A DNA stretch of 64,000 nt from Halobellus rarus (lineage in GTDB: Archaea > Halobacteriota > Halobacteria > Halobacteriales > Haloferacaceae): positions 62,001 through 126,000 of the forward strand of contig NZ_JANHDI010000009.1 of NCBI RefSeq assembly GCF_024494595.1. Reading direction: 5' to 3'. Positions 1 through 64,000 of this stretch are shown piece by piece; the stretch's first letter is position 1; each line of letters opens with the position of its first letter. The notes under the pieces are model-generated. The model did no database searches. It saw only the letters and a program-made list of their open reading frames with translations, and was not told the DNA's origin. Both the position numbers and the translations under genes were made by a program.

Positions 1-1
1 C

Positions 2-2002
2 GCCGAACACGTCGCAGTTGTCCTCGACAGTGGAAGCCAGTATTCCTCGCTGGTCGAATCTGCGCTCGAAGCCGCTGAGATCCCATTTTACGGTGGTCCA
101 GAGTTCATCGACGACCCCCACCACAGAGCGTTCGTACGTCTGCTCCGGCTCGGATTCCGGGGTACTGAGACGACCGTAGCCGACGCTACTCCGGTATTGA
201 CTCAGATGGGTATCGATATCCCGATCGACGACCAACACAAACGGTTGGATGCGGTCACCATCCCCGAGATCGAGTGGGTGCAGGAGCTCTGGCAGACGAT
301 CGAGACACGGACGTTTGCGGACGTGCTCGATGCGTACACTGACCACACCGGTGTCGAACTGACGCGCTTCGAGGAGGAATTGCGAACGCTCGGTCTCGCT
401 GACGAACCAATCACCGAGGCAGGTGTCGACCGACTTGCGTACTATCTGCAGACCTACGAGGTACCGATCGATCGGGACAACGGGGGTGTACTGTTGGCCG
501 ACGCGAAATCCTCCGCATATGTGGACCGCCCCGTGGTCTTCCATCTCGGGATGGGACAAGGCTGGACGCATTCGGCGCCACAGCGACCGTGGGTCGATAC
601 CGACACACAGTTCGAACGCTACATCGGGAGCTTCCAGCGCTTGCTTCAGAGTGGCGACCAGCAGTACTATCTCGTCCAAGACACGGCTGGTGGGGAGCCG
701 ATCACGCCCTGTCTGTACTTCGGCGAACTCCTCGAGGCCGACTTCGAGCGGTTCAGCGATCTCGATGCCGTCGAACATCGACGACGACCGCGCTCGAACG
801 ACGGCGGCTTCGATCGTCACTCGTTGGACGTCGCCCCCGAGACGGTCGCGACGATCAGCCAGTCCAGCCTCAACAGCTACGTCAACAGCCCGCGCGACTA
901 CCTCTTCGGGCAACTCCTTGAGACGCCCGACCAGGAACGGTTCGTCGAAGGCAACCTCTTCCACGACTTCGCCGAGTTTTACGTGAATCATCCCGACGTC
1001 ATCGCCGCCGCTGACCTCGACGCTCTCGTGGACGCGATGCTCACCGAGGCTGACCCCTTCGGGTCGCAGGCGGACGAGCCGCTTCGGCGGCGGAAGTACC
1101 GCATCGGGATCGAGATGCTAATGGAGTACTTAGACGACAACGGGCCCGACTCAGAGGGGTTCCTCACAGCTACCTCCGGGTGGGGTGAGAATTTCTTCGC
1201 GACGTATTTCGATGAGCCGGTCGACTCGCCGGTCACCGAGCGCTGGTTCGAAGACCTCTCGCTGGGCGTGAAAGGGAAGATCGATCTGGTGCAAGCGCCG
1301 GATCACCTGCTCGATTACAAAAGCGGACACAAAAAGCGCGCCACCCAGGTCGTAAAGCGGGCGGCAACAGATCCCCCAGCCGACACGCCGAACTTTCAGG
1401 CGGCGCTGTACTTGACCTACTACCGGACGGTCCACCCGGACGAGGAGCTGGAATTCACCTTCTTCCACTTCCTCGATCCGATGGACGATGTGATCGCCGG
1501 GGACGCAGATCTAGATGGTTCGCTCACGACCGTCTCATACTATCCGTTCACGTTCGACGAGTACGTCGGTTCTCGGGACGCCTACGAGACGCTCTTGGAC
1601 GGGTATACTGACTGTCGGGAGACCTTCGACGACCTCGGCTATCAGGCCTACAGCGAGAGTATGGCGCAACTGACGGTCCCCGACACGACCGACCGGGACG
1701 AGCTCCGAGCCTCCGAGTTCGCTGCGGAGTTCACTGCGGCTGTCGAGGCTCGAACGTCCGATGGAATCGATGCCGAGAAGGGGACTGATCAGGCAATCCG
1801 AAAACTCAACGGCGTGCGGCGGCGAGCGTTCTTCCGCGAGGATCTGGATGCCTTCGAGGCGTTCGTCGACGAGCGCCTCGCGGAACTCAACGATCGGCGG
1901 GCGGGCGAGGAACGCTTCCCGGTTGCGGGGCTGGCCGGCGAGCCGAATTACAGACGGATCGACCACCGCGACCTCCTCCTGGAGGGTGAGCACGATGTGT
2001 GA
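2..2002 (+). CDS. AddB/RecB-like PD-(D/E)XK nuclease, 5' end cut by window edge
   Basis: The reading frame is open from base 2, so the gene begins upstream; the visible 666 residues are its C-terminal part. The C-terminal third carries a RecB/Cas4-type nuclease fold: a GNLFHDFAEFY motif, then a conserved D in VKGKIDLV followed by LLDYKSG, the usual metal-binding D...DxK pattern. The upstream segment (ALEAAEIPFYGG) resembles the inactivated helicase-like part of AddB proteins. It overlaps the next gene by 8 bases and shares its strand, so the two are probably translated together and form a two-subunit end-resection enzyme for double-strand break repair. The family assignment rests on motifs; calling it the functional equivalent of AddB is inference. 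Confidence 0.8.
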   Translation, partial: AEHVAVVLDSGSQYSSLVESALEAAEIPFYGGPEFIDDPHHRAFVRLLRLGFRGTETTVADATPVLTQMGIDIPIDDQHKRLDAVTIPEIEWVQELWQTIETRTFADVLDAYTDHTGVELTRFEEELRTLGLADEPITEAGVDRLAYYLQTYEVPIDRDNGGVLLADAKSSAYVDRPVVFHLGMGQGWTHSAPQRPWVDTDTQFERYIGSFQRLLQSGDQQYYLVQDTAGGEPITPCLYFGELLEADFERFSDLDAVEHRRRPRSNDGGFDRHSLDVAPETVATISQSSLNSYVNSPRDYLFGQLLETPDQERFVEGNLFHDFAEFYVNHPDVIAAADLDALVDAMLTEADPFGSQADEPLRRRKYRIGIEMLMEYLDDNGPDSEGFLTATSGWGENFFATYFDEPVDSPVTERWFEDLSLGVKGKIDLVQAPDHLLDYKSGHKKRATQVVKRAATDPPADTPNFQAALYLTYYRTVHPDEELEFTFFHFLDPMDDVIAGDADLDGSLTTVSYYPFTFDEYVGSRDAYETLLDGYTDCRETFDDLGYQAYSESMAQLTVPDTTDRDELRASEFAAEFTAAVEARTSDGIDAEKGTDQAIRKLNGVRRRAFFREDLDAFEAFVDERLAELNDRRAGEERFPVAGLAGEPNYRRIDHRDLLLEGEHDV

Positions 2003-4877
2003 GTCATCGTCGGGGCCGACACCGAACGAGCGCCAACAGGAGCTCATCGAGAGCACCGAAGGACTGTACCTCGTTGATGCCGGCCCTGGAACCGGGAAGA
2101 CGTTCGCGATTACACGCCGCTACGGGACGATCGTCGAACAGCCCGCTGTCGAACCCGAAGACATCCTGCTGGCGACCTTTACGCGGGGGGCTGCCACCGA
2201 GATGAAAGAGCGAATCGTCGATCAGAGCACGTACGCACTCAGCGATCTGGTCGACGCCCCGATTCAGACGTTCCATTCGTACTGTCACGATCTGCTGAAC
2301 GAACACGGCTATGCGGCCCCCACCCATCTCGGCCTCGACGAACGGATCACTGGTTCGACACAGATCATCGATGACGAGTTGATCGAAGCCGAGCGGTTCC
2401 GCGAGTTCCTCAGCGGATTTCGGGATGAGCATCCGGAATACACCGACTTGTATCGGGTGCTCTCGGAGCCTGGCGAACTGCTCGATGTGATCACCGAACT
2501 CGCCTCCAAGGGCATCTTCCCCACAGCTGAGGGGTGGTATCGAGATGGTGAATCCCATCTCGATGGCGACCTCGAGGCGTTCACAGCGCAGTTCGACGCG
2601 GTGAATCAGCCACGCAACGATGGTCGAAAGCAATCGGAGTTACGCGAGGCGCTGAGTGGCTTCGGGCGAACCAAGACCTACCATCCGGAAGCGCCGTCGA
2701 AGTCGGAGCTGCGCGGCGGGCGTGGCACGAAACAACTCGATTCGGCGGTGGCACGGACCGTCTTCGAAGAAGACCGCACCGGCCTCAAAGCGTTCGTCCA
2801 CGACGTCTACGTCGAGTATCTCCAGTTCGCGTTGCGGCGCAACTATCTCACCTTCAGCTTCCTCCAGTTGTTTGCGTTCGTGCTGCTCTGTGAGGACCAG
2901 CGCGTCCGCCAAGCAGCACAGTTCGAGTACGTGATGGTCGATGAGTTCCAGGACACCAGCGAAATCCAGTTCAAACTCGCGCTGCTGGTCTGTGGGACGA
3001 ACAATGTCTGTGCTGTCGGCGATTGGAAACAGAGCATCTACAGCTTCCAGTACGCGGACGTCCGGAACATCCTCAACTTCGAGGATCGGCTGGACCAGTT
3101 TGCTGCCGATCTCAACAAGGATACCGAGCGGGTGGCGTTCGACACCGACGAGCTGACCCGAATCGAACTGGAGGAAAACTACCGATCGACGGAATCAATC
3201 ATCGAGCTCTCCGAGCAGACGCTCACGACGCCCGCCACGAGCGGTGAGGACGTCTCGACGACACTGGATGACGTCGTCGAACTCTCCGCGAACGCCGCCT
3301 TCGATAATACGGTCCTCGAGGGCATCCAACACGAAGACGAACACGAGGCAGTCCTCACGAAGATCCAGGCGATCGTCGGCAACGACGAGTACGCTGTCGA
3401 GGGAGAGGACGGCACGCCACGCCCACCCGAGTGTCAGGATATCGCGGTGTTCACGCGGACGCGGGACTACGGACGGGAACTCCTCGATGTCGCTGCCGAG
3501 TACGACTTCCCGATGGCCTACGATGGCGGGATCGAACTCTTCCGGACCGACCCGGCGAAGCTGTTGTTGGCGTGGCTCCGGATCCTCGAGTCGGATGCCG
3601 ACCGCGGCTGGGTCGTCGTCCTCGAAGAGATCGGGTACACCTTCGACGAGATCGAGCATCTGTTAGAGACGGAATCGTATCCGCCAGCGCCAGTCGCGTT
3701 CCGTGACGACCTACGGGAGCTAGCGTCCGTGGGGGCGGTCACGCGGCGGGTGCTCGACCGCTACGGATACACAGGTGACACGGGGGATGTGCTCCTCCAT
3801 ACGATCCAGTCGGTGTACGATTCGACCACCGTCACCCGCGGCGAGTTGATCCAGTTCATCGAACGCGGCATCGAGACCGGAGCCACGGTCGATATCAGCG
3901 CTAATGCTGGTGCGAATGCAGTGACTGTCCAGACGATCCACGCCGCGAAGGGCCTAGAGTACCCGATCGTCATCCTGGCGAATATGAACGATGGGCGCTT
4001 CCCGCCGCGATCGCGTGGATCGAGCATCATTCAGTACCAGGATCCGGTCGGGCTCCGACAGCGGAAGTGCTATTCGGAGGCAGGTGCCTACCCCCACGTC
4101 TACGATAACTGGCGCCACGACGTCATCCGCCGGTGTCTGCCGCGTGGGTACGATGAAGAACGCCGGTTGCTCTACGTCGCCGTCACCCGGGCCGAGCAAC
4201 ACGTCGTCTTCGCGGCTGGCGACGAGCCCAATACGTTCCTCGAGGAACTCCCGGTCGATGTCGAAACGCTCGATGTAACGGTAGAACCACTCGATCGGAC
4301 GACATCGACAGCCGCAGAACTCCCCTTTGCGATCACGACTCCGGAGGGGCCGATCGGCCACACGCCGCATTCGCTGATGGACGAGACCGTCTTCGAGGAG
4401 ACGGATGAACGATCCGAAGCAAGTGCGGAAGTTGACTCGGAGACCCGCGGGCTCGACTTTGGCTCGCAGGTCCACGAGTTCGCCGAGGCCTATGCGCTTG
4501 GTGATGAGGTGACGCCATCCAATCCCCACGAGCAGCGGATTGTGGAATTCCTTGAGGGGCTCTCGGGTGAGTTGTACGTTGAAGAGCCAGTGACACTCCC
4601 GATCGACGTCGATGGCCACCGCGTTACCATTTCGGGGATCGTCGACTTGGTGCAGGTGACAGCCGAGCACGTGGCGATCGTCGACTACAAGACGGATCGG
4701 ACGCGGCACGCCCAGCCGGAGTACCGCAAGCAGCTCAGCGTGTACTATCACGTCCTCGAGGAGTGGTTCCCCGAGAAGGACGTCACGGCGAGTCTGTTCT
4801 ATACGAGTGATGGGTCCCTGGAGCGGATTGAGCCACTCACGATCGTGGAGCTAGGGGAACTCGTTCGGAATCGGTGA
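1995..4877 (+). CDS. UvrD/AddA-like ATP-dependent helicase-nuclease
   Basis: A 960-residue superfamily 1 helicase. Visible motifs in order: Q motif NERQQEL and Walker A GPGTGKT (about residue 31), motif II VMVDEFQDTS, motif III VGDWKQSIYSFQYADV, motif IV ELEENYRST, motif V TIHAAKGLEYPIVIL and motif VI LLYVAVTRAEQ. The last 150 residues add a RecB-like nuclease module (LDFGSQVHEFAEAY, then GIVDLVQV and IVDYKTD). This helicase-plus-nuclease order is that of AddA/RecB. The start at 1995 is preferred over an earlier in-frame ATG at 1761 because the latter lies deep inside the upstream gene, and the 1995 start gives an 8-base overlap typical of an operon. Role: unwinding and trimming DNA ends for recombination, acting with the upstream nuclease. 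Confidence 0.88.
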   Translation: MCESSSGPTPNERQQELIESTEGLYLVDAGPGTGKTFAITRRYGTIVEQPAVEPEDILLATFTRGAATEMKERIVDQSTYALSDLVDAPIQTFHSYCHDLLNEHGYAAPTHLGLDERITGSTQIIDDELIEAERFREFLSGFRDEHPEYTDLYRVLSEPGELLDVITELASKGIFPTAEGWYRDGESHLDGDLEAFTAQFDAVNQPRNDGRKQSELREALSGFGRTKTYHPEAPSKSELRGGRGTKQLDSAVARTVFEEDRTGLKAFVHDVYVEYLQFALRRNYLTFSFLQLFAFVLLCEDQRVRQAAQFEYVMVDEFQDTSEIQFKLALLVCGTNNVCAVGDWKQSIYSFQYADVRNILNFEDRLDQFAADLNKDTERVAFDTDELTRIELEENYRSTESIIELSEQTLTTPATSGEDVSTTLDDVVELSANAAFDNTVLEGIQHEDEHEAVLTKIQAIVGNDEYAVEGEDGTPRPPECQDIAVFTRTRDYGRELLDVAAEYDFPMAYDGGIELFRTDPAKLLLAWLRILESDADRGWVVVLEEIGYTFDEIEHLLETESYPPAPVAFRDDLRELASVGAVTRRVLDRYGYTGDTGDVLLHTIQSVYDSTTVTRGELIQFIERGIETGATVDISANAGANAVTVQTIHAAKGLEYPIVILANMNDGRFPPRSRGSSIIQYQDPVGLRQRKCYSEAGAYPHVYDNWRHDVIRRCLPRGYDEERRLLYVAVTRAEQHVVFAAGDEPNTFLEELPVDVETLDVTVEPLDRTTSTAAELPFAITTPEGPIGHTPHSLMDETVFEETDERSEASAEVDSETRGLDFGSQVHEFAEAYALGDEVTPSNPHEQRIVEFLEGLSGELYVEEPVTLPIDVDGHRVTISGIVDLVQVTAEHVAIVDYKTDRTRHAQPEYRKQLSVYYHVLEEWFPEKDVTASLFYTSDGSLERIEPLTIVELGELVRNR

Positions 4878-5094
4878 TTGGACAGCCTCATCTGGGTTCG
4901 ACAAACCTCGTATACCAGTCGGCTGTGGGGGCGGGTCTGTCTTATCGCCTCTAAGAAAGGCTAACCTCGGTATCGGAGAAACCGCGCACCTCCGCTATGA
5001 CGCGATCGACCGTCGCTTTGTCGCAGATGGGTCCAGTGGGGCCCCCAAGATGGCGCGATAGCATCCGCGGAGACCCACGAAGGACGGAGGGCGT

Positions 5095-6693
5095 TTACTG
5101 GCCGATCTGACGGCTCCGTCCGATGACGGCGGCGATCAGGAGCATCACTGCGGCGGCGGCAACCCCCAGCGGTGTCCCGCGCGCGATCGTCTCTGGGTGT
5201 GCGCCCACGAAGTCGAGCGTGTACACGGCATTCATCGGACCGAGGTACCACAGCGTGAGAAAGACCACCTCGAACGCTCGCGGCGTGCCGAGCCAGATGC
5301 CGCTGGCGAGTCCCAGCGCCGGAACGAACAGCGCACCGACGAGGACTGCACCAAGGGCTGCGAGCGCACCTGACGTAGCGAGCGTCACGAGGACTCCCCC
5401 AGCGGCTACGATGGCCACGGCGACGCCACCGAGGTAGACGGCGGCGAGTTGCCCGTGCGGGTGTGGCGCGGTGAAGACGAGCTCGGCGGTTCGATAGCGC
5501 TGTTCGCGGACGCCGAGTTCCGACCAGACAGGCAACCCGAGGAGCCACGCGCCCGGCAGGACCAGACCGCGGGCGGCGTCAATTGGTGCGAGCAACCCTC
5601 CGACGACACAACTCCCAACTGCGAGGTACCACCACCAGCGTCGACCGCGCAGGGCCAGTCGGAGCTCGGCGGTCAGAACGCGGAGGTTCGGAACGCCGCT
5701 CGAAGCCGGAGTGACTGACGTCAAATCCACGTCGGACGGCGGTGTCGTGTAACGGTGGCCCGCTTCGGTAGCATCGCTCGCCGAGGCAGCGTCGTCTTGT
5801 GAACTGTCATCGTCGGTAAGTACCCCCGCCAAGCGGTCGGTCAGACCGGGAGACGGCTCGAAACGGTCGAACGCGACGATGGCAACAGCGAGCGTGAGAC
5901 CGGCTGCCGCGAGCGTCGGCGCACGGCTGAGTAGCTCTGTCAGCCCCCAATCGACGCCCTGCCAGACGAACGTTGTCACACTGCCGGGATCGTCGGTGAA
6001 CGCGAACGAGCGGCTCTCGAAGGCCGTGGGATCGGCACTTGCGGCCCGGACCATACTGTTCCGGATGACGGCCAGTCCTGTTGGCCCGTAGGTGAGGCTC
6101 GTGGCCAGCGATGCGGCAGTGAAAAGCGCGATCGCCCCGAAGAAATAGCAGACCGACCCCAGCGTCCCCCTGAGCGGGCGGACTGTCTCGGCGAGTACTG
6201 CAGCGGCGGCGACAAGCGCCATCGCTGGCAGCGTCAGGAAGACGAACGGGGAGGCGAGCGCCCAGAGATCGAACGTCCCAGTGCCGTGAAGCGCGTAGCC
6301 GCCCACCGTCGCCAGCACAAGAAGGGCAGTCACGAGCGACAGTAGCGCGATATAGCCCAGCCATCGACCGACGAGGTACGTGGCGTCACGCACGGGTGAC
6401 GTGGCGACGAGTTCACCGACCCTCGTTTCGCGATCCCGGGTCACCGCGCCCCGAACCAACGCGAAGCCGAACACGAACAGGAGGAATGTCCCCATCGTCG
6501 CGACCATCCCACCGAACCACGCCGCATTCCGGATACCGGTGTACTCTCCGGCGACGACGAGGTGGGTTGTCTCGGAGGTGAGCGTCTGAGCGACCCACGC
6601 GATGAGCAGCGGGACGACGAGGTACCTCGGCGAACGGAGGCGCTGACGCAGGTCCGCGAGTGCAACGTGAACGGCCGCGCGGACGGCGCTCAC
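5095..6693 (-). CDS. ABC-2 type transporter permease, two-module (532 aa)
   Basis: A 532-residue integral membrane protein with about 12 hydrophobic segments in two groups (roughly residues 20-260 and 345-525) separated by an acidic linker (DDDSSQDDAASASDATE). It starts with a cytoplasmic helix rich in charge (VALADLRQRLRSPRYL) followed by the first membrane span, the layout of ABC-2 permeases of drug, lantibiotic or gliding-type exporters. Its ATG overlaps the stop of the ATPase gene in an ATGA junction, so it is the membrane half of that transporter. The internal duplication suggests one polypeptide supplies both permease halves. Substrate unknown; the surrounding CPBP protease genes make a peptide or lipid-like substrate plausible but this is inference. 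Confidence 0.8.
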   Translation of the reverse strand: MSAVRAAVHVALADLRQRLRSPRYLVVPLLIAWVAQTLTSETTHLVVAGEYTGIRNAAWFGGMVATMGTFLLFVFGFALVRGAVTRDRETRVGELVATSPVRDATYLVGRWLGYIALLSLVTALLVLATVGGYALHGTGTFDLWALASPFVFLTLPAMALVAAAAVLAETVRPLRGTLGSVCYFFGAIALFTAASLATSLTYGPTGLAVIRNSMVRAASADPTAFESRSFAFTDDPGSVTTFVWQGVDWGLTELLSRAPTLAAAGLTLAVAIVAFDRFEPSPGLTDRLAGVLTDDDSSQDDAASASDATEAGHRYTTPPSDVDLTSVTPASSGVPNLRVLTAELRLALRGRRWWWYLAVGSCVVGGLLAPIDAARGLVLPGAWLLGLPVWSELGVREQRYRTAELVFTAPHPHGQLAAVYLGGVAVAIVAAGGVLVTLATSGALAALGAVLVGALFVPALGLASGIWLGTPRAFEVVFLTLWYLGPMNAVYTLDFVGAHPETIARGTPLGVAAAAVMLLIAAVIGRSRQIGQ

Positions 6694-7649
6694 GGTGCAC
6701 CACCGGACTCCGACGCGTTTGCTTCCCCGAGCAGATCGAGATATGCCTCTTCGAGCGTCGGCGTCACGGATACGGCACCTTCGGGAGGATCTGTGGCCAC
6801 GATCCGAGCGTGGATGCCGTCGCTCCGCCGCGTCGTCGTACTGATGTGATACTCGGCCTTGAGTGACTGTAGATCGTCGCGCGGGACGACGACCTCCCAG
6901 ACGCGGTTGGCGACGTCCTCGAGCAAGCGTTCCGGCGTCGTATGGGAACGCAGGCGTCCGTCTGCGAGGATGGCCACGCCGCTGGCCGTCGCTTCCACAT
7001 CGGAGACGATATGCGTCGAGAGGATGACGATGCGGTCCTCGCCGAGCGACGAGAGCACGTTCCTGAAGCGGACCCGTTCGGCGGGATCGAGGCCGACAGT
7101 TGGCTCGTCTACGACGAGCAGGTCCGGATCCGTCAAGAGCGCTTGGGCGATGCCGACGCGCTGACGCATCCCGCCGGAGAAGCCGTCGAGCCGACGGTCG
7201 CGCGCATCCTGAAGGTTCGTGAGCTCGAGTAGATCGTCGATCCGCTCGCTGGCGTGCGCTCGGTCAAGACCGCGGATGGCCGCGAGATAGGAGAGAAATT
7301 CCGCTGCAGTGAGATCCGGATAGATGCCGAAGTCCTGCGGGAGGTAGCCGATTCGTTCCCGGACCGCATTCGGGGATGCGACGACGTCCGTGCCGTCGAA
7401 CGTGAGCGTCCCCTCGGTTGGTTCAAGGTACGTCGTGATGACGCGCATCAGCGTGGACTTCCCGGCACCGTTCGGTCCGAGCAGGCCAAGAACGCCTGTG
7501 CCGAGTTCCAGCGACACGTCGCGGACGCCCCAGACGTCGCCGTACTGCTTGCCGACGCCGTCGAGACGGAGTCGTGGGCCATCCTCGTCGTGTGCCGCTG
7601 GTGATTCTTCAGTGGTGACTGTTGCGGCGGGGGATTCAGGGGGGACCAT
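6690..7649 (-). CDS. ABC transporter ATP-binding protein
   Basis: A 319-residue ATPase with Walker A GPNGAGKST, Q-loop YLPQDFG, signature FSGGMRQRVGIAQAL, Walker B LLVVDEPTVGLDP and H-loop STHIV. The N-terminal 30 residues are an acidic, low-complexity halophilic extension. A C-terminal extension of about 80 residues past the H-loop is typical of CcmA/DrrA-like exporter ATPases. The gene leads a two-gene operon with the ABC-2 permease (ATGA overlap). A TATA-like box sits 26-34 bases before the ATG, so the transcript is probably leaderless. It energises export of an unidentified substrate across the cytoplasmic membrane. Confidence 0.9.
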   Translation of the reverse strand: MVPPESPAATVTTEESPAAHDEDGPRLRLDGVGKQYGDVWGVRDVSLELGTGVLGLLGPNGAGKSTLMRVITTYLEPTEGTLTFDGTDVVASPNAVRERIGYLPQDFGIYPDLTAAEFLSYLAAIRGLDRAHASERIDDLLELTNLQDARDRRLDGFSGGMRQRVGIAQALLTDPDLLVVDEPTVGLDPAERVRFRNVLSSLGEDRIVILSTHIVSDVEATASGVAILADGRLRSHTTPERLLEDVANRVWEVVVPRDDLQSLKAEYHISTTTRRSDGIHARIVATDPPEGAVSVTPTLEEAYLDLLGEANASESGGAP

Positions 7650-7674
7650 CGTTCCGAACCTCTGGCTCCCATCT

Positions 7675-7683
7675 ATTATATGT
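7675..7683 (-). promoter_or_regulatory. TATA-like promoter of the ABC operon
   Basis: On the minus strand the AT-rich element CATATAATA lies 26-34 bases upstream of the ATPase start codon. In haloarchaea a TATA box at this spacing places the transcription start at or next to the start codon (leaderless mRNA). The spacing is what I see; promoter activity is inferred. Confidence 0.5.
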
Positions 7684-7827
7684 TGCTAAATTGACTTTAA
7701 AAGGGTCGTGGCGGATCTCGTGTTGGACAACAGAGGGGTGGGGCCGACGCCATCACGCTTCCAGTGAGTCTGCATATTGGTAGTTGAGCGAGCCTACGAT
7801 CGGGCGGAGGTATCGACTCTTGCCATT

Positions 7828-8679
7828 TCAGTCGTCGGATGGGGGTATATCCGCCGCTTGTAGCTTGACAGCGGAGATTAGATTGGAACTTGTCAAATAC
7901 AACACTACGATCGTGAATCCCACCATCGTTGTGTACTCGATGATCCCCACCACGAAGTGCAGTTCAGAGGGTGGGTTGACCGTGAACAACAACGGCGATT
8001 GATTCATCGTTGCGTGGAACAGAGCGACCAGCCATAGATTGTTCGTCAGTACATAAATAAGTCCGAAAGCAAGACCTGAAATCACCAGTACAGACAGTCG
8101 GGCAGCCAACGCTGGGCCAACGCCGTGACCGGACATCAGGAACCAACGCGGGAGGTGGAACAGTGCGAACAGGACAGCCGCGGTACCGGTTCCAGTTGCG
8201 ACTGCACGCCAACCCGTTCCACCAGATTCCGTGATGAGTTTCGACTGGAGATAGCCACGAAATACGAATTCTTCAGGGAGGGCTGTGAACAGCAGAGAGC
8301 TCCCGAATGCCGCGAAATAAAGGACAGGATGTGCGACGACCTTTGAGGATGCAGTCGCAAATCCCGGGATACTTCCCAGAGCAAGGACGTATGTGGTAAG
8401 ATTATACAGAAGCCAGAACGCTCCTACAGCTCCCAGGACCAAGAATAGTGATTGGGAAGACGACAGAATCGAACGTGGAGACACTCCTTCAAATCGATAC
8501 GCTCCAACCCCGATTCCAACAAGCAAGATACCCCAAGCCATCCCCAGAAGCGGTGGGGGCGACCCTCTGCCAGAGATGAGTGCCAGTCCAGACAGGAGAG
8601 CGATTATGACAAAATATGCTGTGACGGGGACCAATAACCCTCGCTTGAACGCGGGAGGGGCTATCTCAGGACGAGCCAT
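7828..8679 (-). CDS. CPBP-family intramembrane metalloprotease (paralogue 1)
   Basis: A polytopic membrane protein with the three CPBP (Abi, Rce1-like) motifs: EEFVFRGY (glutamate pair near residue 136), FALFHLPRWF (histidine near 175) and ALFHATMN (histidine near 222). These E and H residues are the catalytic set of Rce1-type proteases. The ATG at 8679 is chosen rather than 8694 because a TATA-like box (8702-8710) then falls at leaderless spacing. The family includes CAAX-type processing enzymes and, in bacteria, bacteriocin maturation or self-immunity proteins. It lies between two ABC exporter operons and next to a second CPBP gene on the same strand. The actual substrate cannot be read from sequence. 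Confidence 0.87.
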   Translation of the reverse strand: MARPEIAPPAFKRGLLVPVTAYFVIIALLSGLALISGRGSPPPLLGMAWGILLVGIGVGAYRFEGVSPRSILSSSQSLFLVLGAVGAFWLLYNLTTYVLALGSIPGFATASSKVVAHPVLYFAAFGSSLLFTALPEEFVFRGYLQSKLITESGGTGWRAVATGTGTAAVLFALFHLPRWFLMSGHGVGPALAARLSVLVISGLAFGLIYVLTNNLWLVALFHATMNQSPLLFTVNPPSELHFVVGIIEYTTMVGFTIVVLYLTSSNLISAVKLQAADIPPSDD

Positions 8680-8701
8680 CGTTTGGCATTCCAAAGACTT
8701 G

Positions 8702-8710
8702 TTTAAATAT
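8702..8710 (-). promoter_or_regulatory. TATA-like promoter of CPBP gene 1
   Basis: Minus-strand ATATTTAAA lies 23-31 bases upstream of the ATG at 8679 within a very AT-rich 40-base stretch. The spacing fits a leaderless haloarchaeal transcript and supports the shorter start. Confidence 0.5.
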
Positions 8711-8778
8711 TTTCTATATCTTAATTAGTGTGGACTATTTGACTTGAGCTAAGCAATTCGCAGATGCTCTACTCTCGC

Positions 8779-9585
8779 TTATAACGCGACCTGGACGAGT
8801 GAAAGTCCCAGGAGAGGGATGTGGAACGAGGCATGCGCCACCATCGCCGTTTCGAGGCTTCGCTGCCAGTACAGCCAGCCGAACAGGATGCCAGCAATTG
8901 CGTTCAAGAGGACCGTCCGGGCGATTAGTGCGGGAGTGAGACCAACCGACTGTGCGAGCGCTGGGAGGTGCCCTACGCCGAACAGCACGGCCGAGACCAC
9001 GATTGCGGTCCACATAACGCCCGGTCCGGGGCCGTCTGCCTGACGGCCGGTGATGTACCAGCCAACGAATGCAAGCACGGACATGAGCCCGAACCGGAGC
9101 ATGAGCTCCTCGGTGATTCCCCCATAGAGGAATCGGACCGGAGCATACGCGAGAACGGTCGCTACGGTTGGTCTGGTCGCTCCGATTACGGATTGGGGCA
9201 AATCCTGAGCTACGAACGGCATCATCACGGCGTCAAGAATGACGATGAGGGCCCCTCCGAGAATGCCGCTTCCGACGGCCAGTCCGACCTCCTCACGGAG
9301 GCGTTCCCAGATTCCCTTGCCGGCCCCCATCCGGTCGATGAGATACGACCGCAATCCCACCCGCGGTGCTGCGTACGCACCGAGCAGACACGCGACGCCT
9401 AGAAGCAACAAGGGATTAATACCCGACAGAATGGCGAGGAGCGGAAGCGACAGCCCGACCGGGACGGCAGTCGGTGGCGTAGTAACGTAGATGTAGCCGA
9501 CAAGAGCAACGATTCCGGGAACGCCAGCCAGTAGGGTCACGCCGAACCGCTTTCCGAAGGAGACGCCGTACGTTGTGGGCGGCAT
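8779..9585 (-). CDS. CPBP-family intramembrane metalloprotease (paralogue 2)
   Basis: A 268-residue protein with about eight hydrophobic spans. CPBP motifs: TEELMLRF (glutamates 159-160, the R of EExxxR present), LFGVGHLP (His 206) and MVAHASFH (His 251 and 255). Motif 1 lacks the usual GY after the arginine, so it is more divergent than the other copies. A TTTTATC element 22-29 bases before the ATG suggests its own leaderless transcript. It is about 80 bases downstream of nothing obvious on its strand and is followed by CPBP gene 1, so the two may be co-regulated. Function: membrane proteolysis of an unknown, possibly peptide, substrate. Confidence 0.84.
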   Translation of the reverse strand: MPPTTYGVSFGKRFGVTLLAGVPGIVALVGYIYVTTPPTAVPVGLSLPLLAILSGINPLLLLGVACLLGAYAAPRVGLRSYLIDRMGAGKGIWERLREEVGLAVGSGILGGALIVILDAVMMPFVAQDLPQSVIGATRPTVATVLAYAPVRFLYGGITEELMLRFGLMSVLAFVGWYITGRQADGPGPGVMWTAIVVSAVLFGVGHLPALAQSVGLTPALIARTVLLNAIAGILFGWLYWQRSLETAMVAHASFHIPLLGLSLVQVAL

Positions 9586-9793
9586 GGAGACGCTGACTCT
9601 CGGTGCCGATAAAACAGTTGTGTCACCGTCGGCGACAGACGCTCAGTATGCATACGTATGGTTTTGCTGCAGACCACACTCCTGACCGAAATTCACACAC
9701 ATCTGCCGTTTGAACCCTGTAACGATACGTGAAAGCGACCGCGGATGACGACCCCCGAAAGCTCTCTCCAGTTGAGAGTTTCAACAAGGCCAG

Positions 9794-10633
9794 TTAGCTC
9801 AGATCGGCCCGGCGGAACCTGAGATAGCCAACGAGTAGCGGGACCACAGTCCAGGCGAATAGGATACCCAGGAACACCGCTGGATCGAGGTAGCCGGGTG
9901 CTTGACCACCAATTCTCGCTTCCACGGCCGTTCCACCACCGAGTAACAGTTGCTGGACGAGTGCGTTGTACGCCCCGGTTGGGCTGAGTCCCTGTAAGAG
10001 CAGGAACCACGCGGGCACGACTCCACCTGGCATCTCGCCGGTGACAAGCAAGTGAACGGCATTGGGAGCCAGATCCCAGAGGAGTGTCAGCCCGAGGTAC
10101 GCAGTGATCGCTAGGGTCATCGCCCGGGCTCGCGTCGCCGTGACGGCCGAAATCCCGATGGCGATGCCGACAAACGAAACGCCGAGAAGGACAGTCAAGA
10201 CCGTCGTTCCGATGAAGGCACCCATCGGTAATCCGCCGTAGAGAACCGCAGTAACCACGCCTGAGACCACAAAACCCAGTGCGAGACCGATAGCGACCAC
10301 ACCGCTCCGGCCGAGAAACTTCCCAAGTAGCACTTCGCCCCGCGACGGCGGGAGTCCAAGTATCACTTTCAAACTCCCCGATTCACGTTCGCCGGCGATC
10401 GCGAGATAGGCGGCGATCAGCGCCATAATCGGAACGAGGAGTCCCGCGAACTGCGATGCACCGCCGATGGCCATCTCGGCACCACCTTCAACATCCGGGA
10501 TGAGGAGTGAGATACCCGCTGACAGCGACGTCATCACAGCGATGATTACGACGATGCCCCAGATCATACGCGACCGGAGGGCGTCGGCGAATTCCTTACG
10601 AGCGATCGTCAGCCAGATCGTGGCAAGCGTCAT
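9794..10633 (-). CDS. ABC-2 type transporter permease (279 aa)
   Basis: A 279-residue membrane protein with six hydrophobic spans, beginning with the short charged segment TIARKEFADALRSR typical of ABC-2/NosY-like permeases. The central conserved block GERESGSLKVILGLPPSR is the hallmark coupling-helix region of this family. Its ATG overlaps the stop of the ATP-binding gene (ATGA), so the two form one transporter. Compared with the two-module permease at 5.1 kb it is a single half, so it probably works as a dimer. Substrate unknown. Confidence 0.86.
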   Translation of the reverse strand: MTLATIWLTIARKEFADALRSRMIWGIVVIIAVMTSLSAGISLLIPDVEGGAEMAIGGASQFAGLLVPIMALIAAYLAIAGERESGSLKVILGLPPSRGEVLLGKFLGRSGVVAIGLALGFVVSGVVTAVLYGGLPMGAFIGTTVLTVLLGVSFVGIAIGISAVTATRARAMTLAITAYLGLTLLWDLAPNAVHLLVTGEMPGGVVPAWFLLLQGLSPTGAYNALVQQLLLGGGTAVEARIGGQAPGYLDPAVFLGILFAWTVVPLLVGYLRFRRADLS

Positions 10634-11625
10634 CGCTCCACCTCTGAAGCATCCACCTTCGGGGGTACATCGCCTGTGTAGGCGCTGAACAGATCTTCCA
10701 ACGACGACTCCTCGATCGTCACGTCGAGAATTGCAGCGCCATCATCGCGTATGCGGTCGATCACGTCGACTTTCGCTGTGGCCTCATCGACGCTTACACG
10801 AATCGTTCGGCCATCGACTGCGACGTCGGAGACACCGGCTAACTCCCCGAGGGTCAGCGAGTCTGGGATGGCATCGACTGAGAGCGTTACCGTCGATCCC
10901 GTTCCGAGTGTGTCGCGAAGCCCGTCGATCGAATCGATGGCGACGAGTCGTCCACGGTTGAGTATCGCGACCCGGTCACAGACAGCTTCGACCTGACTGA
11001 GAATATGGCTAGAGAAGAAGACGGTCTTCCCCCGGTCAGCGTGGTTTCGAGCAATCTCACGGACGAGGCGAACGCCGTTGGGATCGAGCCCCGAGGACGG
11101 CTCGTCGAGAATCAGCAGTTCGGGATCGCCGACGAGGGCAATCGCGAGGGCCAATCGCTGCATCATCCCTTTCGAATAGCCACCGACGACTCGGTCGGCA
11201 GCTGCAGCATCGAGGCCGACTCGATCAAGGAGGTCGTCGACAGTGTCGTCGGATTGCTTCAACGCGATTGCGTACTCCAGGTGTTTACGACCGGTGAGGC
11301 GGTCGTAGAGTCCGTATCCATCCGGAAGAATGCCGACTCGCTCGTGGATTTCTCGCGTCTCAGTCTGCGCGTCGTATCCGAGAACCGTTGCGCTTCCTGC
11401 CGACGGGCGGACGTAGTCCATAATCACATCGATCGTCGTCGATTTGCCGGCGCCATTCGGTCCGAGAAAGCCGAATATCTCGCCTTCGTAGACTGTTAGA
11501 TCGAGGTCATCAACAGCGAGGACGTCTTTTCCGTAGCGTTTCGTCAATCCGATCGTCTCGATAGCGATCGCGCCGTCATCAACTGGTTTTCTCGAATCAG
11601 ATAAAACACGAGAATGTGTTTCCAT
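10630..11625 (-). CDS. ABC transporter ATP-binding protein
   Basis: A 331-residue ATPase with Walker A GPNGAGKST, signature YSKGMMQRLALAIAL (a SKGMMQR variant), Walker B LLILDEPSSGLDP and H-loop SSHIL. The C-terminal 90 residues after the nucleotide-binding domain are the regulatory extension of DrrA/NosF-like exporters. It is clearly paralogous to the ATPase at 62.87-63.63 kb (shared FGFLGPNGAGKSTT, MDY-RPTTG-like and EE-DRG-blocks), so this replicon carries two related exporters of the type. It pairs with the permease through an ATGA overlap. Confidence 0.9.
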   Translation of the reverse strand: METHSRVLSDSRKPVDDGAIAIETIGLTKRYGKDVLAVDDLDLTVYEGEIFGFLGPNGAGKSTTIDVIMDYVRPSAGSATVLGYDAQTETREIHERVGILPDGYGLYDRLTGRKHLEYAIALKQSDDTVDDLLDRVGLDAAAADRVVGGYSKGMMQRLALAIALVGDPELLILDEPSSGLDPNGVRLVREIARNHADRGKTVFFSSHILSQVEAVCDRVAILNRGRLVAIDSIDGLRDTLGTGSTVTLSVDAIPDSLTLGELAGVSDVAVDGRTIRVSVDEATAKVDVIDRIRDDGAAILDVTIEESSLEDLFSAYTGDVPPKVDASEVER

Positions 11626-11682
11626 ACTATCAGTACGTGCACATCAGTCAAAGTCACATGGTATGACAAGATTCCTGACAAC

Positions 11683-11690
11683 TAATTTAT
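11683..11690 (+). promoter_or_regulatory. TATA-like promoter of the truncated CPBP gene
   Basis: An AATTTATG element lies 24-31 bases before the ATG at 11714, at leaderless spacing. It suggests the gene fragment downstream still has its original promoter. Confidence 0.4.
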
Positions 11691-11713
11691 GGGTGGAGCA
11701 TCACCGGTAGTTT

Positions 11714-12121
11714 ATGACCTCTATTAGCGAGTCGGAGACATCGCCACCTCTGTCATCCCGTCATCGGGTTACTATCGCGCTCCTCTGGACGGGGGTCGCG
11801 CTCGCTGCACTGGTGGGTACTCCGCTGATACTGCAGACGACGACGCCGATATTCCAAATGTTCTGGTTGGTTGTTCCATCAATCAGCCTCATCCGACATC
11901 GTGACACCGCCCGGGTTGGATTCCGAACTCCCGATCGTGGGCAAGGACTTCAAGCAGTAGTTGTTACAGGTGTCGCGTCTGCGATTCTGCTCATCCTCGT
12001 TGAACCGTGGAGCGGTGTCTATGACCGCTTGCTTGTACTCGCATTCGAAGGTCCGGATCCCACGTTCGCGTGGTTAGTTCGGATTAATGGTCTGGGTGAA
12101 TGGGTGGGTCTATCTTTATAA
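11714..12121 (+). pseudogene. N-terminal fragment of a CPBP-family protease
   Basis: The 135-residue product resembles the N-terminal, non-catalytic part of haloarchaeal CPBP proteases: three hydrophobic spans and the VGFRTPDRGQGLQAV block that precedes the catalytic spans in this family. It ends abruptly before any EExxxR or FxxxH motif is reached. The last few residues overlap an oppositely oriented truncated gene, so both genes were cut at a common junction near 12.1 kb. The N-terminus looks intact with its own promoter. Assignment to CPBP is from layout and context, not from catalytic motifs, which are missing. Confidence 0.5.
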
Positions 12122-12413
12122 TCCGGAGGAGCGTCGCGGTATCGCCCTGTCGAGCGTACTCGCGGCCGGCGTCACCGAGTTCCCAGAGGTCGTTGGCTTG
12201 GCGGAGGAATCCGACCTGCTGGAGGTAGTTGACGCGCCGCATAATCGAATCGCGGCTGGAGACGTTCGTGAACGCGCCGCGGTGCCAGCCGACGAGTTCG
12301 TCCGTCGTCGGCTGGTGTGCCTCAACGAATTCGAGAATTGCATCGAGCGTTTCGACGTAGCGCGTCCCGCCGCCGAACATCGGGACGATACTGCGGAGAC
12401 GATCCGTAGGCAT
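12084..12413 (-). pseudogene. Truncated winged-helix domain protein, probably part of a restriction-type gene
   Basis: From the ATG at 12413 the product reads as an N-terminal winged-helix domain: a DAILEFVEAHQPTTDEL helix, SSRDSIMRRVNYLQQVGFL recognition-like segment and a DLWELGDAGREYA wing. The frame then reaches the junction near 12.12 kb and ends with residues unlike the domain. Such domains are found at the N-terminus of haloarchaeal restriction or Mrr-like proteins. A C-terminal methylase-restriction fragment lies 470 bases away at 12.88 kb, consistent with leftovers of one defence locus. The longer in-frame start at 12563 would add a poorly ordered, Cys/Trp-rich stretch and is not favoured. 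Confidence 0.45.
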
Positions 12414-12578
12414 ACGAGGGCCTGACAGCGGGGCTGTATGATTCTTTCTCTGAGACAGAGCGCGCTGATAACAGATCAAGCCAGCAACCATCATTTCGGT
12501 CACGGACTGGAGATTGTAGCGTAACCACCATCTGCCACCACAGAAATAATATTGAGAACGCACGAATCCTCAAAATGA

Positions 12579-12890
12579 ATGGTGGATTACCATTTCCACG
12601 ACATAGTACAAAACTCGAGAGAGCTCAAAACGTTCGATGACGGTGTGCTCGTTGGCCGAGGCTGGCGCGCTATGTGTACAACCTGTTCGACGGTCCACAA
12701 GACAGATGACTCGGAGTTCGACGTGCCGATAACGACATTCGACAATGGAGAAAAGCACATTCCGATTGACAAGGAGGTCTTTCGATTCGTCGCAGAGATG
12801 CGTGCGTGGAATTGCTGCCACGAGGGAATGGAGCCGTACGATGGGTTCCCAGAGGCTCCAGATACCCCATACGGAATCGAATTGGGATAG
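12579..12890 (+). CDS. Hypothetical cysteine-containing protein
   Basis: A 103-residue acidic protein with a CTTCSTV motif at residues 29-33 and a CC pair near residue 80, which could form a small metal site. A TATA-like ATAATATT lies about 30 bases before the ATG, so the gene may be expressed. I do not recognise the family. It overlaps in a different frame the start of a restriction-methylase tail fragment, which suggests its own C-terminus may have been altered by the same recombination. It could be a small remnant of a defence locus. Confidence 0.5.
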   Translation: MVDYHFHDIVQNSRELKTFDDGVLVGRGWRAMCTTCSTVHKTDDSEFDVPITTFDNGEKHIPIDKEVFRFVAEMRAWNCCHEGMEPYDGFPEAPDTPYGIELG

Positions 12891-13002
12891 TGCGAAAGAG
12901 CGAGCCCAGGAGTTAGCCACGAAGACCGACGAACTGATCGGTGAGATCGTCTACGAGCTGTACGGGTTGACCGACGAGGATCACGATACCATTCGTCTTT
13001 AG
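12883..13002 (+). pseudogene. C-terminal fragment of an Eco57I-like restriction-modification methylase
   Basis: In the frame ending at 13002 the sequence reads AKERAQELATKTDELIGEI then VYELYGLTDEDHDTIR before the stop. This I-D-x-x-VYELYGLT-E-E tail is the signature C-terminus of type IIG / Eco57I-family N6-adenine methylase-endonucleases (BREX PglX-like proteins share it). The frame has no start codon in register and the upstream 1,000 or so codons are missing, so only the tail of the gene remains. Confidence 0.55.
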
Positions 13003-13129
13003 CTAAGACTGGAAGTGACTTCGGGAGGGCATTCATCTCGTCGAATTACAGGGTAAACCTGTAACTCTCCGAGGATTTCAACAGAGCCGATGAAATAGAA
13101 ATAAGCAGATTGGTCGGATAAGAGAGTAT

Positions 13130-13178
13130 CAGACGAACAATACAGGGAATTCACGTATCACTCAGTACAAAACGCGTA
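13130..13178. repeat. Dispersed short repeat, copy A
   Basis: Within an AT-rich 255-base gap (13003-13257) there is a segment containing ACAGGGAATTCACGTATCAC followed by CTCAGTACA. The same words recur near 16.34 kb and 45.93 kb in non-coding DNA. I see no gene in the rest of the gap. Confidence 0.4.
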
Positions 13179-13257
13179 TCTCCCACGGCGTACCATCCTT
13201 TACAGTCGAAATCATCAAAAACATACAATTTACTAAGTAATACCTATCTTGAGCATT

Positions 13258-14250
13258 TCAGTTGTTTTTAGATTTCATCGATCTCGAAATACAGTGGTAA
13301 CACCGAAAAGATATCTGATAGGCGATTCTTAATAACGATAACACCGGTTCCGCTTTGATGTTGGACACGCTTTCGGCAATGCGCCGTCGGTATCGGCCGA
13401 TGGTCGAAGGGTTCAGCATCTCGTTCGTGTCGTAGCAGAACACCGGACGGTTCGTCTTCCGACAGATCTCTGCTGCCTGCTTCGGATCACTTTCGATAAA
13501 AAGATCTGCATCGGTCGACTTGTACACATCCGCTTTGTACTGCCCGTAATTACTCTGTTTTCGACGAGTTTCCATATCTGGTACGTCCATCATCACGAGC
13601 GAGTCGTACTTGATCCCGTGATCGGCTAACCATTTCTCGGTCTCGGGGCGGTACTTCTCCAGTCTCGACGTAACGAGGCACCCGATACGTTTCTTCGGGA
13701 CGATATTTGGTTCGACGGTCGTTAGAAACTCGCGGTAGTTGGGTCCGTCGTCGTTTTCTTTGGGCGTCGGATCACGACAAAGGACCCCGTCGATGTCCAC
13801 ACAGGAGTTGGATAGTTTCGGGTGGTGGAAGACATTCCACTCGAATACGCGTGGTAAGGGAACGACCTCACACCAGTGGTCGACGTACTGGTGCCCACGG
13901 GGAGAGATGTACACTGCAGCGAACGTGATATCGAACGGGAAATCGTGCTTTGCGAGCTGATCGCGAGTTTTCGTCATCTCGCTGCCCATTAATACGGAAT
14001 CGTCAATGACGAGAACGGAGTCTATCTCGTCGAAAGCATAATCGCGTTCGATTCGAGATCCGGTGTCGAAAATTCGTCCGTCACACAGGCCGTCGATATC
14101 GGTTATTGGCGTATCGAGATGGAGAGACAGAAGACTCGCGGCTAAGAGGCCGCTTCTCGGGATTCCGGCGATCAGATCGATATTCTCTGGGAAACGCTTT
14201 GCGAAATTATGGATGTCCGCATTCAGATCCGCAACGGTCCTGTAATTCAT
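13258..14250 (-). CDS. Phosphoribosyltransferase-HAD fusion protein
   Basis: A 330-residue protein with two domains. Residues 1-150 match type I phosphoribosyltransferases: IAGIPRSGLLAA and the PRPP-binding loop SVLVIDDSVLMGSE. Residues 160-320 match the HAD hydrolase fold: SCVDIDGVLCRD (nucleophile Asp motif DxDGVLC), VTSRLEKYRPET (motif II-like T/S) and DLFIESDPKQA (motif IV-like acidic pair). Such fusions are found in surface polysaccharide clusters and were proposed to act on nucleotide or sugar phosphates; a flippase gene follows on the same strand side, in keeping with this. Start at 14250 (MNYRT) is preferred over 14265. The last 30 residues are basic and aromatic, unlike the rest, and may be read-through into foreign sequence. 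Confidence 0.72.
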   Translation of the reverse strand: MNYRTVADLNADIHNFAKRFPENIDLIAGIPRSGLLAASLLSLHLDTPITDIDGLCDGRIFDTGSRIERDYAFDEIDSVLVIDDSVLMGSEMTKTRDQLAKHDFPFDITFAAVYISPRGHQYVDHWCEVVPLPRVFEWNVFHHPKLSNSCVDIDGVLCRDPTPKENDDGPNYREFLTTVEPNIVPKKRIGCLVTSRLEKYRPETEKWLADHGIKYDSLVMMDVPDMETRRKQSNYGQYKADVYKSTDADLFIESDPKQAAEICRKTNRPVFCYDTNEMLNPSTIGRYRRRIAESVSNIKAEPVLSLLRIAYQISFRCYHCISRSMKSKNN

Positions 14251-14265
14251 TGGAACCATACACAC

Positions 14266-14629
14266 AGGAATTAGTGGTTGTAATGGTCTGGCTATAGAGG
14301 TATAGACTATGATTTATTGAAACCCCGCCGGGTCCGTTCGGTCTCGCTGTGCTCGACCTCACTCCCCCGATGTTGTCCCGTTCATTTCATCGCCGCCGCG
14401 TAGCGCCGGCTTTCAGCGGGACCTCCGGTCTCGTTCGACTCCCAGGGCTTCCGGTCGGTACACTGTGTTTATATCTTCCGGGGCTCACTCCGTTATCAGT
14501 GTAGGCCAGTCTCGAAACCTTGAGGCTCGGAGGGCGACAGCGATGAGAAGACACGCGAAGGCAGCGAGGGTGGTACGCCCCGGTTTGGATTGAGCGTTGC
14601 CCTGAATCGGATGCCACTAATCCGACCGA
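14266..14629. other. Intergenic region with a possible gene tail
   Basis: No complete gene. On the minus strand 14485-14607 encodes a hydrophobic stretch (ACLLIAVALRASRF) ending DWPTLITE and a stop, which could be the 3' end of a lost membrane protein. The remainder is GC-rich with several short inverted repeats; I see nothing further. Confidence 0.3.
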
Positions 14630-16132
14630 TCATCCCCTGAGTCCGTCTCTGATCATCCGAAGGTTGTGTCCGATGCCCCAGCCGAACTGTCGTTCAAGTA
14701 GGTATGCGACGACGAAATACAGTAGCGCGCCGGTGGGGACGAGTACGACGAGTTCGACGAGCGGCGAGACCTGGGTGATAGAGGTCGCATACCGTAGCGA
14801 TGCGAACATCACAGTGGCGGCGACAAACGGGTAGACATATTCGGCGTAAAGCTTCATCGACCGGCCGTTCACCATCTGTGCGGCCAGATAAACTTCGAGT
14901 GGCAACATCGGAATCATGTATACGGCGACGACGACCAGAGCGGTCCCTTCGATGCCCCACCTGGCGGTCGCGGGCCAAATCAGGAGTGCGATGCAGACCA
15001 CGCGCAGGACCCCGAGCTTCGCGATGTAGTCGGGGCGTCCGAGTGCCTTCCAGACCTCACCGAAGTTCCGCGTGAGCGCGTGCATCAGCCCGTATATCGC
15101 GAGGATCTGCATCGTCAGAATCATCGGCTCCCACTCCTCGCCCAGGACAACTGGGACGAAACTCGGCGCGACCAGGGCGATACCGAACGCGAGCGGGAAT
15201 GCGACGAACGCGGTCAGCCGGGTGGTCTGGATGAGCGCCTCCCGCAACTGGTCGAGATCGTCCTGTAACTTCGAGTATGCGGGAAAGGTGATTTTTGAGA
15301 TGATTCCTGAAAACTCCGTGGCAGGAGTATCGGCCATCCGATAGGCGTACTGGTAGAACCCGAGCGCGGTCGCCGAGAGGAACCACCCGACGAACGCGTC
15401 GTCACCCTCGCTGTAGACGAATCCCACGATGGATGCGCCGGTGATCCACTTCCCATAGTCAATGAGCTTCCGTGCGGCGTCGATCTCGAACTCGGGCCAG
15501 GGGCGGTAGTCGTGGAGCACGTACGAGAGGGCGAACTTGACGAACGACCGACTCAGGGAGGCGAACACGAGCGCCCAGACAGTGGGCGAGTACAGCGCGT
15601 ATCCGACGCCGACGACGAACTGCACCAGCGAGGCACTGCTCTTCCAGATGAAGTTCTTGTGAAAGGCGAGGTCTTTCTTGAAGTACACCACCCCGGGGTT
15701 CCGCAACCCGATCAAGAGCGGGCTGAGGCCCAGTGCCTGGATCAGGACCGTCGCCCTTGGCTCACTGAACAGGTCTGCGATGAACGGGGCGGCGACGTAC
15801 AGCACGGCGAAGATGAGAAATCCGCGCCCGGCCTCCAAGCACCACGTCGTGTTGAGGTACTTGTCGACGTTTTCCTCCACGTCCTGAATGAGCGCGGCGT
15901 TGATCCCGATGTCGGTGAAACGCCGGGTCGCGGAGACAGTCAGGAGCGCGATGCCGATCAGTCCAAAGTCCCGGGGTGAGAGCAGCCGTGCGAGGATGAT
16001 TAGCATCAGGATCTGGGAGAATCGAACAGCGATCGTCGTCATCGATACCCAGATCCCGCTCTGCATCGTCCGCTGAGTGATTGATCCGGACGGAACGAGG
16101 CGTTTCAGGAGTTCGCGTAATCGATCCCTCAT
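14630..16132 (-). CDS. Polysaccharide flippase (MOP superfamily, Wzx/oligosaccharide flippase type)
   Basis: A 500-residue membrane protein with about 13-14 hydrophobic spans. It starts with a short basic segment (RELLKRLVPSGSITQRT) and has ILARLLSPRDFGLIGIA in span 2, the conserved signature of the polysaccharide export/flippase family, and the mid-protein block FFGxx-like ALGFYQYAYRMADTP. It would flip lipid-linked oligosaccharides across the membrane for S-layer glycosylation or exopolysaccharide. No glycosyltransferases remain beside it, so the polysaccharide cluster is incomplete here; the phosphoribosyltransferase-HAD gene is the only likely partner. Confidence 0.88.
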   Translation of the reverse strand: MRDRLRELLKRLVPSGSITQRTMQSGIWVSMTTIAVRFSQILMLIILARLLSPRDFGLIGIALLTVSATRRFTDIGINAALIQDVEENVDKYLNTTWCLEAGRGFLIFAVLYVAAPFIADLFSEPRATVLIQALGLSPLLIGLRNPGVVYFKKDLAFHKNFIWKSSASLVQFVVGVGYALYSPTVWALVFASLSRSFVKFALSYVLHDYRPWPEFEIDAARKLIDYGKWITGASIVGFVYSEGDDAFVGWFLSATALGFYQYAYRMADTPATEFSGIISKITFPAYSKLQDDLDQLREALIQTTRLTAFVAFPLAFGIALVAPSFVPVVLGEEWEPMILTMQILAIYGLMHALTRNFGEVWKALGRPDYIAKLGVLRVVCIALLIWPATARWGIEGTALVVVAVYMIPMLPLEVYLAAQMVNGRSMKLYAEYVYPFVAATVMFASLRYATSITQVSPLVELVVLVPTGALLYFVVAYLLERQFGWGIGHNLRMIRDGLRG

Positions 16133-16485
16133 TACAGTCTGACTCGTCTGTTATCGGTCGGCGAAATGCCTCTCTCTCCAACACCCATTACTCCGCACAG
16201 CGACGGAAACGAGTATTGTAATTCCCCGCGTAACGCCTGAGCACGGATCGGCGCCGCCGCTCGACTCCGTTATTTCAAAGTGACAGTAAGCGATCCTCTT
16301 CAGACGGCGTTCAGGGGAGGTCAAACCATTTTAGCTGTAGGAATCGCTCAGTACAGGGGATTCACGTATCGATTCACTCACGGAATTACTCACCAACTGT
16401 CAAGAATACCGTGCGAGATACAGGCATAGATTCAGCACTGGTGAGAGTTCAAGCCGTGTGATCTCTCTCCACTGACCTGGGAGAG
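16133..16485. other. Intergenic region with one repeat copy
   Basis: A 353-base AT-rich gap between the flippase and a CPBP gene. Apart from the dispersed repeat at 16338-16369, I see no gene or RNA structure in it. Confidence 0.4.
16338..16369. repeat. Dispersed short repeat, copy B
   Basis: TAGGAATCGCTCAGTACAGG continues into GGATTCACGTAT. Near-identical to copy C at 45925-45956 (27 of the first 30 bases by eye) and partly to copy A at 13.13 kb. All copies are in AT-rich non-coding DNA. Could be ends of a decayed insertion element or a MITE. Confidence 0.5.
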
Positions 16486-17352
16486 TCAACTATTGATGAG
16501 AGTACCCCGTCGAAAGAGGATAACAAACCCAGCCAGTGCGACCAGGCCTATAACGACCCCGACAAGCCCCTCTCCGTTAACAACAAAAATTTGCCCCGCT
16601 ACCAATCCCTCGATGTTTGCGTATATATCTCCGAGGATCCACGGGTTGAGGATGTTCCAGATCAAGTGCAAAATCATCACTGGAAACACACTTCCATCTG
16701 TGAGATAATATGCATACGAGAACGGAAATGAAATGGTGAATACGGCAACGGCCTGTACCGCGGTAATCAGGAGTGGGTTTTCGACGCCTATCGCTACCCC
16801 CGCCCTGTAGAGGAACGCTGAGTGGAATAAGGCCCAAACGAGACCGACAGCGGCTGTCGCCCTGACTCGATCCCACCGAGCGGTGAGTTCCGGAAGCAAA
16901 TACCCGCGCCACCCGAATTCTTCACCATACATCCGAATCATCGCCATCAGTAAAAACAGAAGCAACAAGACGATCCCTCCTTGTCGAAGCGCGAGTACGA
17001 TGATATTTTCCGGGCCGGCTTGATACGTCCCAAGACCAGTTGTAAGCGCGAGCAGTGCCGTAATCCCGATAAATCCGATCGGATAGGCCACGGCAAAGAG
17101 GAGTGAGCGACTCGTCGACCCTCGGAGTGAGGAACTGATCGTTCGCAGCACGGAGTGGCCCTGAACCCGACGGATAACAAGTGCAACACTGGCTGGAGTA
17201 AGCATCAACAAGAGGGTCGTGTACTCCGGAACCGTATCGGTGATTGTCACGAACGAAATCGCCCAGCTCAGGATCAACGTCCCGGCGACGAACGCCCCAA
17301 GTGCGACCGGTGGATCCAGGGTGGTCGAGGATTGTGGCTCGACGGTGGTCAT
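16486..17352 (-). CDS. CPBP-family intramembrane metalloprotease (paralogue 3)
   Basis: A 288-residue membrane protein from the ATG at 17352 (MTTVEP). Motifs: YGEEFGWRGYLLPEL (EExxxR with the full GY), VWALFHSAF (FxxxH) and LHLIWNILNPW (HxxxN). It belongs to the GWRGY subgroup, like the gene at 57.5 kb and the fragment at 57.0 kb. It directly follows another CPBP gene on the same strand with a 35-base gap, so the pair is probably an operon. Role: unknown membrane proteolysis; possibly peptide processing or immunity by analogy with bacterial relatives. Confidence 0.87.
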   Translation of the reverse strand: MTTVEPQSSTTLDPPVALGAFVAGTLILSWAISFVTITDTVPEYTTLLLMLTPASVALVIRRVQGHSVLRTISSSLRGSTSRSLLFAVAYPIGFIGITALLALTTGLGTYQAGPENIIVLALRQGGIVLLLLFLLMAMIRMYGEEFGWRGYLLPELTARWDRVRATAAVGLVWALFHSAFLYRAGVAIGVENPLLITAVQAVAVFTISFPFSYAYYLTDGSVFPVMILHLIWNILNPWILGDIYANIEGLVAGQIFVVNGEGLVGVVIGLVALAGFVILFRRGTLINS

Positions 17353-17386
17353 ACGTATTATATCACCCACACGAAGCAAAAATCTA

Positions 17387-18376
17387 TCACTCGGATTGAT
17401 CGTCCACTCGGCGTCTCAACCGAAGCTCAGGGCGTGCCACTCCCCCCACGAGGCCGGTCGTATCGTATCGCCACCCCGCGTACCCGACAATCATCACAAT
17501 ACCGACCACCCCGGCTGCGATCCCCAAGAGTCCAGCTTCAGGGCCGAACGCACCGCCTGTTACTACGTCGGGACCGGTCTCTGTGATTTCGATGAGGGTT
17601 ACTCCGAAATCGAACCCACTGACACCGAATCCGTAGATAGTCCCCTGAAAGAAATTCCACGTGATATGCAACCCGATTGGGATTGCCAGTTCGTCAGTTA
17701 GGAGGTATCCGGCAGCTAGAAGGACTCCAGCAACCCCAATTCCGAGAATACTGAACGCCGATGCGTTCGGATTCGCCGCGTGTATCAAGCCGAAAAGCGA
17801 CGAGGAGACGGCGACAGCAATCCCTACGGCGAGTCGTTCAGAAGCGTATCCTGTGAGTCCTTCTGCAATGTTCGTCAACAGATAGCCACGTAGCACAAGT
17901 TCCTCGCTCACTCCGGAGACGAGCCAAAACACGAGCATAACCATCATTCCCCCAGCAAACCCAACACCCAGTCCCTCAACAACAAACGTCCCCTCGATAC
18001 GGATCCACCCCATCACGAGTGTGACGACAAATACGCCACTCATAAGTGCCGCACCAAGTATCGAGCCGAAGACGAGATCAACCCACCAATCGCGGTTGAT
18101 GCCGAGACCCAAATCGGCAAGAACACGTCTATCGATATGGTATCCAGCCAATAGAACGACTGGAATAGGGGTCATTTGCCCGACAATAATCACCGCGAAC
18201 AGAACTATTGGAATTTGCGTCAGTTGCATAAGGAAGGTTAGTGCGATATTGACGAGAACGACAGTGAACACAAGCAACACGATCGCTAAGAGGATCCGAA
18301 CGAGTGCCCGGGGTCGGCAGTCAGTCTGGTTCCAAAGAACACTCTTTACTCTTTCGAGAATCGGCTTAGTTGACAT
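17387..18376 (-). CDS. CPBP-family intramembrane metalloprotease (paralogue 4)
   Basis: A 329-residue membrane protein from the ATG at 18376 (MSTKPILE). Motifs: GVSEELVLRGYLL (EExxxR), SLFGLIHAANP (FxxxH) and LHITWNFFQGTIYGF (HxxxNxxQG), all intact. The longer in-frame start at 18460 would add a Trp-rich stretch and is less likely. It leads the two-gene CPBP set with the gene at 16.5 kb. The C-terminal tail is cytoplasmic, basic and ends DDQSE. Substrate unknown. Confidence 0.86.
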   Translation of the reverse strand: MSTKPILERVKSVLWNQTDCRPRALVRILLAIVLLVFTVVLVNIALTFLMQLTQIPIVLFAVIIVGQMTPIPVVLLAGYHIDRRVLADLGLGINRDWWVDLVFGSILGAALMSGVFVVTLVMGWIRIEGTFVVEGLGVGFAGGMMVMLVFWLVSGVSEELVLRGYLLTNIAEGLTGYASERLAVGIAVAVSSSLFGLIHAANPNASAFSILGIGVAGVLLAAGYLLTDELAIPIGLHITWNFFQGTIYGFGVSGFDFGVTLIEITETGPDVVTGGAFGPEAGLLGIAAGVVGIVMIVGYAGWRYDTTGLVGGVARPELRLRRRVDDQSE

Positions 18377-18857
18377 AAGGATCGATTGAATCCACTCCGA
18401 AAAAAAGCCACGCCAATGGTTCAGAACAGTTTTCAAGGCTCGACACCCGACCGATAACACGAAAGACGATAGTAGTCAGTGTCTATGCACTCGGAGTACT
18501 ACTGATCAGCCTGTTTCTGCGTGAATTATACTGGAATGGCCCACAAGATAGCACATCACCATTACGAGGCACAGCAACACGGCTTCTCTGGCGGACAGTG
18601 ACCGGAACTGTGTCGGTCGGACTCAGACTGTGGCTTCGGCAAACTGATCTCTGATACACCCATCACGAAGGATACCGTACTGAGCAGTTCGATGCCGGCG
18701 TTCTGAGCGGTATGCGCTTTGTATCTCGAACAGTCCTCAGAACATCTCGGGGAGCTAGCAGAAATCTCAGTAGTCAACAAGCACACGCGTTCTAACGGTT
18801 GGTTCTCCGGTAAACCCGTGAAAATAACACGGTGTGAGGAGTAGAAACCCGACTTAT
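18377..18857. other. Intergenic region, possible membrane-protein scrap
   Basis: About 480 bases without a confident gene. On the plus strand the frame ending at 18657 stays open and contains a hydrophobic run (VYALGVLLISLFLREL) but has no start codon, so it may be a fragment of a lost membrane protein. Nothing else was recognised. Confidence 0.3.
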
Positions 18858-19200
18858 AGAACATAGGATAGGGTCTAAATATCTCTCGTAGTCTCTCCGT
18901 CGTTCTGCTTTATCCGCCGCTGATCCCTTGTCGTAGTGCTTGTCCAACACCCGACCACTCATATTCGCCCGGTCACCGGTCACATCTTAGGTTGACCGGC
19001 ATTTCGAGCAGCAGTCACGTATCCTCGTCGAAGCGCGTGGGGGGACACTGAAGCCGGACACCCGTAGGCGGTGTTCCAACCAGTGTGCTCGCACGTCTCG
19101 GGATGCTTTTCGACCGGACAAGTGCCTTGTAGAAGCACGGTTTTACGTCTGTACCTCCCCGCCAAATGGCGGCAGTCTGTGTAGCTGTCCCGCAGATGTA
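18858..19200 (-). pseudogene. C-terminal remnant of a tyrosine recombinase (integrase)
   Basis: The minus strand encodes, in broken frames, the catalytic end of a haloarchaeal integrase: a zinc-like CPVEKHPETCEHTG stretch, CPASVSPHALRRGYVT (the HxxR motif) and, after a frame change near 18983, SGRVLDKHYDKGSAADKAER with the active-site Tyr context. A second frame change is likely near 19140. The N-terminal core and the first catalytic Arg are missing. It lies just left of the first IS6 copy, so insertion and deletion there probably destroyed it. Confidence 0.7.
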
Positions 19201-19247
19201 TTTATAAAGAGGCACTCCTTAGTGTATGATACCGAAGCGAAATGGTC

Positions 19248-19936
19248 GTGTTTAGTTACGGATGAAGAGTGAGGCGGAATGATTTCTTGGTGCTCTATGC
19301 CAGAAATCGCCCGCCCCAGCGGATGTACGGACTGGATTGATTCGGATTTTGTGGAGCGACAGCGGACACCCGAGCGTGCGATGAAGCTCGGTATTCAACT
19401 GCAGTTAGCGGGACTGTCGCTGTCGAATACCGTCTCTATTCTCGAAGAGGTGGGTGTCGAGCGATCGCATAAAGCAATCCACGATTGGGTACAAAAGGCC
19501 GATCTACAGCCCACAGATGGGCGAAGCCCGAATCACGTTGCGCTCGACGAGACTGTGATTTGAATTAATGACGAGCAATTCTGGCTGTACGCTGCGGCTG
19601 ATCCCGATACGAATGACCGACTGCATCTACGGCTCTTTTCAACGACGACGACCGCATTAACCGAGATTTTCCTGCGTGAACTTCGTCAGAAATACGATGT
19701 CGAATCTGCCGTGTTTCTGGTCGATGGCGCTCAACACCTCCAAACTGCGCTGGCCAGATCCGGGCTCCGTTTTCAAACTGAACGGACTGGAAATCGGAAC
19801 GCCATCGAACGGATTTTCCGCGAGTTCAAGCGCCGAACTTCCTCGTTCTCAAACTGCTTCAGTCACGTTGAGCCACAAACCGCCGAAAATTGGCTCCAAG
19901 CATTTGCTGCCTGGCTCAATGCTCCAAACTAAACAC
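19248..19936 (+). mobile_element. IS6-family insertion sequence, inactivated copy
   Basis: A 689-base element delimited by the inverted ends GTGTTTAGT and ACTAAACAC; the similarity extends outwards to GGTC/GACC, so the true ends may be 3-4 bases further out. It matches the intact copy at 46525-47213 over its length. The 8 bases on each side differ, so no target duplication is visible, which suggests later recombination or an adjacent deletion. Its right end abuts a TnpB gene fragment. Confidence 0.8.
19279..19932 (+). pseudogene. IS6-family transposase with one in-frame stop
   Basis: The frame reads straight through from ATG to the terminal LNAPN stop except for one TGA at 19561-19563. In the intact copy the same codon is CGA (Arg in MIRINDQQF), so a single C-to-T change broke the gene. 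The rest has the DDE transposase layout: ALDETVI (first D), VFLVDGAQHL (second D) and RNAIERIFREFKRRT (catalytic E). An N-terminal helix-turn-helix (SLSNTVSILEEVGVERS) is present. It could be moved in trans by the intact copy. Confidence 0.85.
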
Positions 19937-19941
19937 GACCC

Positions 19942-20100
19942 AAAGAGAAGGGCGAACGCTGTTGTCCACCCGGATACTGGGGCAACGAAGAGGGCGGTCG
20001 GACACTCCGCACGTTCATCCGAAACGACCAGTACACGCTGGAGATGGGCGACCGCTCACGCCTCGAAATCCCGGTTGGGAAAGAACTCAAAGAGAAGTAC
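19942..20100 (+). pseudogene. Fragment of an IS200/IS605-type TnpB protein
   Basis: The frame encodes [20 protein letters not shown] followed by [20 protein letters not shown], which corresponds to the central part of haloarchaeal TnpB/OrfB (RNA-guided nuclease ancestor). It begins at the right end of the IS6 copy and ends near 20100, where similarity switches to a Doc-type toxin on the other strand. Both ends are therefore recombination breakpoints. Confidence 0.6.
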
Positions 20101-20253
20101 GACCGCGGCTTCGTCAGTTGCGAAGCGGTGCAAGAGGGCCCGAATTTCATCACTGTACTCAAACGTGTACCCGTCCGTCATATAGAAAACGACCACCGTT
20201 CGGATCGCTGTTCGTTTGTTCCCGTCGACGAATGGATGCTCCGCAACAAGCAG
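20101..20253 (-). pseudogene. Fragment of a Doc/Fic-family toxin
   Basis: On the minus strand the frame gives [20 protein letters not shown] and then [17 protein letters not shown]. HPFxDGNKRTA is the signature Fic/Doc active-site motif, so this is the second half of a death-on-curing toxin. The first half is missing and a stop sits just upstream of the motif. It lies directly downstream of the MazF-like gene, on the same strand. Confidence 0.68.
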
Positions 20254-20258
20254 TCACC

Positions 20259-20600
20259 TCAAGACGAAATATAGTCGATCAACCGGCTGGCCACGTCGTC
20301 AGTTCGTTCGTCGACGAGAGAGGTCAGGTAGTGCTCGACATCGGCAGCACTGTTGAGGGTCACGAGCGACCACGGAAGCACGTGACTTCGCTCACCAAGT
20401 GGGTCGCCCTCGTAGTCGTCGTCTCGGAGTGGGAGTGCCTCCTCGTGGTAGGTCTTCGTGGAGAGTAGAACAGTAATGAGTTGGGTACCGTGGTTCGGGA
20501 GTTGAGGCGCTCCCAGAATGAGCATCGGGCGACCTTTCTTCGAGAGCGGGTCACTCGCCCAGACGATGTCGCCACGTTCCAACTCCTCGAACGCAGTCAC
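20259..20600 (-). CDS. MazF/PemK-family toxin
   Basis: A 113-residue protein with the PemK/MazF endoribonuclease layout: [12 protein letters not shown] near the N-terminus (the start of the beta barrel), [10 protein letters not shown] with the conserved Arg-Pro, ITVLLSTK and [10 protein letters not shown]. The family cleaves mRNA. Its ATG overlaps the stop of the upstream winged-helix gene by 4 bases (ATGA), the standard toxin-second order of type II toxin-antitoxin pairs. The C-terminal third ([16 protein letters not shown]) is helical. Confidence 0.82.
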
Positions 20601-20956
20601 TGTACTTCTTCCATCTCGTCGGTTTGGAGGTCCTCGAGACGCTCCTCACCGTATTGTTCGTCTGCAGTCTCGTAGTGTCGGTGGAGTCGGTAGGCCGACT
20701 GGAGCCGTTCCTTGTTGTCCGTGATCGCCCAGTACGGGCGCTTGTGCCGTACGAGCCCGCGTTCCTTCAATCGCGAGAGAATCGCACTGACGGCGTCTGT
20801 ATCCAGCCCGAGTTGCTCGGCGATCGTTGCCGCCTTCCACGCCCTGTCGTTATTCTTGTCGAGAAACAGCACGATCCGCTCGGTATCATTCCGTTCCTCG
20901 AATTCGTCGGCGTCAGCGTTCTCGAACTCGTCGATATCGATGGTGCCGCTCGACAT
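20597..20956 (-). CDS. Winged-helix protein, probable antitoxin of the MazF-like toxin
   Basis: A 119-residue acidic protein with a MarR-like winged helix at residues 28-75 (ERIVLFLDKN, then AATIAEQLGLDTDAVSAILS and RLKERGLVRHKRPYWAI). The first 25 residues (DIDEFENADADEFEE) and the last 35 are acidic, the latter being a likely toxin-binding tail. It overlaps the MazF-like gene. As with other antitoxins it may repress its own promoter. The use of a winged helix in place of MazE/AbrB is notable. Confidence 0.75.
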   Translation of the reverse strand: MSSGTIDIDEFENADADEFEERNDTERIVLFLDKNNDRAWKAATIAEQLGLDTDAVSAILSRLKERGLVRHKRPYWAITDNKERLQSAYRLHRHYETADEQYGEERLEDLQTDEMEEVQ

Positions 20957-21045
20957 AGACTAGTGTTGGGACTGTTGGAAAATAGTTGTTTGGTATGTTT
21001 GTTACCGTGGACGGGTGTTTCCGTGCCCAGAAATGCGGGAGGGGG

Positions 21046-21330
21046 TCACTCCGCTGGCGTTGCGACGAGATGTTCCTCGAGGTCACGCGTCCAGTGCGTG
21101 GCGGGCCTACCGGAGCTACAGCGGTCGCACAGTTGTAACGGCCCGTCGAGATGCTCACGCGAGGAGTCACGATCGTATTCCTCGGCTTGATTCACATATC
21201 GGAGCGGGTGTTCGTCGTCCAGTTCCTGTGCGTTGTATGTGATGTGGAGTTTGGGGATGTAGGATTTGAGGGTGTCTTTCGCTTGGTACGTCAAGTTGTA
21301 CGGCGTCACCACGTTATTCGTGGCGCTCAT
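21046..21330 (-). CDS. Hypothetical protein, possibly a mobile-element remnant
   Basis: A 94-residue open frame starting MSATNNVVTPYNLTYQAK with one CDRC motif near residue 68. Some segments (ITYNAQELDDEHPLRYVNQ) recall N-terminal parts of IS200/IS605 accessory proteins, but I cannot confirm a family. Codon use is less biased than neighbouring genes. No obvious promoter. Could be a real small gene or part of the debris around the toxin-antitoxin locus. Confidence 0.35.
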   Translation of the reverse strand: MSATNNVVTPYNLTYQAKDTLKSYIPKLHITYNAQELDDEHPLRYVNQAEEYDRDSSREHLDGPLQLCDRCSSGRPATHWTRDLEEHLVATPAE

Positions 21331-21482
21331 CGTCGTACAGTTCTGCTCGAATACGCTCAGTTGTGATCGGAAGCTGGATGAAATACAGGGTCACAGCCAA
21401 AAAATTGTGTTCTGATGGAGCAGATACTTCAAGACGGTCCGTTGGCCTCACGAGCGGCCAACGCGACTCTGCGGCCGGTCGC

Positions 21483-22352
21483 TCACACCGTCTCTTCACG
21501 CTGAATGAAGAGTACGCTAGCTACGACGAGCGTGCCGCCGACGACCGTGACGACTGAAACGGGCTCTCCCAACACTAATGCCCCCAAGCCGACGGTCACG
21601 CCCGGCTCGGCGGTGCTGATGACGCTCGCTCGACTCGCACCGATCTTAGCGATGCCAGCGAAGAACGTGAGTACAGGGACTACTGTCGCCAGAATCGCGA
21701 TCCCGAGGACCGCCCCCCACGCTGTTGGGGTATTCGGTATTGTCAACGACCCCGTTCCGGCACCGAACACGAGGAAGCTGAGGGCGGCCGACGGCAACAC
21801 GAAGGCAGTCAGCGTCTCTGCGGGAACCGTCGTGAGCGCGCGCTGGCTGACGAGGATGTAAAACGAATACGCACACGCCGCTCCGAGGACGACGACGACG
21901 CCGCGCGGGTCCACACCGGCCGGATCGACGCCGGTGATGAGTGCGACGCCGCCGATCGAGAGCACTAATGCGGCGACCAGCGGCGGCGTCACGCGATCGG
22001 GATGGACGACCGCGGTGAGGACGACGACGAACGCCGGATACGTGTAGAGGACGATCGCGACCATCCCGGCGGTCATAAACTCGAGGCCGAAGAAATACAG
22101 CGCGCTTTGGGTCGCGTACCCGCCTGCACCGAGCGCGAAGGCGATCGCGATGATCCGTCTGCTCGGAATTTGCAGTCGTCCGCGCGACCAAAGAATAGGC
22201 CAAATGATCACCGAAGCGAGTGCGAACCGGAGCGCGAGCACCGTGGGTATCGATAGCTCCTCCTCGGCGGCAATGACGCCGAAAATCCCCAGCGTCCCGA
22301 ACCCGACCGCGGAGATGACTACAAGTGCGATTCCGACCGTCTCATCGTCCAT
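21483..22352 (-). CDS. EamA/DMT-family transporter
   Basis: A 289-residue membrane protein with ten hydrophobic spans in two EamA repeats (about 8-140 and 150-285). The second repeat has the diagnostic AEPGVTVGLGALVLGEP block. The DMT superfamily exports metabolites such as amino acids; substrate not determinable here. The gene stands alone on its strand, with AT-rich DNA upstream. Confidence 0.88.
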   Translation of the reverse strand: MDDETVGIALVVISAVGFGTLGIFGVIAAEEELSIPTVLALRFALASVIIWPILWSRGRLQIPSRRIIAIAFALGAGGYATQSALYFFGLEFMTAGMVAIVLYTYPAFVVVLTAVVHPDRVTPPLVAALVLSIGGVALITGVDPAGVDPRGVVVVLGAACAYSFYILVSQRALTTVPAETLTAFVLPSAALSFLVFGAGTGSLTIPNTPTAWGAVLGIAILATVVPVLTFFAGIAKIGASRASVISTAEPGVTVGLGALVLGEPVSVVTVVGGTLVVASVLFIQREETV

Positions 22353-22664
22353 ACACCAACGCTGTGACCGGGTTTCAAAACGCTACTGATCTAGAAGCTC
22401 GTTCTTCCAGTTCTGGTATCAATCGAGTAGGCCAGCGGTCGGGCATTCGGCACCGGAGCGCGGTCTCGTCGTCTAATTCTCACCGGTCTCGGGCGAGGAA
22501 TAATATCTATGCTAGCATACCCCCCTCAAGGTTTGGCAACGGGCACAGAGGCTCCGAGTTCGGACGTAGACTCACCTGTAGAACTACGCCATCGCTAATG
22601 TGACTTGCCTTCTCAGTGCGAGGCGTTGCTCCGCAGAAGGCACAGCCGGCAAGCGTCTATTTCA
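22353..22664. other. Intergenic region
   Basis: About 310 bases between the DMT transporter and a small hypothetical gene. A 29-codon frame starting at 22509 (MLAYPPQGL) is too short to support. I see nothing else. Confidence 0.3.
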
Positions 22665-22955
22665 TTATCGTCCTCTCGCGTTGGTGTCGCGAGCGGCGGT
22701 CCAACCTCGATGGAAGACCGCGAGTTGGAGAATTGAGTCGAATGCTTCGTCGCTTGGCTCGTGGACGAGGACCCGTTCGTCGGGAATTGGAGTGACGACA
22801 TCGTCGTCTACCAGGACATTGACGAGAGTATGGGCCCGCCCGTCGTCAATATCTGCTACTGCGACGCGGGCGGCATCTTGATCCTGTGCGACGAGTTCCG
22901 CTTCAAACCGTTCGTGGTCGGCTGATGCATCGTCAAGTGCGTCTGTACCAGGCAT
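22665..22955 (-). CDS. Small conserved-looking haloarchaeal protein of unknown function
   Basis: From the ATG at 22955 the product is 96 residues (MPGTDALDDASADHERFE...). It has a compact beta-rich core (VAVADIDDGRAHTLVNVLVD) and a C-terminal helix (SDEAFDSILQLAVFHRG). The acidic composition and lack of low-complexity sequence suggest a real gene. I do not recognise the family with confidence. The longer start at 23033 would add Arg/Gly-rich sequence and is not favoured. Confidence 0.5.
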   Translation of the reverse strand: MPGTDALDDASADHERFEAELVAQDQDAARVAVADIDDGRAHTLVNVLVDDDVVTPIPDERVLVHEPSDEAFDSILQLAVFHRGWTAARDTNARGR

Positions 22956-23078
22956 GGGAATCACGTTGGCGCGTATTGACGCGCCTCGCCCTCCCGGGCG
23001 CGTACAAACTCCTCGCTGCTCCGGTTTAACCAACGATGCGGAGGACTACGGTTCTGTGTTGGTTAATTTGTGGTGGGT

Positions 23079-23501
23079 TCAGAACTGATGAACGGGCTTC
23101 ACTCGGAACGTATCTGGGTCACCGTTCGGCATCTCGTTGGTTCGATCCGAGGACGACTGCGAGAGTCGGTTGACCAGTTCGTCGCGAACCGCTTCACGGC
23201 TGACTGTTGTTTCGCGCCAGCCGAGACGTTTGTCGAAATACCGCTTCTGGAACCGCTGGCCGACGTCGTCGACGGCGATGAATTGTGTCCGCTTCACTCC
23301 CGCAACGCTCATCGAGACGAACTCGGCCCCGACGTGTTCGTGGGTGAGCTCGACGAGTGCGCACTCGACAAAAGAGACGATGCCAGTCGGACTTCTGTTG
23401 TGCGGGAGCGTCAGTTCGAGATCTGCCCACGGTTCTTCGCTCGGTTGTTTAGTGTACTCGCCATTGAGTCGTGATCGCTGTTGCTCGTGTTCGGAAGACA
23501 T
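23079..23501 (-). CDS. Hypothetical protein
   Basis: A 140-residue protein from the ATG at 23501 (MSSEHEQQRS). The centre reads as alternating strands (FVECALVELTHEHVGAEFV, KRTQFIAVDDVGQRFQKRYF) and the C-terminus is a charged helix. Composition is typical of halophilic proteins, and the shorter start follows an AT-rich stretch. No family recognised; no clear operon partner. Confidence 0.5.
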   Translation of the reverse strand: MSSEHEQQRSRLNGEYTKQPSEEPWADLELTLPHNRSPTGIVSFVECALVELTHEHVGAEFVSMSVAGVKRTQFIAVDDVGQRFQKRYFDKRLGWRETTVSREAVRDELVNRLSQSSSDRTNEMPNGDPDTFRVKPVHQF

Positions 23502-24251
23502 GGTTGTTGAGTGGGTGCTACGACGGCTCCCTCGCCCCTCCCGGGGGGCGACAAACTCCACCGCGGATCGCATCATTACTCAGTAAGTGAATTCTGATAT
23601 ATCGGCTAGAGACGCTCGTCGTTTGATGGCCCCTCGGCCGGAGAGAGCCAGCGGCGTTTGCACCGGTGTACCCTAGCCTTCCTTTGGATGATTTTGGGGG
23701 TGCAGAGAGTGTCGAAACAGGCGTAGGTTGGACAAGAGGGCCGTCGGGCAGTTTTCAGGCGGTGATGATGACTTCGACGAACTACAAAATCCGGTTGTTG
23801 GTGAGAATTGTGCTTGACGAGGTGGTGATACCCTTGAATTCGAAAGATAGAGGGTCACATAGAGATCGGACTTGGGAAATATCGAACCAAATAATCAATG
23901 GCTCGTTTGGTGTTTCTGCCGATTATTTTTCCGAAAATGCCGAAGTAACGCGATACAAGCCCTGAAAAGTGCGTGACGGGATTTTAGATGCGTCGTGTAC
24001 CCCTCTTTCAGAGAAGTATCTGCTATCTGACAATTTCTTTTCTAAGGTCGATATCTGGAGAGGGTCTGGTTTTATCAAAACTCTCAAAATCGGACGATAA
24101 TACTCGTGGCTATCGACGTGAGATCTTATATTGACCGCGGGAGACTCCTTCGGGAATCTGCGTACATCTGAACCGAAGTATATGATATCAACGAGGATGT
24201 GCTACTCCCACCCTTGATGTGGCTACCGGACGAACTCGGTATTATCTACTG
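23502..24251. other. Intergenic region without a supported gene
   Basis: A 750-base, increasingly AT-rich stretch. A 99-codon plus-strand frame (23666-23965) lacks halophilic composition and any recognisable motif, so I do not call it. The last 100 bases before 24252 contain TATA-like AAGTATATGATAT, a possible promoter for the Usp gene. Confidence 0.4.
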
Positions 24252-25109
24252 ATGTTCAATACCATCCTCGTCCCGACCGATGGAAGTGACTGTGCGCAGG
24301 CAGCCGTCGGGTACGCCGCAGACCTGGCGAGACGCTATGACGCGAGAGTACACGCGCTCTGTGTGGTCGATTCCAGAACGCTCGAAAATGCCCCCCAGTA
24401 CGACCAAATCAAGAAAGAACGTGAGGAGGTTGCTGAAAGGACCTGCAATGATATCTCTGTGAGTGGCGTCCCAGTTGAACAAGCCGTCCGTACTGACGTC
24501 CCCCACAAGGCGATTCTTCGATATACAACTGAACAGGACATCGACCTCGTCGTCATGGGGACCCACGGCCGAACCGGCGTCGAACGGTATCTGCTCGGGA
24601 GTGTCACCGAGAAGGTCGTCCGACTCTCTGATGTGCCAGTGTTGACGGTCAAGGCGGAAGACGACGGCGAGGTCACGTACCCCTACACCGACATCTTGGT
24701 GCCGACCGATGGGAGTGAAGGGGCTGGGGCCGCTATTGGCTCCGCTGTCGATGTCGCCAGCACCTACGGTGCTCGCCTCCATGCCCTCTCGGTCATCGAT
24801 ACGATGGCGATGGGCGTTGATGTCCGTTCAGGTGCAATCCTCGAATCACTCGAAGAGTCGGCCCAATCCGCGGTAGAAACCATCGAGGAGCAAGCTACCG
24901 AAGCATCCGTGTCTGCGGTCGAAACTGCGATAGAACACGGGAATCCCTACCGAGGGATTCGGTCCTACGTTGAGGAGCACGATATTGATCTCGTCGTGAT
25001 GGGCACCCACGGACGCAGTGGCATCGAGCGATACCTCCTGGGAAGCGTCGCCGAAAAGACTGTGCGCACGTCACCAGTTCCCGTAATGACTGTTCGTCAG
25101 CCAGAGTGA
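24252..25109 (+). CDS. Tandem universal stress protein (two Usp domains)
   Basis: A 285-residue protein with two Usp domains. Each starts with the ILVPTDGS strand-loop (residues about 5 and 151) and ends with the ATP-binding signature: GTHGRTGVERYLLGSVTEKV (near 106) and GTHGRSGIERYLLGSVAEKT (near 251), i.e. G-2x-G-9x-GS. The family binds ATP and responds to stress or energy status. The ATG at 24252 (MFNTILVP) is chosen because the first domain begins immediately there. It is 160 bases upstream of a P-type ATPase on the same strand, and two further usp genes next to ATPases in this region are decayed. Confidence 0.9.
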   Translation: MFNTILVPTDGSDCAQAAVGYAADLARRYDARVHALCVVDSRTLENAPQYDQIKKEREEVAERTCNDISVSGVPVEQAVRTDVPHKAILRYTTEQDIDLVVMGTHGRTGVERYLLGSVTEKVVRLSDVPVLTVKAEDDGEVTYPYTDILVPTDGSEGAGAAIGSAVDVASTYGARLHALSVIDTMAMGVDVRSGAILESLEESAQSAVETIEEQATEASVSAVETAIEHGNPYRGIRSYVEEHDIDLVVMGTHGRSGIERYLLGSVAEKTVRTSPVPVMTVRQPE

Positions 25110-25267
25110 ACCAGCGGTCAGGAATAGCTCTTGGTCTGTCTCACAGCGTAGAATCTGCCGTTCTCAACACTGACTCCGTTCTGAACCGCCCCTCTGGTCG
25201 AAGGACACGCTACTTCTGTACTCGACACTGACCACTAAGTCGTCCCCCGGCGTACTTCCAGTAACAA

Positions 25268-28012
25268 ATGGCTGTCTCCGCTTCGACGGACACCGAATCC
25301 TGGTATTCGCGGAGGCTAAGCCAGATTTACGACACTCTCGACGCCGACTCAGATGGTCTCTCGACCGAGGAAGCTGAAAACCGACGCTCCGAACACGGCC
25401 CAAATCGCCTGCCGAAAGCGAAGGCAGTCACCGTGTGGCAGATCTTCCTCCGTCAGTTCAAGAACCCGCTCATCTACATTCTCGCCATCGCGGCAATCGT
25501 CTCGTTCGCCATCGGCGAGGAGACTGACGCCGGGTTCATCGCTGCGGTGCTGTTGGTCAATGCGCTGGTCGGCGGTATCCAGGAATGGCGTGCGGAACGC
25601 AGCAGCCAGGCACTCCAACAACTCATCCGCACCCGCGCGACGGTCATCCGCGATGGGGAGACACGCGACATCGATGGAGAAGATGTGGTCCCGGGCGACG
25701 TCGTCCTCCTCGAATCGGGCTATCGCGTTCCTGCAGACATTCGTTTGGTCTCCACGCATAGTCTGGAGATCGACGAGTCGGCACTCACCGGTGAATCAGC
25801 ACCCGTCCTGAAAAACGAAGAGTGGACAGGCGACGACCGGGCTCCATTAGGAGACCGGCGTAACATGGCCTACGCTGGCACTGTGGTCAATCGGGGCCGA
25901 GGCCGCGGCGTGGTCGTCGAAACCGGTACCGACACGGTCGTCGGCCGACTGGCAGAGGACGTCACGGCCGTCGAGGGCGGGCAGCCACCTCTCGTGATGC
26001 GCATGGAACGGTTCACCCGCATCGTCGGCGTCGTCGTCCTCGTCGCCGCAGCGATCACCGCGCTTCTCGGGATTTTCGTCCAGCAGTACGACGCTGTCGA
26101 GATGTTCCTGTTCGCCGTGGCACTCGCCGTTTCGGCGATTCCTGAAGGGCTTCCTGTCGGGATCACCGTCGCCCTGGGCGTCGCTAGCCGGCGAATGGCG
26201 AAAGTCGGCGTTATCGTCCGACGCTTGGTAGCTGTCGAGGGGCTCGGCAGCTGTACGATGATCGCGTCGGACAAGACGGGGACGCTGACGGCTAACGAAC
26301 TGACCGTCAAACAGGTGCAACTCCCCGAGGGAAGCACGTTTGAGGTGACTGGCGAAGGGTACGCTCCGGAGGGGAACGTTCTCCAAGACGGGCATCCTCC
26401 GAAGCCAGACCTCGCGGACGAGTTGTCCCGTCTCGCTCGCGCATCTGTGCTCTGCAACGAGGGCCGCCTGTCTCGGCGGAACGACGAGTGGACGTGGCGC
26501 GGTGACCCGACCGACATTGCACTCCTCGCACTCGGTCGCAAGCTCGGGTGGTCCCGCCAGTCTGCACTCGATGCGCATCCACAAACCGACGAGATCCCCT
26601 TCGAACCCGAACAGCGTTATGCAGCGACGTTCCACCGGAAAAATGACGAGACGCGGGTATTCGTCAAGGGCGCGCCCGAGCGCGTTCTGGAAATGTGTAC
26701 GGATGCAAGCGAGGGCGAATTTTCACGGCCAGCCCTCCAGCAGCAGGCAAACGAGATGGCCCACAACGGGTACCGCGTGCTCGCTGTTGCGGAAGGAACA
26801 GTGGAGACCGACGGAGGGATGGAACAGCCGCCTTCCGAACCAACTGAGCTGACGTTTCTGGGCTTTCTCGGATTGATCGATCCGCTTCGGTCCGGTGCTG
26901 CGGAGGCGATTGCGGCAGCGCAGCAGGCTGGTATCACAGTCACGATGATCACCGGAGATCATCCGGAGACGGCACTCGCTATCGCCCGGAATCTCGGGCT
27001 TGCCGAGTCGGCGGACGAGGTTACCACTGGGGCCGAACTCATGGATGCCTCCCAAGAGAAACTCGAAGAAATCCTCGAAAAGACCCTGGTGTTCGCACGC
27101 GTCTCGCCAGATCAGAAACTCAAGATCGTCGAAGCTGCCCGAGGGATGGGACACTACGTAGCCGTCACGGGTGACGGGGTCAACGACGCACCGGCGCTTC
27201 GACAGGCGAACATCGGCATCGCTATGGGGAAGATGGGAACCGACGTGGCCCGTGACGCGGCCGAACTCGTCATCAGCGACGACAACTTTGCGACGATAGT
27301 CGCCGGTATCGAACAGGGCCGTATCGCGTTCGACAACATCCGGAAGGTCATTTTCCTGCTCATCTCCACCGGCGCTGGCGAAGTCGCCCTCGTCCTGTTG
27401 AGCCTGGCGGCCGGACTGCCACTCCCGCTGGTGCCCGTCCAAATCCTCTGGCTGAACCTCGTCACGAACGGTATTCAGGACGTCGCCCTCGCCTTCGAAC
27501 CAAAGGAGGGAGACGTATTGAATCGTCCGCCGCGCTCACCGGACGAGCGAATCTTCAATCGAATAATGATCGAACGGACGCTCGTCGCCGCGCTGGTGAT
27601 CGGCGTAATCGGGTTCGGGACGTTCGTCTGGTTGCTGGACCAAGGGCTCTCAGAGGCTGCCGTCCGCAACCACCTGCTCCTCCTGATAGTCCTGTTCCAG
27701 ATGATTAATATTGGCAATGCCCGATCCGAGACGACGTCGCTGTTCAAGCTCTCGCCGTTTCGGAGCCCGATACTGCTCACCGGGACGATTACAGCGTTCT
27801 TGGTCCACCTCGGGGCGATGTACTTCCCGCCCGCTCAGGCGGTCCTCGGAACGGCACCTGTCGGGCTGGAACAGTGGCTCATTCTCGGTGGGATTGCCCT
27901 GACCATCGCAATCGCTATCGAACTCCACAAACTGAGCTGGAAAGCGCGGTACCCCCCACGCTCCGGGACAGAGGAACAGGCCCCATCGAACACTCACGAG
28001 GAGGAGGCATAG
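25268..28012 (+). CDS. P2-type cation-translocating ATPase (Ca2+/cation pump type)
   Basis: A 914-residue P-type ATPase. Visible motifs: actuator TGES (near 174), membrane PEGLP (near 294), phosphorylation site DKTGTLT (Asp near 335), nucleotide domain KGAPERVLEMC, TGDHPETA and hinge TGDGVNDAP (near 634). The N-terminal domain (SQIYDTLDADSDGLSTEEA) is the cation-ATPase N domain of the SERCA/PMCA and Na/K group, and the C-terminal six-span bundle is present (LVPVQILWLNLVTNGIQDVAL). Length is normal for the family. The exact ion (Ca2+, Na+, K+ or Mg2+) cannot be fixed. It follows a Usp gene and may share regulation with it. Confidence 0.92.
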   Translation: MAVSASTDTESWYSRRLSQIYDTLDADSDGLSTEEAENRRSEHGPNRLPKAKAVTVWQIFLRQFKNPLIYILAIAAIVSFAIGEETDAGFIAAVLLVNALVGGIQEWRAERSSQALQQLIRTRATVIRDGETRDIDGEDVVPGDVVLLESGYRVPADIRLVSTHSLEIDESALTGESAPVLKNEEWTGDDRAPLGDRRNMAYAGTVVNRGRGRGVVVETGTDTVVGRLAEDVTAVEGGQPPLVMRMERFTRIVGVVVLVAAAITALLGIFVQQYDAVEMFLFAVALAVSAIPEGLPVGITVALGVASRRMAKVGVIVRRLVAVEGLGSCTMIASDKTGTLTANELTVKQVQLPEGSTFEVTGEGYAPEGNVLQDGHPPKPDLADELSRLARASVLCNEGRLSRRNDEWTWRGDPTDIALLALGRKLGWSRQSALDAHPQTDEIPFEPEQRYAATFHRKNDETRVFVKGAPERVLEMCTDASEGEFSRPALQQQANEMAHNGYRVLAVAEGTVETDGGMEQPPSEPTELTFLGFLGLIDPLRSGAAEAIAAAQQAGITVTMITGDHPETALAIARNLGLAESADEVTTGAELMDASQEKLEEILEKTLVFARVSPDQKLKIVEAARGMGHYVAVTGDGVNDAPALRQANIGIAMGKMGTDVARDAAELVISDDNFATIVAGIEQGRIAFDNIRKVIFLLISTGAGEVALVLLSLAAGLPLPLVPVQILWLNLVTNGIQDVALAFEPKEGDVLNRPPRSPDERIFNRIMIERTLVAALVIGVIGFGTFVWLLDQGLSEAAVRNHLLLLIVLFQMINIGNARSETTSLFKLSPFRSPILLTGTITAFLVHLGAMYFPPAQAVLGTAPVGLEQWLILGGIALTIAIAIELHKLSWKARYPPRSGTEEQAPSNTHEEEA

Positions 28013-28033
28013 AGGTCGAAGTCTGATGGAAAC

Positions 28034-28452
28034 TCAGTTCTGCTCCTCGCCCCGAACGGTTAGTACGGGAACAGGCGACTGCCGAACCACTCGTTCTGCG
28101 ACGCTACCTATGACGACTCTGTCGAGACCTGTCCGGCCGTGAGTTCCCATAATGACCATGTCGATGCCATACTCGGAGACGTAGTCCAGAATCTCTTCGT
28201 GCGGGTTCCCGTCGACGATTTCGGTCACGACGGTCAGGCCGGCTTGGGTTCCAGTCACCTCGACATCTCGTACTGCCCCGCATCCTTCGTCCCAAAGCGT
28301 TTCGAGCAACGGACCGGAGCGCGCCAGGCGAGTGCCGACGACGTATAGGGATCCAAGGTCGCGTCCCATTTCGATGCGCTCTCTATGCCGTGTTCGAGAG
28401 CGGCTTCCGCTCCCTGACTCCCGTCTGTCGGAACCAGAATTTGGTCGTACAT
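28034..28452 (-). pseudogene. Single-domain universal stress protein, frameshifted
   Basis: The 5' part in one frame reads MYDQILVPTDGSQGAEAALE and continues to KWDATL; the remainder (LYVVGTRLARSGPLLE ... GTHGRTGLDRVVIGSVAERV) is in another frame. The switch is near 28350-28360, where one base has been gained or lost in the loop that normally reads ATLHALYVV. All other features of a one-domain Usp, including the ATP-binding G-2x-G-9x-GS, are intact. The lesion is recent. A sequencing error cannot be excluded. Confidence 0.78.
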
Positions 28453-28498
28453 AATGACGTAATCCGGGGAGTGGAGGGACGTTACCCCCTATGGTGCT

Positions 28499-28648
28499 GA
28501 TGTCCAGCAACGCAATCCCCCCGTTGACGATTGCCTTGGGTTGGCCTGCAACCACTCCGTATACAACGATACCAGCCAACACAAGCTGCATCCCCCGTGT
28601 CAGGCGAATCTGATTCAGGGTCGAGGGGCGCGGCAGGAGACTCATCAT
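28499..28648 (-). pseudogene. N-terminal fragment of a small membrane protein
   Basis: The frame starts MMSLLPRPSTLNQIRLTRGM and runs through a hydrophobic span (LVLAGIVVYGVVAG, then AIVNGGIALLD) before leaving homology near 28500, where it meets the 5' end of the broken usp gene. The start overlaps the stop of the upstream membrane gene (ATGATGA), so these were once a coupled operon. Only the first span or two remain. Confidence 0.5.
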
Positions 28649-29274
28649 CGCAGCACCCGCTGAATCGCCCGCCAAAGCTGGCGATCTCGACGGCTAAAGT
28701 ACACGTCGAACAGAACACCGGCCGTCAGCCCAGCAAGTGTCACCCAGAGAAATTAGATCGTCAGTGCTTCGTTCGTAGAGAGGTAGGTCGTCCCGAGCAG
28801 TCGGTCGAGGTGCCACCGGAGAATCACCCAGGTTGCGGCCCACGCCAGCGTGGTCAACACGACGAAGGTGACGGCGAACCAGTGGATGAGCTTGAGCGTG
28901 GTGAACATATGCAGTTCGACCGTGACGAGCAACGCCAGTGCTGCCAGTGCGAGATACGAGGCGAAAATGCCGACGGTCCCGCCGAATAATCCGCGAACGA
29001 GAATCGGTAACAATGCAAGTGGCAGTAGTTCCCAGGGGAGCATTACACGCCAGTCTTGGTGGACGCCCGGTGGCAGGAGAACGATGACGCCTGCTGCCGC
29101 GACGAACACTATTCACTGGAGGTCAAAATCAAGGAGACTTTCGACGAAAACCACCAGGAGAACGCTAATTAACAACCACGCGACGATAGCGTTCGTCCGA
29201 CCACTTCGGAACAACCGCTCAAGGACATCTTGAACGCTACCGTCGAAAATCGGTTCCTGGTCCCGATCACTCAT
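28645..29274 (-). pseudogene. Integral membrane protein gene with two in-frame stops
   Basis: From ATG at 29274 the frame is open over 210 codons apart from two stops: a TGA after LLDFDLQ (near 29115) and a TAA after NEALTI (near 28757). On both sides the sequence stays in frame and has good coding quality: six or so hydrophobic spans (VAWLLISVLLVVFVE, GVIVLLPPG, LLPLALLPILVRGL, YLALAALALLV) and a final VTLAGLTAGVLFDVYFSRR. Function unknown; sits between Usp and a P-type ATPase. Two independent nonsense changes make a sequencing artefact less likely. Confidence 0.7.
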
Positions 29275-29363
29275 CACTCGTTCCGACAACTTGGACGGGT
29301 ACGCAATAAATCACTCCGCTCTGGAGAACGATAGCAGTCGTGTGATCAATCGAGAATCTCGCT

Positions 29364-32081
29364 TCACGAGCTGGGGGTCCCAAACCGCCGTCGGAATTCG
29401 CGCTCTAGCTGTCCGATCACGAGAGGGAGCAGACTCATCCCGAACACGAGTAGCCACCCCTCAACTCCGATAGGGACAGTACTCAGCGCCAAGGAGATGC
29501 CGGGCAAGTAGACTGCGCCGACGAGGATCACCGACGACAGGCCCAGTGCACCCCAAACGTACAGATTTTCCGTAACTTCATTTCTGACGAGACCGGACGT
29601 TATATCCCGGACGTTAAACACGTGCCAGAGCTGGGCGAAGGCCAGTGTGAGGAACGAAATCGTGACGGCCTCATCGGTGTCCATACCGCCGGCGTACATC
29701 CCACCGCCGATCACGAATGCACCGATGACCGCGGCTGAAATCAGTATCCCAAACAGCCCCAGTTCGGTCCAGTTGGTTCGGGTCATAATCGACTCCTCGG
29801 GATCTCTCGGTGGGCGATCCATAATATCGCTACTACCGCCACAGGCACCGAGCGCGAACGCCGGGAAGATATCGGTCACGACGTTGAGGAAGAGAATCTG
29901 CAGGGGGAGCAAGGGCAGTGGGAAGCCCAGTAGCGCAGCAATCAGGATGACGAGCAGTTCGCTGACGTTGCACGACATGAGATACAGGACGAACTTTCGG
30001 ATGTTACTGAAGATGATCCGCCCCTCTCTGACGGCGTGATAGATGCTCTCGAAGTTGTCGTCCTGCAGAATCATATCCGACGCCTCCTGAGCGACTTGTG
30101 TCCCTCGCTGACCCATCGCAACGCCGATGTCGGCTCTCTTGAGTGCCGGCGCGTCGTTGACCCCGTCACCAGTCATTGCGACGATAGAACCGGCTGCCTG
30201 GTGAACGTCGATCAAATCGAGTTTGTTCGCGGGATTCACTCGCGCGAAGACGGACGCGTTCACGAACCGATCCCGCTCCGTCTGGGTGAGGTTTTCGACG
30301 TCATCGAGTTCACGACCCTCGATGACCTCGGTGTGATCCGGATCTACCAGTCCGACGCTCCGGGCGATGTTTCTGGCCGTTCCCGCGTGATCGCCGGTCA
30401 CCATAACAACTCGCATCCCCGCATCCTGACACCGTTGGATAGTCGATCTGACTTCTTCCCGCGGTGGATCGATCAGTCCAACGAGCCCGATCAGCGACAA
30501 ATCCTCGTACGGTGAGACCTCTTCACGATCTACCTCTTTCCGAGCGAGCGCAAGAACACGCAACCCGTCCTCGGCCATTCGCTCGCTCTTCTCGATCCAC
30601 TCGTCTTTCTCGGTCGCCGATAACTCTCGGGAATCCTCACCCGTCATCACCCGAGAAGACGAGTCGATGACCGCCTCCGGAGCCCCCTTTACGGCTACCG
30701 TGTACCGTCCGTCGAAGTCGTGGTAGGTCGCCATCATCTTGACGGCCGGGTCGAACGACACCTCCCGGGCTTCCGGCAGCGATTCGAGGAGGTCGTCCCG
30801 GTCGAGTCCTCCCTTCACCCCGGCGATCAGGAGGGCGACTTCCATCGGGTCGCCCGTCACGTTCACCTCGCCGTCTTCCTCGGTCACGGAGGCGTTGTTA
30901 CAGAGCACACCTACTTTGAGCGCCTCCTGCATAGCAGGATCCTGTGGCTCGTCCAACTCCTGACTGCCGTGCTGAAACGTCCCGTCGGTGTCGAGGCCAG
31001 TCCCCGTGACTTCCACCGAGCCATTCGCCAGCTCGTAGGCGGCCACAGTCATCTTGTTCTCCGTCAACGTGCCTGTCTTATCAGTGCAAATGATGGTCGT
31101 AGAGCCGAGCGTCTCGACTGAGGCGAGGTTGCTGATGAGCGCGTTGCGGTCGGCCATCCGCCACATCCCCCTCGCTAACACGAGCGTGGCGACGATGGGG
31201 AGCCCTTCCGGCACGGTCGCAACCGCCAGCGCGATGGCCGTTTCGACCATCAAGAGGAGGTCCTGCCCCCTGAGCCAGCCGGACACGAGGACGATAGCTG
31301 CCACCACGAGAAGTAATGGAACGAGCTTCTGTCCCAGCTCGTCGAGCTTCTCCTGGAGTGGCGTCTTCTTCTCACCTGTCTCTTGGAGCGATGCTGATAT
31401 CTGGCCCAGTTCCGTGCCCGGTCCCGTGGCGACAACGACTGCTTCTGCGGTCCCGCGGGTCAGGTACGTCCCCTTGTAGAGCATGTTCTCCCGCTCGGCA
31501 AGGGGCACGTCTTCATCGAGGGGGTCGCTCGTCTTGCCGACGGGGACCGATTCGCCAGTGAGAGCCGACTCATCAACTTGGAGTTTGGACGGATCTATTA
31601 CCCGCAGGTCGGCCGGGACGATATCACCAGCGTCAAGAATGACGATATCCCCCGGAACCAAGTCTTCCGCCGGAATTTCCTGATCGTCGCCGGCTCGGCG
31701 GACCCTGGTTTCGACCTCCGTCATCTCCTGTAGACTCTCCATCGAGCGGATGGCTCGCATCTCGGTGACGAAGCCGATAGCACCGTTAATGACGAGAACG
31801 GCCAAGACAGCGGTTCCCTCGATGATATCCCCCAGCACGAAGGCCGCCACGGCCGCGACTGCGAGCAGGAGGACGATGACACTCGTAAACTGGCTCACCA
31901 GTACCTCCAGCCATCGTCGCTGTTCGGCCTCCTGTAACTCGTTGGGACCGAATTGCTCTCGGCGGCGCAGGACTTCGTCTTCCGTCAATCCCTCGTCTTT
32001 TGAGACGTTGGATTGTTCTAGAACGTCGCTCACAGACCGCGACCACGGTGACTGTCTATCGTCCCTGTTTCGTGCCATCAC
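29364..32081 (-). CDS. P2-type cation-translocating ATPase, second copy
   Basis: A 905-residue P-type ATPase related to, but distinct from, the one at 25.3 kb. Motifs: TGESVPVGKTSDP, membrane [18 protein letters not shown] (Asp near 334), KGAPEAVIDSSS, VTGDHAGTARNIA and [17 protein letters not shown]. The N-terminal cation-ATPase domain (DVLEQSNVSKDEGLTEDEV) and six C-terminal spans are present. A C-terminal stump of a third, very similar ATPase lies at 47.2 kb. It is transcribed towards the decayed membrane operon and Usp gene. Ion specificity cannot be fixed. Confidence 0.92.
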   Translation of the reverse strand: MMARNRDDRQSPWSRSVSDVLEQSNVSKDEGLTEDEVLRRREQFGPNELQEAEQRRWLEVLVSQFTSVIVLLLAVAAVAAFVLGDIIEGTAVLAVLVINGAIGFVTEMRAIRSMESLQEMTEVETRVRRAGDDQEIPAEDLVPGDIVILDAGDIVPADLRVIDPSKLQVDESALTGESVPVGKTSDPLDEDVPLAERENMLYKGTYLTRGTAEAVVVATGPGTELGQISASLQETGEKKTPLQEKLDELGQKLVPLLLVVAAIVLVSGWLRGQDLLLMVETAIALAVATVPEGLPIVATLVLARGMWRMADRNALISNLASVETLGSTTIICTDKTGTLTENKMTVAAYELANGSVEVTGTGLDTDGTFQHGSQELDEPQDPAMQEALKVGVLCNNASVTEEDGEVNVTGDPMEVALLIAGVKGGLDRDDLLESLPEAREVSFDPAVKMMATYHDFDGRYTVAVKGAPEAVIDSSSRVMTGEDSRELSATEKDEWIEKSERMAEDGLRVLALARKEVDREEVSPYEDLSLIGLVGLIDPPREEVRSTIQRCQDAGMRVVMVTGDHAGTARNIARSVGLVDPDHTEVIEGRELDDVENLTQTERDRFVNASVFARVNPANKLDLIDVHQAAGSIVAMTGDGVNDAPALKRADIGVAMGQRGTQVAQEASDMILQDDNFESIYHAVREGRIIFSNIRKFVLYLMSCNVSELLVILIAALLGFPLPLLPLQILFLNVVTDIFPAFALGACGGSSDIMDRPPRDPEESIMTRTNWTELGLFGILISAAVIGAFVIGGGMYAGGMDTDEAVTISFLTLAFAQLWHVFNVRDITSGLVRNEVTENLYVWGALGLSSVILVGAVYLPGISLALSTVPIGVEGWLLVFGMSLLPLVIGQLEREFRRRFGTPSS

Positions 32082-32572
32082 TTAGGAAAGGCTCCGCATT
32101 TCTCTCACAGAACAGATTGTACGCGGGCCTTGTGTAGTTTTGGTACGGACTGATACGACCACTGAGTTCCTCCCCCGCCTCAATTGGGCAGATAATCTCT
32201 GCGTGATAGGCCGCCTTCGGGCCATCCTCTCTCTATTTCACTGATGCACGAGGCGAATTTCTGCCAGTCGAACCGGCCAGGTGCTCTCGAACTGCGCCAG
32301 TCAGATACCACTCTGATCCCATCAGAAGCGAGGCAGCGAGATCCTCAGAAGTCCTCCCCAAGAGACCCTAACAGAGTGTCAACGGCGTCGCCTGAGTTGT
32401 ACTGTCTCGCCGATGGCTTGGAAGATTGAGTCAGCCCAATATCTCTACCCGTGAACCCGTCAAAATTCCGCTCCTTGGGAGCATAATGCCTCATCTGGTT
32501 ACGACTTGTCTGCTTGAATGCGTCCCGGCAAACGGTGATGAGTGTCTAGCATAAAACACCAGTCTAGAACAA
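32082..32572. other. Intergenic region
   Basis: About 490 bases between a P-type ATPase and a broken usp gene, which diverge from it. I see no supported gene. A 61-codon frame (32244-32429) has no recognisable content. Promoters for both flanking genes presumably lie here. Confidence 0.35.
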
Positions 32573-33025
32573 TGTATGACTGAGTCGTGATTGCTGTGGA
32601 TGAAAGTGACGAGGCCAAGTGTGCAGCAAGACGTGGTTTCGAATTCATCCAAATTTTCGATGCTACGGTTGATGTTGTACACGTCGTCGAACAGAAAGCA
32701 CTCCGACTCACACGGACGAATAACGAGGAGACTCAGTTACGAGAACGCGGAGCAACTATCTTCACAGAGATGGGGAACTTGCGTCAGAGTTTGGCCGCCC
32801 TGTTACCACGAAACTGCTGGAAGGCAAACCCACGATCCGGATCAGCGAATACACAGACGAGCAGGACGCAGACTTGATCGCCTCGTCGGCCGACAGGATT
32901 TGACTGGGCTCAGTCGGCGTCTCTTGGGCGGTGTTACCGAACGGGTCCTTTATCGAAGTGACGTCCCCGTGCTCGTCACCTCCGGCGAGGACAACGGAAA
33001 TGGGACGAACGTATATACAGTCACA
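32573..33025 (+). pseudogene. Single-domain universal stress protein, multiply broken
   Basis: The start reads MYD-stop-VVIAVDESDEAKC: a TGA at the fourth codon where relatives have an Arg codon (CGA would fit). The frame then follows the Usp fold (FDATVDVVHVVEQKAL) until about 32780, after which two or more frame changes occur; the C-terminal signature (GRQDLTGLSRRLLGGVTERV then RSDVPVLV) appears in another frame. This is the third usp-like gene beside an ATPase here and the most decayed. Confidence 0.75.
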
Positions 33026-33174
33026 CAGCGCGGTCAGCGTGAAATAGAGGTACGACGTGAATGGGAAAACCAGTATCTGGAGAGCAAAGAATCGGTGCCT
33101 GCGTAGCACCCACCGGTCTGTCGGAAGCGACAGTCACCTCAGCGGAATCCCTCTTGTAGTAGCCAGAAAGGACC

Positions 33175-35496
<2,322 letters not shown>

Positions 35497-35629
35497 GTAT
35501 CATTCTCTCTGTAGAAATGGATCCGCCTGCTTCCTCAATGTTCGGCCCCTAAAACCATACGTCAGGGTCAGTGTAAGGAAACTCCGAAGAGAACAGTAGG
35601 CCGTTCGCCTAGGATTTTCTGTGCTATCC

Positions 35630-35730
35630 TCAGGCGTGAGCGGTGTACCCGGCCTCTTCGACGGCTTCTACGAGGGCCGTGGCGTCCGCGTTCCCATCGA
35701 CGCTCGCCCGTTCTGCTTCTCGGTCGACTC
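35630..35730 (-). pseudogene. Remnant of a small HMA-domain metal chaperone
   Basis: The frame ends REAERASVDGNADATALVEA then VEEAGYTAHA and stop, which is the C-terminal half of a heavy-metal-associated (CopZ-like) domain. The N-terminal half with the CxxC site is not recoverable upstream, and the frame continues there into Arg/Thr-rich sequence. The 131-codon open frame is therefore mostly not coding. It sits just upstream of the CopB-like ATPase on the same strand, where a copper chaperone gene would be expected. Confidence 0.6.
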
Positions 35731-36109
35731 CGTTAATCAACTCACCCAGAATCACCATGTCTACCGCATCCCGCCGAATGGTTCGAACGTCTCTCGTCGA
35801 GCCAGTCGGTGTCGAACTCACGTCTCTTCGAGCTAGTGAATTCACAGCCCGGACTAGAACGTGGTTTAGACAGTTTCGAGAGATTATCCTAAAGGCAGCT
35901 GTCCGGAACTTCGAACGGGCGGTGAGCCTCTGAATCATACAATCTCGCGCGTCTAAACAAGGTCCTTGACCTGTATTTAACGAATTGAGAGAACGGGAAC
36001 GAGTGTGTGAATCGTTGTATGACACCCTCGAACGTCACCAATCTCGTACTGTTTCACCAGCAGCATTCTTTGTTGTGTCCGGAAAAGACGACTCTCTGGA
36101 GAGAGACGG
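35731..36109. other. Intergenic region
   Basis: About 380 bases between the HMA remnant and aconitase. AT content rises in 35860-36060. No gene, RNA structure or repeat is recognised. Confidence 0.35.
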
Positions 36110-38890
36110 CTACTCCTGAGTGAGTAATCGACGGAGCACCAGATGAAGAATTCCGCCATTTTCGACGTATCGAACGGCTGCAGGTGTCCCCACCTGAGCC
36201 GTGACCGGGAATTCGACAGTCGAGCCATCGGCACGTTCTGCGACGACGGTGAGTTCATCGTTCACGTCTAGGCCGTCGTCGAGTCCGTGAATCGCGACCC
36301 GTTCCGAGCCATCGAGGCCGAGCGACTCCCACGAGTCATCGTGGACAAACTGGAGCGGCAAGACACCCATCCCGACGAGGTTGTCACGGAAGATGCGCTC
36401 GTAGCTCTCGGCGATCGTCGCACGGACACCCAGCAGATCCGTTCCCTTTGCCGCCCAGTCCCGGCTCGACCCCGTTCCAAGTTCCTCGCCGGCGAACACG
36501 ACGAGGGGCGTATCGTCCTCGCGATAGCGGCGGCTGGCTTCGAAGACCGTCGTCTGGTCGCCGGTCGGGTGATGGATCGTGTAGCCGCCCTCCACATCGT
36601 CGAGCATCTGGTTCTCGATGCGGACGTTCGCGAAGGTGCCGCGCATCATCACCTCGTGGTTCCCGCGCCGGGCACCGTAGGTGTTGAACTCGTGGGGTTC
36701 GACACCCTGTTCAACAAGCCACTCTCCGGCCGGTTGCTGGCGGCTGAACCGCCCGGCGGGACTGATGTGATCGGTCGTGACCGTATCACCGAGCAGCATC
36801 AGCGTGCGGGCGTCTTCGACGTTTGCGACGCCGGGCTTCTCCAGCGGGAAATTCCTGAAGAACGGCGGTTCGCGGATGTATGTCGAGGAGTCGTCCCACT
36901 CGTAGACGTCACCGGTCGGTGCGTCGAGCGCCTCCCAGCGCTCGTCACCTTCGAACACTTCGGCGTACTTCTCTTCGAACATCGAGGAATCGACACTGTC
37001 GTGGACCGCCGCGTGGATCTCGTCGGCGCCGGGCCAGATGTCAGAGAGATAGACCGGATTGCCGTCGTCGTCGGTGCCGAGCGGATCGTGTTCGAGATCG
37101 ATATCCATACGCCCGGCGAGTCCGTAGGCGACCACGAGCGGCGGACTGGCGAGGTAGTTCGCCCGGATCTTCGGGTGGATGCGTGCCTCGAAGTTCCGGT
37201 TGCCGGAGAGGACGCTCGTCGTCCAGAGGTCCTCGGCGTCGATCGCGCGTTCGATCGGCTCGGGAAGCGGCCCAGCGTTTCCGATACAGGTCGTACACCC
37301 GTAGCCGACGACGTTGTAGCCGAGGTCTTCCAGATAGGGAAGTAGCCCCGAGGCTTCGAGGTATTCGGTGACGACCCGACTGCCCGGTGCAAGACTCGTT
37401 TTGACGTACGTCGGAACGTCGAGCCCACGTTCGACGGCATTGCGGGCGAGCAGCCCCGCCGCGAGCATCACGGACGGGTTCGACGTGTTCGTACAACTGG
37501 TTATGGCGCTGACGACGACACTGCCGTGCCCGATCTCGGTCGACTCGCCATTCACGTCGACTTCGACTCGGTCGGTGAGATCGCCGACGTCCGGTTCCGG
37601 AAGATCGGGGTCAGGTCGGTCGTCGTCGGAACCGCTGCTCTCGCCGATCCATCGTGTGATCGCATCTTCGTCGATATCGTCGAGTTCGTCCTCGAATTCG
37701 CCGTGGACCAGTCCCCGGAAGTGCGTCTTCATATTTCCCATCGGGACGCGATCCTGGGGGCGTTTCGGCCCGGCGAGGCTGGGAGTGATCGTCGAGAGAT
37801 CGAGTTCGACCGTCTCGGTGTACTCGGGATTCTGTTCGCCGAACAGCCCCTGTGCGTCGAGATATTCGCGAACGAGTTCGATGTGCTGCTCGTCGCGGCC
37901 CGTGAGCTCTAGGTACTCGAGCGTTGCTTCGTCGACGGGGAACATACTGATGGTCGAGCCCTGTTCGGGCGCCATATTCGCGATGGTCGCCCTGTCTGGA
38001 ACGGTGAGATTCGATACACCGGGGCCGAAGAATTCGACGAATCGATCGACGACTCCGACCTCCCGAAGCTGCTCAGTGACGTGAAGGACGAGGTCTGTTG
38101 CGGTCGCCCCTTCGGGAAGTTCGCCGGTGAGCCGGACCCCGACCACCTCGGGGAGCTTCATCGTGATGGGCTGGCCGAGCATCGCGGCTTCGGCTTCGAT
38201 GCCGCCGACACCCCAGCCGACGACGCCGATGCCGCCGATCATCGGCGTGTGGCTGTCCGTCCCCACGAGCGTGTCCGGCAGGAGCCACTCTTCCCCATTC
38301 TGCTCGCGGGCGTGGACGACCTGTCCGAGGTATTCGAGATTTACCTGGTGGACGATGCCCGTTCCCGGCGGCACGACGCGGAAGTCGTCGAACGCCTGTT
38401 GGGCCCACTTGAGGGAACGGTACCGCTCGCCGTTGCGCTCGTACTCCAATTCGACGTTCTTCTCGTAGGCATCCTCGGAGCCAAAGTAGTCGACCTGCAC
38501 GCTGTGGTCGATCACGAGGTCGCACGGGACGTCCGGCTCGACGACAGTTGGATCCTTGCCCTTGCGATCGACCGCTGAGCGGAGTGCTGCGAGGTCGACC
38601 ACGGCAGGGACGCCTGTGAGGTCCTGCAGGACGACTCGGGAGGGCGTGAACGGGAGTTCGACGTCTGGGACGTCGGGTTCCCACGAGGCGGCATTCCGAA
38701 TATCCTCGTCAGTTATCGTCTCCCCATCGGCGTTGCGGAGAACGGATTCGAGGAGAACGCGGATACTGACGGGGAGCTGGTCGAGTTCACAGAGCCCCTC
38801 GTCTTCGAGGACTGTGAGGTCGGCCATCTTGTAGGAGGTGCCGTTGAACTCGAATTCGCGAATTGCGTCGAATGGAGACGGTTCATTCAT
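36110..38890 (-). CDS. acnA: Aconitate hydratase, AcnA type
   Basis: A 926-residue aconitase, the length of AcnA/IRP1-type enzymes. It isomerises citrate to isocitrate in the TCA cycle with a [4Fe-4S] cluster. Cluster ligands are visible: SCTNTSNPS (Cys near 465) and GYGCTTCIGNAGP (Cys near 531 and 534). Active-site blocks include LVGTDSHTPMIGGIG, AITSCTNTS, SRDWAAKGTDLLG and the C-terminal swivel domain NLVGMGVLPLQF. A 20-residue acidic linker (GESSGSDDDRPDPDLPEPD) is inserted before the fourth core segment, a usual halophilic adaptation. It is an unusual housekeeping gene for a mobile, pseudogene-rich replicon; it may be a second copy. Confidence 0.96.
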   Translation of the reverse strand: MNEPSPFDAIREFEFNGTSYKMADLTVLEDEGLCELDQLPVSIRVLLESVLRNADGETITDEDIRNAASWEPDVPDVELPFTPSRVVLQDLTGVPAVVDLAALRSAVDRKGKDPTVVEPDVPCDLVIDHSVQVDYFGSEDAYEKNVELEYERNGERYRSLKWAQQAFDDFRVVPPGTGIVHQVNLEYLGQVVHAREQNGEEWLLPDTLVGTDSHTPMIGGIGVVGWGVGGIEAEAAMLGQPITMKLPEVVGVRLTGELPEGATATDLVLHVTEQLREVGVVDRFVEFFGPGVSNLTVPDRATIANMAPEQGSTISMFPVDEATLEYLELTGRDEQHIELVREYLDAQGLFGEQNPEYTETVELDLSTITPSLAGPKRPQDRVPMGNMKTHFRGLVHGEFEDELDDIDEDAITRWIGESSGSDDDRPDPDLPEPDVGDLTDRVEVDVNGESTEIGHGSVVVSAITSCTNTSNPSVMLAAGLLARNAVERGLDVPTYVKTSLAPGSRVVTEYLEASGLLPYLEDLGYNVVGYGCTTCIGNAGPLPEPIERAIDAEDLWTTSVLSGNRNFEARIHPKIRANYLASPPLVVAYGLAGRMDIDLEHDPLGTDDDGNPVYLSDIWPGADEIHAAVHDSVDSSMFEEKYAEVFEGDERWEALDAPTGDVYEWDDSSTYIREPPFFRNFPLEKPGVANVEDARTLMLLGDTVTTDHISPAGRFSRQQPAGEWLVEQGVEPHEFNTYGARRGNHEVMMRGTFANVRIENQMLDDVEGGYTIHHPTGDQTTVFEASRRYREDDTPLVVFAGEELGTGSSRDWAAKGTDLLGVRATIAESYERIFRDNLVGMGVLPLQFVHDDSWESLGLDGSERVAIHGLDDGLDVNDELTVVAERADGSTVEFPVTAQVGTPAAVRYVENGGILHLVLRRLLTQE

Positions 38891-39287
38891 ACCTTGTCCT
38901 ACGGTGACGTGGCTCTTGAATCGTCTCCCCCATAGACGGAGTGACGATGAGGACGGTCATTTCTATCGGTTAGAATGAGAATGTCGGTGTACCTGATTCG
39001 GTTGACAACTGATTCTGTTACGAACTCGTCCCCGGCGGCTTCGGTTTCTCAGGTGCCGTCGATTCGATGCGGCCCTTGAAGAAGACGAGTTCCTTGTTCG
39101 TGTGGTCGTGGTCCTGTCCCGTGAGAAGGGTCGAGTGCTAATCCAGCGAATTCGAGCCGGATGAACGATCCTATTCCTGAAAAACGTTTAGATCGCATTA
39201 TAAACGTTCTCGAACGTTCTCCTGTGTGAATCCACACCCACGTGGATAACTCCCGAGCAGTCCTACGAGTAACCGAGGAGAAAGACG
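38891..39287. other. Intergenic region with a possible gene tail
   Basis: About 400 bases between two divergent genes. On the minus strand, 39018-39140 gives a plausible coding tail (KELVFFKGRIESTAPEKPKP) of an unknown gene. The right part holds the regulatory region of the SHOCT cluster (see 39183-39218). Confidence 0.3.
39183..39218 (+). promoter_or_regulatory. Phased AACGTT boxes around a TATA-like element
   Basis: Three copies of the palindrome AACGTT begin at 39183, 39203 and 39213, spaced exactly 20 and 10 bases, so they lie on one face of the helix. The second overlaps a TATA-like ATTATAAA (39197-39204). The two downstream copies sit in a direct repeat (AACGTTCTCG). This looks like an operator for a metal- or stress-responsive regulator of the downstream cluster. 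Regulation is inferred. Confidence 0.5.
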
Positions 39288-39611
39288 ATGACCAACTTCA
39301 CACTCGGCCGCTGGCTGCTCGTGGCCCTCGCGATTGTCGGACTCGCGTTCGCCGCCCCCGTGGTCAGCGCACACGGCGACGAAACGGCCGCTGACGACGC
39401 GCCCACGGACAATGCCACCGCCGCAGATGAATGGGCCACCTGGATGGAGGCACAGATGACCGAACACATGGGCCCCGGTAGCGTCGAGTGGATGGAGTCG
39501 CATACGGGCGTGACCGTCGACGAGATGGCTCGGGATATGGCTGACGAGGAATATCACGACGGGGCTGACGACAGGTACCACGGCGGGATGTACGGGCAGG
39601 GCCACTGCTGA
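39288..39611 (+). CDS. Secreted Met/His/Asp-rich protein
   Basis: A 107-residue protein. Residues 1-28 are a Sec-type signal peptide (LLVALAIVGLAFAAPVVSA, cut after VSA). The mature part is acidic and rich in Met and His (WMEAQMTEHMGPG, EWMESHTG, YHGGMYGQGHC), typical of periplasmic-type copper-binding proteins. It ends with GHC and stop. First gene of a plus-strand cluster with two SHOCT proteins and a DUF302 protein, behind the phased AACGTT operator region. Metal binding is inferred from composition. Confidence 0.78.
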   Translation: MTNFTLGRWLLVALAIVGLAFAAPVVSAHGDETAADDAPTDNATAADEWATWMEAQMTEHMGPGSVEWMESHTGVTVDEMARDMADEEYHDGADDRYHGGMYGQGHC

Positions 39612-39668
39612 CGGCCCTGACCGTTTCGATCGCTTCGACAGAACACCGCGGTTCACCAACGCAAGACA

Positions 39669-40028
39669 ATGACGCAACTCACCACGCACATCGGACGCAC
39701 GGCTCGTCGACTCGCGATTCTCGCCGTCCCGCTGCTGGTCGCGGCGGCTGGAACGGCTGCTGCCCACGGTAGTGGGAGCTACGGCGGCGGCGGTATGATG
39801 GGCGGGAGCGGCTGGGGCCTCTTCGGCGGAGCGATGGGGCTCTGGGGACTCCTCTGGATGGGGCTCCTCATCGCCGTCCCGCTCTACCTCGTCTATGCGC
39901 TCTTCGACCAAGGATCCGGCGGGAACGGTGAACAGTCGCTGACGGTTCTCCGTGAGCGCTACGCCCGCGGTGAGCTCTCGGACGACGAATTCGATCGACG
40001 GCGAAAACAGCTGGAACGTACCGGATGA
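39669..40028 (+). CDS. SHOCT-domain membrane protein 1
   Basis: A 119-residue protein: a signal or first span (LAILAVPLLVAAAGTAAAHG), a Gly/Met-rich segment (GGGGMMGGSGWG), a second span (LWMGLLIAVPLYLVYALF) and a C-terminal SHOCT domain (LRERYARGELSDDEFDRRRK). SHOCT domains are short helical modules found at the end of many archaeal and bacterial membrane proteins. The Gly-Met-rich loop is the type seen near copper systems. Part of the cluster starting at 39288. Confidence 0.85.
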   Translation: MTQLTTHIGRTARRLAILAVPLLVAAAGTAAAHGSGSYGGGGMMGGSGWGLFGGAMGLWGLLWMGLLIAVPLYLVYALFDQGSGGNGEQSLTVLRERYARGELSDDEFDRRRKQLERTG

Positions 40029-40122
40029 CCGGGTTCGGTGTTGTTCCAGCCGATACATCACATTCCCAACGCCCGCCGTTGCGGCACCCAACCGTTAACC
40101 CCGTTGACGGGGTATGTAATTC

Positions 40123-40539
40123 ATGAACTATACAATACAAACAGCAGTAACCGGCGAATTCGACGACGTTGTCGACACGACGATCGCAGCGCTCGAAGAC
40201 GAAGGGTTCGGCGTCCTCTGTGACATCGACATCCAGGCGACGCTCAAGGAGAAACTCGGCGAAGAATTCCGCCAGTATCGCATTCTCGGTGCCTGCAATC
40301 CCCCGCTGGCATACGAGGGACTGACCGAAGAAATCGAACTCGGCGCACTCCTCCCGTGTAACGTCATCGTCTACGAAACCGATGACGGCGATATCGTTGT
40401 GAGTGCTGTCGATCCGAAGCAACTGGTCGGCATCGCGGACAACGATGCGCTCGACTCGATCGCGACCGAGGTCAATGAGCGTTTCGAGCGTGTTCTCTCG
40501 GCCGTTACCGACGAACTAGGATCCACGTCGGAGGCCTGA
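40123..40539 (+). CDS. DUF302 family protein
   Basis: A 138-residue cytoplasmic protein with the DUF302 fold: a strand (YTIQTAVTGEFDDVV), a helix with a conserved hydrophobic pattern (TTIAALEDEGFGVLCDIDI), the core GACNPPLAYEGLTEE and LPCNVIVYETDDGDIVV. DUF302 proteins often lie beside heavy-metal and sulfur genes, but their biochemical role is not known. Sits between two SHOCT genes, 5 bases before the second, so it is in an operon with it. Confidence 0.87.
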   Translation: MNYTIQTAVTGEFDDVVDTTIAALEDEGFGVLCDIDIQATLKEKLGEEFRQYRILGACNPPLAYEGLTEEIELGALLPCNVIVYETDDGDIVVSAVDPKQLVGIADNDALDSIATEVNERFERVLSAVTDELGSTSEA

Positions 40540-40544
40540 TCTCG

Positions 40545-40898
40545 ATGTCTTCATCGAACCAGCTCGACACTACGACCATCATCCTCCTCATCCTCGGGGC
40601 AATCATTGTCTTGCCCTTGCTCACGATGGGGATGGGCTTCGGCGGGATGATGGGCTACGGTGGAATGATGGGCGGATACGGGACGACCAGCGGCTGGTGG
40701 CCACTCGTCGGGATGCTCGTCCAGTTGGTCTTCCTCCTCCTCCTGCTCGGTGGAGGATATCTCGTCTTCCGTCGCGTGACCGAATCGCAGTCGTCGCGGA
40801 ATCCTGCAATGGAGGAACTCCGTGTAGCGTACGCTCGCGGTGATCTCACGGATGAGGAATACGAACAACGGAAAGACGCCCTCGAACGCGAGACCTGA
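40545..40898 (+). CDS. SHOCT-domain membrane protein 2
   Basis: A 117-residue protein with two hydrophobic spans (TTIILLILGAIIVLPLLTMG and LVQLVFLLLLLGGGYLVF) separated by a Gly/Met-rich loop (MGFGGMMGYGGMMGG), then a C-terminal SHOCT domain (ELRVAYARGDLTDEEYEQRK). It is the paralogue of the gene at 39.67 kb, without a signal-type start. Immediately follows the DUF302 gene. Confidence 0.86.
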   Translation: MSSSNQLDTTTIILLILGAIIVLPLLTMGMGFGGMMGYGGMMGGYGTTSGWWPLVGMLVQLVFLLLLLGGGYLVFRRVTESQSSRNPAMEELRVAYARGDLTDEEYEQRKDALERET

Positions 40899-40954
40899 AC
40901 CAGACCCCTCAACGATAGAAACCACTGGAAAAACGACACCACCTTCGTTGCTTC

Positions 40955-41542
40955 TTGTGGTCAGAGAAGTACACGAAAGCTGGGCTCTTCGGGCTTCTAC
41001 TTGGGACAGCCTTCTGTCTCGTCGCCCTCTTCACCAATCCCGTCCCGGGCCCATCGTTCCCCTGGGCTACACTTCCTCCATCGCTGAGACTCCCGCTTCA
41101 GCAGCCGAGAATCGAACACTGGCCAGTCACCGACGCGATCGGCATCTGGCTGTGGGTTTTCTGCTTTCCCGCACTCTTCCTCGCTGGATACCGGCGATAC
41201 GGCGATATGGAACGTGGGGCAGCGGTGTGGCTCATTGGGTTGCCGACCGTCGCGATGCTGGGCAGGACCACGTACTGCCGGTTCTTCTGGCCGAAGCTCC
41301 ATCCACCGACCTGGAACGCCCCGGCCTACACGTTCGGTTGCTGGCTGTACTGTTCGACCTACGACGTGCTCTGGAGCAACGCAGCGTTCCTGATTGCGCT
41401 TCTCGGCGCCGTCGCCACGACTCTGATACTGCAGCGAAGACGCGGAACCAAGTATGCACTCATCGGGTTCGGCATACTGGCCATCCCCCTCGGTCTCCCA
41501 GCCCTCTACGAGGGAATCCGACAAGCAAGGACTGAGGGCTGA
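40955..41542 (+). CDS. Hypothetical integral membrane protein
   Basis: About 195 residues with five hydrophobic spans (AGLFGLLLGTAFCLVALF, GIWLWVFCFPALFLAGY, AAVWLIGLPTVAMLG, SNAAFLIALLGAVATTL, ALIGFGILAIPLGLPAL) and an unusual number of Trp and Cys. The frame has no ATG near its start; TTG at 40955 is the most likely initiator, since the first span begins soon after. Family not recognised. It ends 10 bases before the convergent integrase gene, so the region between them marks the edge of the integrase module. Confidence 0.6.
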   Translation: MWSEKYTKAGLFGLLLGTAFCLVALFTNPVPGPSFPWATLPPSLRLPLQQPRIEHWPVTDAIGIWLWVFCFPALFLAGYRRYGDMERGAAVWLIGLPTVAMLGRTTYCRFFWPKLHPPTWNAPAYTFGCWLYCSTYDVLWSNAAFLIALLGAVATTLILQRRRGTKYALIGFGILAIPLGLPALYEGIRQARTEG

Positions 41543-41552
41543 CTTCGGTCGT

Positions 41553-42794
41553 TCAGCCCTGGGGCCGTGGTTCGATTTCGTCGAGTGCTTCTGTCGCCAC
41601 GTCTCCCAGTTCACCGGCCTCAATATGCGAATACCGCTCACGGACCATCTCCTCCGAATTGTCGAGATACCGGGCCGCCACCGTGTACCCGAACGCGCGG
41701 ACAAGTACCTCACCCATCCCACGTCGACCACCGTGGGGGGCCAGATAGTCGTGTTTCGGATGGTCGATGTCGATCTCGGCAGTCTCTGAGAGTCGCTGGA
41801 GAATCGACCGTGCGCCGTCCGTCGTGATCGACGGCGGCCGAATGTCCTCATCGAGCGCCAGCAGGAGGTCGCGAGCGAATTCTTCACGGCGCTCAGCAAT
41901 TACTTCCGGACGTTCCCCTCGGTCGGCGAGCTCTTCCTGGACGAACCCTGCGAGCGTCCGTTGATCGAACGTCGGAAACACCGGCCACCGGTCCGTCGGC
42001 GGGTCCATCAATTTACGATAGCTCCGCAGCGGCGAGATCACCGGGTCGGGAAGACTCGCGGCGTCCCACTGCTGTTTCTTCCGGTAGACGTCCATACTCC
42101 CGTCGTCGAGCGAGAGGTCCTCCCAGCGGACGCCGCGCCGGCGCGGATCGTTCGGATCACGGAGGAGTTCCCCGACGCGGACGGCGGTGTACGCGAGAAC
42201 GAACACCAGAGCCCGGTCACGAGCCGCCTTCAGCGCCGCGTAGCGCGCGCGCTGCTCGTCGAGGGGATCAGTATCCTCTGGGGGTGTCGTGTACGCCTCG
42301 ACGGCGTCGCGGGCCCGTTCGTCGACGTGGCGGGTGAGGGCGTGGCGCTGTTCGGACGTCCAGGCCTGCTGGTCGCCTGGCTTACGGCCGTCGTCCTCCG
42401 GCAGCGGTGCCATCGCACTCGCTCGCTGCGCGTAATGCGCTTCGAGATATCCCTCGTTGACGCACCAGCCACACCATGCAGAGATATAGCGATAATAGGT
42501 TTGGACGGTGTTCTGTTTGAGTCCCCGGTCGCCAGCGAGGTGACGGGCGTACTCCCGGAACACGCGTTCGTCGAGATCGTCGAAGGTCGGCTCGCGGTCG
42601 ACGTCTTCGGGGACGATCCCGGTCCAGTCGTCGGCACCGCGGTCGCCGGCGGCCCACTCGGCGAATCGCTCGAGCTCACGCGCAGCGTTTCGTCGATAGT
42701 TCCCGCCGTCGCCACCGCGGCCTTTCCCCTTGTCTTGGAGGTAGCGCTCGAAGGAACTCGCGAGTGACTGATTAGTGCGTTCTCGAGGTGTCAT
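41553..42794 (-). CDS. Tyrosine recombinase (phage/plasmid-type integrase)
   Basis: A 413-residue tyrosine recombinase. The N-terminal SAM-like arm-binding domain spans about residues 10-110 (SLASSFERYLQDKG ... NTVQTYYRYISAW). Catalytic residues: AYTAVRVGELLR (Arg 1), APHGGRRGMGE (HxxR) and RYLDNSEEMVRERYSHI (nucleophile Tyr). Length is normal and all catalytic residues are present, so it should be active. Its ATG overlaps the stop of the TumE-like gene (ATGA), so it is the last gene of a three-gene operon. An att site was not found. Confidence 0.88.
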   Translation of the reverse strand: MTPRERTNQSLASSFERYLQDKGKGRGGDGGNYRRNAARELERFAEWAAGDRGADDWTGIVPEDVDREPTFDDLDERVFREYARHLAGDRGLKQNTVQTYYRYISAWCGWCVNEGYLEAHYAQRASAMAPLPEDDGRKPGDQQAWTSEQRHALTRHVDERARDAVEAYTTPPEDTDPLDEQRARYAALKAARDRALVFVLAYTAVRVGELLRDPNDPRRRGVRWEDLSLDDGSMDVYRKKQQWDAASLPDPVISPLRSYRKLMDPPTDRWPVFPTFDQRTLAGFVQEELADRGERPEVIAERREEFARDLLLALDEDIRPPSITTDGARSILQRLSETAEIDIDHPKHDYLAPHGGRRGMGEVLVRAFGYTVAARYLDNSEEMVRERYSHIEAGELGDVATEALDEIEPRPQG

Positions 42795-43249
42795 CGTTCC
42801 TCGTTCGCGTACTGGTAAGTCGGACGGACGTCCTCGAAGAGCGTTTCGACGATTTCCCAGAGGATCAGGGAAGGAGTCTCGTATTCAAATGTGATCCCCC
42901 AGCGGTCCTCCGTATTGGCGGCAGAGTACTGGAAATGCGCCCGTCCGAGATCGGGATGGTCCTCGTCCTGGTGCCAGCCGGCGTGAAAGCCCGTGTTCGG
43001 ATCGGTGTAGTTGATACGGAACCAATCGTGTGGGTCCTGTCGATACCACTTGACGGTCAGTTCCGGCGAATCAGGGCCCGTTGGGGGATTAAGGCGGGCT
43101 GGATCAAAAACCGCCCGCAGCTGCTTGGCCTCGATATCATCAGGAACGTACTCGACGGCCGTGATCTGGGGGACACGGTCGAGGACGTCCCGCTTCAATT
43201 GGGCGTAGAGGTTCGCGTTCGGGTCACCACCTGGATGCGGGACCGACAT
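42791..43249 (-). CDS. TumE-like (DUF6516-type) protein, possible toxin
   Basis: A 152-residue soluble protein. The centre has the layout of DUF6516/TumE proteins: ELTVKWYRQDPHDWFRINYT, GWHQDEDHPDLGRAHFQYS and TPSLILWEIVETLFEDV, i.e. a beta hairpin with His-x-D and an aromatic-rich end. TumE proteins are the toxin of TumE-TumA pairs. The gene lies 3 bases after a winged-helix gene and overlaps the integrase. The match is by eye and distant; it could instead be an unrelated small protein of this operon. Confidence 0.5.
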   Translation of the reverse strand: MSVPHPGGDPNANLYAQLKRDVLDRVPQITAVEYVPDDIEAKQLRAVFDPARLNPPTGPDSPELTVKWYRQDPHDWFRINYTDPNTGFHAGWHQDEDHPDLGRAHFQYSAANTEDRWGITFEYETPSLILWEIVETLFEDVRPTYQYANEER

Positions 43250-43252
43250 CCG

Positions 43253-43792
43253 TTAGCTGCTGGCCTCGGCAGGCTCTGTCGTCGGAGCGAGGAAGTCCCA
43301 CTCGCGGATGGCGAAGCCAACGATCTGGATACGCCGTTGAAGGTGCTCCCACTCGCGGGCGATTTCACGGCGCCGTTCTTCCTCGTCACCGTCAAGGGAC
43401 TCGTCAGCGAGCGTTCCGCGAAGCTGGTTCGGTGACTCGGCGCCGAATTCGTCCTCCCAGTCGCGGATCTGGGTCTTAATATCCGCGAGCCGGTCCGTAA
43501 GCTCCTCGACAGTGTGTCCGCTGTCTCGAAGACGCATCGCCTCCTGCATCGCTTGGCGGCGATAATCAGGGTAATACGTCGTGTGAGTACCGCTTTCGTC
43601 ACGGTGGAGGATGCCGTCGTCGACGAGTCGCTCGAGGACGCGCTTAGTTGGTTCGTGTGACCAGCCCGCTTCGGAGGCGATCCAGTTGGCCGTCTGTGGC
43701 TCCGACAGCTGCCGAGCAACCATCCGCACTCGGTCTTCACCCGTGGTCTGGCGTTCCATCAGGCCCTCGGAGTTCGATTCATTTTCGGTCAT
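43253..43792 (-). CDS. Winged-helix regulator (DUF7342-like), possible antitoxin
   Basis: A 179-residue protein from the ATG at 43792 (MTENESNSEG). Residues 20-80 form a winged helix (ARQLSEPQTANWIASEAGWS ... RVLERLVDDGILHRDESGTH) with a TTYYPDYR wing. It is followed by a coiled-coil helix (AMRLRDSGHTVEELTDRLAD) and a second charged helix (REIAREWEHLQRRIQ). This matches the small regulators that precede TumE-like genes in haloarchaea. It leads the operon. It probably represses its own promoter; antitoxin role is inferred. Confidence 0.7.
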   Translation of the reverse strand: MTENESNSEGLMERQTTGEDRVRMVARQLSEPQTANWIASEAGWSHEPTKRVLERLVDDGILHRDESGTHTTYYPDYRRQAMQEAMRLRDSGHTVEELTDRLADIKTQIRDWEDEFGAESPNQLRGTLADESLDGDEEERRREIAREWEHLQRRIQIVGFAIREWDFLAPTTEPAEASS

Positions 43793-44520
43793 ACACCATC
43801 GTTCGGGCTTTGTCTTAATATAGGTTGAGGTCATTAGTCCTATATCGAATCAACTTCTTCGCCATCGCCCTGATCTCAGCTGAGGGTAGCCAGAGCAACC
43901 TCGGAGCCCGGTCTTGGCGGCTCTACCCCGGGGGAAGCGCCGTCGTGAGGTGGTTGCAGCATTCGTGCTTCACCGACGGCGGCAGGGTACTTCAAAGTGG
44001 TCGTGATTATTCGTGTAATCACGTCCAGGCTCTTATTCACCCGAAATGCCGCATTCCGGCAGTAGAAGTGCTAGTAGCCGAGAAATCCGATTTATAAATT
44101 ATATATTGCTATACCAAAACTGAGCCATGGAAGTTCAGATTGTCGGAAGATGGATTTTGACAAATCATAGTCTGAATGATGTATATCACAGATGTACGGA
44201 TTCTGACTGGCTAATCACGCCAGTAGCGAGTCTACATTCCGAGAAAAGCTAAGAAAGTAAGGGTGTTTCTCCACACAATCGCACGAACAGAACGCTTCCA
44301 AACTGCTTCTAAGCAACTGAAAAATTCAATCACTAGTTAGTTAGGTTTGACTCTGTTGAAGTCCTATTCTCAGATATAATTCGACTGAACACCCGGTCGA
44401 TGAGTACACCTATTGAGCGACTGTTTCACCCTAAATCAGATGAGAAGAACCGTCTCGATCTGGTGAGTCGCTTCGGTCAGTACAGGGAACGTATTTACTA
44501 TTGAAGTCAGTAATTGAAGT
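43793..44520. other. Intergenic region, AT-rich
   Basis: About 730 bases. The left third is GC-rich and holds a hairpin-like CGTGATTATTCGTGTAATCACG (shown in two halves either side of its loop). The remainder is AT-rich and contains one copy of the CAGTACAGG word (44476-44490). Attachment sites of the integrase could lie here, but I found no tRNA or direct repeat to support one. Confidence 0.35.
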
Positions 44521-44721
44521 ATGAACGAGGTCCGCGGTTTCGACTTGGAGAATCCGTGGGTATTCGTCTTCACGAACGTTGTTGTCTGGGTAGTAGTCGT
44601 TAGTACCATCCAAACGGTTCTCTTCGACGGTGAGTTGACTGGTGCAGTCATCGAGGGAACTGCAGGCGGTTTCGTTTGTGGAATTACGCTGCTCTATCTC
44701 AGGAGGAACGACTGGTTCTGA
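44521..44721 (+). CDS. Small two-span membrane protein 1
   Basis: A 66-residue protein with two hydrophobic spans (VFVFTNVVVWVVVVSTIQTV and LTGAVIEGTAGGFVCGITLL) and a basic C-terminus (LYLRRNDWF). Composition and AT content differ from the core. The opposing minus-strand frame here lacks such structure and is discarded. Family unknown. First of five small membrane proteins in 44.5-46.4 kb. Confidence 0.5.
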   Translation: MNEVRGFDLENPWVFVFTNVVVWVVVVSTIQTVLFDGELTGAVIEGTAGGFVCGITLLYLRRNDWF

Positions 44722-44800
44722 CACATTCAGCCAATATAGCGGAGCTACGTATCGTTCTGTAAATAGGTATATACGTGACGAGTCTATCGGAATATGTGAG

Positions 44801-45031
44801 ATGGTTGCCCTCCTTCAAATAGTCGTCAACGGAGGTAGCTTCTTAGTTACTCTCCTCTCATTCTGGGTATATTTCGACGGAGTGGAGAAGCTATCCAGCC
44901 TCGAATCGAATCTATGGGCTGTCTCAGTTCTTATCCTTGGTATCTCTGGCATCGTCATCGGTTCTTTGGAAATAGTTGTCCTCGGCGTCTTCGTAGCTCT
45001 CCTCTACGTATTTCGGACTCGGATAGTTTGA
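44801..45031 (+). CDS. Small membrane protein 2
   Basis: A 76-residue product from the ATG at 44801 (MVALLQIVVN). Two to three hydrophobic spans (VNGGSFLVTLLSFWVYF, LWAVSVLILGISGIVIGSL, IVVLGVFVALLYVF). An upstream in-frame ATG would add a long, non-hydrophobic leader overlapping the preceding gene and is rejected. Function unknown. Confidence 0.5.
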   Translation: MVALLQIVVNGGSFLVTLLSFWVYFDGVEKLSSLESNLWAVSVLILGISGIVIGSLEIVVLGVFVALLYVFRTRIV

Positions 45032-45193
45032 CTTTGTAGAGAACCTACGGATTTTCCGGTTCGCATACAGGGACTCACGGCTTATGCGGCTGTGAAATCG
45101 TAAAATAAACACCGTATCAAGAGTTCGATGACACTCTAGAATCAGTCTATTAGGTCATCGGAGGTGCTGTTGATGTACTCTACTGAATTACTG

Positions 45194-45424
45194 TTACTGT
45201 CGAACGGGATATGGGTTTCCCTGTCTCGGATTCCGGTTTCGCAGGTAGAACACACCGACAATTACCGCACCTATGATGGGTGGAATAAACATACCGATAA
45301 AGAACCCGACAGCCCACATATCGGCAGTCTCAATACTTCGTTTTCGACCATCAAGATATATCCATCCAGCACCAAGGAGGCCGAGAAAAACTGCTAACAT
45401 TCCTGATATTTCGATACTAATCAT
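45194..45424 (-). CDS. Small membrane protein 3
   Basis: A 76-residue protein with two hydrophobic spans (GMLAVFLGLLGAGWIYL and VGFFIGMFIPPIIGAVIVGV) separated by a charged loop (DGRKRSIETADM) and a basic tail (RNRNPRQGNPYP). Resembles small haloarchaeal membrane proteins of unknown function. Confidence 0.5.
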   Translation of the reverse strand: MISIEISGMLAVFLGLLGAGWIYLDGRKRSIETADMWAVGFFIGMFIPPIIGAVIVGVFYLRNRNPRQGNPYPVRQ

Positions 45425-45598
45425 ATGCTATTGTCCGTTAGTCCGTCATATATCCCTTGGGGTAAAGTGAGTCGAGTCCCTCGAACAGCAGCCCAGTCGA
45501 ACCGATTCTTTCTGACGTGCTTACTTCCGATACTAGTTAGTCGAGGGTATCATAGACCTCCCACACCAACCAGAAATCACTCAGTTCAGGGTAGTAGT

Positions 45599-45814
45599 CT
45601 ATCGGCGCTTCAGTAGCACAGAACTGAGCATAAGCGCCGAAAAGACGATTGCGAAGCCCATCACTCCGACTCCGAAAACGTAGTACGGGTTCGTGAAATT
45701 GGGACTGTTGAGGAACAGAAAGAGGCTAAAACTCGAACCCATCAAGACAATCATCGCAGACTCAATACTCGGATTATACCAGTCTTCAAGCGAATCCCGA
45801 ACAGTCCCATACAT
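45599..45814 (-). CDS. Small membrane protein 4
   Basis: A 71-residue protein with two hydrophobic spans (IESAMIVLMGSSFSLFLF and YYVFGVGVMGFAIVFSALML) and a basic end (LLKRR). Function unknown. Non-coding AT-rich DNA lies on both sides. Confidence 0.48.
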   Translation of the reverse strand: MYGTVRDSLEDWYNPSIESAMIVLMGSSFSLFLFLNSPNFTNPYYVFGVGVMGFAIVFSALMLSSVLLKRR

Positions 45815-45924
45815 ATCAGAACAATAACTTCTATACCGTATAGCGTTTGCGGTCAGTAAAAATCCGATAAGTTCGCAGACTCGTTCTCTCGGCTGATTCG
45901 CCGTTACTGAAGTGAAATCAAAGC

Positions 45925-45956
45925 TTAGGAATCGCTCAGTACAGAGAACTCACGTC
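45925..45956. repeat. Dispersed short repeat, copy C
   Basis: TTAGGAATCGCTCAGTACAG continues into AGAACTCACGTC. Near-identical to copy B at 16338-16369 and related to copy A. Lies between small membrane protein genes in AT-rich DNA. Confidence 0.5.
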
Positions 45957-46041
45957 TCAATCAAAACTGTGTCTGAGATGGGTACTAGAACTCTTTGTCT
46001 TTACCTCGTTCTTATTGTCGAGTGGATGAAATTAGTGAGTG

Positions 46042-46335
46042 ATGGCTGTCACACTCAAACAGAGAAAACTCCTGGGCAGCGTTTTACTCGTTGTCGGATT
46101 CAGTATCGCCCTCGCGCAACTGATCACCTTCCCTGGGATGCTATTCGGTGGCTGTACTGATGTCGGTGTTCCAGAGGGACAGGGGCAGGGAGTCAGCATT
46201 ATCGGTGTGCAGGATTCAAATCTACTGTATACTCCCGATGGAGTGAACGAATGTAGTATCCCGCTTCCCGCAGTCCTCATTCCATATGGACTCATCGCTG
46301 TCGGGGGTGGATTGATTCTGTCCACGAAGTATTAG
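46042..46335 (+). CDS. Small membrane protein 5
   Basis: A 97-residue protein with an N-terminal span (LLGSVLLVVGFSIALAQLI), a polar middle with two Cys (GGCTDVG and NECSIP) that face the outside, and a C-terminal span (VLIPYGLIAVGGGLILST). The cysteines may form a disulphide. It starts at ATG 46042, next to an in-frame GTG. Function unknown. Confidence 0.5.
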   Translation: MAVTLKQRKLLGSVLLVVGFSIALAQLITFPGMLFGGCTDVGVPEGQGQGVSIIGVQDSNLLYTPDGVNECSIPLPAVLIPYGLIAVGGGLILSTKY

Positions 46336-46451
46336 TCCCATCTATCCCCGCACAACGGTACTGGATTCGAGCAACCTTAGCCTAATCAATACGCACGTGA
46401 AGTGTGTGGTCGATTCAGCCATTCTTGGCTGGAATCATCAGTCCTGAATTG

Positions 46452-46490
46452 GTCAGTATAGGAAGTGTAGTTACCGAGCAGTACAGGAAG
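46452..46490. repeat. Pair of AGTAYAGGAAGTRTAG direct repeats
   Basis: AGTATAGGAAGTGTAG (from 46454) and AGTACAGGAAGTATAG (from 46480) lie 26 bases apart, just left of the intact IS6 copy. They share the CAGTACAGG word with the dispersed repeats at 16.3 and 45.9 kb. Function unknown. Confidence 0.4.
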
Positions 46491-46524
46491 TATAGCCCGG
46501 ATGTGGGCCACGGTTTCGATGGTA

Positions 46525-47213
46525 GTGTTTAGTTTGGAGCATTGAGCCAGGCAGCAAATGCTTGGAGCCAATTTTCGGCGGTTTGTGACTCAACGTGACT
46601 GAAGCAGTTTGAGAACGAGGAAGTTCTGCGTTTGAACTCGCGGAAAATACGCTCGATGGCGTTCCGATTTCCATTTCGTTCTGTTTGAAATCGGAGTCCA
46701 GCTCTGGCCAGCGCAGTTTGGAAGTGTTGAGCGCCATTGACCAGAAATACGGCAGATTCGACATCGTGTTTCTGACGAAGTTCTCGCAGAAAGATCTCGG
46801 TTAATGCGGTCGTTGTCGTCGAAAATAATCGGAGGTGTAGCAAATTGTTTGTGTCGGGATCGGCCGCGGCGTACAGCCAGAATTGCTGATCGTTGATTCG
46901 AATCATAGTTTCGTCTACGGCAACGTGATTCGGGCTTTGACCCTCTGCAGGCTGTAAATCGGCCTTTTGCACCCAATCGTGGATTGCTTTACGAGATCGC
47001 TCGACACCCAACTCTTCGAGAACAGAGACGGTATTCGACAGCGACAACCCTGCTAACTGCAGTTGAATACCAAGCTTCATCGCACGCTCGGGTGTCCGCT
47101 GTCGTTCCACAAAATCCAAATCAATCCAGTCTGTATATCCGCTGAGGCGGTTGATTTTTGGCATAGACCACCACAAAATCACGCCGCCTCACTCTTCATC
47201 CGTAACTAAACAC
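46525..47213 (-). mobile_element. IS6-family insertion sequence, intact copy
   Basis: A 689-base element with the inverted ends GTGTTTAGT and ACTAAACAC (the similarity extends a few bases to GGTC/GACC with one mismatch). Same length as the inactive copy at 19248-19936. The flanking 8-mers differ, so there is no target duplication. The right end abuts the cut-off C-terminus of a P-type ATPase, which suggests an element-mediated deletion removed the rest of that gene. Confidence 0.85.
46529..47164 (-). CDS. IS6-family DDE transposase
   Basis: A 211-residue transposase from ATG 47164 (an in-frame ATG 18 bases earlier is also possible). It has an N-terminal helix-turn-helix (LSLSNTVSVLEELGVERS), then AVDETMIRINDQQFWLY (first Asp), AVFLVNGAQHFQT (the second position reads N in place of the D of the other copy) and RNAIERIFREFKRRTSS (catalytic Glu). 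The N-for-D change at the second catalytic position, if real, may make it inactive even though the frame is complete. The ends of the gene lie within the inverted repeats. Confidence 0.85.
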   Translation of the reverse strand: MPKINRLSGYTDWIDLDFVERQRTPERAMKLGIQLQLAGLSLSNTVSVLEELGVERSRKAIHDWVQKADLQPAEGQSPNHVAVDETMIRINDQQFWLYAAADPDTNNLLHLRLFSTTTTALTEIFLRELRQKHDVESAVFLVNGAQHFQTALARAGLRFQTERNGNRNAIERIFREFKRRTSSFSNCFSHVESQTAENWLQAFAAWLNAPN

Positions 47214-47217
47214 GACC

Positions 47218-47520
47218 GCCCAGCTCTGGCACGTGTTCAATATGCGAGAGCTCACGTCGGGCATCGTGCGCAACGAGGTCACCGAGAACGCGTACGTCTG
47301 GGGTGCCCTCGGCCTGTCCGCTCTGCTGGTGATTGGCACCGTCTACCTGCCGGGGGTTTCGCTGGCACTGAGCACTGCCCTCCTCGGTCTCGAAAGCTGG
47401 CTCGTCGTGCTCGGAATGAGCCTGCTTCCACTCGGCGCCGGCCAGGTTGTCCTGGAATTTCGCCGCCGGTTCGGGACTCCGAAGCCGGGGACACGACTCG
47501 AAGATTTGTTGTTCGATTGA
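47218..47520 (+). pseudogene. C-terminal stump of a P2-type cation ATPase
   Basis: Starting right at the IS end, the frame reads AQLWHVFNMRELTSGIVRNE and continues through three hydrophobic spans (LGLSALLVIGTVYLPGVSLAL, with residues split here, and LVVLGMSLLPLGAG) to FRRRFGTPKPG and stop. This matches the last 100 residues of the ATPase at 29364-32081 very closely. The first 800 or so residues are missing, lost to the left at the IS6 element. Confidence 0.85.
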
Positions 47521-47534
47521 TAACGACCGGTTGG

Positions 47535-48578
47535 TCAGCCGATATCGCTCTCGTCAAGCTGGGACCAATTATCCAAGCCGACGCGGAGAGCGGCTTTGAG
47601 TGCGCCGAGGATGACGGGGCCGAAGAACAGTCCCATAATCCCGAACGCGTACGCCCCGCCAAGGATACCGAGGAGGATGACGGCAGGATTGAGCTTTGCG
47701 TACCTGTCGACGGCGAATGGACGGAGATAGTCGTCGGTGAGCCCAACCACGATGACGCTGTAGACGAATAATCCGGCGGCGAGTAGCGGTTCGTCCGTGA
47801 GATACAGGTAGACCACCGCCCCACCCCAGACGGGGATCGCACCGACGAGCGGGACCATCGCGAGAACGATCATAACAGCCGTCCAGAACAACGCATTGGG
47901 AACGCCAGTAACGACAAGCCCGACTCCGGCGACGACCCCCTGGACGATGGCAACAAAGACGTGTCCGAAGAGAACGCCCCACATCACGTCGTTAATCTCG
48001 GTGTAGAGATCGCGCTGACTGTCCATTGGGAGGGGGACCGTTCGGTGGAGCCAGTTGACCAGCTCATTACCGTCTTTGAGAAGGTAGTAGACGAGAAAGA
48101 GTGCCAACGCGATCCCGATGAGGTGGAAGGTGATCGTACCGAACGCTTGGGTCGACCGTTCGAATACGATCGTCCCGATTTCCCGCCCTGAGCTGACGAA
48201 TTCGCCTGCGATATCGACCTCTCGCCCGGTGAGTTCCTCAATCCGGGATTCGATCACCTCGATCTGCACTGAGTCAGTGTCGAAGTCCTGGAGGATCCGG
48301 TCGGCACTATCCACAACGGTCGCGAGAACGACTACGAACGGTGCAACGAATCCGGCAACCGCCAGGATCACGAGCGAGAGTGCGGCTACCATCGGCGATA
48401 CGTACGCTTCGAGGCGGATCTGCAGTGGATAGAGCACGTAGGTGAGGAGGACGGCACCGAGGACGTACTGGAGAAACGGCTGGATCAGCATAGTCGATAG
48501 CACAAGGAGGGTGACGATGAGGGCGAGGACAAACCCCTTGCTGAGGTTCACAACTTCGAATTTGTCGAGCAAAGGCAA
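47535..48578 (-). CDS. AI-2E/PerM-family transporter
   Basis: A 347-residue membrane protein with seven to eight spans. The typical layout is present: four spans, a soluble middle (DSADRILQDFDTDSVQIEV ... GREVDIAGEFVSSG), then GHVFVAIVQGVVAGVGLVVTG and a C-terminal PFAVDRYAKLNPAVILLGIL block. The family (AI-2E, PerM) includes proteins proposed to export autoinducer or act as Na+/H+ antiporters; the substrate in archaea is not known. Convergent with the ATPase stump. Confidence 0.87.
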   Translation of the reverse strand: MPLLDKFEVVNLSKGFVLALIVTLLVLSTMLIQPFLQYVLGAVLLTYVLYPLQIRLEAYVSPMVAALSLVILAVAGFVAPFVVVLATVVDSADRILQDFDTDSVQIEVIESRIEELTGREVDIAGEFVSSGREIGTIVFERSTQAFGTITFHLIGIALALFLVYYLLKDGNELVNWLHRTVPLPMDSQRDLYTEINDVMWGVLFGHVFVAIVQGVVAGVGLVVTGVPNALFWTAVMIVLAMVPLVGAIPVWGGAVVYLYLTDEPLLAAGLFVYSVIVVGLTDDYLRPFAVDRYAKLNPAVILLGILGGAYAFGIMGLFFGPVILGALKAALRVGLDNWSQLDESDIG

Positions 48579-48706
48579 AAAGATTCGATATTATCACAGA
48601 TTTAAATCACTTTTGCTGCTAGTGACTGTCAGGATCAATCGGACTCGAATCGAAGCCAGTCGGCCACAGCCCCACTTATCCGTCTGTGTGTCCAACGAGA
48701 TACCGT

Positions 48707-48997
48707 ATGCCCGAAGAAGTCCTCTTTCAGTCAGAGGGATCCCAAAGTCGATCGGAGATCGCGTCGTATCTTCGTCGAGTCGCAGACAAACTCGATGCCG
48801 GTGACGATATCACCCTGACCGCTGGCGAGCAGTCAGTGACAATGACTCCTCCTGCCCAACCGACGTTCGAGGTGAAAGCCGAGCGCGAGGGACCGACCGA
48901 TAGTCCTGGTGAGCTGAGTATCGAGTTCGAGATCGAGTGGGCTGAAGATGGAGACGTCGGAAACGGTGAAAGCGGTGGTGGGTTGGAAATCGAGTGA
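48707..48997 (+). CDS. Amphi-Trp domain-containing protein
   Basis: A 96-residue acidic protein from ATG 48707 (MPEEVLFQSE). It has the amphi-Trp domain pattern: SEIASYLRRVADKLDAG helix, DDITLTAGEQSVTMTPP strands, FEVKAEREG and SIEFEIEWAEDGD with the single conserved Trp. The role of the domain is unknown. A 7-residue earlier start exists but is less likely. Confidence 0.82.
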   Translation: MPEEVLFQSEGSQSRSEIASYLRRVADKLDAGDDITLTAGEQSVTMTPPAQPTFEVKAEREGPTDSPGELSIEFEIEWAEDGDVGNGESGGGLEIE

Positions 48998-49201
48998 AGG
49001 CGGTTCTCTGTGGCGAATCGGTATTTTTGCGGAGATTACCGGCGAGAGTAGAGATCTCCTAGCTTGTATGGATTATTGTTCTGTCTCCGATTGCAAGACA
49101 ACATCCGCGCTTGGCGGCATTTCTGTCTGACCCAACTGCCAGAGAGGTCCCGAATGAGTCTCCAAGTCGGATTCAACAACCACAAGAGACGAAGCACCCG
49201 T

Positions 49202-49471
49202 TCACGACTCGATCTCTCTGATAATTTCGTCGGCTTGCTCACGAGCTTTTTGCTCACCCACGTTCTTCTGGATCAACACCGACTGGACTACCCAATCATC
49301 GGGGGCATCCCGCTTCCCCATCCGAACCTCGCTTCCCTTCGAGACGGAATCAGAGACACGGTCCGCCCAGTCTGGCGTCCGAATTTGATCGAACTGGTCA
49401 GGGTCCCGATACCGAACGTGGATGTACTCGTCCTCTGTTGTAATCGACTTGACCTCTGGAATCCGGGGCAT
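49202..49471 (-). CDS. Small hypothetical protein
   Basis: An 89-residue protein from the ATG at 49471 (MPRIPEVKSI). It has a beta-rich first half (TTEDEYIHVRYRDPDQFD), a DAPDDWVVQSVLIQ strand and a C-terminal helix (EQKAREQADEIIREIES). Halophilic composition and an uninterrupted layout suggest a real gene. Not assigned to a family. Confidence 0.5.
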   Translation of the reverse strand: MPRIPEVKSITTEDEYIHVRYRDPDQFDQIRTPDWADRVSDSVSKGSEVRMGKRDAPDDWVVQSVLIQKNVGEQKAREQADEIIREIES

Positions 49472-49598
49472 CGTTGTCGATACGATGAGGAAATGCAAAA
49501 AATCAACAGGTCGGTTCGTTCGATACTGATGGTTTATACGAAGTACTCGCCCACCAGCCAGATCGAGCTATCGTTAGGGCTCGTCCTCGGGGCATTGT

Positions 49599-49658
49599 TC
49601 AGATTAGCTGATTGAAGCAGACGGCGAATGCTTGGAGCCACGTTTCCGCTGTGTTCGG
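49599..49658 (-). pseudogene. 3' tail of an IS6-family transposase
   Basis: The minus strand encodes PNTAETWLQAFAVCFNQLI and stop, which matches the transposase C-terminus (TAENWLQAFAAWLNAPN in the other copies). Only about 20 codons remain. This is the third IS6 trace in the window. Confidence 0.6.
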
Positions 49659-49902
49659 ACTAGCGTGGCAGCTGCGTTGGGCGTACTTGCGACGTTTGCG
49701 TTGCTGGGCGAGACAACGGCGTGTGTCGGCCACGAGGCACTGTCAGACATCACCATTTTCGAGGGGGGTGCCTCCGACCTCTAGGAGCGAACGTAGTGAG
49801 CGAGTAGGCCCGAGAGGAACCCGACACTACATAACGCAACCTCCTAGACTACGACCAACCGACTCACAGATATTTAAGAACAGTCGTCTCTACACCTGAA
49901 AT

Positions 49903-50004
49903 ACGGAGGTCCGACGTACCGCACCCGTCAAACTCGTCGTCCCCGACGAGCGCCGCAACGACCGCCACGAATCCGCCCGCCAGTTCCTCGGTCTGCGACG
50001 GTGA
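49903..50004 (+). pseudogene. 5' fragment of a TnpB gene with a lost start codon
   Basis: The frame reads EVRRTAPVKLVVPDERRNDR then HESARQFLGLRR and stop, the characteristic first 35 residues of haloarchaeal IS200/IS605 TnpB. The start codon is ACG where ATG is expected (one base change), and the gene is cut after QFL. The preceding 130 bases (AGGAGCGAACGTAGTGAGCG-type hairpin and short AT tract) look like the left end of such an element. Confidence 0.6.
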
Positions 50005-50078
50005 AGAGGGGTTCTGACCTGTTTTAGGATTTGGCGAAATTTTTCATCGTTCGTCTCAGACCGCGACGAAACCAGCAG

Positions 50079-50723
50079 TTAGCTGGACGCCCGAAAGGTC
50101 CGTATGGTGTCTCTGTCACCGCGGACTGTATCAACTTCGACGAGACCCAGGGAGGTGAAGATGCGGCTCCAGTCTCGGTAGTATAGAGGGGTGTCGTTGT
50201 CGACATAGTTCACGTCGGCGCCGGACGGCGATGACTCGTAGATTGGCCCCTCAATCTCCGCCGTGACGAGGATAGTGTCGGTGATTCGAGCCACCTCCTC
50301 GAAGACCCACTCGACATCGGGATGCAGGTGCTGTAGCGTTTCGACTGTGTAGACCGCGTCGAACTGTCCGTCGTCGAAGTCCGTGATGATGTCCTCGATT
50401 GGACTGCAGTGAAATGTCCCGTTTGTGGCGACTAGAGGATAGTGCTCCCTCATCACGTCGAATGCCTCGGCGTTGACGTCGACACCCGAGAGGTTCTCAA
50501 AACCGCAGTCGGCGAGATGTGCGAGGTGGCGCCCCGAACCACATCCGAGTTCGAGGACAGCCGCGTCACGGTGGAGGTACTCACTGAGGATATCACGAAT
50601 CAACGTACTTGTCTCATCCGGACCGTAATATGCGTAGTAGGCCGGCGAGTATTCACCCGCGCGGTTCGTCCACGTGTCTCGGACGGTATCAGGGTCCACG
50701 TGTATTGACTCCGGTGGATCCAT
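50079..50723 (-). CDS. Class I SAM-dependent methyltransferase
   Basis: A 214-residue Rossmann methyltransferase. Motif I is AVLELGCGSGRHLAHLAD, motif II acidic residue in NLSGVDVNAEAF, motif IV GQFDAVYTVETLQHL (motif post I and IV) and a following ARITDTILVTAEIEG strand. Small-molecule or lipid substrates are usual for this group. The gene stands alone at the left of the replication region. Substrate not inferable. Confidence 0.85.
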   Translation of the reverse strand: MDPPESIHVDPDTVRDTWTNRAGEYSPAYYAYYGPDETSTLIRDILSEYLHRDAAVLELGCGSGRHLAHLADCGFENLSGVDVNAEAFDVMREHYPLVATNGTFHCSPIEDIITDFDDGQFDAVYTVETLQHLHPDVEWVFEEVARITDTILVTAEIEGPIYESSPSGADVNYVDNDTPLYYRDWSRIFTSLGLVEVDTVRGDRDTIRTFRASS

Positions 50724-51269
50724 AAAACGTCGTTGGACAGCATCTGAGACACTCAGCGAGATGGAGGACGTTGGCGGCGGGGATCTAACTGAAGGACCCG
50801 AGATCGATTTCGATACCGAACAGGCTCCCGTGGGACCCTGCGCGACGAACGTCGTCTGTGCCTAATACAGGTACAGCAATTCCGAGCGCCGGTCACGCGC
50901 CGAGGCAAGATCGGGCGCTGAGACACCGCCAGGCGAGTCATCGGTCGTGTTTTTTGCTCCCGCTGAGAGGGATTCCTCGAGAGCTCTCACAGTCGGGTGC
51001 TCTCCGTAGATCAACAACAGCTAACGAGCGATGTGTCGATCGACGATATTCCAGTCGACATCGCGAACACGCCATCGGGCGACGTCGATCCCACCGACGT
51101 TCCCGACGCAATCGAGTCGGTCACCCGAGGGCGTGCCGGCGAGCAGCCGCCGATGAATCCGCTGGTCGTTCTCAAAGCGGCCCGCTGGTGGTATCTAGGA
51201 GAATTGAATTCGATTGGGAATTTTGTCCCCTACGACTCCGACGTGTCTCAGCGATCTCACCCTTCGATG
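50724..51269. other. Region left of the replication iterons
   Basis: About 550 bases. An open frame at 50997-51335 could encode an Asp-rich product (VSIDDIPVDIANTPSGDVD ... MNPLVVLKAARWWYLGELN) with no recognised family; its end runs into the first iteron, so at least the tail is not coding. I would treat it as a possible remnant. No other signal. Confidence 0.35.
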
Positions 51270-51636
51270 TTCACTTCGATAGAGGTGTGTATTTTCTGCC
51301 GTATCATTGGAGAATCATTAAGAACACATCGATAAAGGTGTGTATCGTCGGAGCAGCAGACTAAACACTTCGATAGAGGTGTGCAATCAGTATACTCCCG
51401 CAGATCATCTTCGACAACAAATTGCGCGTGTAATCACTACATTAAAATCAGAACTAGAGAGATGTGGATTCTGTGCTTTCAGCTATTATAGCGTCTATGT
51501 CGACGGAATACACTTCGATAGAGGTGTGTGGAGTTGGCTGGCCTGAAACCATCGCCTCAATCACAGTTCAGGAAGAAGACAGCCCCTATCGGAGTGTATG
51601 TGGATTTCTCCCGAATACACATCGATAGAGGGGGGC
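51270..51636 (+). repeat. Left iteron cluster of the replication origin (5 copies)
   Basis: Five copies of a 20-base word close to ACACATCGATAGAGGTGTGT, all in the same orientation: 51271-51290, 51324-51343, 51365-51384, 51510-51529 and 51617-51636. Copies differ at the fifth and later positions (ACACTTCG..., one with GATAAAGG, the last with GAGGGGGGC). They lie in AT-rich DNA downstream of the initiator gene. The word has palindromic ends (ACACA/TGTGT) and a G-run, as known for archaeal origin recognition boxes. They are probably Orc1/Cdc6 binding sites. Confidence 0.8.
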
Positions 51637-51674
51637 GGGGACAGCAAGTCCACCACCAAAGAACGCGAATCTGA

Positions 51675-53135
51675 TCAGGTTTCGTTTCGAACCTGTGTTC
51701 TTACAACCGACGTGACTTCGTCGTCGGAGACCATCTTGAGACGAGAATCTTCACGCAGCGTGTCCAAAATAGTGTCCGGGCGTTCCCCGAACTGGAACTC
51801 GAGAAACATTCCCGAGCTTGGCCCGTGGCTCCGACGCTCGAAATCGACCAACGAGTACGTTGTCAGTTCCTTCATCTTGTTTACGTACGACTCCTGTTGG
51901 TACTGATCTGCATCGATCGAGTCGGTCAGATACTGATACACCCGATACCCGGTCGTGCTCCGAGCGGTGCTGTCTTTCGTTTCGGCAGCAACAGCCGCTG
52001 TCGCGTACAAACAGAGTTTCTTCTGTGTGCTAATACCACGGACAACTTCGAGGACCCGGTTCTTTTCGACTTTATCTTGCGCTTGCCGGACGTGTTCTTC
52101 GCGAACACTGTCGTCACCCTCCCGCTCGGCGAGTTCACCGGCGACACGCATCAAGTCGATGGCTTTCCGGGCGTCACCGTGTGTTTGTGCGGCGAACGCT
52201 GCTGCCAGCGGAATAACGTCATCCTCGACGACACCGTCGTGGAAAGCGTCCTGGCGACGGCGGAGGATCGCCTGAAGTTGGTTCGCATCGTAGTCGTCGA
52301 AATGGACGTCTTCAGGCGTGAACGAGCTTAACGCGCGACTGCCGACAGACTCCATCATTTTGGTATCGTTCGAGATCGCGACCACAGAGAGATACGCGGT
52401 GAGGTCGTCGGCGGCACCGGCTCGCGACAGCTGATAAAGCAACCGGGAGAACGCTGGTTCCTGTTTGTCCCGGCGACCAACGAGCATATCCAGTTCGTCG
52501 AGGACGAACACCACGGAATCGAAGTTCTCGTTGACGATGCGGTAGAGTTCGTCCCATTTCTCTTTCGTCGCCACACCGTGTTTCGGAACTTCGACGTCGA
52601 CGCCCGCTTCGCTTGCGGCTTGCTGTGCGAGCTCGTAGACCGCGACACCGAGCGTGTCGAGATCCTGGCAGTTGACTTCGATCGTGCCGAACTGAATGTC
52701 CCGTGAGTCACAGATTCGACTGATGTTTTTGCAGACGGCTTTCGTGATGAGGGATTTTCCCGTCCCGGAGGGACCGTACAGGAACAGGTTCGGTGGTCGG
52801 TTGTCACCGAGTGCGACTCGAAGCATCTTCGTGACTTCCTGCAGTTGTTCGTCGCGACCGACGATCCGATCCTCTGCAACGATGTAGTTTGGATCGAGGA
52901 GTGACCGATCACGGATGAGGCCATCCTGCTCGTCGAACTCGAGGAGCATCTCCTCGATGGATTGTGACTGCCTCGGTTGGTCAGTATCGGCGGGTCGACT
53001 AGATGACGATTGGACCGTCGATTGCGAGGACGAATCCGTGTCGGCGGAATCGGATGCGAGATCCGCGTGCGTCGTGGTCTCATCCTCCGATGGTTCCGAT
53101 CCTGTCTTGGAGCCATCAGAATCGTGAGTCCTCAT
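51675..53135 (-). CDS. cdc6: Orc1/Cdc6-type replication initiator
   Basis: From ATG 53135 (MRTHDSDG) the protein has 486 residues. After an acidic 70-residue linker the AAA+ domain carries Walker A YGPSGTGKSL (near residue 118), Walker B FVLDELDML (near 210), sensor 1 VVAISNDTK and sensor 2 HGDARKAIDLMRVAG. A winged helix fills the C-terminal 120 residues (LCLYATAAVAAETKDST ... VDFERRSHGPSSG). In-frame ATGs at 53147 and 53306 exist; the latter would translate an iteron (53171-53190), so the shorter starts are preferred. It should bind the flanking iterons and load the MCM helicase. The iterons on both sides mark this as an active plasmid-type origin. Confidence 0.93.
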   Translation of the reverse strand: MRTHDSDGSKTGSEPSEDETTTHADLASDSADTDSSSQSTVQSSSSRPADTDQPRQSQSIEEMLLEFDEQDGLIRDRSLLDPNYIVAEDRIVGRDEQLQEVTKMLRVALGDNRPPNLFLYGPSGTGKSLITKAVCKNISRICDSRDIQFGTIEVNCQDLDTLGVAVYELAQQAASEAGVDVEVPKHGVATKEKWDELYRIVNENFDSVVFVLDELDMLVGRRDKQEPAFSRLLYQLSRAGAADDLTAYLSVVAISNDTKMMESVGSRALSSFTPEDVHFDDYDANQLQAILRRRQDAFHDGVVEDDVIPLAAAFAAQTHGDARKAIDLMRVAGELAEREGDDSVREEHVRQAQDKVEKNRVLEVVRGISTQKKLCLYATAAVAAETKDSTARSTTGYRVYQYLTDSIDADQYQQESYVNKMKELTTYSLVDFERRSHGPSSGMFLEFQFGERPDTILDTLREDSRLKMVSDDEVTSVVRTQVRNET

Positions 53136-53170
53136 AGTGACGACCATACAACCGGGGGACAAAAGTGTTC

Positions 53171-53822
53171 TCCCACCCCTATCGAAGTGTATTTTGTTGA
53201 TACAGGTGATCAAGTCGTGTTTTTCAGCAGTAGCTGGTGGTATTGGAACCGGTCTTCTGAGACGGACAACGAAGTGTTCCCACCGAGAGGGTGCAGCAAG
53301 AGACACACCCCTCTATCGATGTGTTCGGAGGAAACATACGGGGGGTTACTCTCCGAATGTACCGGACACTTAATCGAGGCGAGATACACGTATCTTTGCC
53401 GATAACACGATGATCGAGAGTATACGTGGTTCCGTCCGGTCTATAGTTCGATTTGAGATTTTCTTTCGTTCTCTTCTTCTCTTATCTTTCTACATACGAA
53501 CACACACACACACCTCTATCGATGTGTTCGATGTGTTCATTCGGTCCCGATTTTTCCTCAACAGCGAGGCGATACTCGTCTGATCGTAATTGACCCTCTC
53601 ACACTGAAATCACGTCTCATACGGATCTCCTCGAATCTCTACTGTTCTCCTCCCGTTTCAGTCCACTTTGCTCATTTTTTTCGCGGTGTCTTCGTTTATT
53701 CTGAACACATCGATAGAGGGGTGTCTGTACCTTCAAGATACCCGACGCCCCCTTGTACTCGAGACACTTCGTGATCAAAGGGGTTTGACTAACCGTCGCT
53801 GAACACATCGATAGAGGTGTGT
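53171..53822 (+). repeat. Right iteron cluster of the replication origin (5 copies)
   Basis: Five more copies of the 20-base word: three inverted (53171-53190, 53305-53324, 53508-53527) and two in the same orientation as the left set (53705-53724, 53803-53822). The DNA between is AT-rich with TTCTTT tracts at 53450-53500, suitable as an unwinding element. The inverted copies face the cdc6 promoter, which lies between 53135 and 53171, so the initiator may repress its own gene. Confidence 0.82.
53440..53500. other. AT/pyrimidine-rich tract, candidate unwinding element
   Basis: Between the second and third right-hand iterons the strand is made up almost entirely of T and C with A (GAGATTTTCTTTCGTTCTCT and onwards). 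Such a tract flanked by initiator boxes is the usual form of an archaeal origin unwinding element. Inferred from position and composition only. Confidence 0.4.
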
Positions 53823-53986
53823 CTCTCTATCCTACTGGAGACCACTGTCTCTCGATTTCGATGGTCCTATCTCTCCTTTAACCAACAACCTCTCCTCATT
53901 CACCCCTACGTTGGTTAACCGATCTCACGACCGTTGATATTGTAATTTCCTCCCCGTTAGTGTATTCTGCCAACTCCGTCTCCAGG

Positions 53987-54170
53987 TACAGATGATGTTC
54001 GGGTAGAACCTCGCGAAGTCGAGTTCGTGGACGTTCTCGTGGAGGCCGACCTCGGGTGCGAAGATGAAGCCGCCGCGGTCGGCGTCGTGGAGCCTCCCCA
54101 TCGGCTTGAAGGACTCGTGGCGCTAGGAGTTCCACGGGACGAGGACGCCGCGGTCGTGGGCCTCACACAT
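53987..54170 (-). pseudogene. Fragment of a family B DNA polymerase
   Basis: On the minus strand the frame gives EAHDRGVLVPWNS, a TAG, then RHESFKPMGRLHDADRGGF, IFAPEVGLHENVHELDFARF and YPNIICTW. LDFxSLYPNII is polymerase motif A of family B enzymes and the preceding GGF-F-P--G-HENV block belongs with it. The TAG replaces what is normally a Trp codon (TGG), so one base change. The exonuclease and the rest of the palm are gone. It resembles the second, plasmid-type PolB of haloarchaea. Confidence 0.65.
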
Positions 54171-54272
54171 ATGGTCTGGTCGGTGGCGTTCAAGCGGCGG
54201 TATCGAAACAATAGCGTCGGTATGCCTCGTTGGGGCAGGTCGAACAGCAATAGAGCAACTGAGTCGAGACCG

Positions 54273-56207
54273 TTAGTTCACCGATTTCGATAGCTCGGCC
54301 CCTGTTTTGAACTTCACCTCACTCGACGCACTTGGCCCGTTCACCAAGTGAAGTATCGGTGCGTCTAACGGACAGTGCGTCACCATTAATTCACCGCCAT
54401 CAGCACCAGTCTCTCCGCAAGACCCAGAGTTTTCTTTCGAGTAATTATTGCTTCCCCAACAGTACACTTCCCCACCCCCATCTTCCGAAAGCGTACCGGT
54501 CTTAACCAGCGCACTGACTGTCCCTGATTCTATCTGTGCCCCTCGAAGAGCTCGCTCACTCAGCCCTGCACGCGCCACCACGTCACGGAAGCCATCACCA
54601 TCAGCGTCAGCAGAGAAATCGAAGCAGCACTCGATACCCACTACTTGCGCCGACCCCTCCATCGTCAGCACCGTCGCCGAACGGGAGTACAACGCCGCAT
54701 CGTTGATAAGCCACCCCCCAGAGTAGACGAGCTGCTCGTCACTCAGTCCGCGACCCACATACATGAGTGCCGGGACCGGCTGTGGACAGCCCGGAGGCTG
54801 AACCATCACCTGCGCGACTGTCAGGTTGAGCAACCGACCCTGATGAGTCATCGTCAGAGGTGGGCCATCCGCTCGCTGCCCCCACGCATCCAACCCCTCG
54901 GGCTCGAACGGCTCTCCCTCTGCCGGACACACCAACACAGGTGCGCCACGCTCAGTAGACGGCGGGGTGTTCACCACAGTCACGCGACCGTCAGAACCAC
55001 GCTCGGCCACGAGCCCACCACCCGTCGCAACAGGCTCTGAAACGTCGGCGACGAAGTGAGGTGAAGTCCCACACACAGCTCCCGGGAGCTGAGTGTCATC
55101 GGCGTCATCACAGTCTCCTGAATTATCGGACGCCACCTTCGAACGACCCCACGAATACACGTTTCCATCTCCCGCCTGACCGGCCAGATATGCGAACAGA
55201 CGCTCTGGTGTCACCGCCTCACGGATACTCCCGTTTCCACCTGGGATCTCCGCATCCGGCAAGCACACGGAGAACCGCTCCGCAATAACGGGATTCTGTT
55301 CAAGGTACCTGAAGAGTTCCGCCTGTTCTGCCGCACTGAACAACCCCGACGGGTCGAACGAAGCTGAAGGAAGGAGATAGTCCCCCACGAGAAGGTCATC
55401 GTCGTCTCCGCTAGTCATTCCAAACGCTTCCCACTCGCCATTTTTGATGTGGTCGCTGGCCCGCTGCACATCGGCCTCTCGATGGCCGACGTTCTCAAGT
55501 GCCGCGACACAGGAGTCGTCGGAACACCGCTCCAGCACTGCTCGCATCTCGGCCAGTACCGCCATCATATCACCTACCGCAGCAGTAATCTCTTTCTCGG
55601 TCTCTGGATTCGGCCCTGTCCGTGCACTCCGCTTCGAAATGGCCGTGGCCGCCGTTTTCGTCGCTTCCTGAAGCTGAGAGTCGAGCCGTGAAACGACTCG
55701 GAACGTCTCGTCGCCTTCATCGATATCGCCGTTGATGATATCACCGGGTCGCGCGATGCTCCGATTGCTTCGGGAAACGTTGTAGTCTTCACCGCGTACG
55801 TCGTCACCGACGCCGTCGGCATCCGCATCTGTATCGCCGTCAGAAGCCCGGATTGATGACCGATTGCTCCGAGTGTTGTTGTAGTTCGCGGCGAGAAGGG
55901 CGACTGAGGTCACCCATCCCTCTAGCTCCACTCGCTCGGCCAGCGTCGGAGTCAGCCGAGCCACGTGCGGGCTCTCAGGAGCCAACTCAAGTGAGACCTT
56001 ACCTGCGCCGCTACCCGGTCGTCTACTAACGCCCGCGAACACTGCTGCCGGAGACGCCCCTGTGTTCGTCACTGACGACGCAACCCGATTCAGACAGCCA
56101 GCGAGTGACCCAACCGCAACGAGCCCGCTCGCTGCGAGCAGTGACCGACGGCTGACGGTCGCATATGGCACCGTATCTCCGTGACTGTTACGTCTCTCTG
56201 AACACAT
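54273..56207 (-). CDS. Large Tat-type lipoprotein of unknown function
   Basis: A 644-residue secreted protein. Residues 18-38 are a Tat signal with lipobox (SRRSLLAASGLVAVGSLAGC), so it is folded before export and lipid-anchored outside. The mature part has a helical, acidic section (YNNTRSNRSS and NVSRSNRS N-glycosylation sites, DADADGVGDD acidic loop) and a Cys-rich second half. Two similar segments occur: DGNVYSWGRSK followed by NSGDC, and GGEVYCWGSNN followed by NSGSC. Another acidic DADGDGFRD looks like a Ca2+ loop. I recognise no family. It is close to the origin and stands alone; the preceding DNA is AT-rich. Confidence 0.72.
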   Translation of the reverse strand: MCSERRNSHGDTVPYATVSRRSLLAASGLVAVGSLAGCLNRVASSVTNTGASPAAVFAGVSRRPGSGAGKVSLELAPESPHVARLTPTLAERVELEGWVTSVALLAANYNNTRSNRSSIRASDGDTDADADGVGDDVRGEDYNVSRSNRSIARPGDIINGDIDEGDETFRVVSRLDSQLQEATKTAATAISKRSARTGPNPETEKEITAAVGDMMAVLAEMRAVLERCSDDSCVAALENVGHREADVQRASDHIKNGEWEAFGMTSGDDDDLLVGDYLLPSASFDPSGLFSAAEQAELFRYLEQNPVIAERFSVCLPDAEIPGGNGSIREAVTPERLFAYLAGQAGDGNVYSWGRSKVASDNSGDCDDADDTQLPGAVCGTSPHFVADVSEPVATGGGLVAERGSDGRVTVVNTPPSTERGAPVLVCPAEGEPFEPEGLDAWGQRADGPPLTMTHQGRLLNLTVAQVMVQPPGCPQPVPALMYVGRGLSDEQLVYSGGWLINDAALYSRSATVLTMEGSAQVVGIECCFDFSADADGDGFRDVVARAGLSERALRGAQIESGTVSALVKTGTLSEDGGGEVYCWGSNNYSKENSGSCGETGADGGELMVTHCPLDAPILHLVNGPSASSEVKFKTGAELSKSVN

Positions 56208-56496
56208 AATCAGATAGTAGAGGCTACACGTTATGATAAGCTTTCTTATATTTGTGACTCGTTAACAGGTAAAATGGAGGCCGACTCGCGTCCTGCATTC
56301 AGCAGGTCCGTGGAATAGAGGCGATATCTGATAAGATTTACAGTGGTATATGGCAGCTCTTATCGACCGGCTGTTTCAGGCAAGAATATATCCGAAGAAT
56401 AGGATATCAATAGAGCCGAATTGGGGCAATACATTTACTCAATAGCTGTTAATAGACTAGTGGAGGGTATTTGCCACACGGACTCTCCTATTCCCT
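56208..56496. other. AT-rich intergenic region
   Basis: 290 bases separating two divergent genes, with TATA-like tracts (CTTTCTTATATTTG near 56240). Promoters for both genes presumably lie here. I see no other signal. Confidence 0.35.
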
Positions 56497-56649
56497 ATGA
56501 ATAGCGACTCCGACACGCTTGGCGTCTGCCCCGACTGTGGGAATTCGATCTCCCATAGTTGGAAACTTATCGAGTACCAAGATGAATCTGGTACGACTAG
56601 ATGCTTTGCTGAGTGTACCTCGTGTGAGAAAGTCGTCAAACCCGAGTAG
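56497..56649 (+). CDS. Small zinc-ribbon protein (DUF7837-like)
   Basis: A 50-residue protein (MNSDSDTLGVCPDCGNSI ...) with two CxxC knuckles: CPDCG at residues 11-15 and CTSCE near 41-45, 26 residues apart, a classic zinc ribbon. Between them is a beta hairpin (SWKLIEYQDESGTTRCF). Ends VVKPE and stop. Common as small stand-alone genes in haloarchaea. Function not known; may bind nucleic acid or protein. Confidence 0.65.
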   Translation: MNSDSDTLGVCPDCGNSISHSWKLIEYQDESGTTRCFAECTSCEKVVKPE

Positions 56650-56650
56650 T

Positions 56651-56953
56651 CTATCTCAGCGACCGGAGTATGTTCGCGCCGACGGCAATCAGGGGGACGC
56701 TAACGTTCCGCCCGAACAGCTACAGGAATTCCCGCGTGATACTCCCCGCGTACCCCGTGGCTGCGCCCGGATCCCCGTCGCCTAACAGTCCCTGGGGAAG
56801 GCAGAGGTAGCTGGGGACCCACGCCGCCGTAAACACGCTCGCGACGACGACCCACAGAGAGACAAACCGAACGAACACGTCGTCGTGGTTGATGTACCGC
56901 CCAATCCGCTTCGACACCCGTCTGATCGGCCCGGCCGCGTTCGACGCTACCAT
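56651..56953 (-). pseudogene. Membrane protein fragment with an in-frame stop
   Basis: The frame starts MVASNAAGPIRRVSKRIGRY and has one strong span (FVSLWVVVASVFTAAWVPSYL). After GAATGYAGSITREFL there is a TAG, then the frame continues LFGRNVSVPLIAVGANILRS and stops. The reading frame is continuous across the TAG, so one base change is the lesion, and the gene is also cut at its 3' end. Resembles the N-terminus of an uncharacterised haloarchaeal membrane protein. Overlaps no other real gene. Confidence 0.5.
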
Positions 56954-57037
56954 AGGGACAGTCGTCGTGGGCTGCTGACAAATACATCATCGACTCGGAC
57001 GGGAAACGCTAAGCGACGCCCTCGATGGGGTAGTAGT

Positions 57038-57341
57038 TCAGGGGGCGTTGGCGCCCGCGTGCAAGAGTATCGCCGGCAGGACGCTTCCGTTGACTCGGTT
57101 GGTGACCCACGTCAATAGAATCGGGAGTCCGACGAGCTGGAGCAGGTAGAGACCGAGTAAGAGCGTGTACTGGATGGTCCCCGAAATACTAGCGGAAGGT
57201 GCTACCCAGCCCAGACGCCGCCGCCGAGGAACCCTGCCGTGAGCGGACTGTAGTTTTCTGGAGTGCCGGCAGGAGGTACCCGCGCCAGCCGGATTCTTCG
57301 AGCCCGCCGCCGATCAGGACGACGAACCCGATAGTGACTCC
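57038..57341 (-). pseudogene. Broken CPBP-family protease gene
   Basis: The minus strand holds separate pieces of a CPBP gene: IGFVVLIGGGLEESGWRGYL (EExxxR motif with GWRGY), then after a frame change a run with TIQYTLLLGLYLLQLVGLPI and finally VNGSVLPAILLHAGANAP, the C-terminal HxxxN motif. The middle FxxxH segment is not recognisable. It belongs to the GWRGY subgroup, like the intact gene that begins 130 bases further right on the other strand. Confidence 0.7.
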
Positions 57342-57473
57342 ATCGCTCTCGTATTCGGTTGACCGGTTTCCACAACGAAGGTCCGTCTTAGAATATCGAC
57401 GCAACCGCAAAACAGCCCTCCAACCAGTGATGTAGAGTTAGTTATTTGACAGGGTAGTATGTTCTCCGTATGT

Positions 57474-58307
57474 ATGTCAGAGCCAACAGAGTCAGTAAGG
57501 AAGCGGGTACTCGGATTTTTCGTGTTGACGTTTGCCGTTTCGTGGACTCTGTGGGGTCTGGGCGCTATCCTCGGAACAGACTCGGGGACGTGGCCGATGC
57601 TCAGTACCCTTGCTGGGTTCGGACCACTTGCTGTCGGTGGTGCGTTGAGTTGGCGCGATGGAAATGTTCGTTCCTGGGCTCGACAGGCGCTCCGGTGGCG
57701 GACCGAGATTCAGTGGTGGGCCGTTGCACTGTTTGTTGCCCCTGTGCTGTCTCTCATCGGTTACGGTAGCTATCTGGCAGTGACAGAGACCTCGTTCGGA
57801 CTGACTGATGACCCGATCGTTATCCTCTATCTTATGCTCTTCTTCTACATTCTGTTGCTTCGTGGCGGGTTCGGTGAAGAGATGGGCTGGCGAGGCTACG
57901 CGCTGCCGCTACTACTGAAGCAGTATAATACGACGATCGCTGCTCTCCTGATCGGCGTCGGGTGGGCAGCCTGGCATTTACCACTCTTTTTCATCCAAGG
58001 AACGCGCCAGAGTGGGTCATTCACTCTCTATCTCGTCGGTGTCGTCGGTCTCTCTATCATCCTCGCCTGGCTCTATACGCGATCCCGAGGGAGTGTCTTA
58101 CTGACGACTGTCTTCCATGCTCAATGGAACGTCTTTGATAGTGGTGCTCTCTTCGCTACTAGTGGTGAAGCCCCTCTCGTTGCCCCCGGTGCATCGGCCC
58201 TCGTCATCTGGCTATTTGCTGGAATATTGATCGTTGCAGACAGTGAAACGATGCGCTCAGAACATCCCGGTCTCAATCCGTTCGCCGAGACCGCAACCGA
58301 CGAGTAG
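57474..58307 (+). CDS. CPBP-family intramembrane metalloprotease (paralogue 5)
   Basis: A 277-residue membrane protein from ATG 57474 (MSEPTESV). Motifs: GGFGEEMGWRGYALPLLL (EExxxR with GWRGY), GWAAWHLPLFFIQGT (WxxxH form of motif 2) and TTVFHAQWNVFDSG (HxxxN). Eight spans. Starts 5 residues later than the longest frame. It lies next to the broken relative at 57.0 kb. Not adjacent to an exporter, unlike the copies at 7.8-9.6 kb; its role is unknown. Confidence 0.88.
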   Translation: MSEPTESVRKRVLGFFVLTFAVSWTLWGLGAILGTDSGTWPMLSTLAGFGPLAVGGALSWRDGNVRSWARQALRWRTEIQWWAVALFVAPVLSLIGYGSYLAVTETSFGLTDDPIVILYLMLFFYILLLRGGFGEEMGWRGYALPLLLKQYNTTIAALLIGVGWAAWHLPLFFIQGTRQSGSFTLYLVGVVGLSIILAWLYTRSRGSVLLTTVFHAQWNVFDSGALFATSGEAPLVAPGASALVIWLFAGILIVADSETMRSEHPGLNPFAETATDE

Positions 58308-58763
58308 TGGTATGTTATGCCATCGATAGATGCCACCATACTGTGCGATTTGTGACTTTGCGGGAGGGAAGTTGAGAGTTGGCGTTAGGATCAGGACAGA
58401 AGCCGCAGCCACAGGCGACGCGTCGTAGTTCCGCCGTCTCACAATACCTCACGTAGCCGTCCTTGCGCTACATCAAGAGCGGCATCATTCTTGTCTCCTT
58501 GAATCTGGAAACTCCACTCGGTAGAACAGATCTGCCCCACCTCCAGTTCTAAACGAACTGTGATCGTCCCGGATCGCAGAAAACTCCGGTGTCACCTGCG
58601 TTCTCCACCGACCGCATATGTATTGTTGAATCGCGGAGTGGAATCTGATGGCAGAGATGGCACGGCTTTGACTCCGTCTTATCTCCATTGTCCCAGTCTT
58701 CGACTGGGTATGAAGCTACAATCTCCGTCTTCGCCTCGAAGGTAGCCGAGAACCCTGCCGAAA
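58308..58763. other. Intergenic region before the partition repeats
   Basis: About 455 bases with no supported gene on either strand. It leads into the GAAAC-rich array at 58764. Confidence 0.4.
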
Positions 58764-59090
58764 CACGAGAAACGAGTATGATGAACTAAATGGACGAAAC
58801 GAACGAAACGAAAGTGATGAACTAAATGAACTAAATGAACGAAACGAAAGTGATGAACGCATCGCTATGGAACGAACTGGTCGAGATTGGAGTTATATTC
58901 GTTTATCGAAACGATCGAAACGAACGTAATGAATGAAGTGACTGAAACGAGCGTGTTTGTTTCAACGAGTAGAACGAACAATTGGTTTTAACATTGTGGT
59001 ACTCCTCCGACTGAGTGAAAACACTCTCACTGAACGCACCGAACTAAACGGATAAAACGAACGTAACGAACACAACTAAAGAAACGAAAG
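58764..59090 (+). repeat. Centromere-like GAAAC/GAAC repeat array upstream of parA
   Basis: An array of short AAACGAA/TGAACTAAA words, many on a 5-base step (GAAAC, GAACG, AAACG, TGAAC). Two longer direct repeats stand out: GAAACGAAAGTGATGAAC near 58806 and near 58841. Further copies: TCGAAACGATCGAAACGAAC at 58906, and GATAAAACGAACGTAACGAA at 59051, ending 2 bases before the parA start. A similar run recurs inside the next gene (59982-60000 and 60047-60083). It is probably the partition site bound by the product of the downstream gene. Confidence 0.7.
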
Positions 59091-59092
59091 AT

Positions 59093-59911
59093 ATGACCGA
59101 CACCAACACCGCACGAATCACCGTAGCGAATCAGAAGGGTGGCGCGGGGAAGACGACCGACGTCATTCACACAGGCGGGGCACTTGCCGCCCGGGGCTAC
59201 GACGTCCTCCTTGTCGACATCGACTATCACGGGGGGCTCACCTGCTCGCTCGGTTACAACGATCTGTACTACGACACCGACCGCACAACGCTGTTCGACG
59301 TGCTCGATTTCGATCAGATGGAGTCGGTGAACGACATTATCGTCGAGCACCAAGAGTTCGACATTCTTCCCGCGAGCGAAAAGCTCGCGAACAACAAGAA
59401 CATCCAGACGCTCCTTGAAGCACCAAAGAGCAGAGAGCGACTGAGGATGACTCTCGACGAACTCGATAGGGACTACGACTACATCATCGTCGACACGCCG
59501 CCCTCCCTGAACGTCCTCACCGATAACGCCCTCGTCGCGACCGGCAACGTCGTCATTCCCGTCATCCCCGAGAAACTCAACGCCAACAGCCTCCAGATTT
59601 TCGCAAAGCAGCTGAGCTCCCTCGAACTGGCGTACGGTGACATCAACCGGCTCGCAATTGTCTGCAACCGTGTCGAGCAGAACAGCGAGCACCGAAACAC
59701 CATCGAGGAAATCAAATCGGCGTACTCGCTCCCTGTCTTCGAGATCCCGAAGCGGACCGATCTCTCCCAGTCGATCGGCGAAGGCGTGTCCGTCTTCGGC
59801 TTCGGCAAGGAGAACAAGCGCGTCGAGGATGCACGCGAACTGTTCAACGAGATCGCCGACCTGTTCGACGAGACGTTTGAGAAGACCGCGCCTGAGGAGG
59901 TGAAAGTATGA
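59093..59911 (+). CDS. parA: ParA-family partition ATPase
   Basis: A 272-residue ParA/Soj-type ATPase. Deviant Walker A KGGAGKTTD near residue 15 (the usual KGGVGKTT), Walker A' VLLVDIDYHGGLTCSLG and Walker B YDYIIVDTPPSLNVLTDNAL. The next gene starts within the last codon (ATGA overlap). It moves or positions plasmid DNA with its partner and the upstream array. Length and motifs are normal. An IPEKLNANSLQIF segment after Walker B is typical of haloarchaeal ParA. Confidence 0.9.
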   Translation: MTDTNTARITVANQKGGAGKTTDVIHTGGALAARGYDVLLVDIDYHGGLTCSLGYNDLYYDTDRTTLFDVLDFDQMESVNDIIVEHQEFDILPASEKLANNKNIQTLLEAPKSRERLRMTLDELDRDYDYIIVDTPPSLNVLTDNALVATGNVVIPVIPEKLNANSLQIFAKQLSSLELAYGDINRLAIVCNRVEQNSEHRNTIEEIKSAYSLPVFEIPKRTDLSQSIGEGVSVFGFGKENKRVEDARELFNEIADLFDETFEKTAPEEVKV

Positions 59912-60315
59912 CCGACGGTTGGGGGGATGCCTCCGGTATCGAGGGCAACTACGAAGAAGAAGGCGATGAGGTCGATTCCAGCGAAACGAGTGAGGTGAAC
60001 GAACCAGTGGACACCAGTTCATCGACCGAAACGCCCGAACCGAATCCAACGAGTGGAACGAACGAAACGAACAAAACGAAGACGAATATCAAAGACGAGT
60101 GGAACGGGCGGACGATCTACATCCCGGACGACATCCTCGGCGAGATGGAGGACATCTACCTCGAGTCCCAGCTGAAGCTCCGAAAGGCGGGCCAGGACGA
60201 GTTTAAGAAGAATCGTCACTTCTACCCACTACTTGTCCAGTTCGGTGTTGAGGCGCTGTCTGAGGCGGATGCTGAGGAAATCCAGGCTCGGCTTTCGGAA
60301 TTCGGTGACGAGTAG
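59908..60315 (+). CDS. Probable partition partner (centromere-binding protein)
   Basis: A 135-residue protein. Residues 1-65 are acidic, low-complexity and rich in Ser, Thr, Glu and Asn (EVDSSETSEVNEP, NETNKTKTN). Residues 70-130 form a compact domain: NGRTIYIPDDILGEMEDIY and a helical stretch NRHFYPLLVQFGVEALSEAD. An Arg-Thr-Ile-Tyr-Ile start and following helices look like a ribbon-helix-helix DNA-binding fold. It overlaps parA. Its DNA also contains GAAAC/GAAC runs like the upstream array. Role as ParB-type partner is inferred from position. Confidence 0.72.
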   Translation: MTDGWGDASGIEGNYEEEGDEVDSSETSEVNEPVDTSSSTETPEPNPTSGTNETNKTKTNIKDEWNGRTIYIPDDILGEMEDIYLESQLKLRKAGQDEFKKNRHFYPLLVQFGVEALSEADAEEIQARLSEFGDE

Positions 60316-60436
60316 GGCGGTGAGCGCCGAAATTACAGTGGTAGCGAGGCGAAAGCCCACCCCTTCACAGAAGTTGAGACCGACGCCCTCTCTGCATAGG
60401 TGACAGAGCTTGTCTGAGCACTCACACTGATTCTCG

Positions 60437-61858
60437 CTATTCGGCTATCTCGAATTCAAACCGTGCTCCACCATCTGTTCCGTCGGTCACAGACATCTCC
60501 CAGCCGTGGGCTTCCACGATTCGTTTTACGATGGTCAGCCCGAAACCAGTACCACCACGCGCTGACGAATGCCCCGGTTCGAACACTTCTTCACGCTTGT
60601 CCGCTGGAATTCCTGGCCCGTCGTCTTCGACGTAGATTCCTTGTTCACCGTGACGTCCGACACGGACGGTCACGTCAGAACCACCGTGTTCAACAGCGTT
60701 CCGGAACAGGTTCTCGAAAACGTGCCGTAACCGGTCGGGGTCGCCTTGGACGGTCATCTCGTCGATGATTTCGATGGTCGCGTCGTCCGTGTCCACTGTC
60801 GCCCAGCACTTTCCGACGAGGTCAGTCAAACTGATCGACTCTGTTTCGCTTATCGTGTCGCCCTGGCGAGCAAGCGTCAACGTGTCCGCGACGATCGCTT
60901 CCATCCGGTCGAGCGCTTGAAGAAGTGGATCGAGGTGCTCACTTTCCGCTTGTTCGGCAAGGAGCGTCGCACGACCCTGTGCGACGTTGAGCGGGTTGCG
61001 CAAGTCGTGCGAAATAACACTCGCGAACTCGTCGAGGCGCTCGTTCTGCCGGCGCAATTGTCGCTCCCGTTCGACACGCTCGGTCACGTTCCGAGTGACC
61101 CCAACGAGGCGAGCTATCTCATCATCAGTGACTACCGGCGCAATCTTCGTTTGCCAGAAGCGTGCCCCCTCGTTGACCCGTAGTTCCTCCATATACGAGA
61201 GTGGCTTACCAGCGTTGACACAGCGGTGGTAGTTTGCTTCGAGCGCTGCCCCCTGTTCGTCGCCAAATACGTCTCGCGGCGTCCGTCCCTGTACTTCTTC
61301 GGTCGTAATTCCGGTCTGTCGCTCGTAAGAGGGACTGAGTCGTTTAAATTCGAATCTGACATCGTCATCAACCCCTTCGACATCGATAAGAAAGATAGCG
61401 TCCTCCACGTTGTTCAAAAGGGCTTCGTACTCTTCGGCGAGTTCGCGAGCTTCGACCTCGTACTTTTTTCGCGCGGTGATATCTCGACTACTGAGGAGAA
61501 TCCCATCGATGATATCGTCGTCAAGCCGATTTCTCATAGTGGCCTCGATCCAGCACCACGACCCGTCAGCGTGCCGGAATCGGACTTCGACAGTCTCGGG
61601 TTCGGAAGGGTTCGATAGAACGGTCTCCACCGCCTTGGCATTTCGCTCCCGATCGTCGGGATGGACGAATTCGTATCCCGCCTGGCCAATCAACTCGTCA
61701 GGGTCGTAGCCGAGAACCCGTGTGACAGCCGGACTGACGTAGGTTATCGTCCCGTCAGTATCGACGACTGTTGCGAGATCATTCACCTCCTCAACGAGCG
61801 TCCGATACCAGTCAGTCTCATTTTTATTGTGCTCTTCGGGAGTCGCACTCTCTTCCAT
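60437..61858 (-). CDS. PAS-PAS sensor histidine kinase
   Basis: A 473-residue soluble kinase from ATG 61858 (MEESATPEEH). Two PAS domains: about 12-130 (DLATVVDTDGTITYVSPAVT, VLGYDPDELIG) and 140-260 (VEDAIFLIDVEGVDDDVRFE, GRTPRDVFG). H-box VISHDLRNPLNVA near 284, then the ATPase with N-box LFRNAVEHGGSDV, G1 VEDDGPGIPADK and G2 GGTGFGLTIVKRIVEAHGW. It has no membrane span, so it senses an internal signal such as redox or light. No response regulator gene is adjacent. A longer frame to 61984 exists but starts within unlikely sequence. Confidence 0.93.
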   Translation of the reverse strand: MEESATPEEHNKNETDWYRTLVEEVNDLATVVDTDGTITYVSPAVTRVLGYDPDELIGQAGYEFVHPDDRERNAKAVETVLSNPSEPETVEVRFRHADGSWCWIEATMRNRLDDDIIDGILLSSRDITARKKYEVEARELAEEYEALLNNVEDAIFLIDVEGVDDDVRFEFKRLSPSYERQTGITTEEVQGRTPRDVFGDEQGAALEANYHRCVNAGKPLSYMEELRVNEGARFWQTKIAPVVTDDEIARLVGVTRNVTERVERERQLRRQNERLDEFASVISHDLRNPLNVAQGRATLLAEQAESEHLDPLLQALDRMEAIVADTLTLARQGDTISETESISLTDLVGKCWATVDTDDATIEIIDEMTVQGDPDRLRHVFENLFRNAVEHGGSDVTVRVGRHGEQGIYVEDDGPGIPADKREEVFEPGHSSARGGTGFGLTIVKRIVEAHGWEMSVTDGTDGGARFEFEIAE

Positions 61859-61937
61859 CGGCCCTAATATGAACAGTGCATACAAAAAGGCTTCAAGCTC
61901 CGATAGAGGGTCTCGAATCAACCCAAACGGGGGCAGT

Positions 61938-62111
61938 TCAGCGTCTGGTAGTGGTCTCGACTGGTACGGTTGCGAAGTAAACAACAGCCATTGTGACCCC
62001 TATCATCGTTGCGTGGACAAGCGTTATCTCTCGCAGAAACCACTCACTGTGAACACCGATAGGAAAATCGCCAAGCCAATTGTGATGGCCTATTCCAATC
62101 GCGAGAGGTCC
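61938..62111 (-). pseudogene. Possible fragment of a His-rich membrane protein
   Basis: The minus-strand frame, open for 58 codons without a start codon, encodes IGIGHHNWLGDFPIGVHSEW then FLREITLVHATMIGVTMAVV, an ordered pattern of His and aromatic residues around a hydrophobic span. It could be the C-terminal end of a lost transporter gene. The assignment is weak and the frame might be chance. Confidence 0.3.
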
Positions 62112-62294
62112 TCAACCCACGCCTCCGGACGATGGTACAATTCCAACACCATCGCTCGCCTCTTGAACAGCGGGTTGGATAAATCATACTCCGATACGCG
62201 CATAGTACCTAACGGCTGTTCAATTGTTCAATTGTTCTATTGAAAGCGTACCGGTGAGACAGAGGTTGGGAAGGGAGAGTGCATAAGTGGCTTC

Positions 62295-62870
62295 TTAGAT
62301 CAGTTTTTTCTTCGATAATTCAACGGTGATCTCAGGTAAGAGCGAGTCCCAACCCTCGTTTTGTTCCGTTGTGTATTTGAGTATTGGTGGCTCGAATCTA
62401 CCTCGGACGTACATAGTTTCTGTTTGAATTATGTCGCTGCCGTGAACGTCGTACGTTTCTTCGACCGTCTCACCAGCACCGAGCGTTCGCACGAGCGGTG
62501 TTGACTCGACTCCGTAACTCTGTCTCGACTCAGCATCAACATACCGGCTCCCTTCGTATCGGTCCGTCCAGAGAATGATCCCTGGTCCGGCGTCTTGCAT
62601 ATCAGGCGACGGGACGAGTTCCAAGAGACCAAACGGCCAAATCCCCGTATTCCGGATCTCGATTGGAGTCTCCTGTTTGTTCGTAACGGTGAACGCTAGT
62701 TGTGCCGGATGTTCGATAACGGCATTCGGCTCGACGACCTCCACCGAGATGCCGAGTGGCGTGGTTGTCTCTGTTTGCACGTCCGTAATAGTGTACTCTG
62801 TAGCGCCGAGACATCCCGTGAGGCTAACCATCGACGCACTGGTAACGCCGAGGAGTGTTCGTCGCTTCAT
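62295..62870 (-). CDS. Lipoprotein of an ABC exporter operon
   Basis: A 191-residue protein with an N-terminal twin-arginine lipoprotein signal (MKRRTLLGVTSASMVSLTGC; Cys at residue 20 is the anchor). The mature part is an all-beta, immunoglobulin-like domain (VVEPNAVIEHPAQLAFTVTN, GAGETVEETYDVHG, RGRFEPPILKY). Its ATG overlaps the stop of the ABC ATPase gene (ATGA), so it belongs to this transporter operon. It may help deliver or shield the substrate outside, or give immunity, as some exporter-linked lipoproteins do in bacteria. Family unknown. Confidence 0.75.
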   Translation of the reverse strand: MKRRTLLGVTSASMVSLTGCLGATEYTITDVQTETTTPLGISVEVVEPNAVIEHPAQLAFTVTNKQETPIEIRNTGIWPFGLLELVPSPDMQDAGPGIILWTDRYEGSRYVDAESRQSYGVESTPLVRTLGAGETVEETYDVHGSDIIQTETMYVRGRFEPPILKYTTEQNEGWDSLLPEITVELSKKKLI

Positions 62871-63628
62871 TGTGTGGTCTCCGGGGAGGATTCGTCAGTC
62901 AGTACTGGCCCGTCCGTCACCGAGACAAAGATTTCTTCAACTGTAGCGTCGGATCCGACGTTTGTTTCAGCACGCAAGGAATCGATTGTCCCTTCGGCCA
63001 CGAGGCGCCCCTCGTGAAGGATCCCAATTCGATCACAGACAAACTCGACCTGCCCGAGCACGTGACTAGAAAAAAAGACAGCAGCACCGCGGTCGTTCTC
63101 CTCGTGAACGATTTCTCGAACAGTGCGAACGCCGTGCGGGTCAAGCCCAGTGAACGGTTCGTCCAACACGAGCAAGTCAGGGCCACCAACGAGAGCCATC
63201 GCAAGTGCCAGTCGTTGCTCCATCCCTTGCGAGAACGTCCCGACTGACTGCCCGTCAACATCGTCCAGTCCAACCCGGTCTAACAGACTCGCTGGAGAGT
63301 TATTGACTCGTTTCGTATCAATGACCAATTCAAGATGTTGACGGGCAGTGAGCGCATCATAGAGCCTGTACCGGTCTGGGAGAATACCTACGCGGGAATG
63401 AACGTCGACGACATCGCGTTGCGGGTCCTGAGCGAGGACGCTAATCGAACCTGTCGTCGGACGAATATAGTCCATCAGCATCCCGATCGTCGTTGATTTG
63501 CCGGCACCATTCGGTCCGAGGAATCCGAATATTTCATCGCTTGCAACGGTCAGTGTGAGCTCGTCGACGGCTGTCGTTGATCCATACCGCTTCGTCAGTC
63601 CCTCGGTCAGAATCGCGGGGTCACTCAC
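62867..63628 (-). CDS. ABC transporter ATP-binding protein
   Basis: A 253-residue ATPase starting at GTG 63628 (VSDPAILTEG), where the GTG overlaps the permease stop. A longer frame with an ATG at 63685 would lie within the permease gene. Motifs: Walker A GPNGAGKST, signature FSQGMEQRLALAMAL (SQG form), Walker B LLVLDEPFTGLDP and H-loop SSHVL. Paralogous to the ATPase at 10.63 kb. Part of a three-gene operon: permease, ATPase, lipoprotein. Confidence 0.9.
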   Translation of the reverse strand: MSDPAILTEGLTKRYGSTTAVDELTLTVASDEIFGFLGPNGAGKSTTIGMLMDYIRPTTGSISVLAQDPQRDVVDVHSRVGILPDRYRLYDALTARQHLELVIDTKRVNNSPASLLDRVGLDDVDGQSVGTFSQGMEQRLALAMALVGGPDLLVLDEPFTGLDPHGVRTVREIVHEENDRGAAVFFSSHVLGQVEFVCDRIGILHEGRLVAEGTIDSLRAETNVGSDATVEEIFVSVTDGPVLTDESSPETTQ

Positions 63629-63999
63629 ACGGCATCCCCCCGAGAGAAGTAATACCGAGCGAATCCCAATGGGACGGCCGCCCACACGAGCATAATGAGT
63701 AGCCCGACTGCCTCGTGGAGATACAGCGGTGCTGTGCCGGGTGCGAACGTCGCTTCGACGACGTACGCGTTCGTCTGTGTCTGCGGCTCCAGTTTCGTGA
63801 GGACGTGACTGTATGTGTTGGCGGAGTTCCCGACACCGAGCAGCCAGTTTGAGACGACCCGATACGCGCCGTCAGGAGACAAGCGAAGTAGCAAGAACAG
63901 CGGACCGGACGCTGGGGGCTCGTACGGATTGACGGGCGTGCCAGTCACCTGCGTGAAAATCGCCGTGCTGATCCGCGTCCAGAACAACACTAGTGGAAG
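63625..63999 (-). CDS. ABC transporter permease, N-terminal part cut by window edge
   Basis: The frame is open to the right edge, so the N-terminus is missing; 124 residues are visible. It ends with a hydrophobic span (LHEAVGLLIMLVWAAVPLGF) and the short tail ARYYFSRGDAV. A long extracytoplasmic loop (PYEPPASGPLFLLLRLSPDG ... NSANTYSHVLTKLEPQ) precedes the last span, as in ABC-2 permeases such as the one at 9.8 kb. The stop is coupled to the ATPase start. Confidence 0.75.
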   Translation of the reverse strand, partial: LPLVLFWTRISTAIFTQVTGTPVNPYEPPASGPLFLLLRLSPDGAYRVVSNWLLGVGNSANTYSHVLTKLEPQTQTNAYVVEATFAPGTAPLYLHEAVGLLIMLVWAAVPLGFARYYFSRGDAV

Positions 64000-64000
64000 G

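Follow-up and report, generated by a model that had tools for sequence, protein, structure and literature searches.

We identified a partition locus, in the 64-kb stretch of haloarchaeal DNA analysed here (the window), whose parA partner gene contains the same kind of tandem 9-bp repeat that precedes parA. In our sequence comparisons, the in-gene and upstream arrays have motif, step and orientation in common, the two have diversified together across partner families, and the AACGA core in the partner gene is under DNA-level selection. We consider it likely that the partner is a ribbon-helix-helix (RHH)-like centromere-binding protein, with candidate sites both upstream and in its own gene, where they would be dual-coded as a disordered linker. 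In this widespread haloarchaeal plasmid family, one stretch of DNA would thus probably be both protein linker and segregation handle.

The parA gene (59093..59911, + strand) encodes a ParA/Soj-type deviant Walker ATPase of 272 aa with the motif KGGAGKTT. Its product matches Pfam AAA_31 (2.6e-35) and the ParA-like partition protein phrog_164 (3.3e-46). Immediately 3' of parA, as is typical of ParA (Walker-box) partition systems, is the small partner gene (59908..60315, + strand; 135 aa). The parA stop and the partner start overlap by 4 nt. Relatives of the partner are annotated as hypothetical proteins, and searches of Pfam, NCBIfam and PDB sequences gave no assignment. A TATA-like TTTTAA (58986..58991, + strand), recognised from sequence and comparison, lies inside segment GTTGGTTTTAACAT. 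The segment is conserved in most relatives and is the probable promoter of parA and the partner gene.

The partner begins with a near-invariant motif, MTDGWGDASGIEGNY (59908..59952, + strand), which is a candidate ParA-contact segment. Residues 16-59 (59953..60084, + strand) form a linker predicted to be disordered (pLDDT <50 for residues 16-56). The C-terminal domain (60085..60315, + strand) has a strand-helix-helix arrangement in the AlphaFold2 model (mean pLDDT 62). Thus, a strand (residues 68-73) is followed by helices (74-93 and 101-112), and no secondary structure is predicted before residue 58. Because this order matches that expected of RHH proteins, the modelled fold is likely to be RHH; a Foldseek search with this low-confidence model returned no significant structural match. 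The model also predicts a flexible N-terminal tail before the putative DNA-binding domain, as RHH centromere-binding proteins have. The partner may work like ParG but is not classed as ParG-type. The conserved first 15 residues of this partner family contain no arginine or lysine; several distant partner families have Arg-rich starts.

The repeat unit is an AACGA core plus a 4-nt spacer, in a single orientation and with a 9-bp step. It is found upstream of parA (58771-59087) and in the linker-coding part of the partner gene. Upstream block 1 (58771..58875, + strand) precedes the promoter-like element, is also present in relatives, and has AAYGA cores mostly 9 bp or multiples of 9 bp apart. Block 2 (58910..58977, + strand) ends with AACGAGTAGAACGA. 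Block 3 (59032..59089, + strand), recognised from sequence and relatives, occupies the region from the promoter-like element to parA. Because the TATA-like element comes only after blocks 1 and 2, a role at the RNA level does not account for these two. The intragenic array (60048..60079, + strand), defined by pattern counts and its frozen core, has AACGA cores at 60048, 60057, 60066 and 60075. Additional in-gene cores are at 60061 and, as outliers, at 59985 and 59998. An earlier, sequence-only reading held that GAAAC/GAAC words before parA recur in the partner gene. This is borne out: 23 such words are present at 58764-59090 (with 15 AACGA, or 19 AAYGA) and 9 at 59982-60083 (with 7 AACGA). The same reading gave a step of 5 bases, which we correct to 9 bp; gaps of 4 and 5 bp are the halves of one unit (GAAC+GAAAC). 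With this step, successive sites are turned by ~50 degrees. Hence, they do not alternate between faces of the helix as had been proposed.

Within the window, the paired 9-bp pattern AACGARNNNAACGAR is present 6 times (0.05 expected), always on the + strand and only at this locus. The linker contains 7 AACGA. Drawing synonymous codons anew from parA and the C-terminal domain gives an expectation of 2.0 (P=0.00005), and shuffling synonymous codons within the linker itself gives 3.6 (P=0.0017); permutation P values here and below assume independent columns and codons. The repeat is thus enriched over codon-shuffled controls of the partner linker.

Close relatives of the partner were found at 50 loci in one search and in 77 plasmid records in another (haloarchaeal plasmids and contigs). 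ParA was beside the partner in nearly all relatives with enough flanking DNA. A partner relative of some kind is encoded in 184 of 392 genomes from a class-wide sample (E<=0.001) and, in finished genomes, the par locus is often plasmid-borne. Viral contigs, searched with three partner families, yielded no relatives. Among 31 representative relatives, AACGA density was 35 per kb upstream (1.2 on the other strand) and 31.5 per kb in the 5' part of the partner gene (0 on the other strand). Elsewhere it was 3.3 per kb (parA), 2.1 per kb (rest of partner) and 1.3 per kb (downstream). Base frequencies around AACGA differ little between the non-coding upstream array and the coding array. Of 102 in-frame linker spacings, 101 are multiples of 9; upstream, 9 is by far the most frequent spacing (199 cases). 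The number of array copies varies between relatives in whole 9-mers. At one locus, L128, an apparent deletion (2990-3040) through recombination between upstream and intragenic arrays has removed parA and left a truncated, stop-containing partner. Two par-locus copies with identical match scores are present on each of G368:C3 (49836 and 347719) and G384:C4 (12712 and 133996).

Genome-wide motif counts were obtained by pattern searches. Among 26 genomes with the partner, 25 have the stricter triple-unit pattern; among 30 that lack a close relative of the partner, 3 have it. In the window's genome this pattern is confined to the partner gene, a decayed copy elsewhere on its contig, and a VirB4-like gene. 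The decayed copy (L002, G000:C23:192061-192297, - strand) has no parA and its protein has diverged; its 9-bp array, AACGAACGAAACGAGCAAAACGAA, is still intact. The 3' end of the VirB4-like gene codes for TNGTNET, or a close variant, by means of an AACGA 9-bp repeat (L130 at G000:C25:37225, L179-L183, L185 and L186). In those finished replicons that were checked, the repeat runs on the par strand. We considered these repeats as dedicated secondary partition sites and set the idea aside as unproven; the tail has a conserved protein sequence and occurs on Halobacterium plasmids too, as well as in one genome that lacks the partner. At L184 (~1024-1057; G100:C4:17024) an AACGA 9-bp repeat, NEGNERNEGNEG, lies in another gene and in a different reading frame. 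This plasmid also carries a family-0 par locus. Given the repeats in the VirB4-like gene, AACGA-type arrays need not all be partner sites.

Distant partners are ~30-40% identical and have very different linkers, with sequences such as SQNAQN, SEPSQP, ETIETGE, KNER, DNPDN and SKPSE. In many, the linker DNA repeats a motif found just upstream of parA at the same locus. Linker 7-mers matched their own upstream region 1265 times, compared to 405 expected when each linker codon was replaced by a synonymous draw from the codon usage of that locus; this count used the 129-nt promoter-proximal region, and a count over 400 nt of upstream sequence, under a comparable null, was noisy. Partner families were defined as single-linkage clusters at 50% identity, and families 0-4 are each significant for the match (Fisher 1e-4 to 1e-41). 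It is strong in families 0, 2, 3 and 4, and weaker yet significant in family 1, where several members (L147, L153, L175 and L166) do not have it. Family 4 shows a locus-specific match (0.175 with the own upstream region, 0.038 for family mates), so that upstream and linker sites have changed together. Examples of family motifs are TCACAGAACGCACAGAACG (L113), CAGATAATC (L176), GAAACGAYY (L112 and L122) and GCAAAGAC (L115). The 9-bp step is seen again in four families. For L176, an unsupervised repeat search placed the linker in one repeat family with the upstream operator and the first codons of parA, the linker step being 9 bp. The array also extends into the first parA codons in families 3 and 4. 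The operator repeats of most distant families (e.g. L113, L120, L139 and L176) come after a conserved promoter element resembling GTCTGAC...TTTA.

Between families, agreement in the predicted strand residues goes with 2.8-fold more linker-upstream sharing (0.056 compared to 0.020). The effect arises mostly from RTI, in families 0 and 3; RTI goes with AAACG. Within family 2, AGAACG accompanies RS-type strands (L113 and L120), and CAAAGA accompanies HS-type strands (L115 and L121). As a lead from few independent families and small numbers, predicted strand residues appear to track the motif.

We propose a haloarchaeal plasmid partition module at this locus, made up of the ParA ATPase and a small RHH-like centromere-binding partner. 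The partner would bind tandem 9-bp units of AACGA core and 4-nt spacer. Arrays ahead of and around the probable parA promoter would act as operator and centromere. The in-gene array, being linker DNA between the candidate N-terminal ParA-contact motif and the putative C-terminal DNA-binding domain, would add binding sites ~1 kb downstream and may help to build or bridge the partition complex. By analogy with RHH partition systems, the partner may coat both arrays. The DNA motif would dictate the linker amino acids (E/K-T-N/S here, others elsewhere) because the linker presumably tolerates almost any hydrophilic sequence. Partner binding, a segregation role, autoregulation and bridging are what we infer from these patterns, and a function as extra centromere sites is our best inference for the intragenic repeats.

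The partner could instead bind the intragenic repeats only to regulate its own transcription, through a roadblock or looping with the upstream operator, so that partition uses the upstream array alone. We consider this unlikely. The upstream motifs do adjoin a promoter-like element in the families seen, and RHH partition proteins are repressors of their own promoters as well (PMC9499535, PMC7308502). However, several distant families (L113, L120 and L176) have more copies in the linker than in the short upstream operator, which is beyond the need of a simple operator. Furthermore, at least 4 contiguous repeats are required for full ParA activation by pSM19035 ParB (PMC9499535). On our proposal, the linker array is possibly the main centromere in families with a one- or two-copy upstream operator.

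Two other explanations are far less probable. In the first, the in-gene repeat stays uniform through gene conversion or recent copying out of the upstream array, with no selection for binding. L128 resembles a recombination between both arrays, and gene conversion in Haloferax volcanii is reportedly efficient (PMC11276520). Such copying would make the spacers uniform as well, but these vary freely within and between loci and the core alone is frozen. Moreover, a family-0 linker is hardly closer to its own upstream region than to those of relatives (0.141 compared to 0.133). In the second, similarly improbable, explanation a Rep protein uses the repeats as replication-origin iterons, and they are not partition sites. 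Initiator genes that contain iterons are known (PMC7466680, PMC5703833). Here, conversely, the array-carrying gene is the ParA partner, the motif shifts together with the parA partner family, and no replication initiator is annotated beside the locus in the two plasmid neighbourhoods examined.

Selection on the in-gene array was assessed from parsimony changes, counted per base in 73 non-redundant loci on a tree built from parA alone; horizontal exchange makes this tree imperfect for the linker and is expected to inflate, not hide, linker changes. Threonine codons in the array are ACG in 266 of 267 cases. In the best-aligned units, the third base of the E/K codon has 0-2 changes, ACG has 0-0-0 and the first base of the next codon 0-1. 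The exception is one outer unit, where ACG has 3-5-1 changes. Conversely, the four spacer bases mostly have 4-14 changes each, with a single change at one position; many of these changes are non-synonymous, N/S and E/K exchanges among them. Ordinary codon constraint returns directly after the array (0-0-8, 1-3-15 and 0-0-10). Third positions of the four array threonine columns total about 1.3 changes (1, 0, 0 and 0). Four-fold columns of ParA average 10.4 changes each, and none of 200,000 random draws was as low as the array total. For the E/K wobble position in the array P=5e-6. The first threonine after the array (column 77) varies freely, with 14 changes. Thus, synonymous change is rarer than amino-acid change, which is a signature of DNA-level selection. 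The sequence-only reading had suggested that this DNA may be used doubly, as linker-coding sequence and as extra centromere sites. The frozen synonymous sites of the core next to varying non-synonymous spacer sites, and the presence of family motifs in both places, strongly support the double use itself. Unconstrained synonymous change in the in-gene repeat among relatives would have spoken against it and was not observed. A repeat purely at the protein level, with a T/N/E/K/S-rich linker kept by selection or slippage and the DNA repeat a by-product, would suit a low-complexity, predicted disordered linker that varies in whole 9-mers, but is barely tenable given the frozen core, the amino-acid-changing spacers, the abundance of the motif in non-coding upstream DNA and the DNA match kept in distant families despite quite different linker residues.

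A layout with sites inside the gene is already known for replication initiators. In phage lambda O, and O of Stx phages, O-binding sites are located mid-gene, and 2 extra iterons amount to 13 residues (PMC7466680). In the staphylococcal RepA_N protein Rep of pSK41, four Rep boxes are central in rep; the origin DNA codes for a linker domain, which in-frame deletion can remove (PMC5703833). Both resemble the present case in that sites of a DNA-binding protein, here the presumed sites of the partner, lie in its own gene and, for pSK41, in DNA coding for its own linker. Lambda O differs in being a replication initiator and not a partition protein, with no matching array upstream of a ParA operon. 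The pSK41 sites are a replication origin, the Rep binding domain is N-terminal and there is no ParA. The resemblance to lambda O and RepA_N is therefore one of layout and not of membership; the present gene is a ParA partner. Among partition systems, pSM19035 omega uses non-palindromic 7-bp repeats, and TP228 ParG tetramer boxes, as centromere and operator (PMC9499535, PMC7308502). Delta/omega and ParF/ParG are similar in pairing ParA with a small partner (RHH there, RHH-like here) that has a flexible N-terminal tail and short tandem sites, presumed ones in our case. However, their described sites overlap promoters or lie outside the partner gene, the omega step is 7 bp and not 9 bp, and our partner has no detectable sequence similarity to omega or ParG. 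Archaeal SegAB also has overlapping genes for a ParA orthologue and a partner, which is RHH in SegAB and RHH-like here. SegB sites are upstream of segA and, elsewhere on the chromosome, mostly intragenic (PMC5120986, PMC12284271). They differ in being a chromosome-scattered 13-bp palindromic motif, with no 9-bp tandem array in the partner linker. In repABC replicons of Alphaproteobacteria, parS sites likewise lie within ORFs, including the repB 5' end (PMC9040568), but these are dispersed parS of the RepB partner and not a linker-encoding tandem array. We found no report, in the open-access literature, of a partition protein with a linker encoded by its centromere array, an absence that is not proof.

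What constitutes a centromere on archaeal chromosomes and plasmids is listed among the outstanding questions (PMC5120986). Our analysis supplies concrete 9-bp candidate sites for several partner families and, from a few predicted strand residues, points to possible specificity groups. We lean towards the view that, across haloarchaeal plasmids, the centromere writes the linker of its own binding protein. A change of specificity would then shift upstream sites and linker codons together, giving portable in-gene sites and a built-in route to new incompatibility types. In such linkers, the amino-acid sequence would be subordinate to overlapping DNA information, and protein-based analysis of them would be misled.
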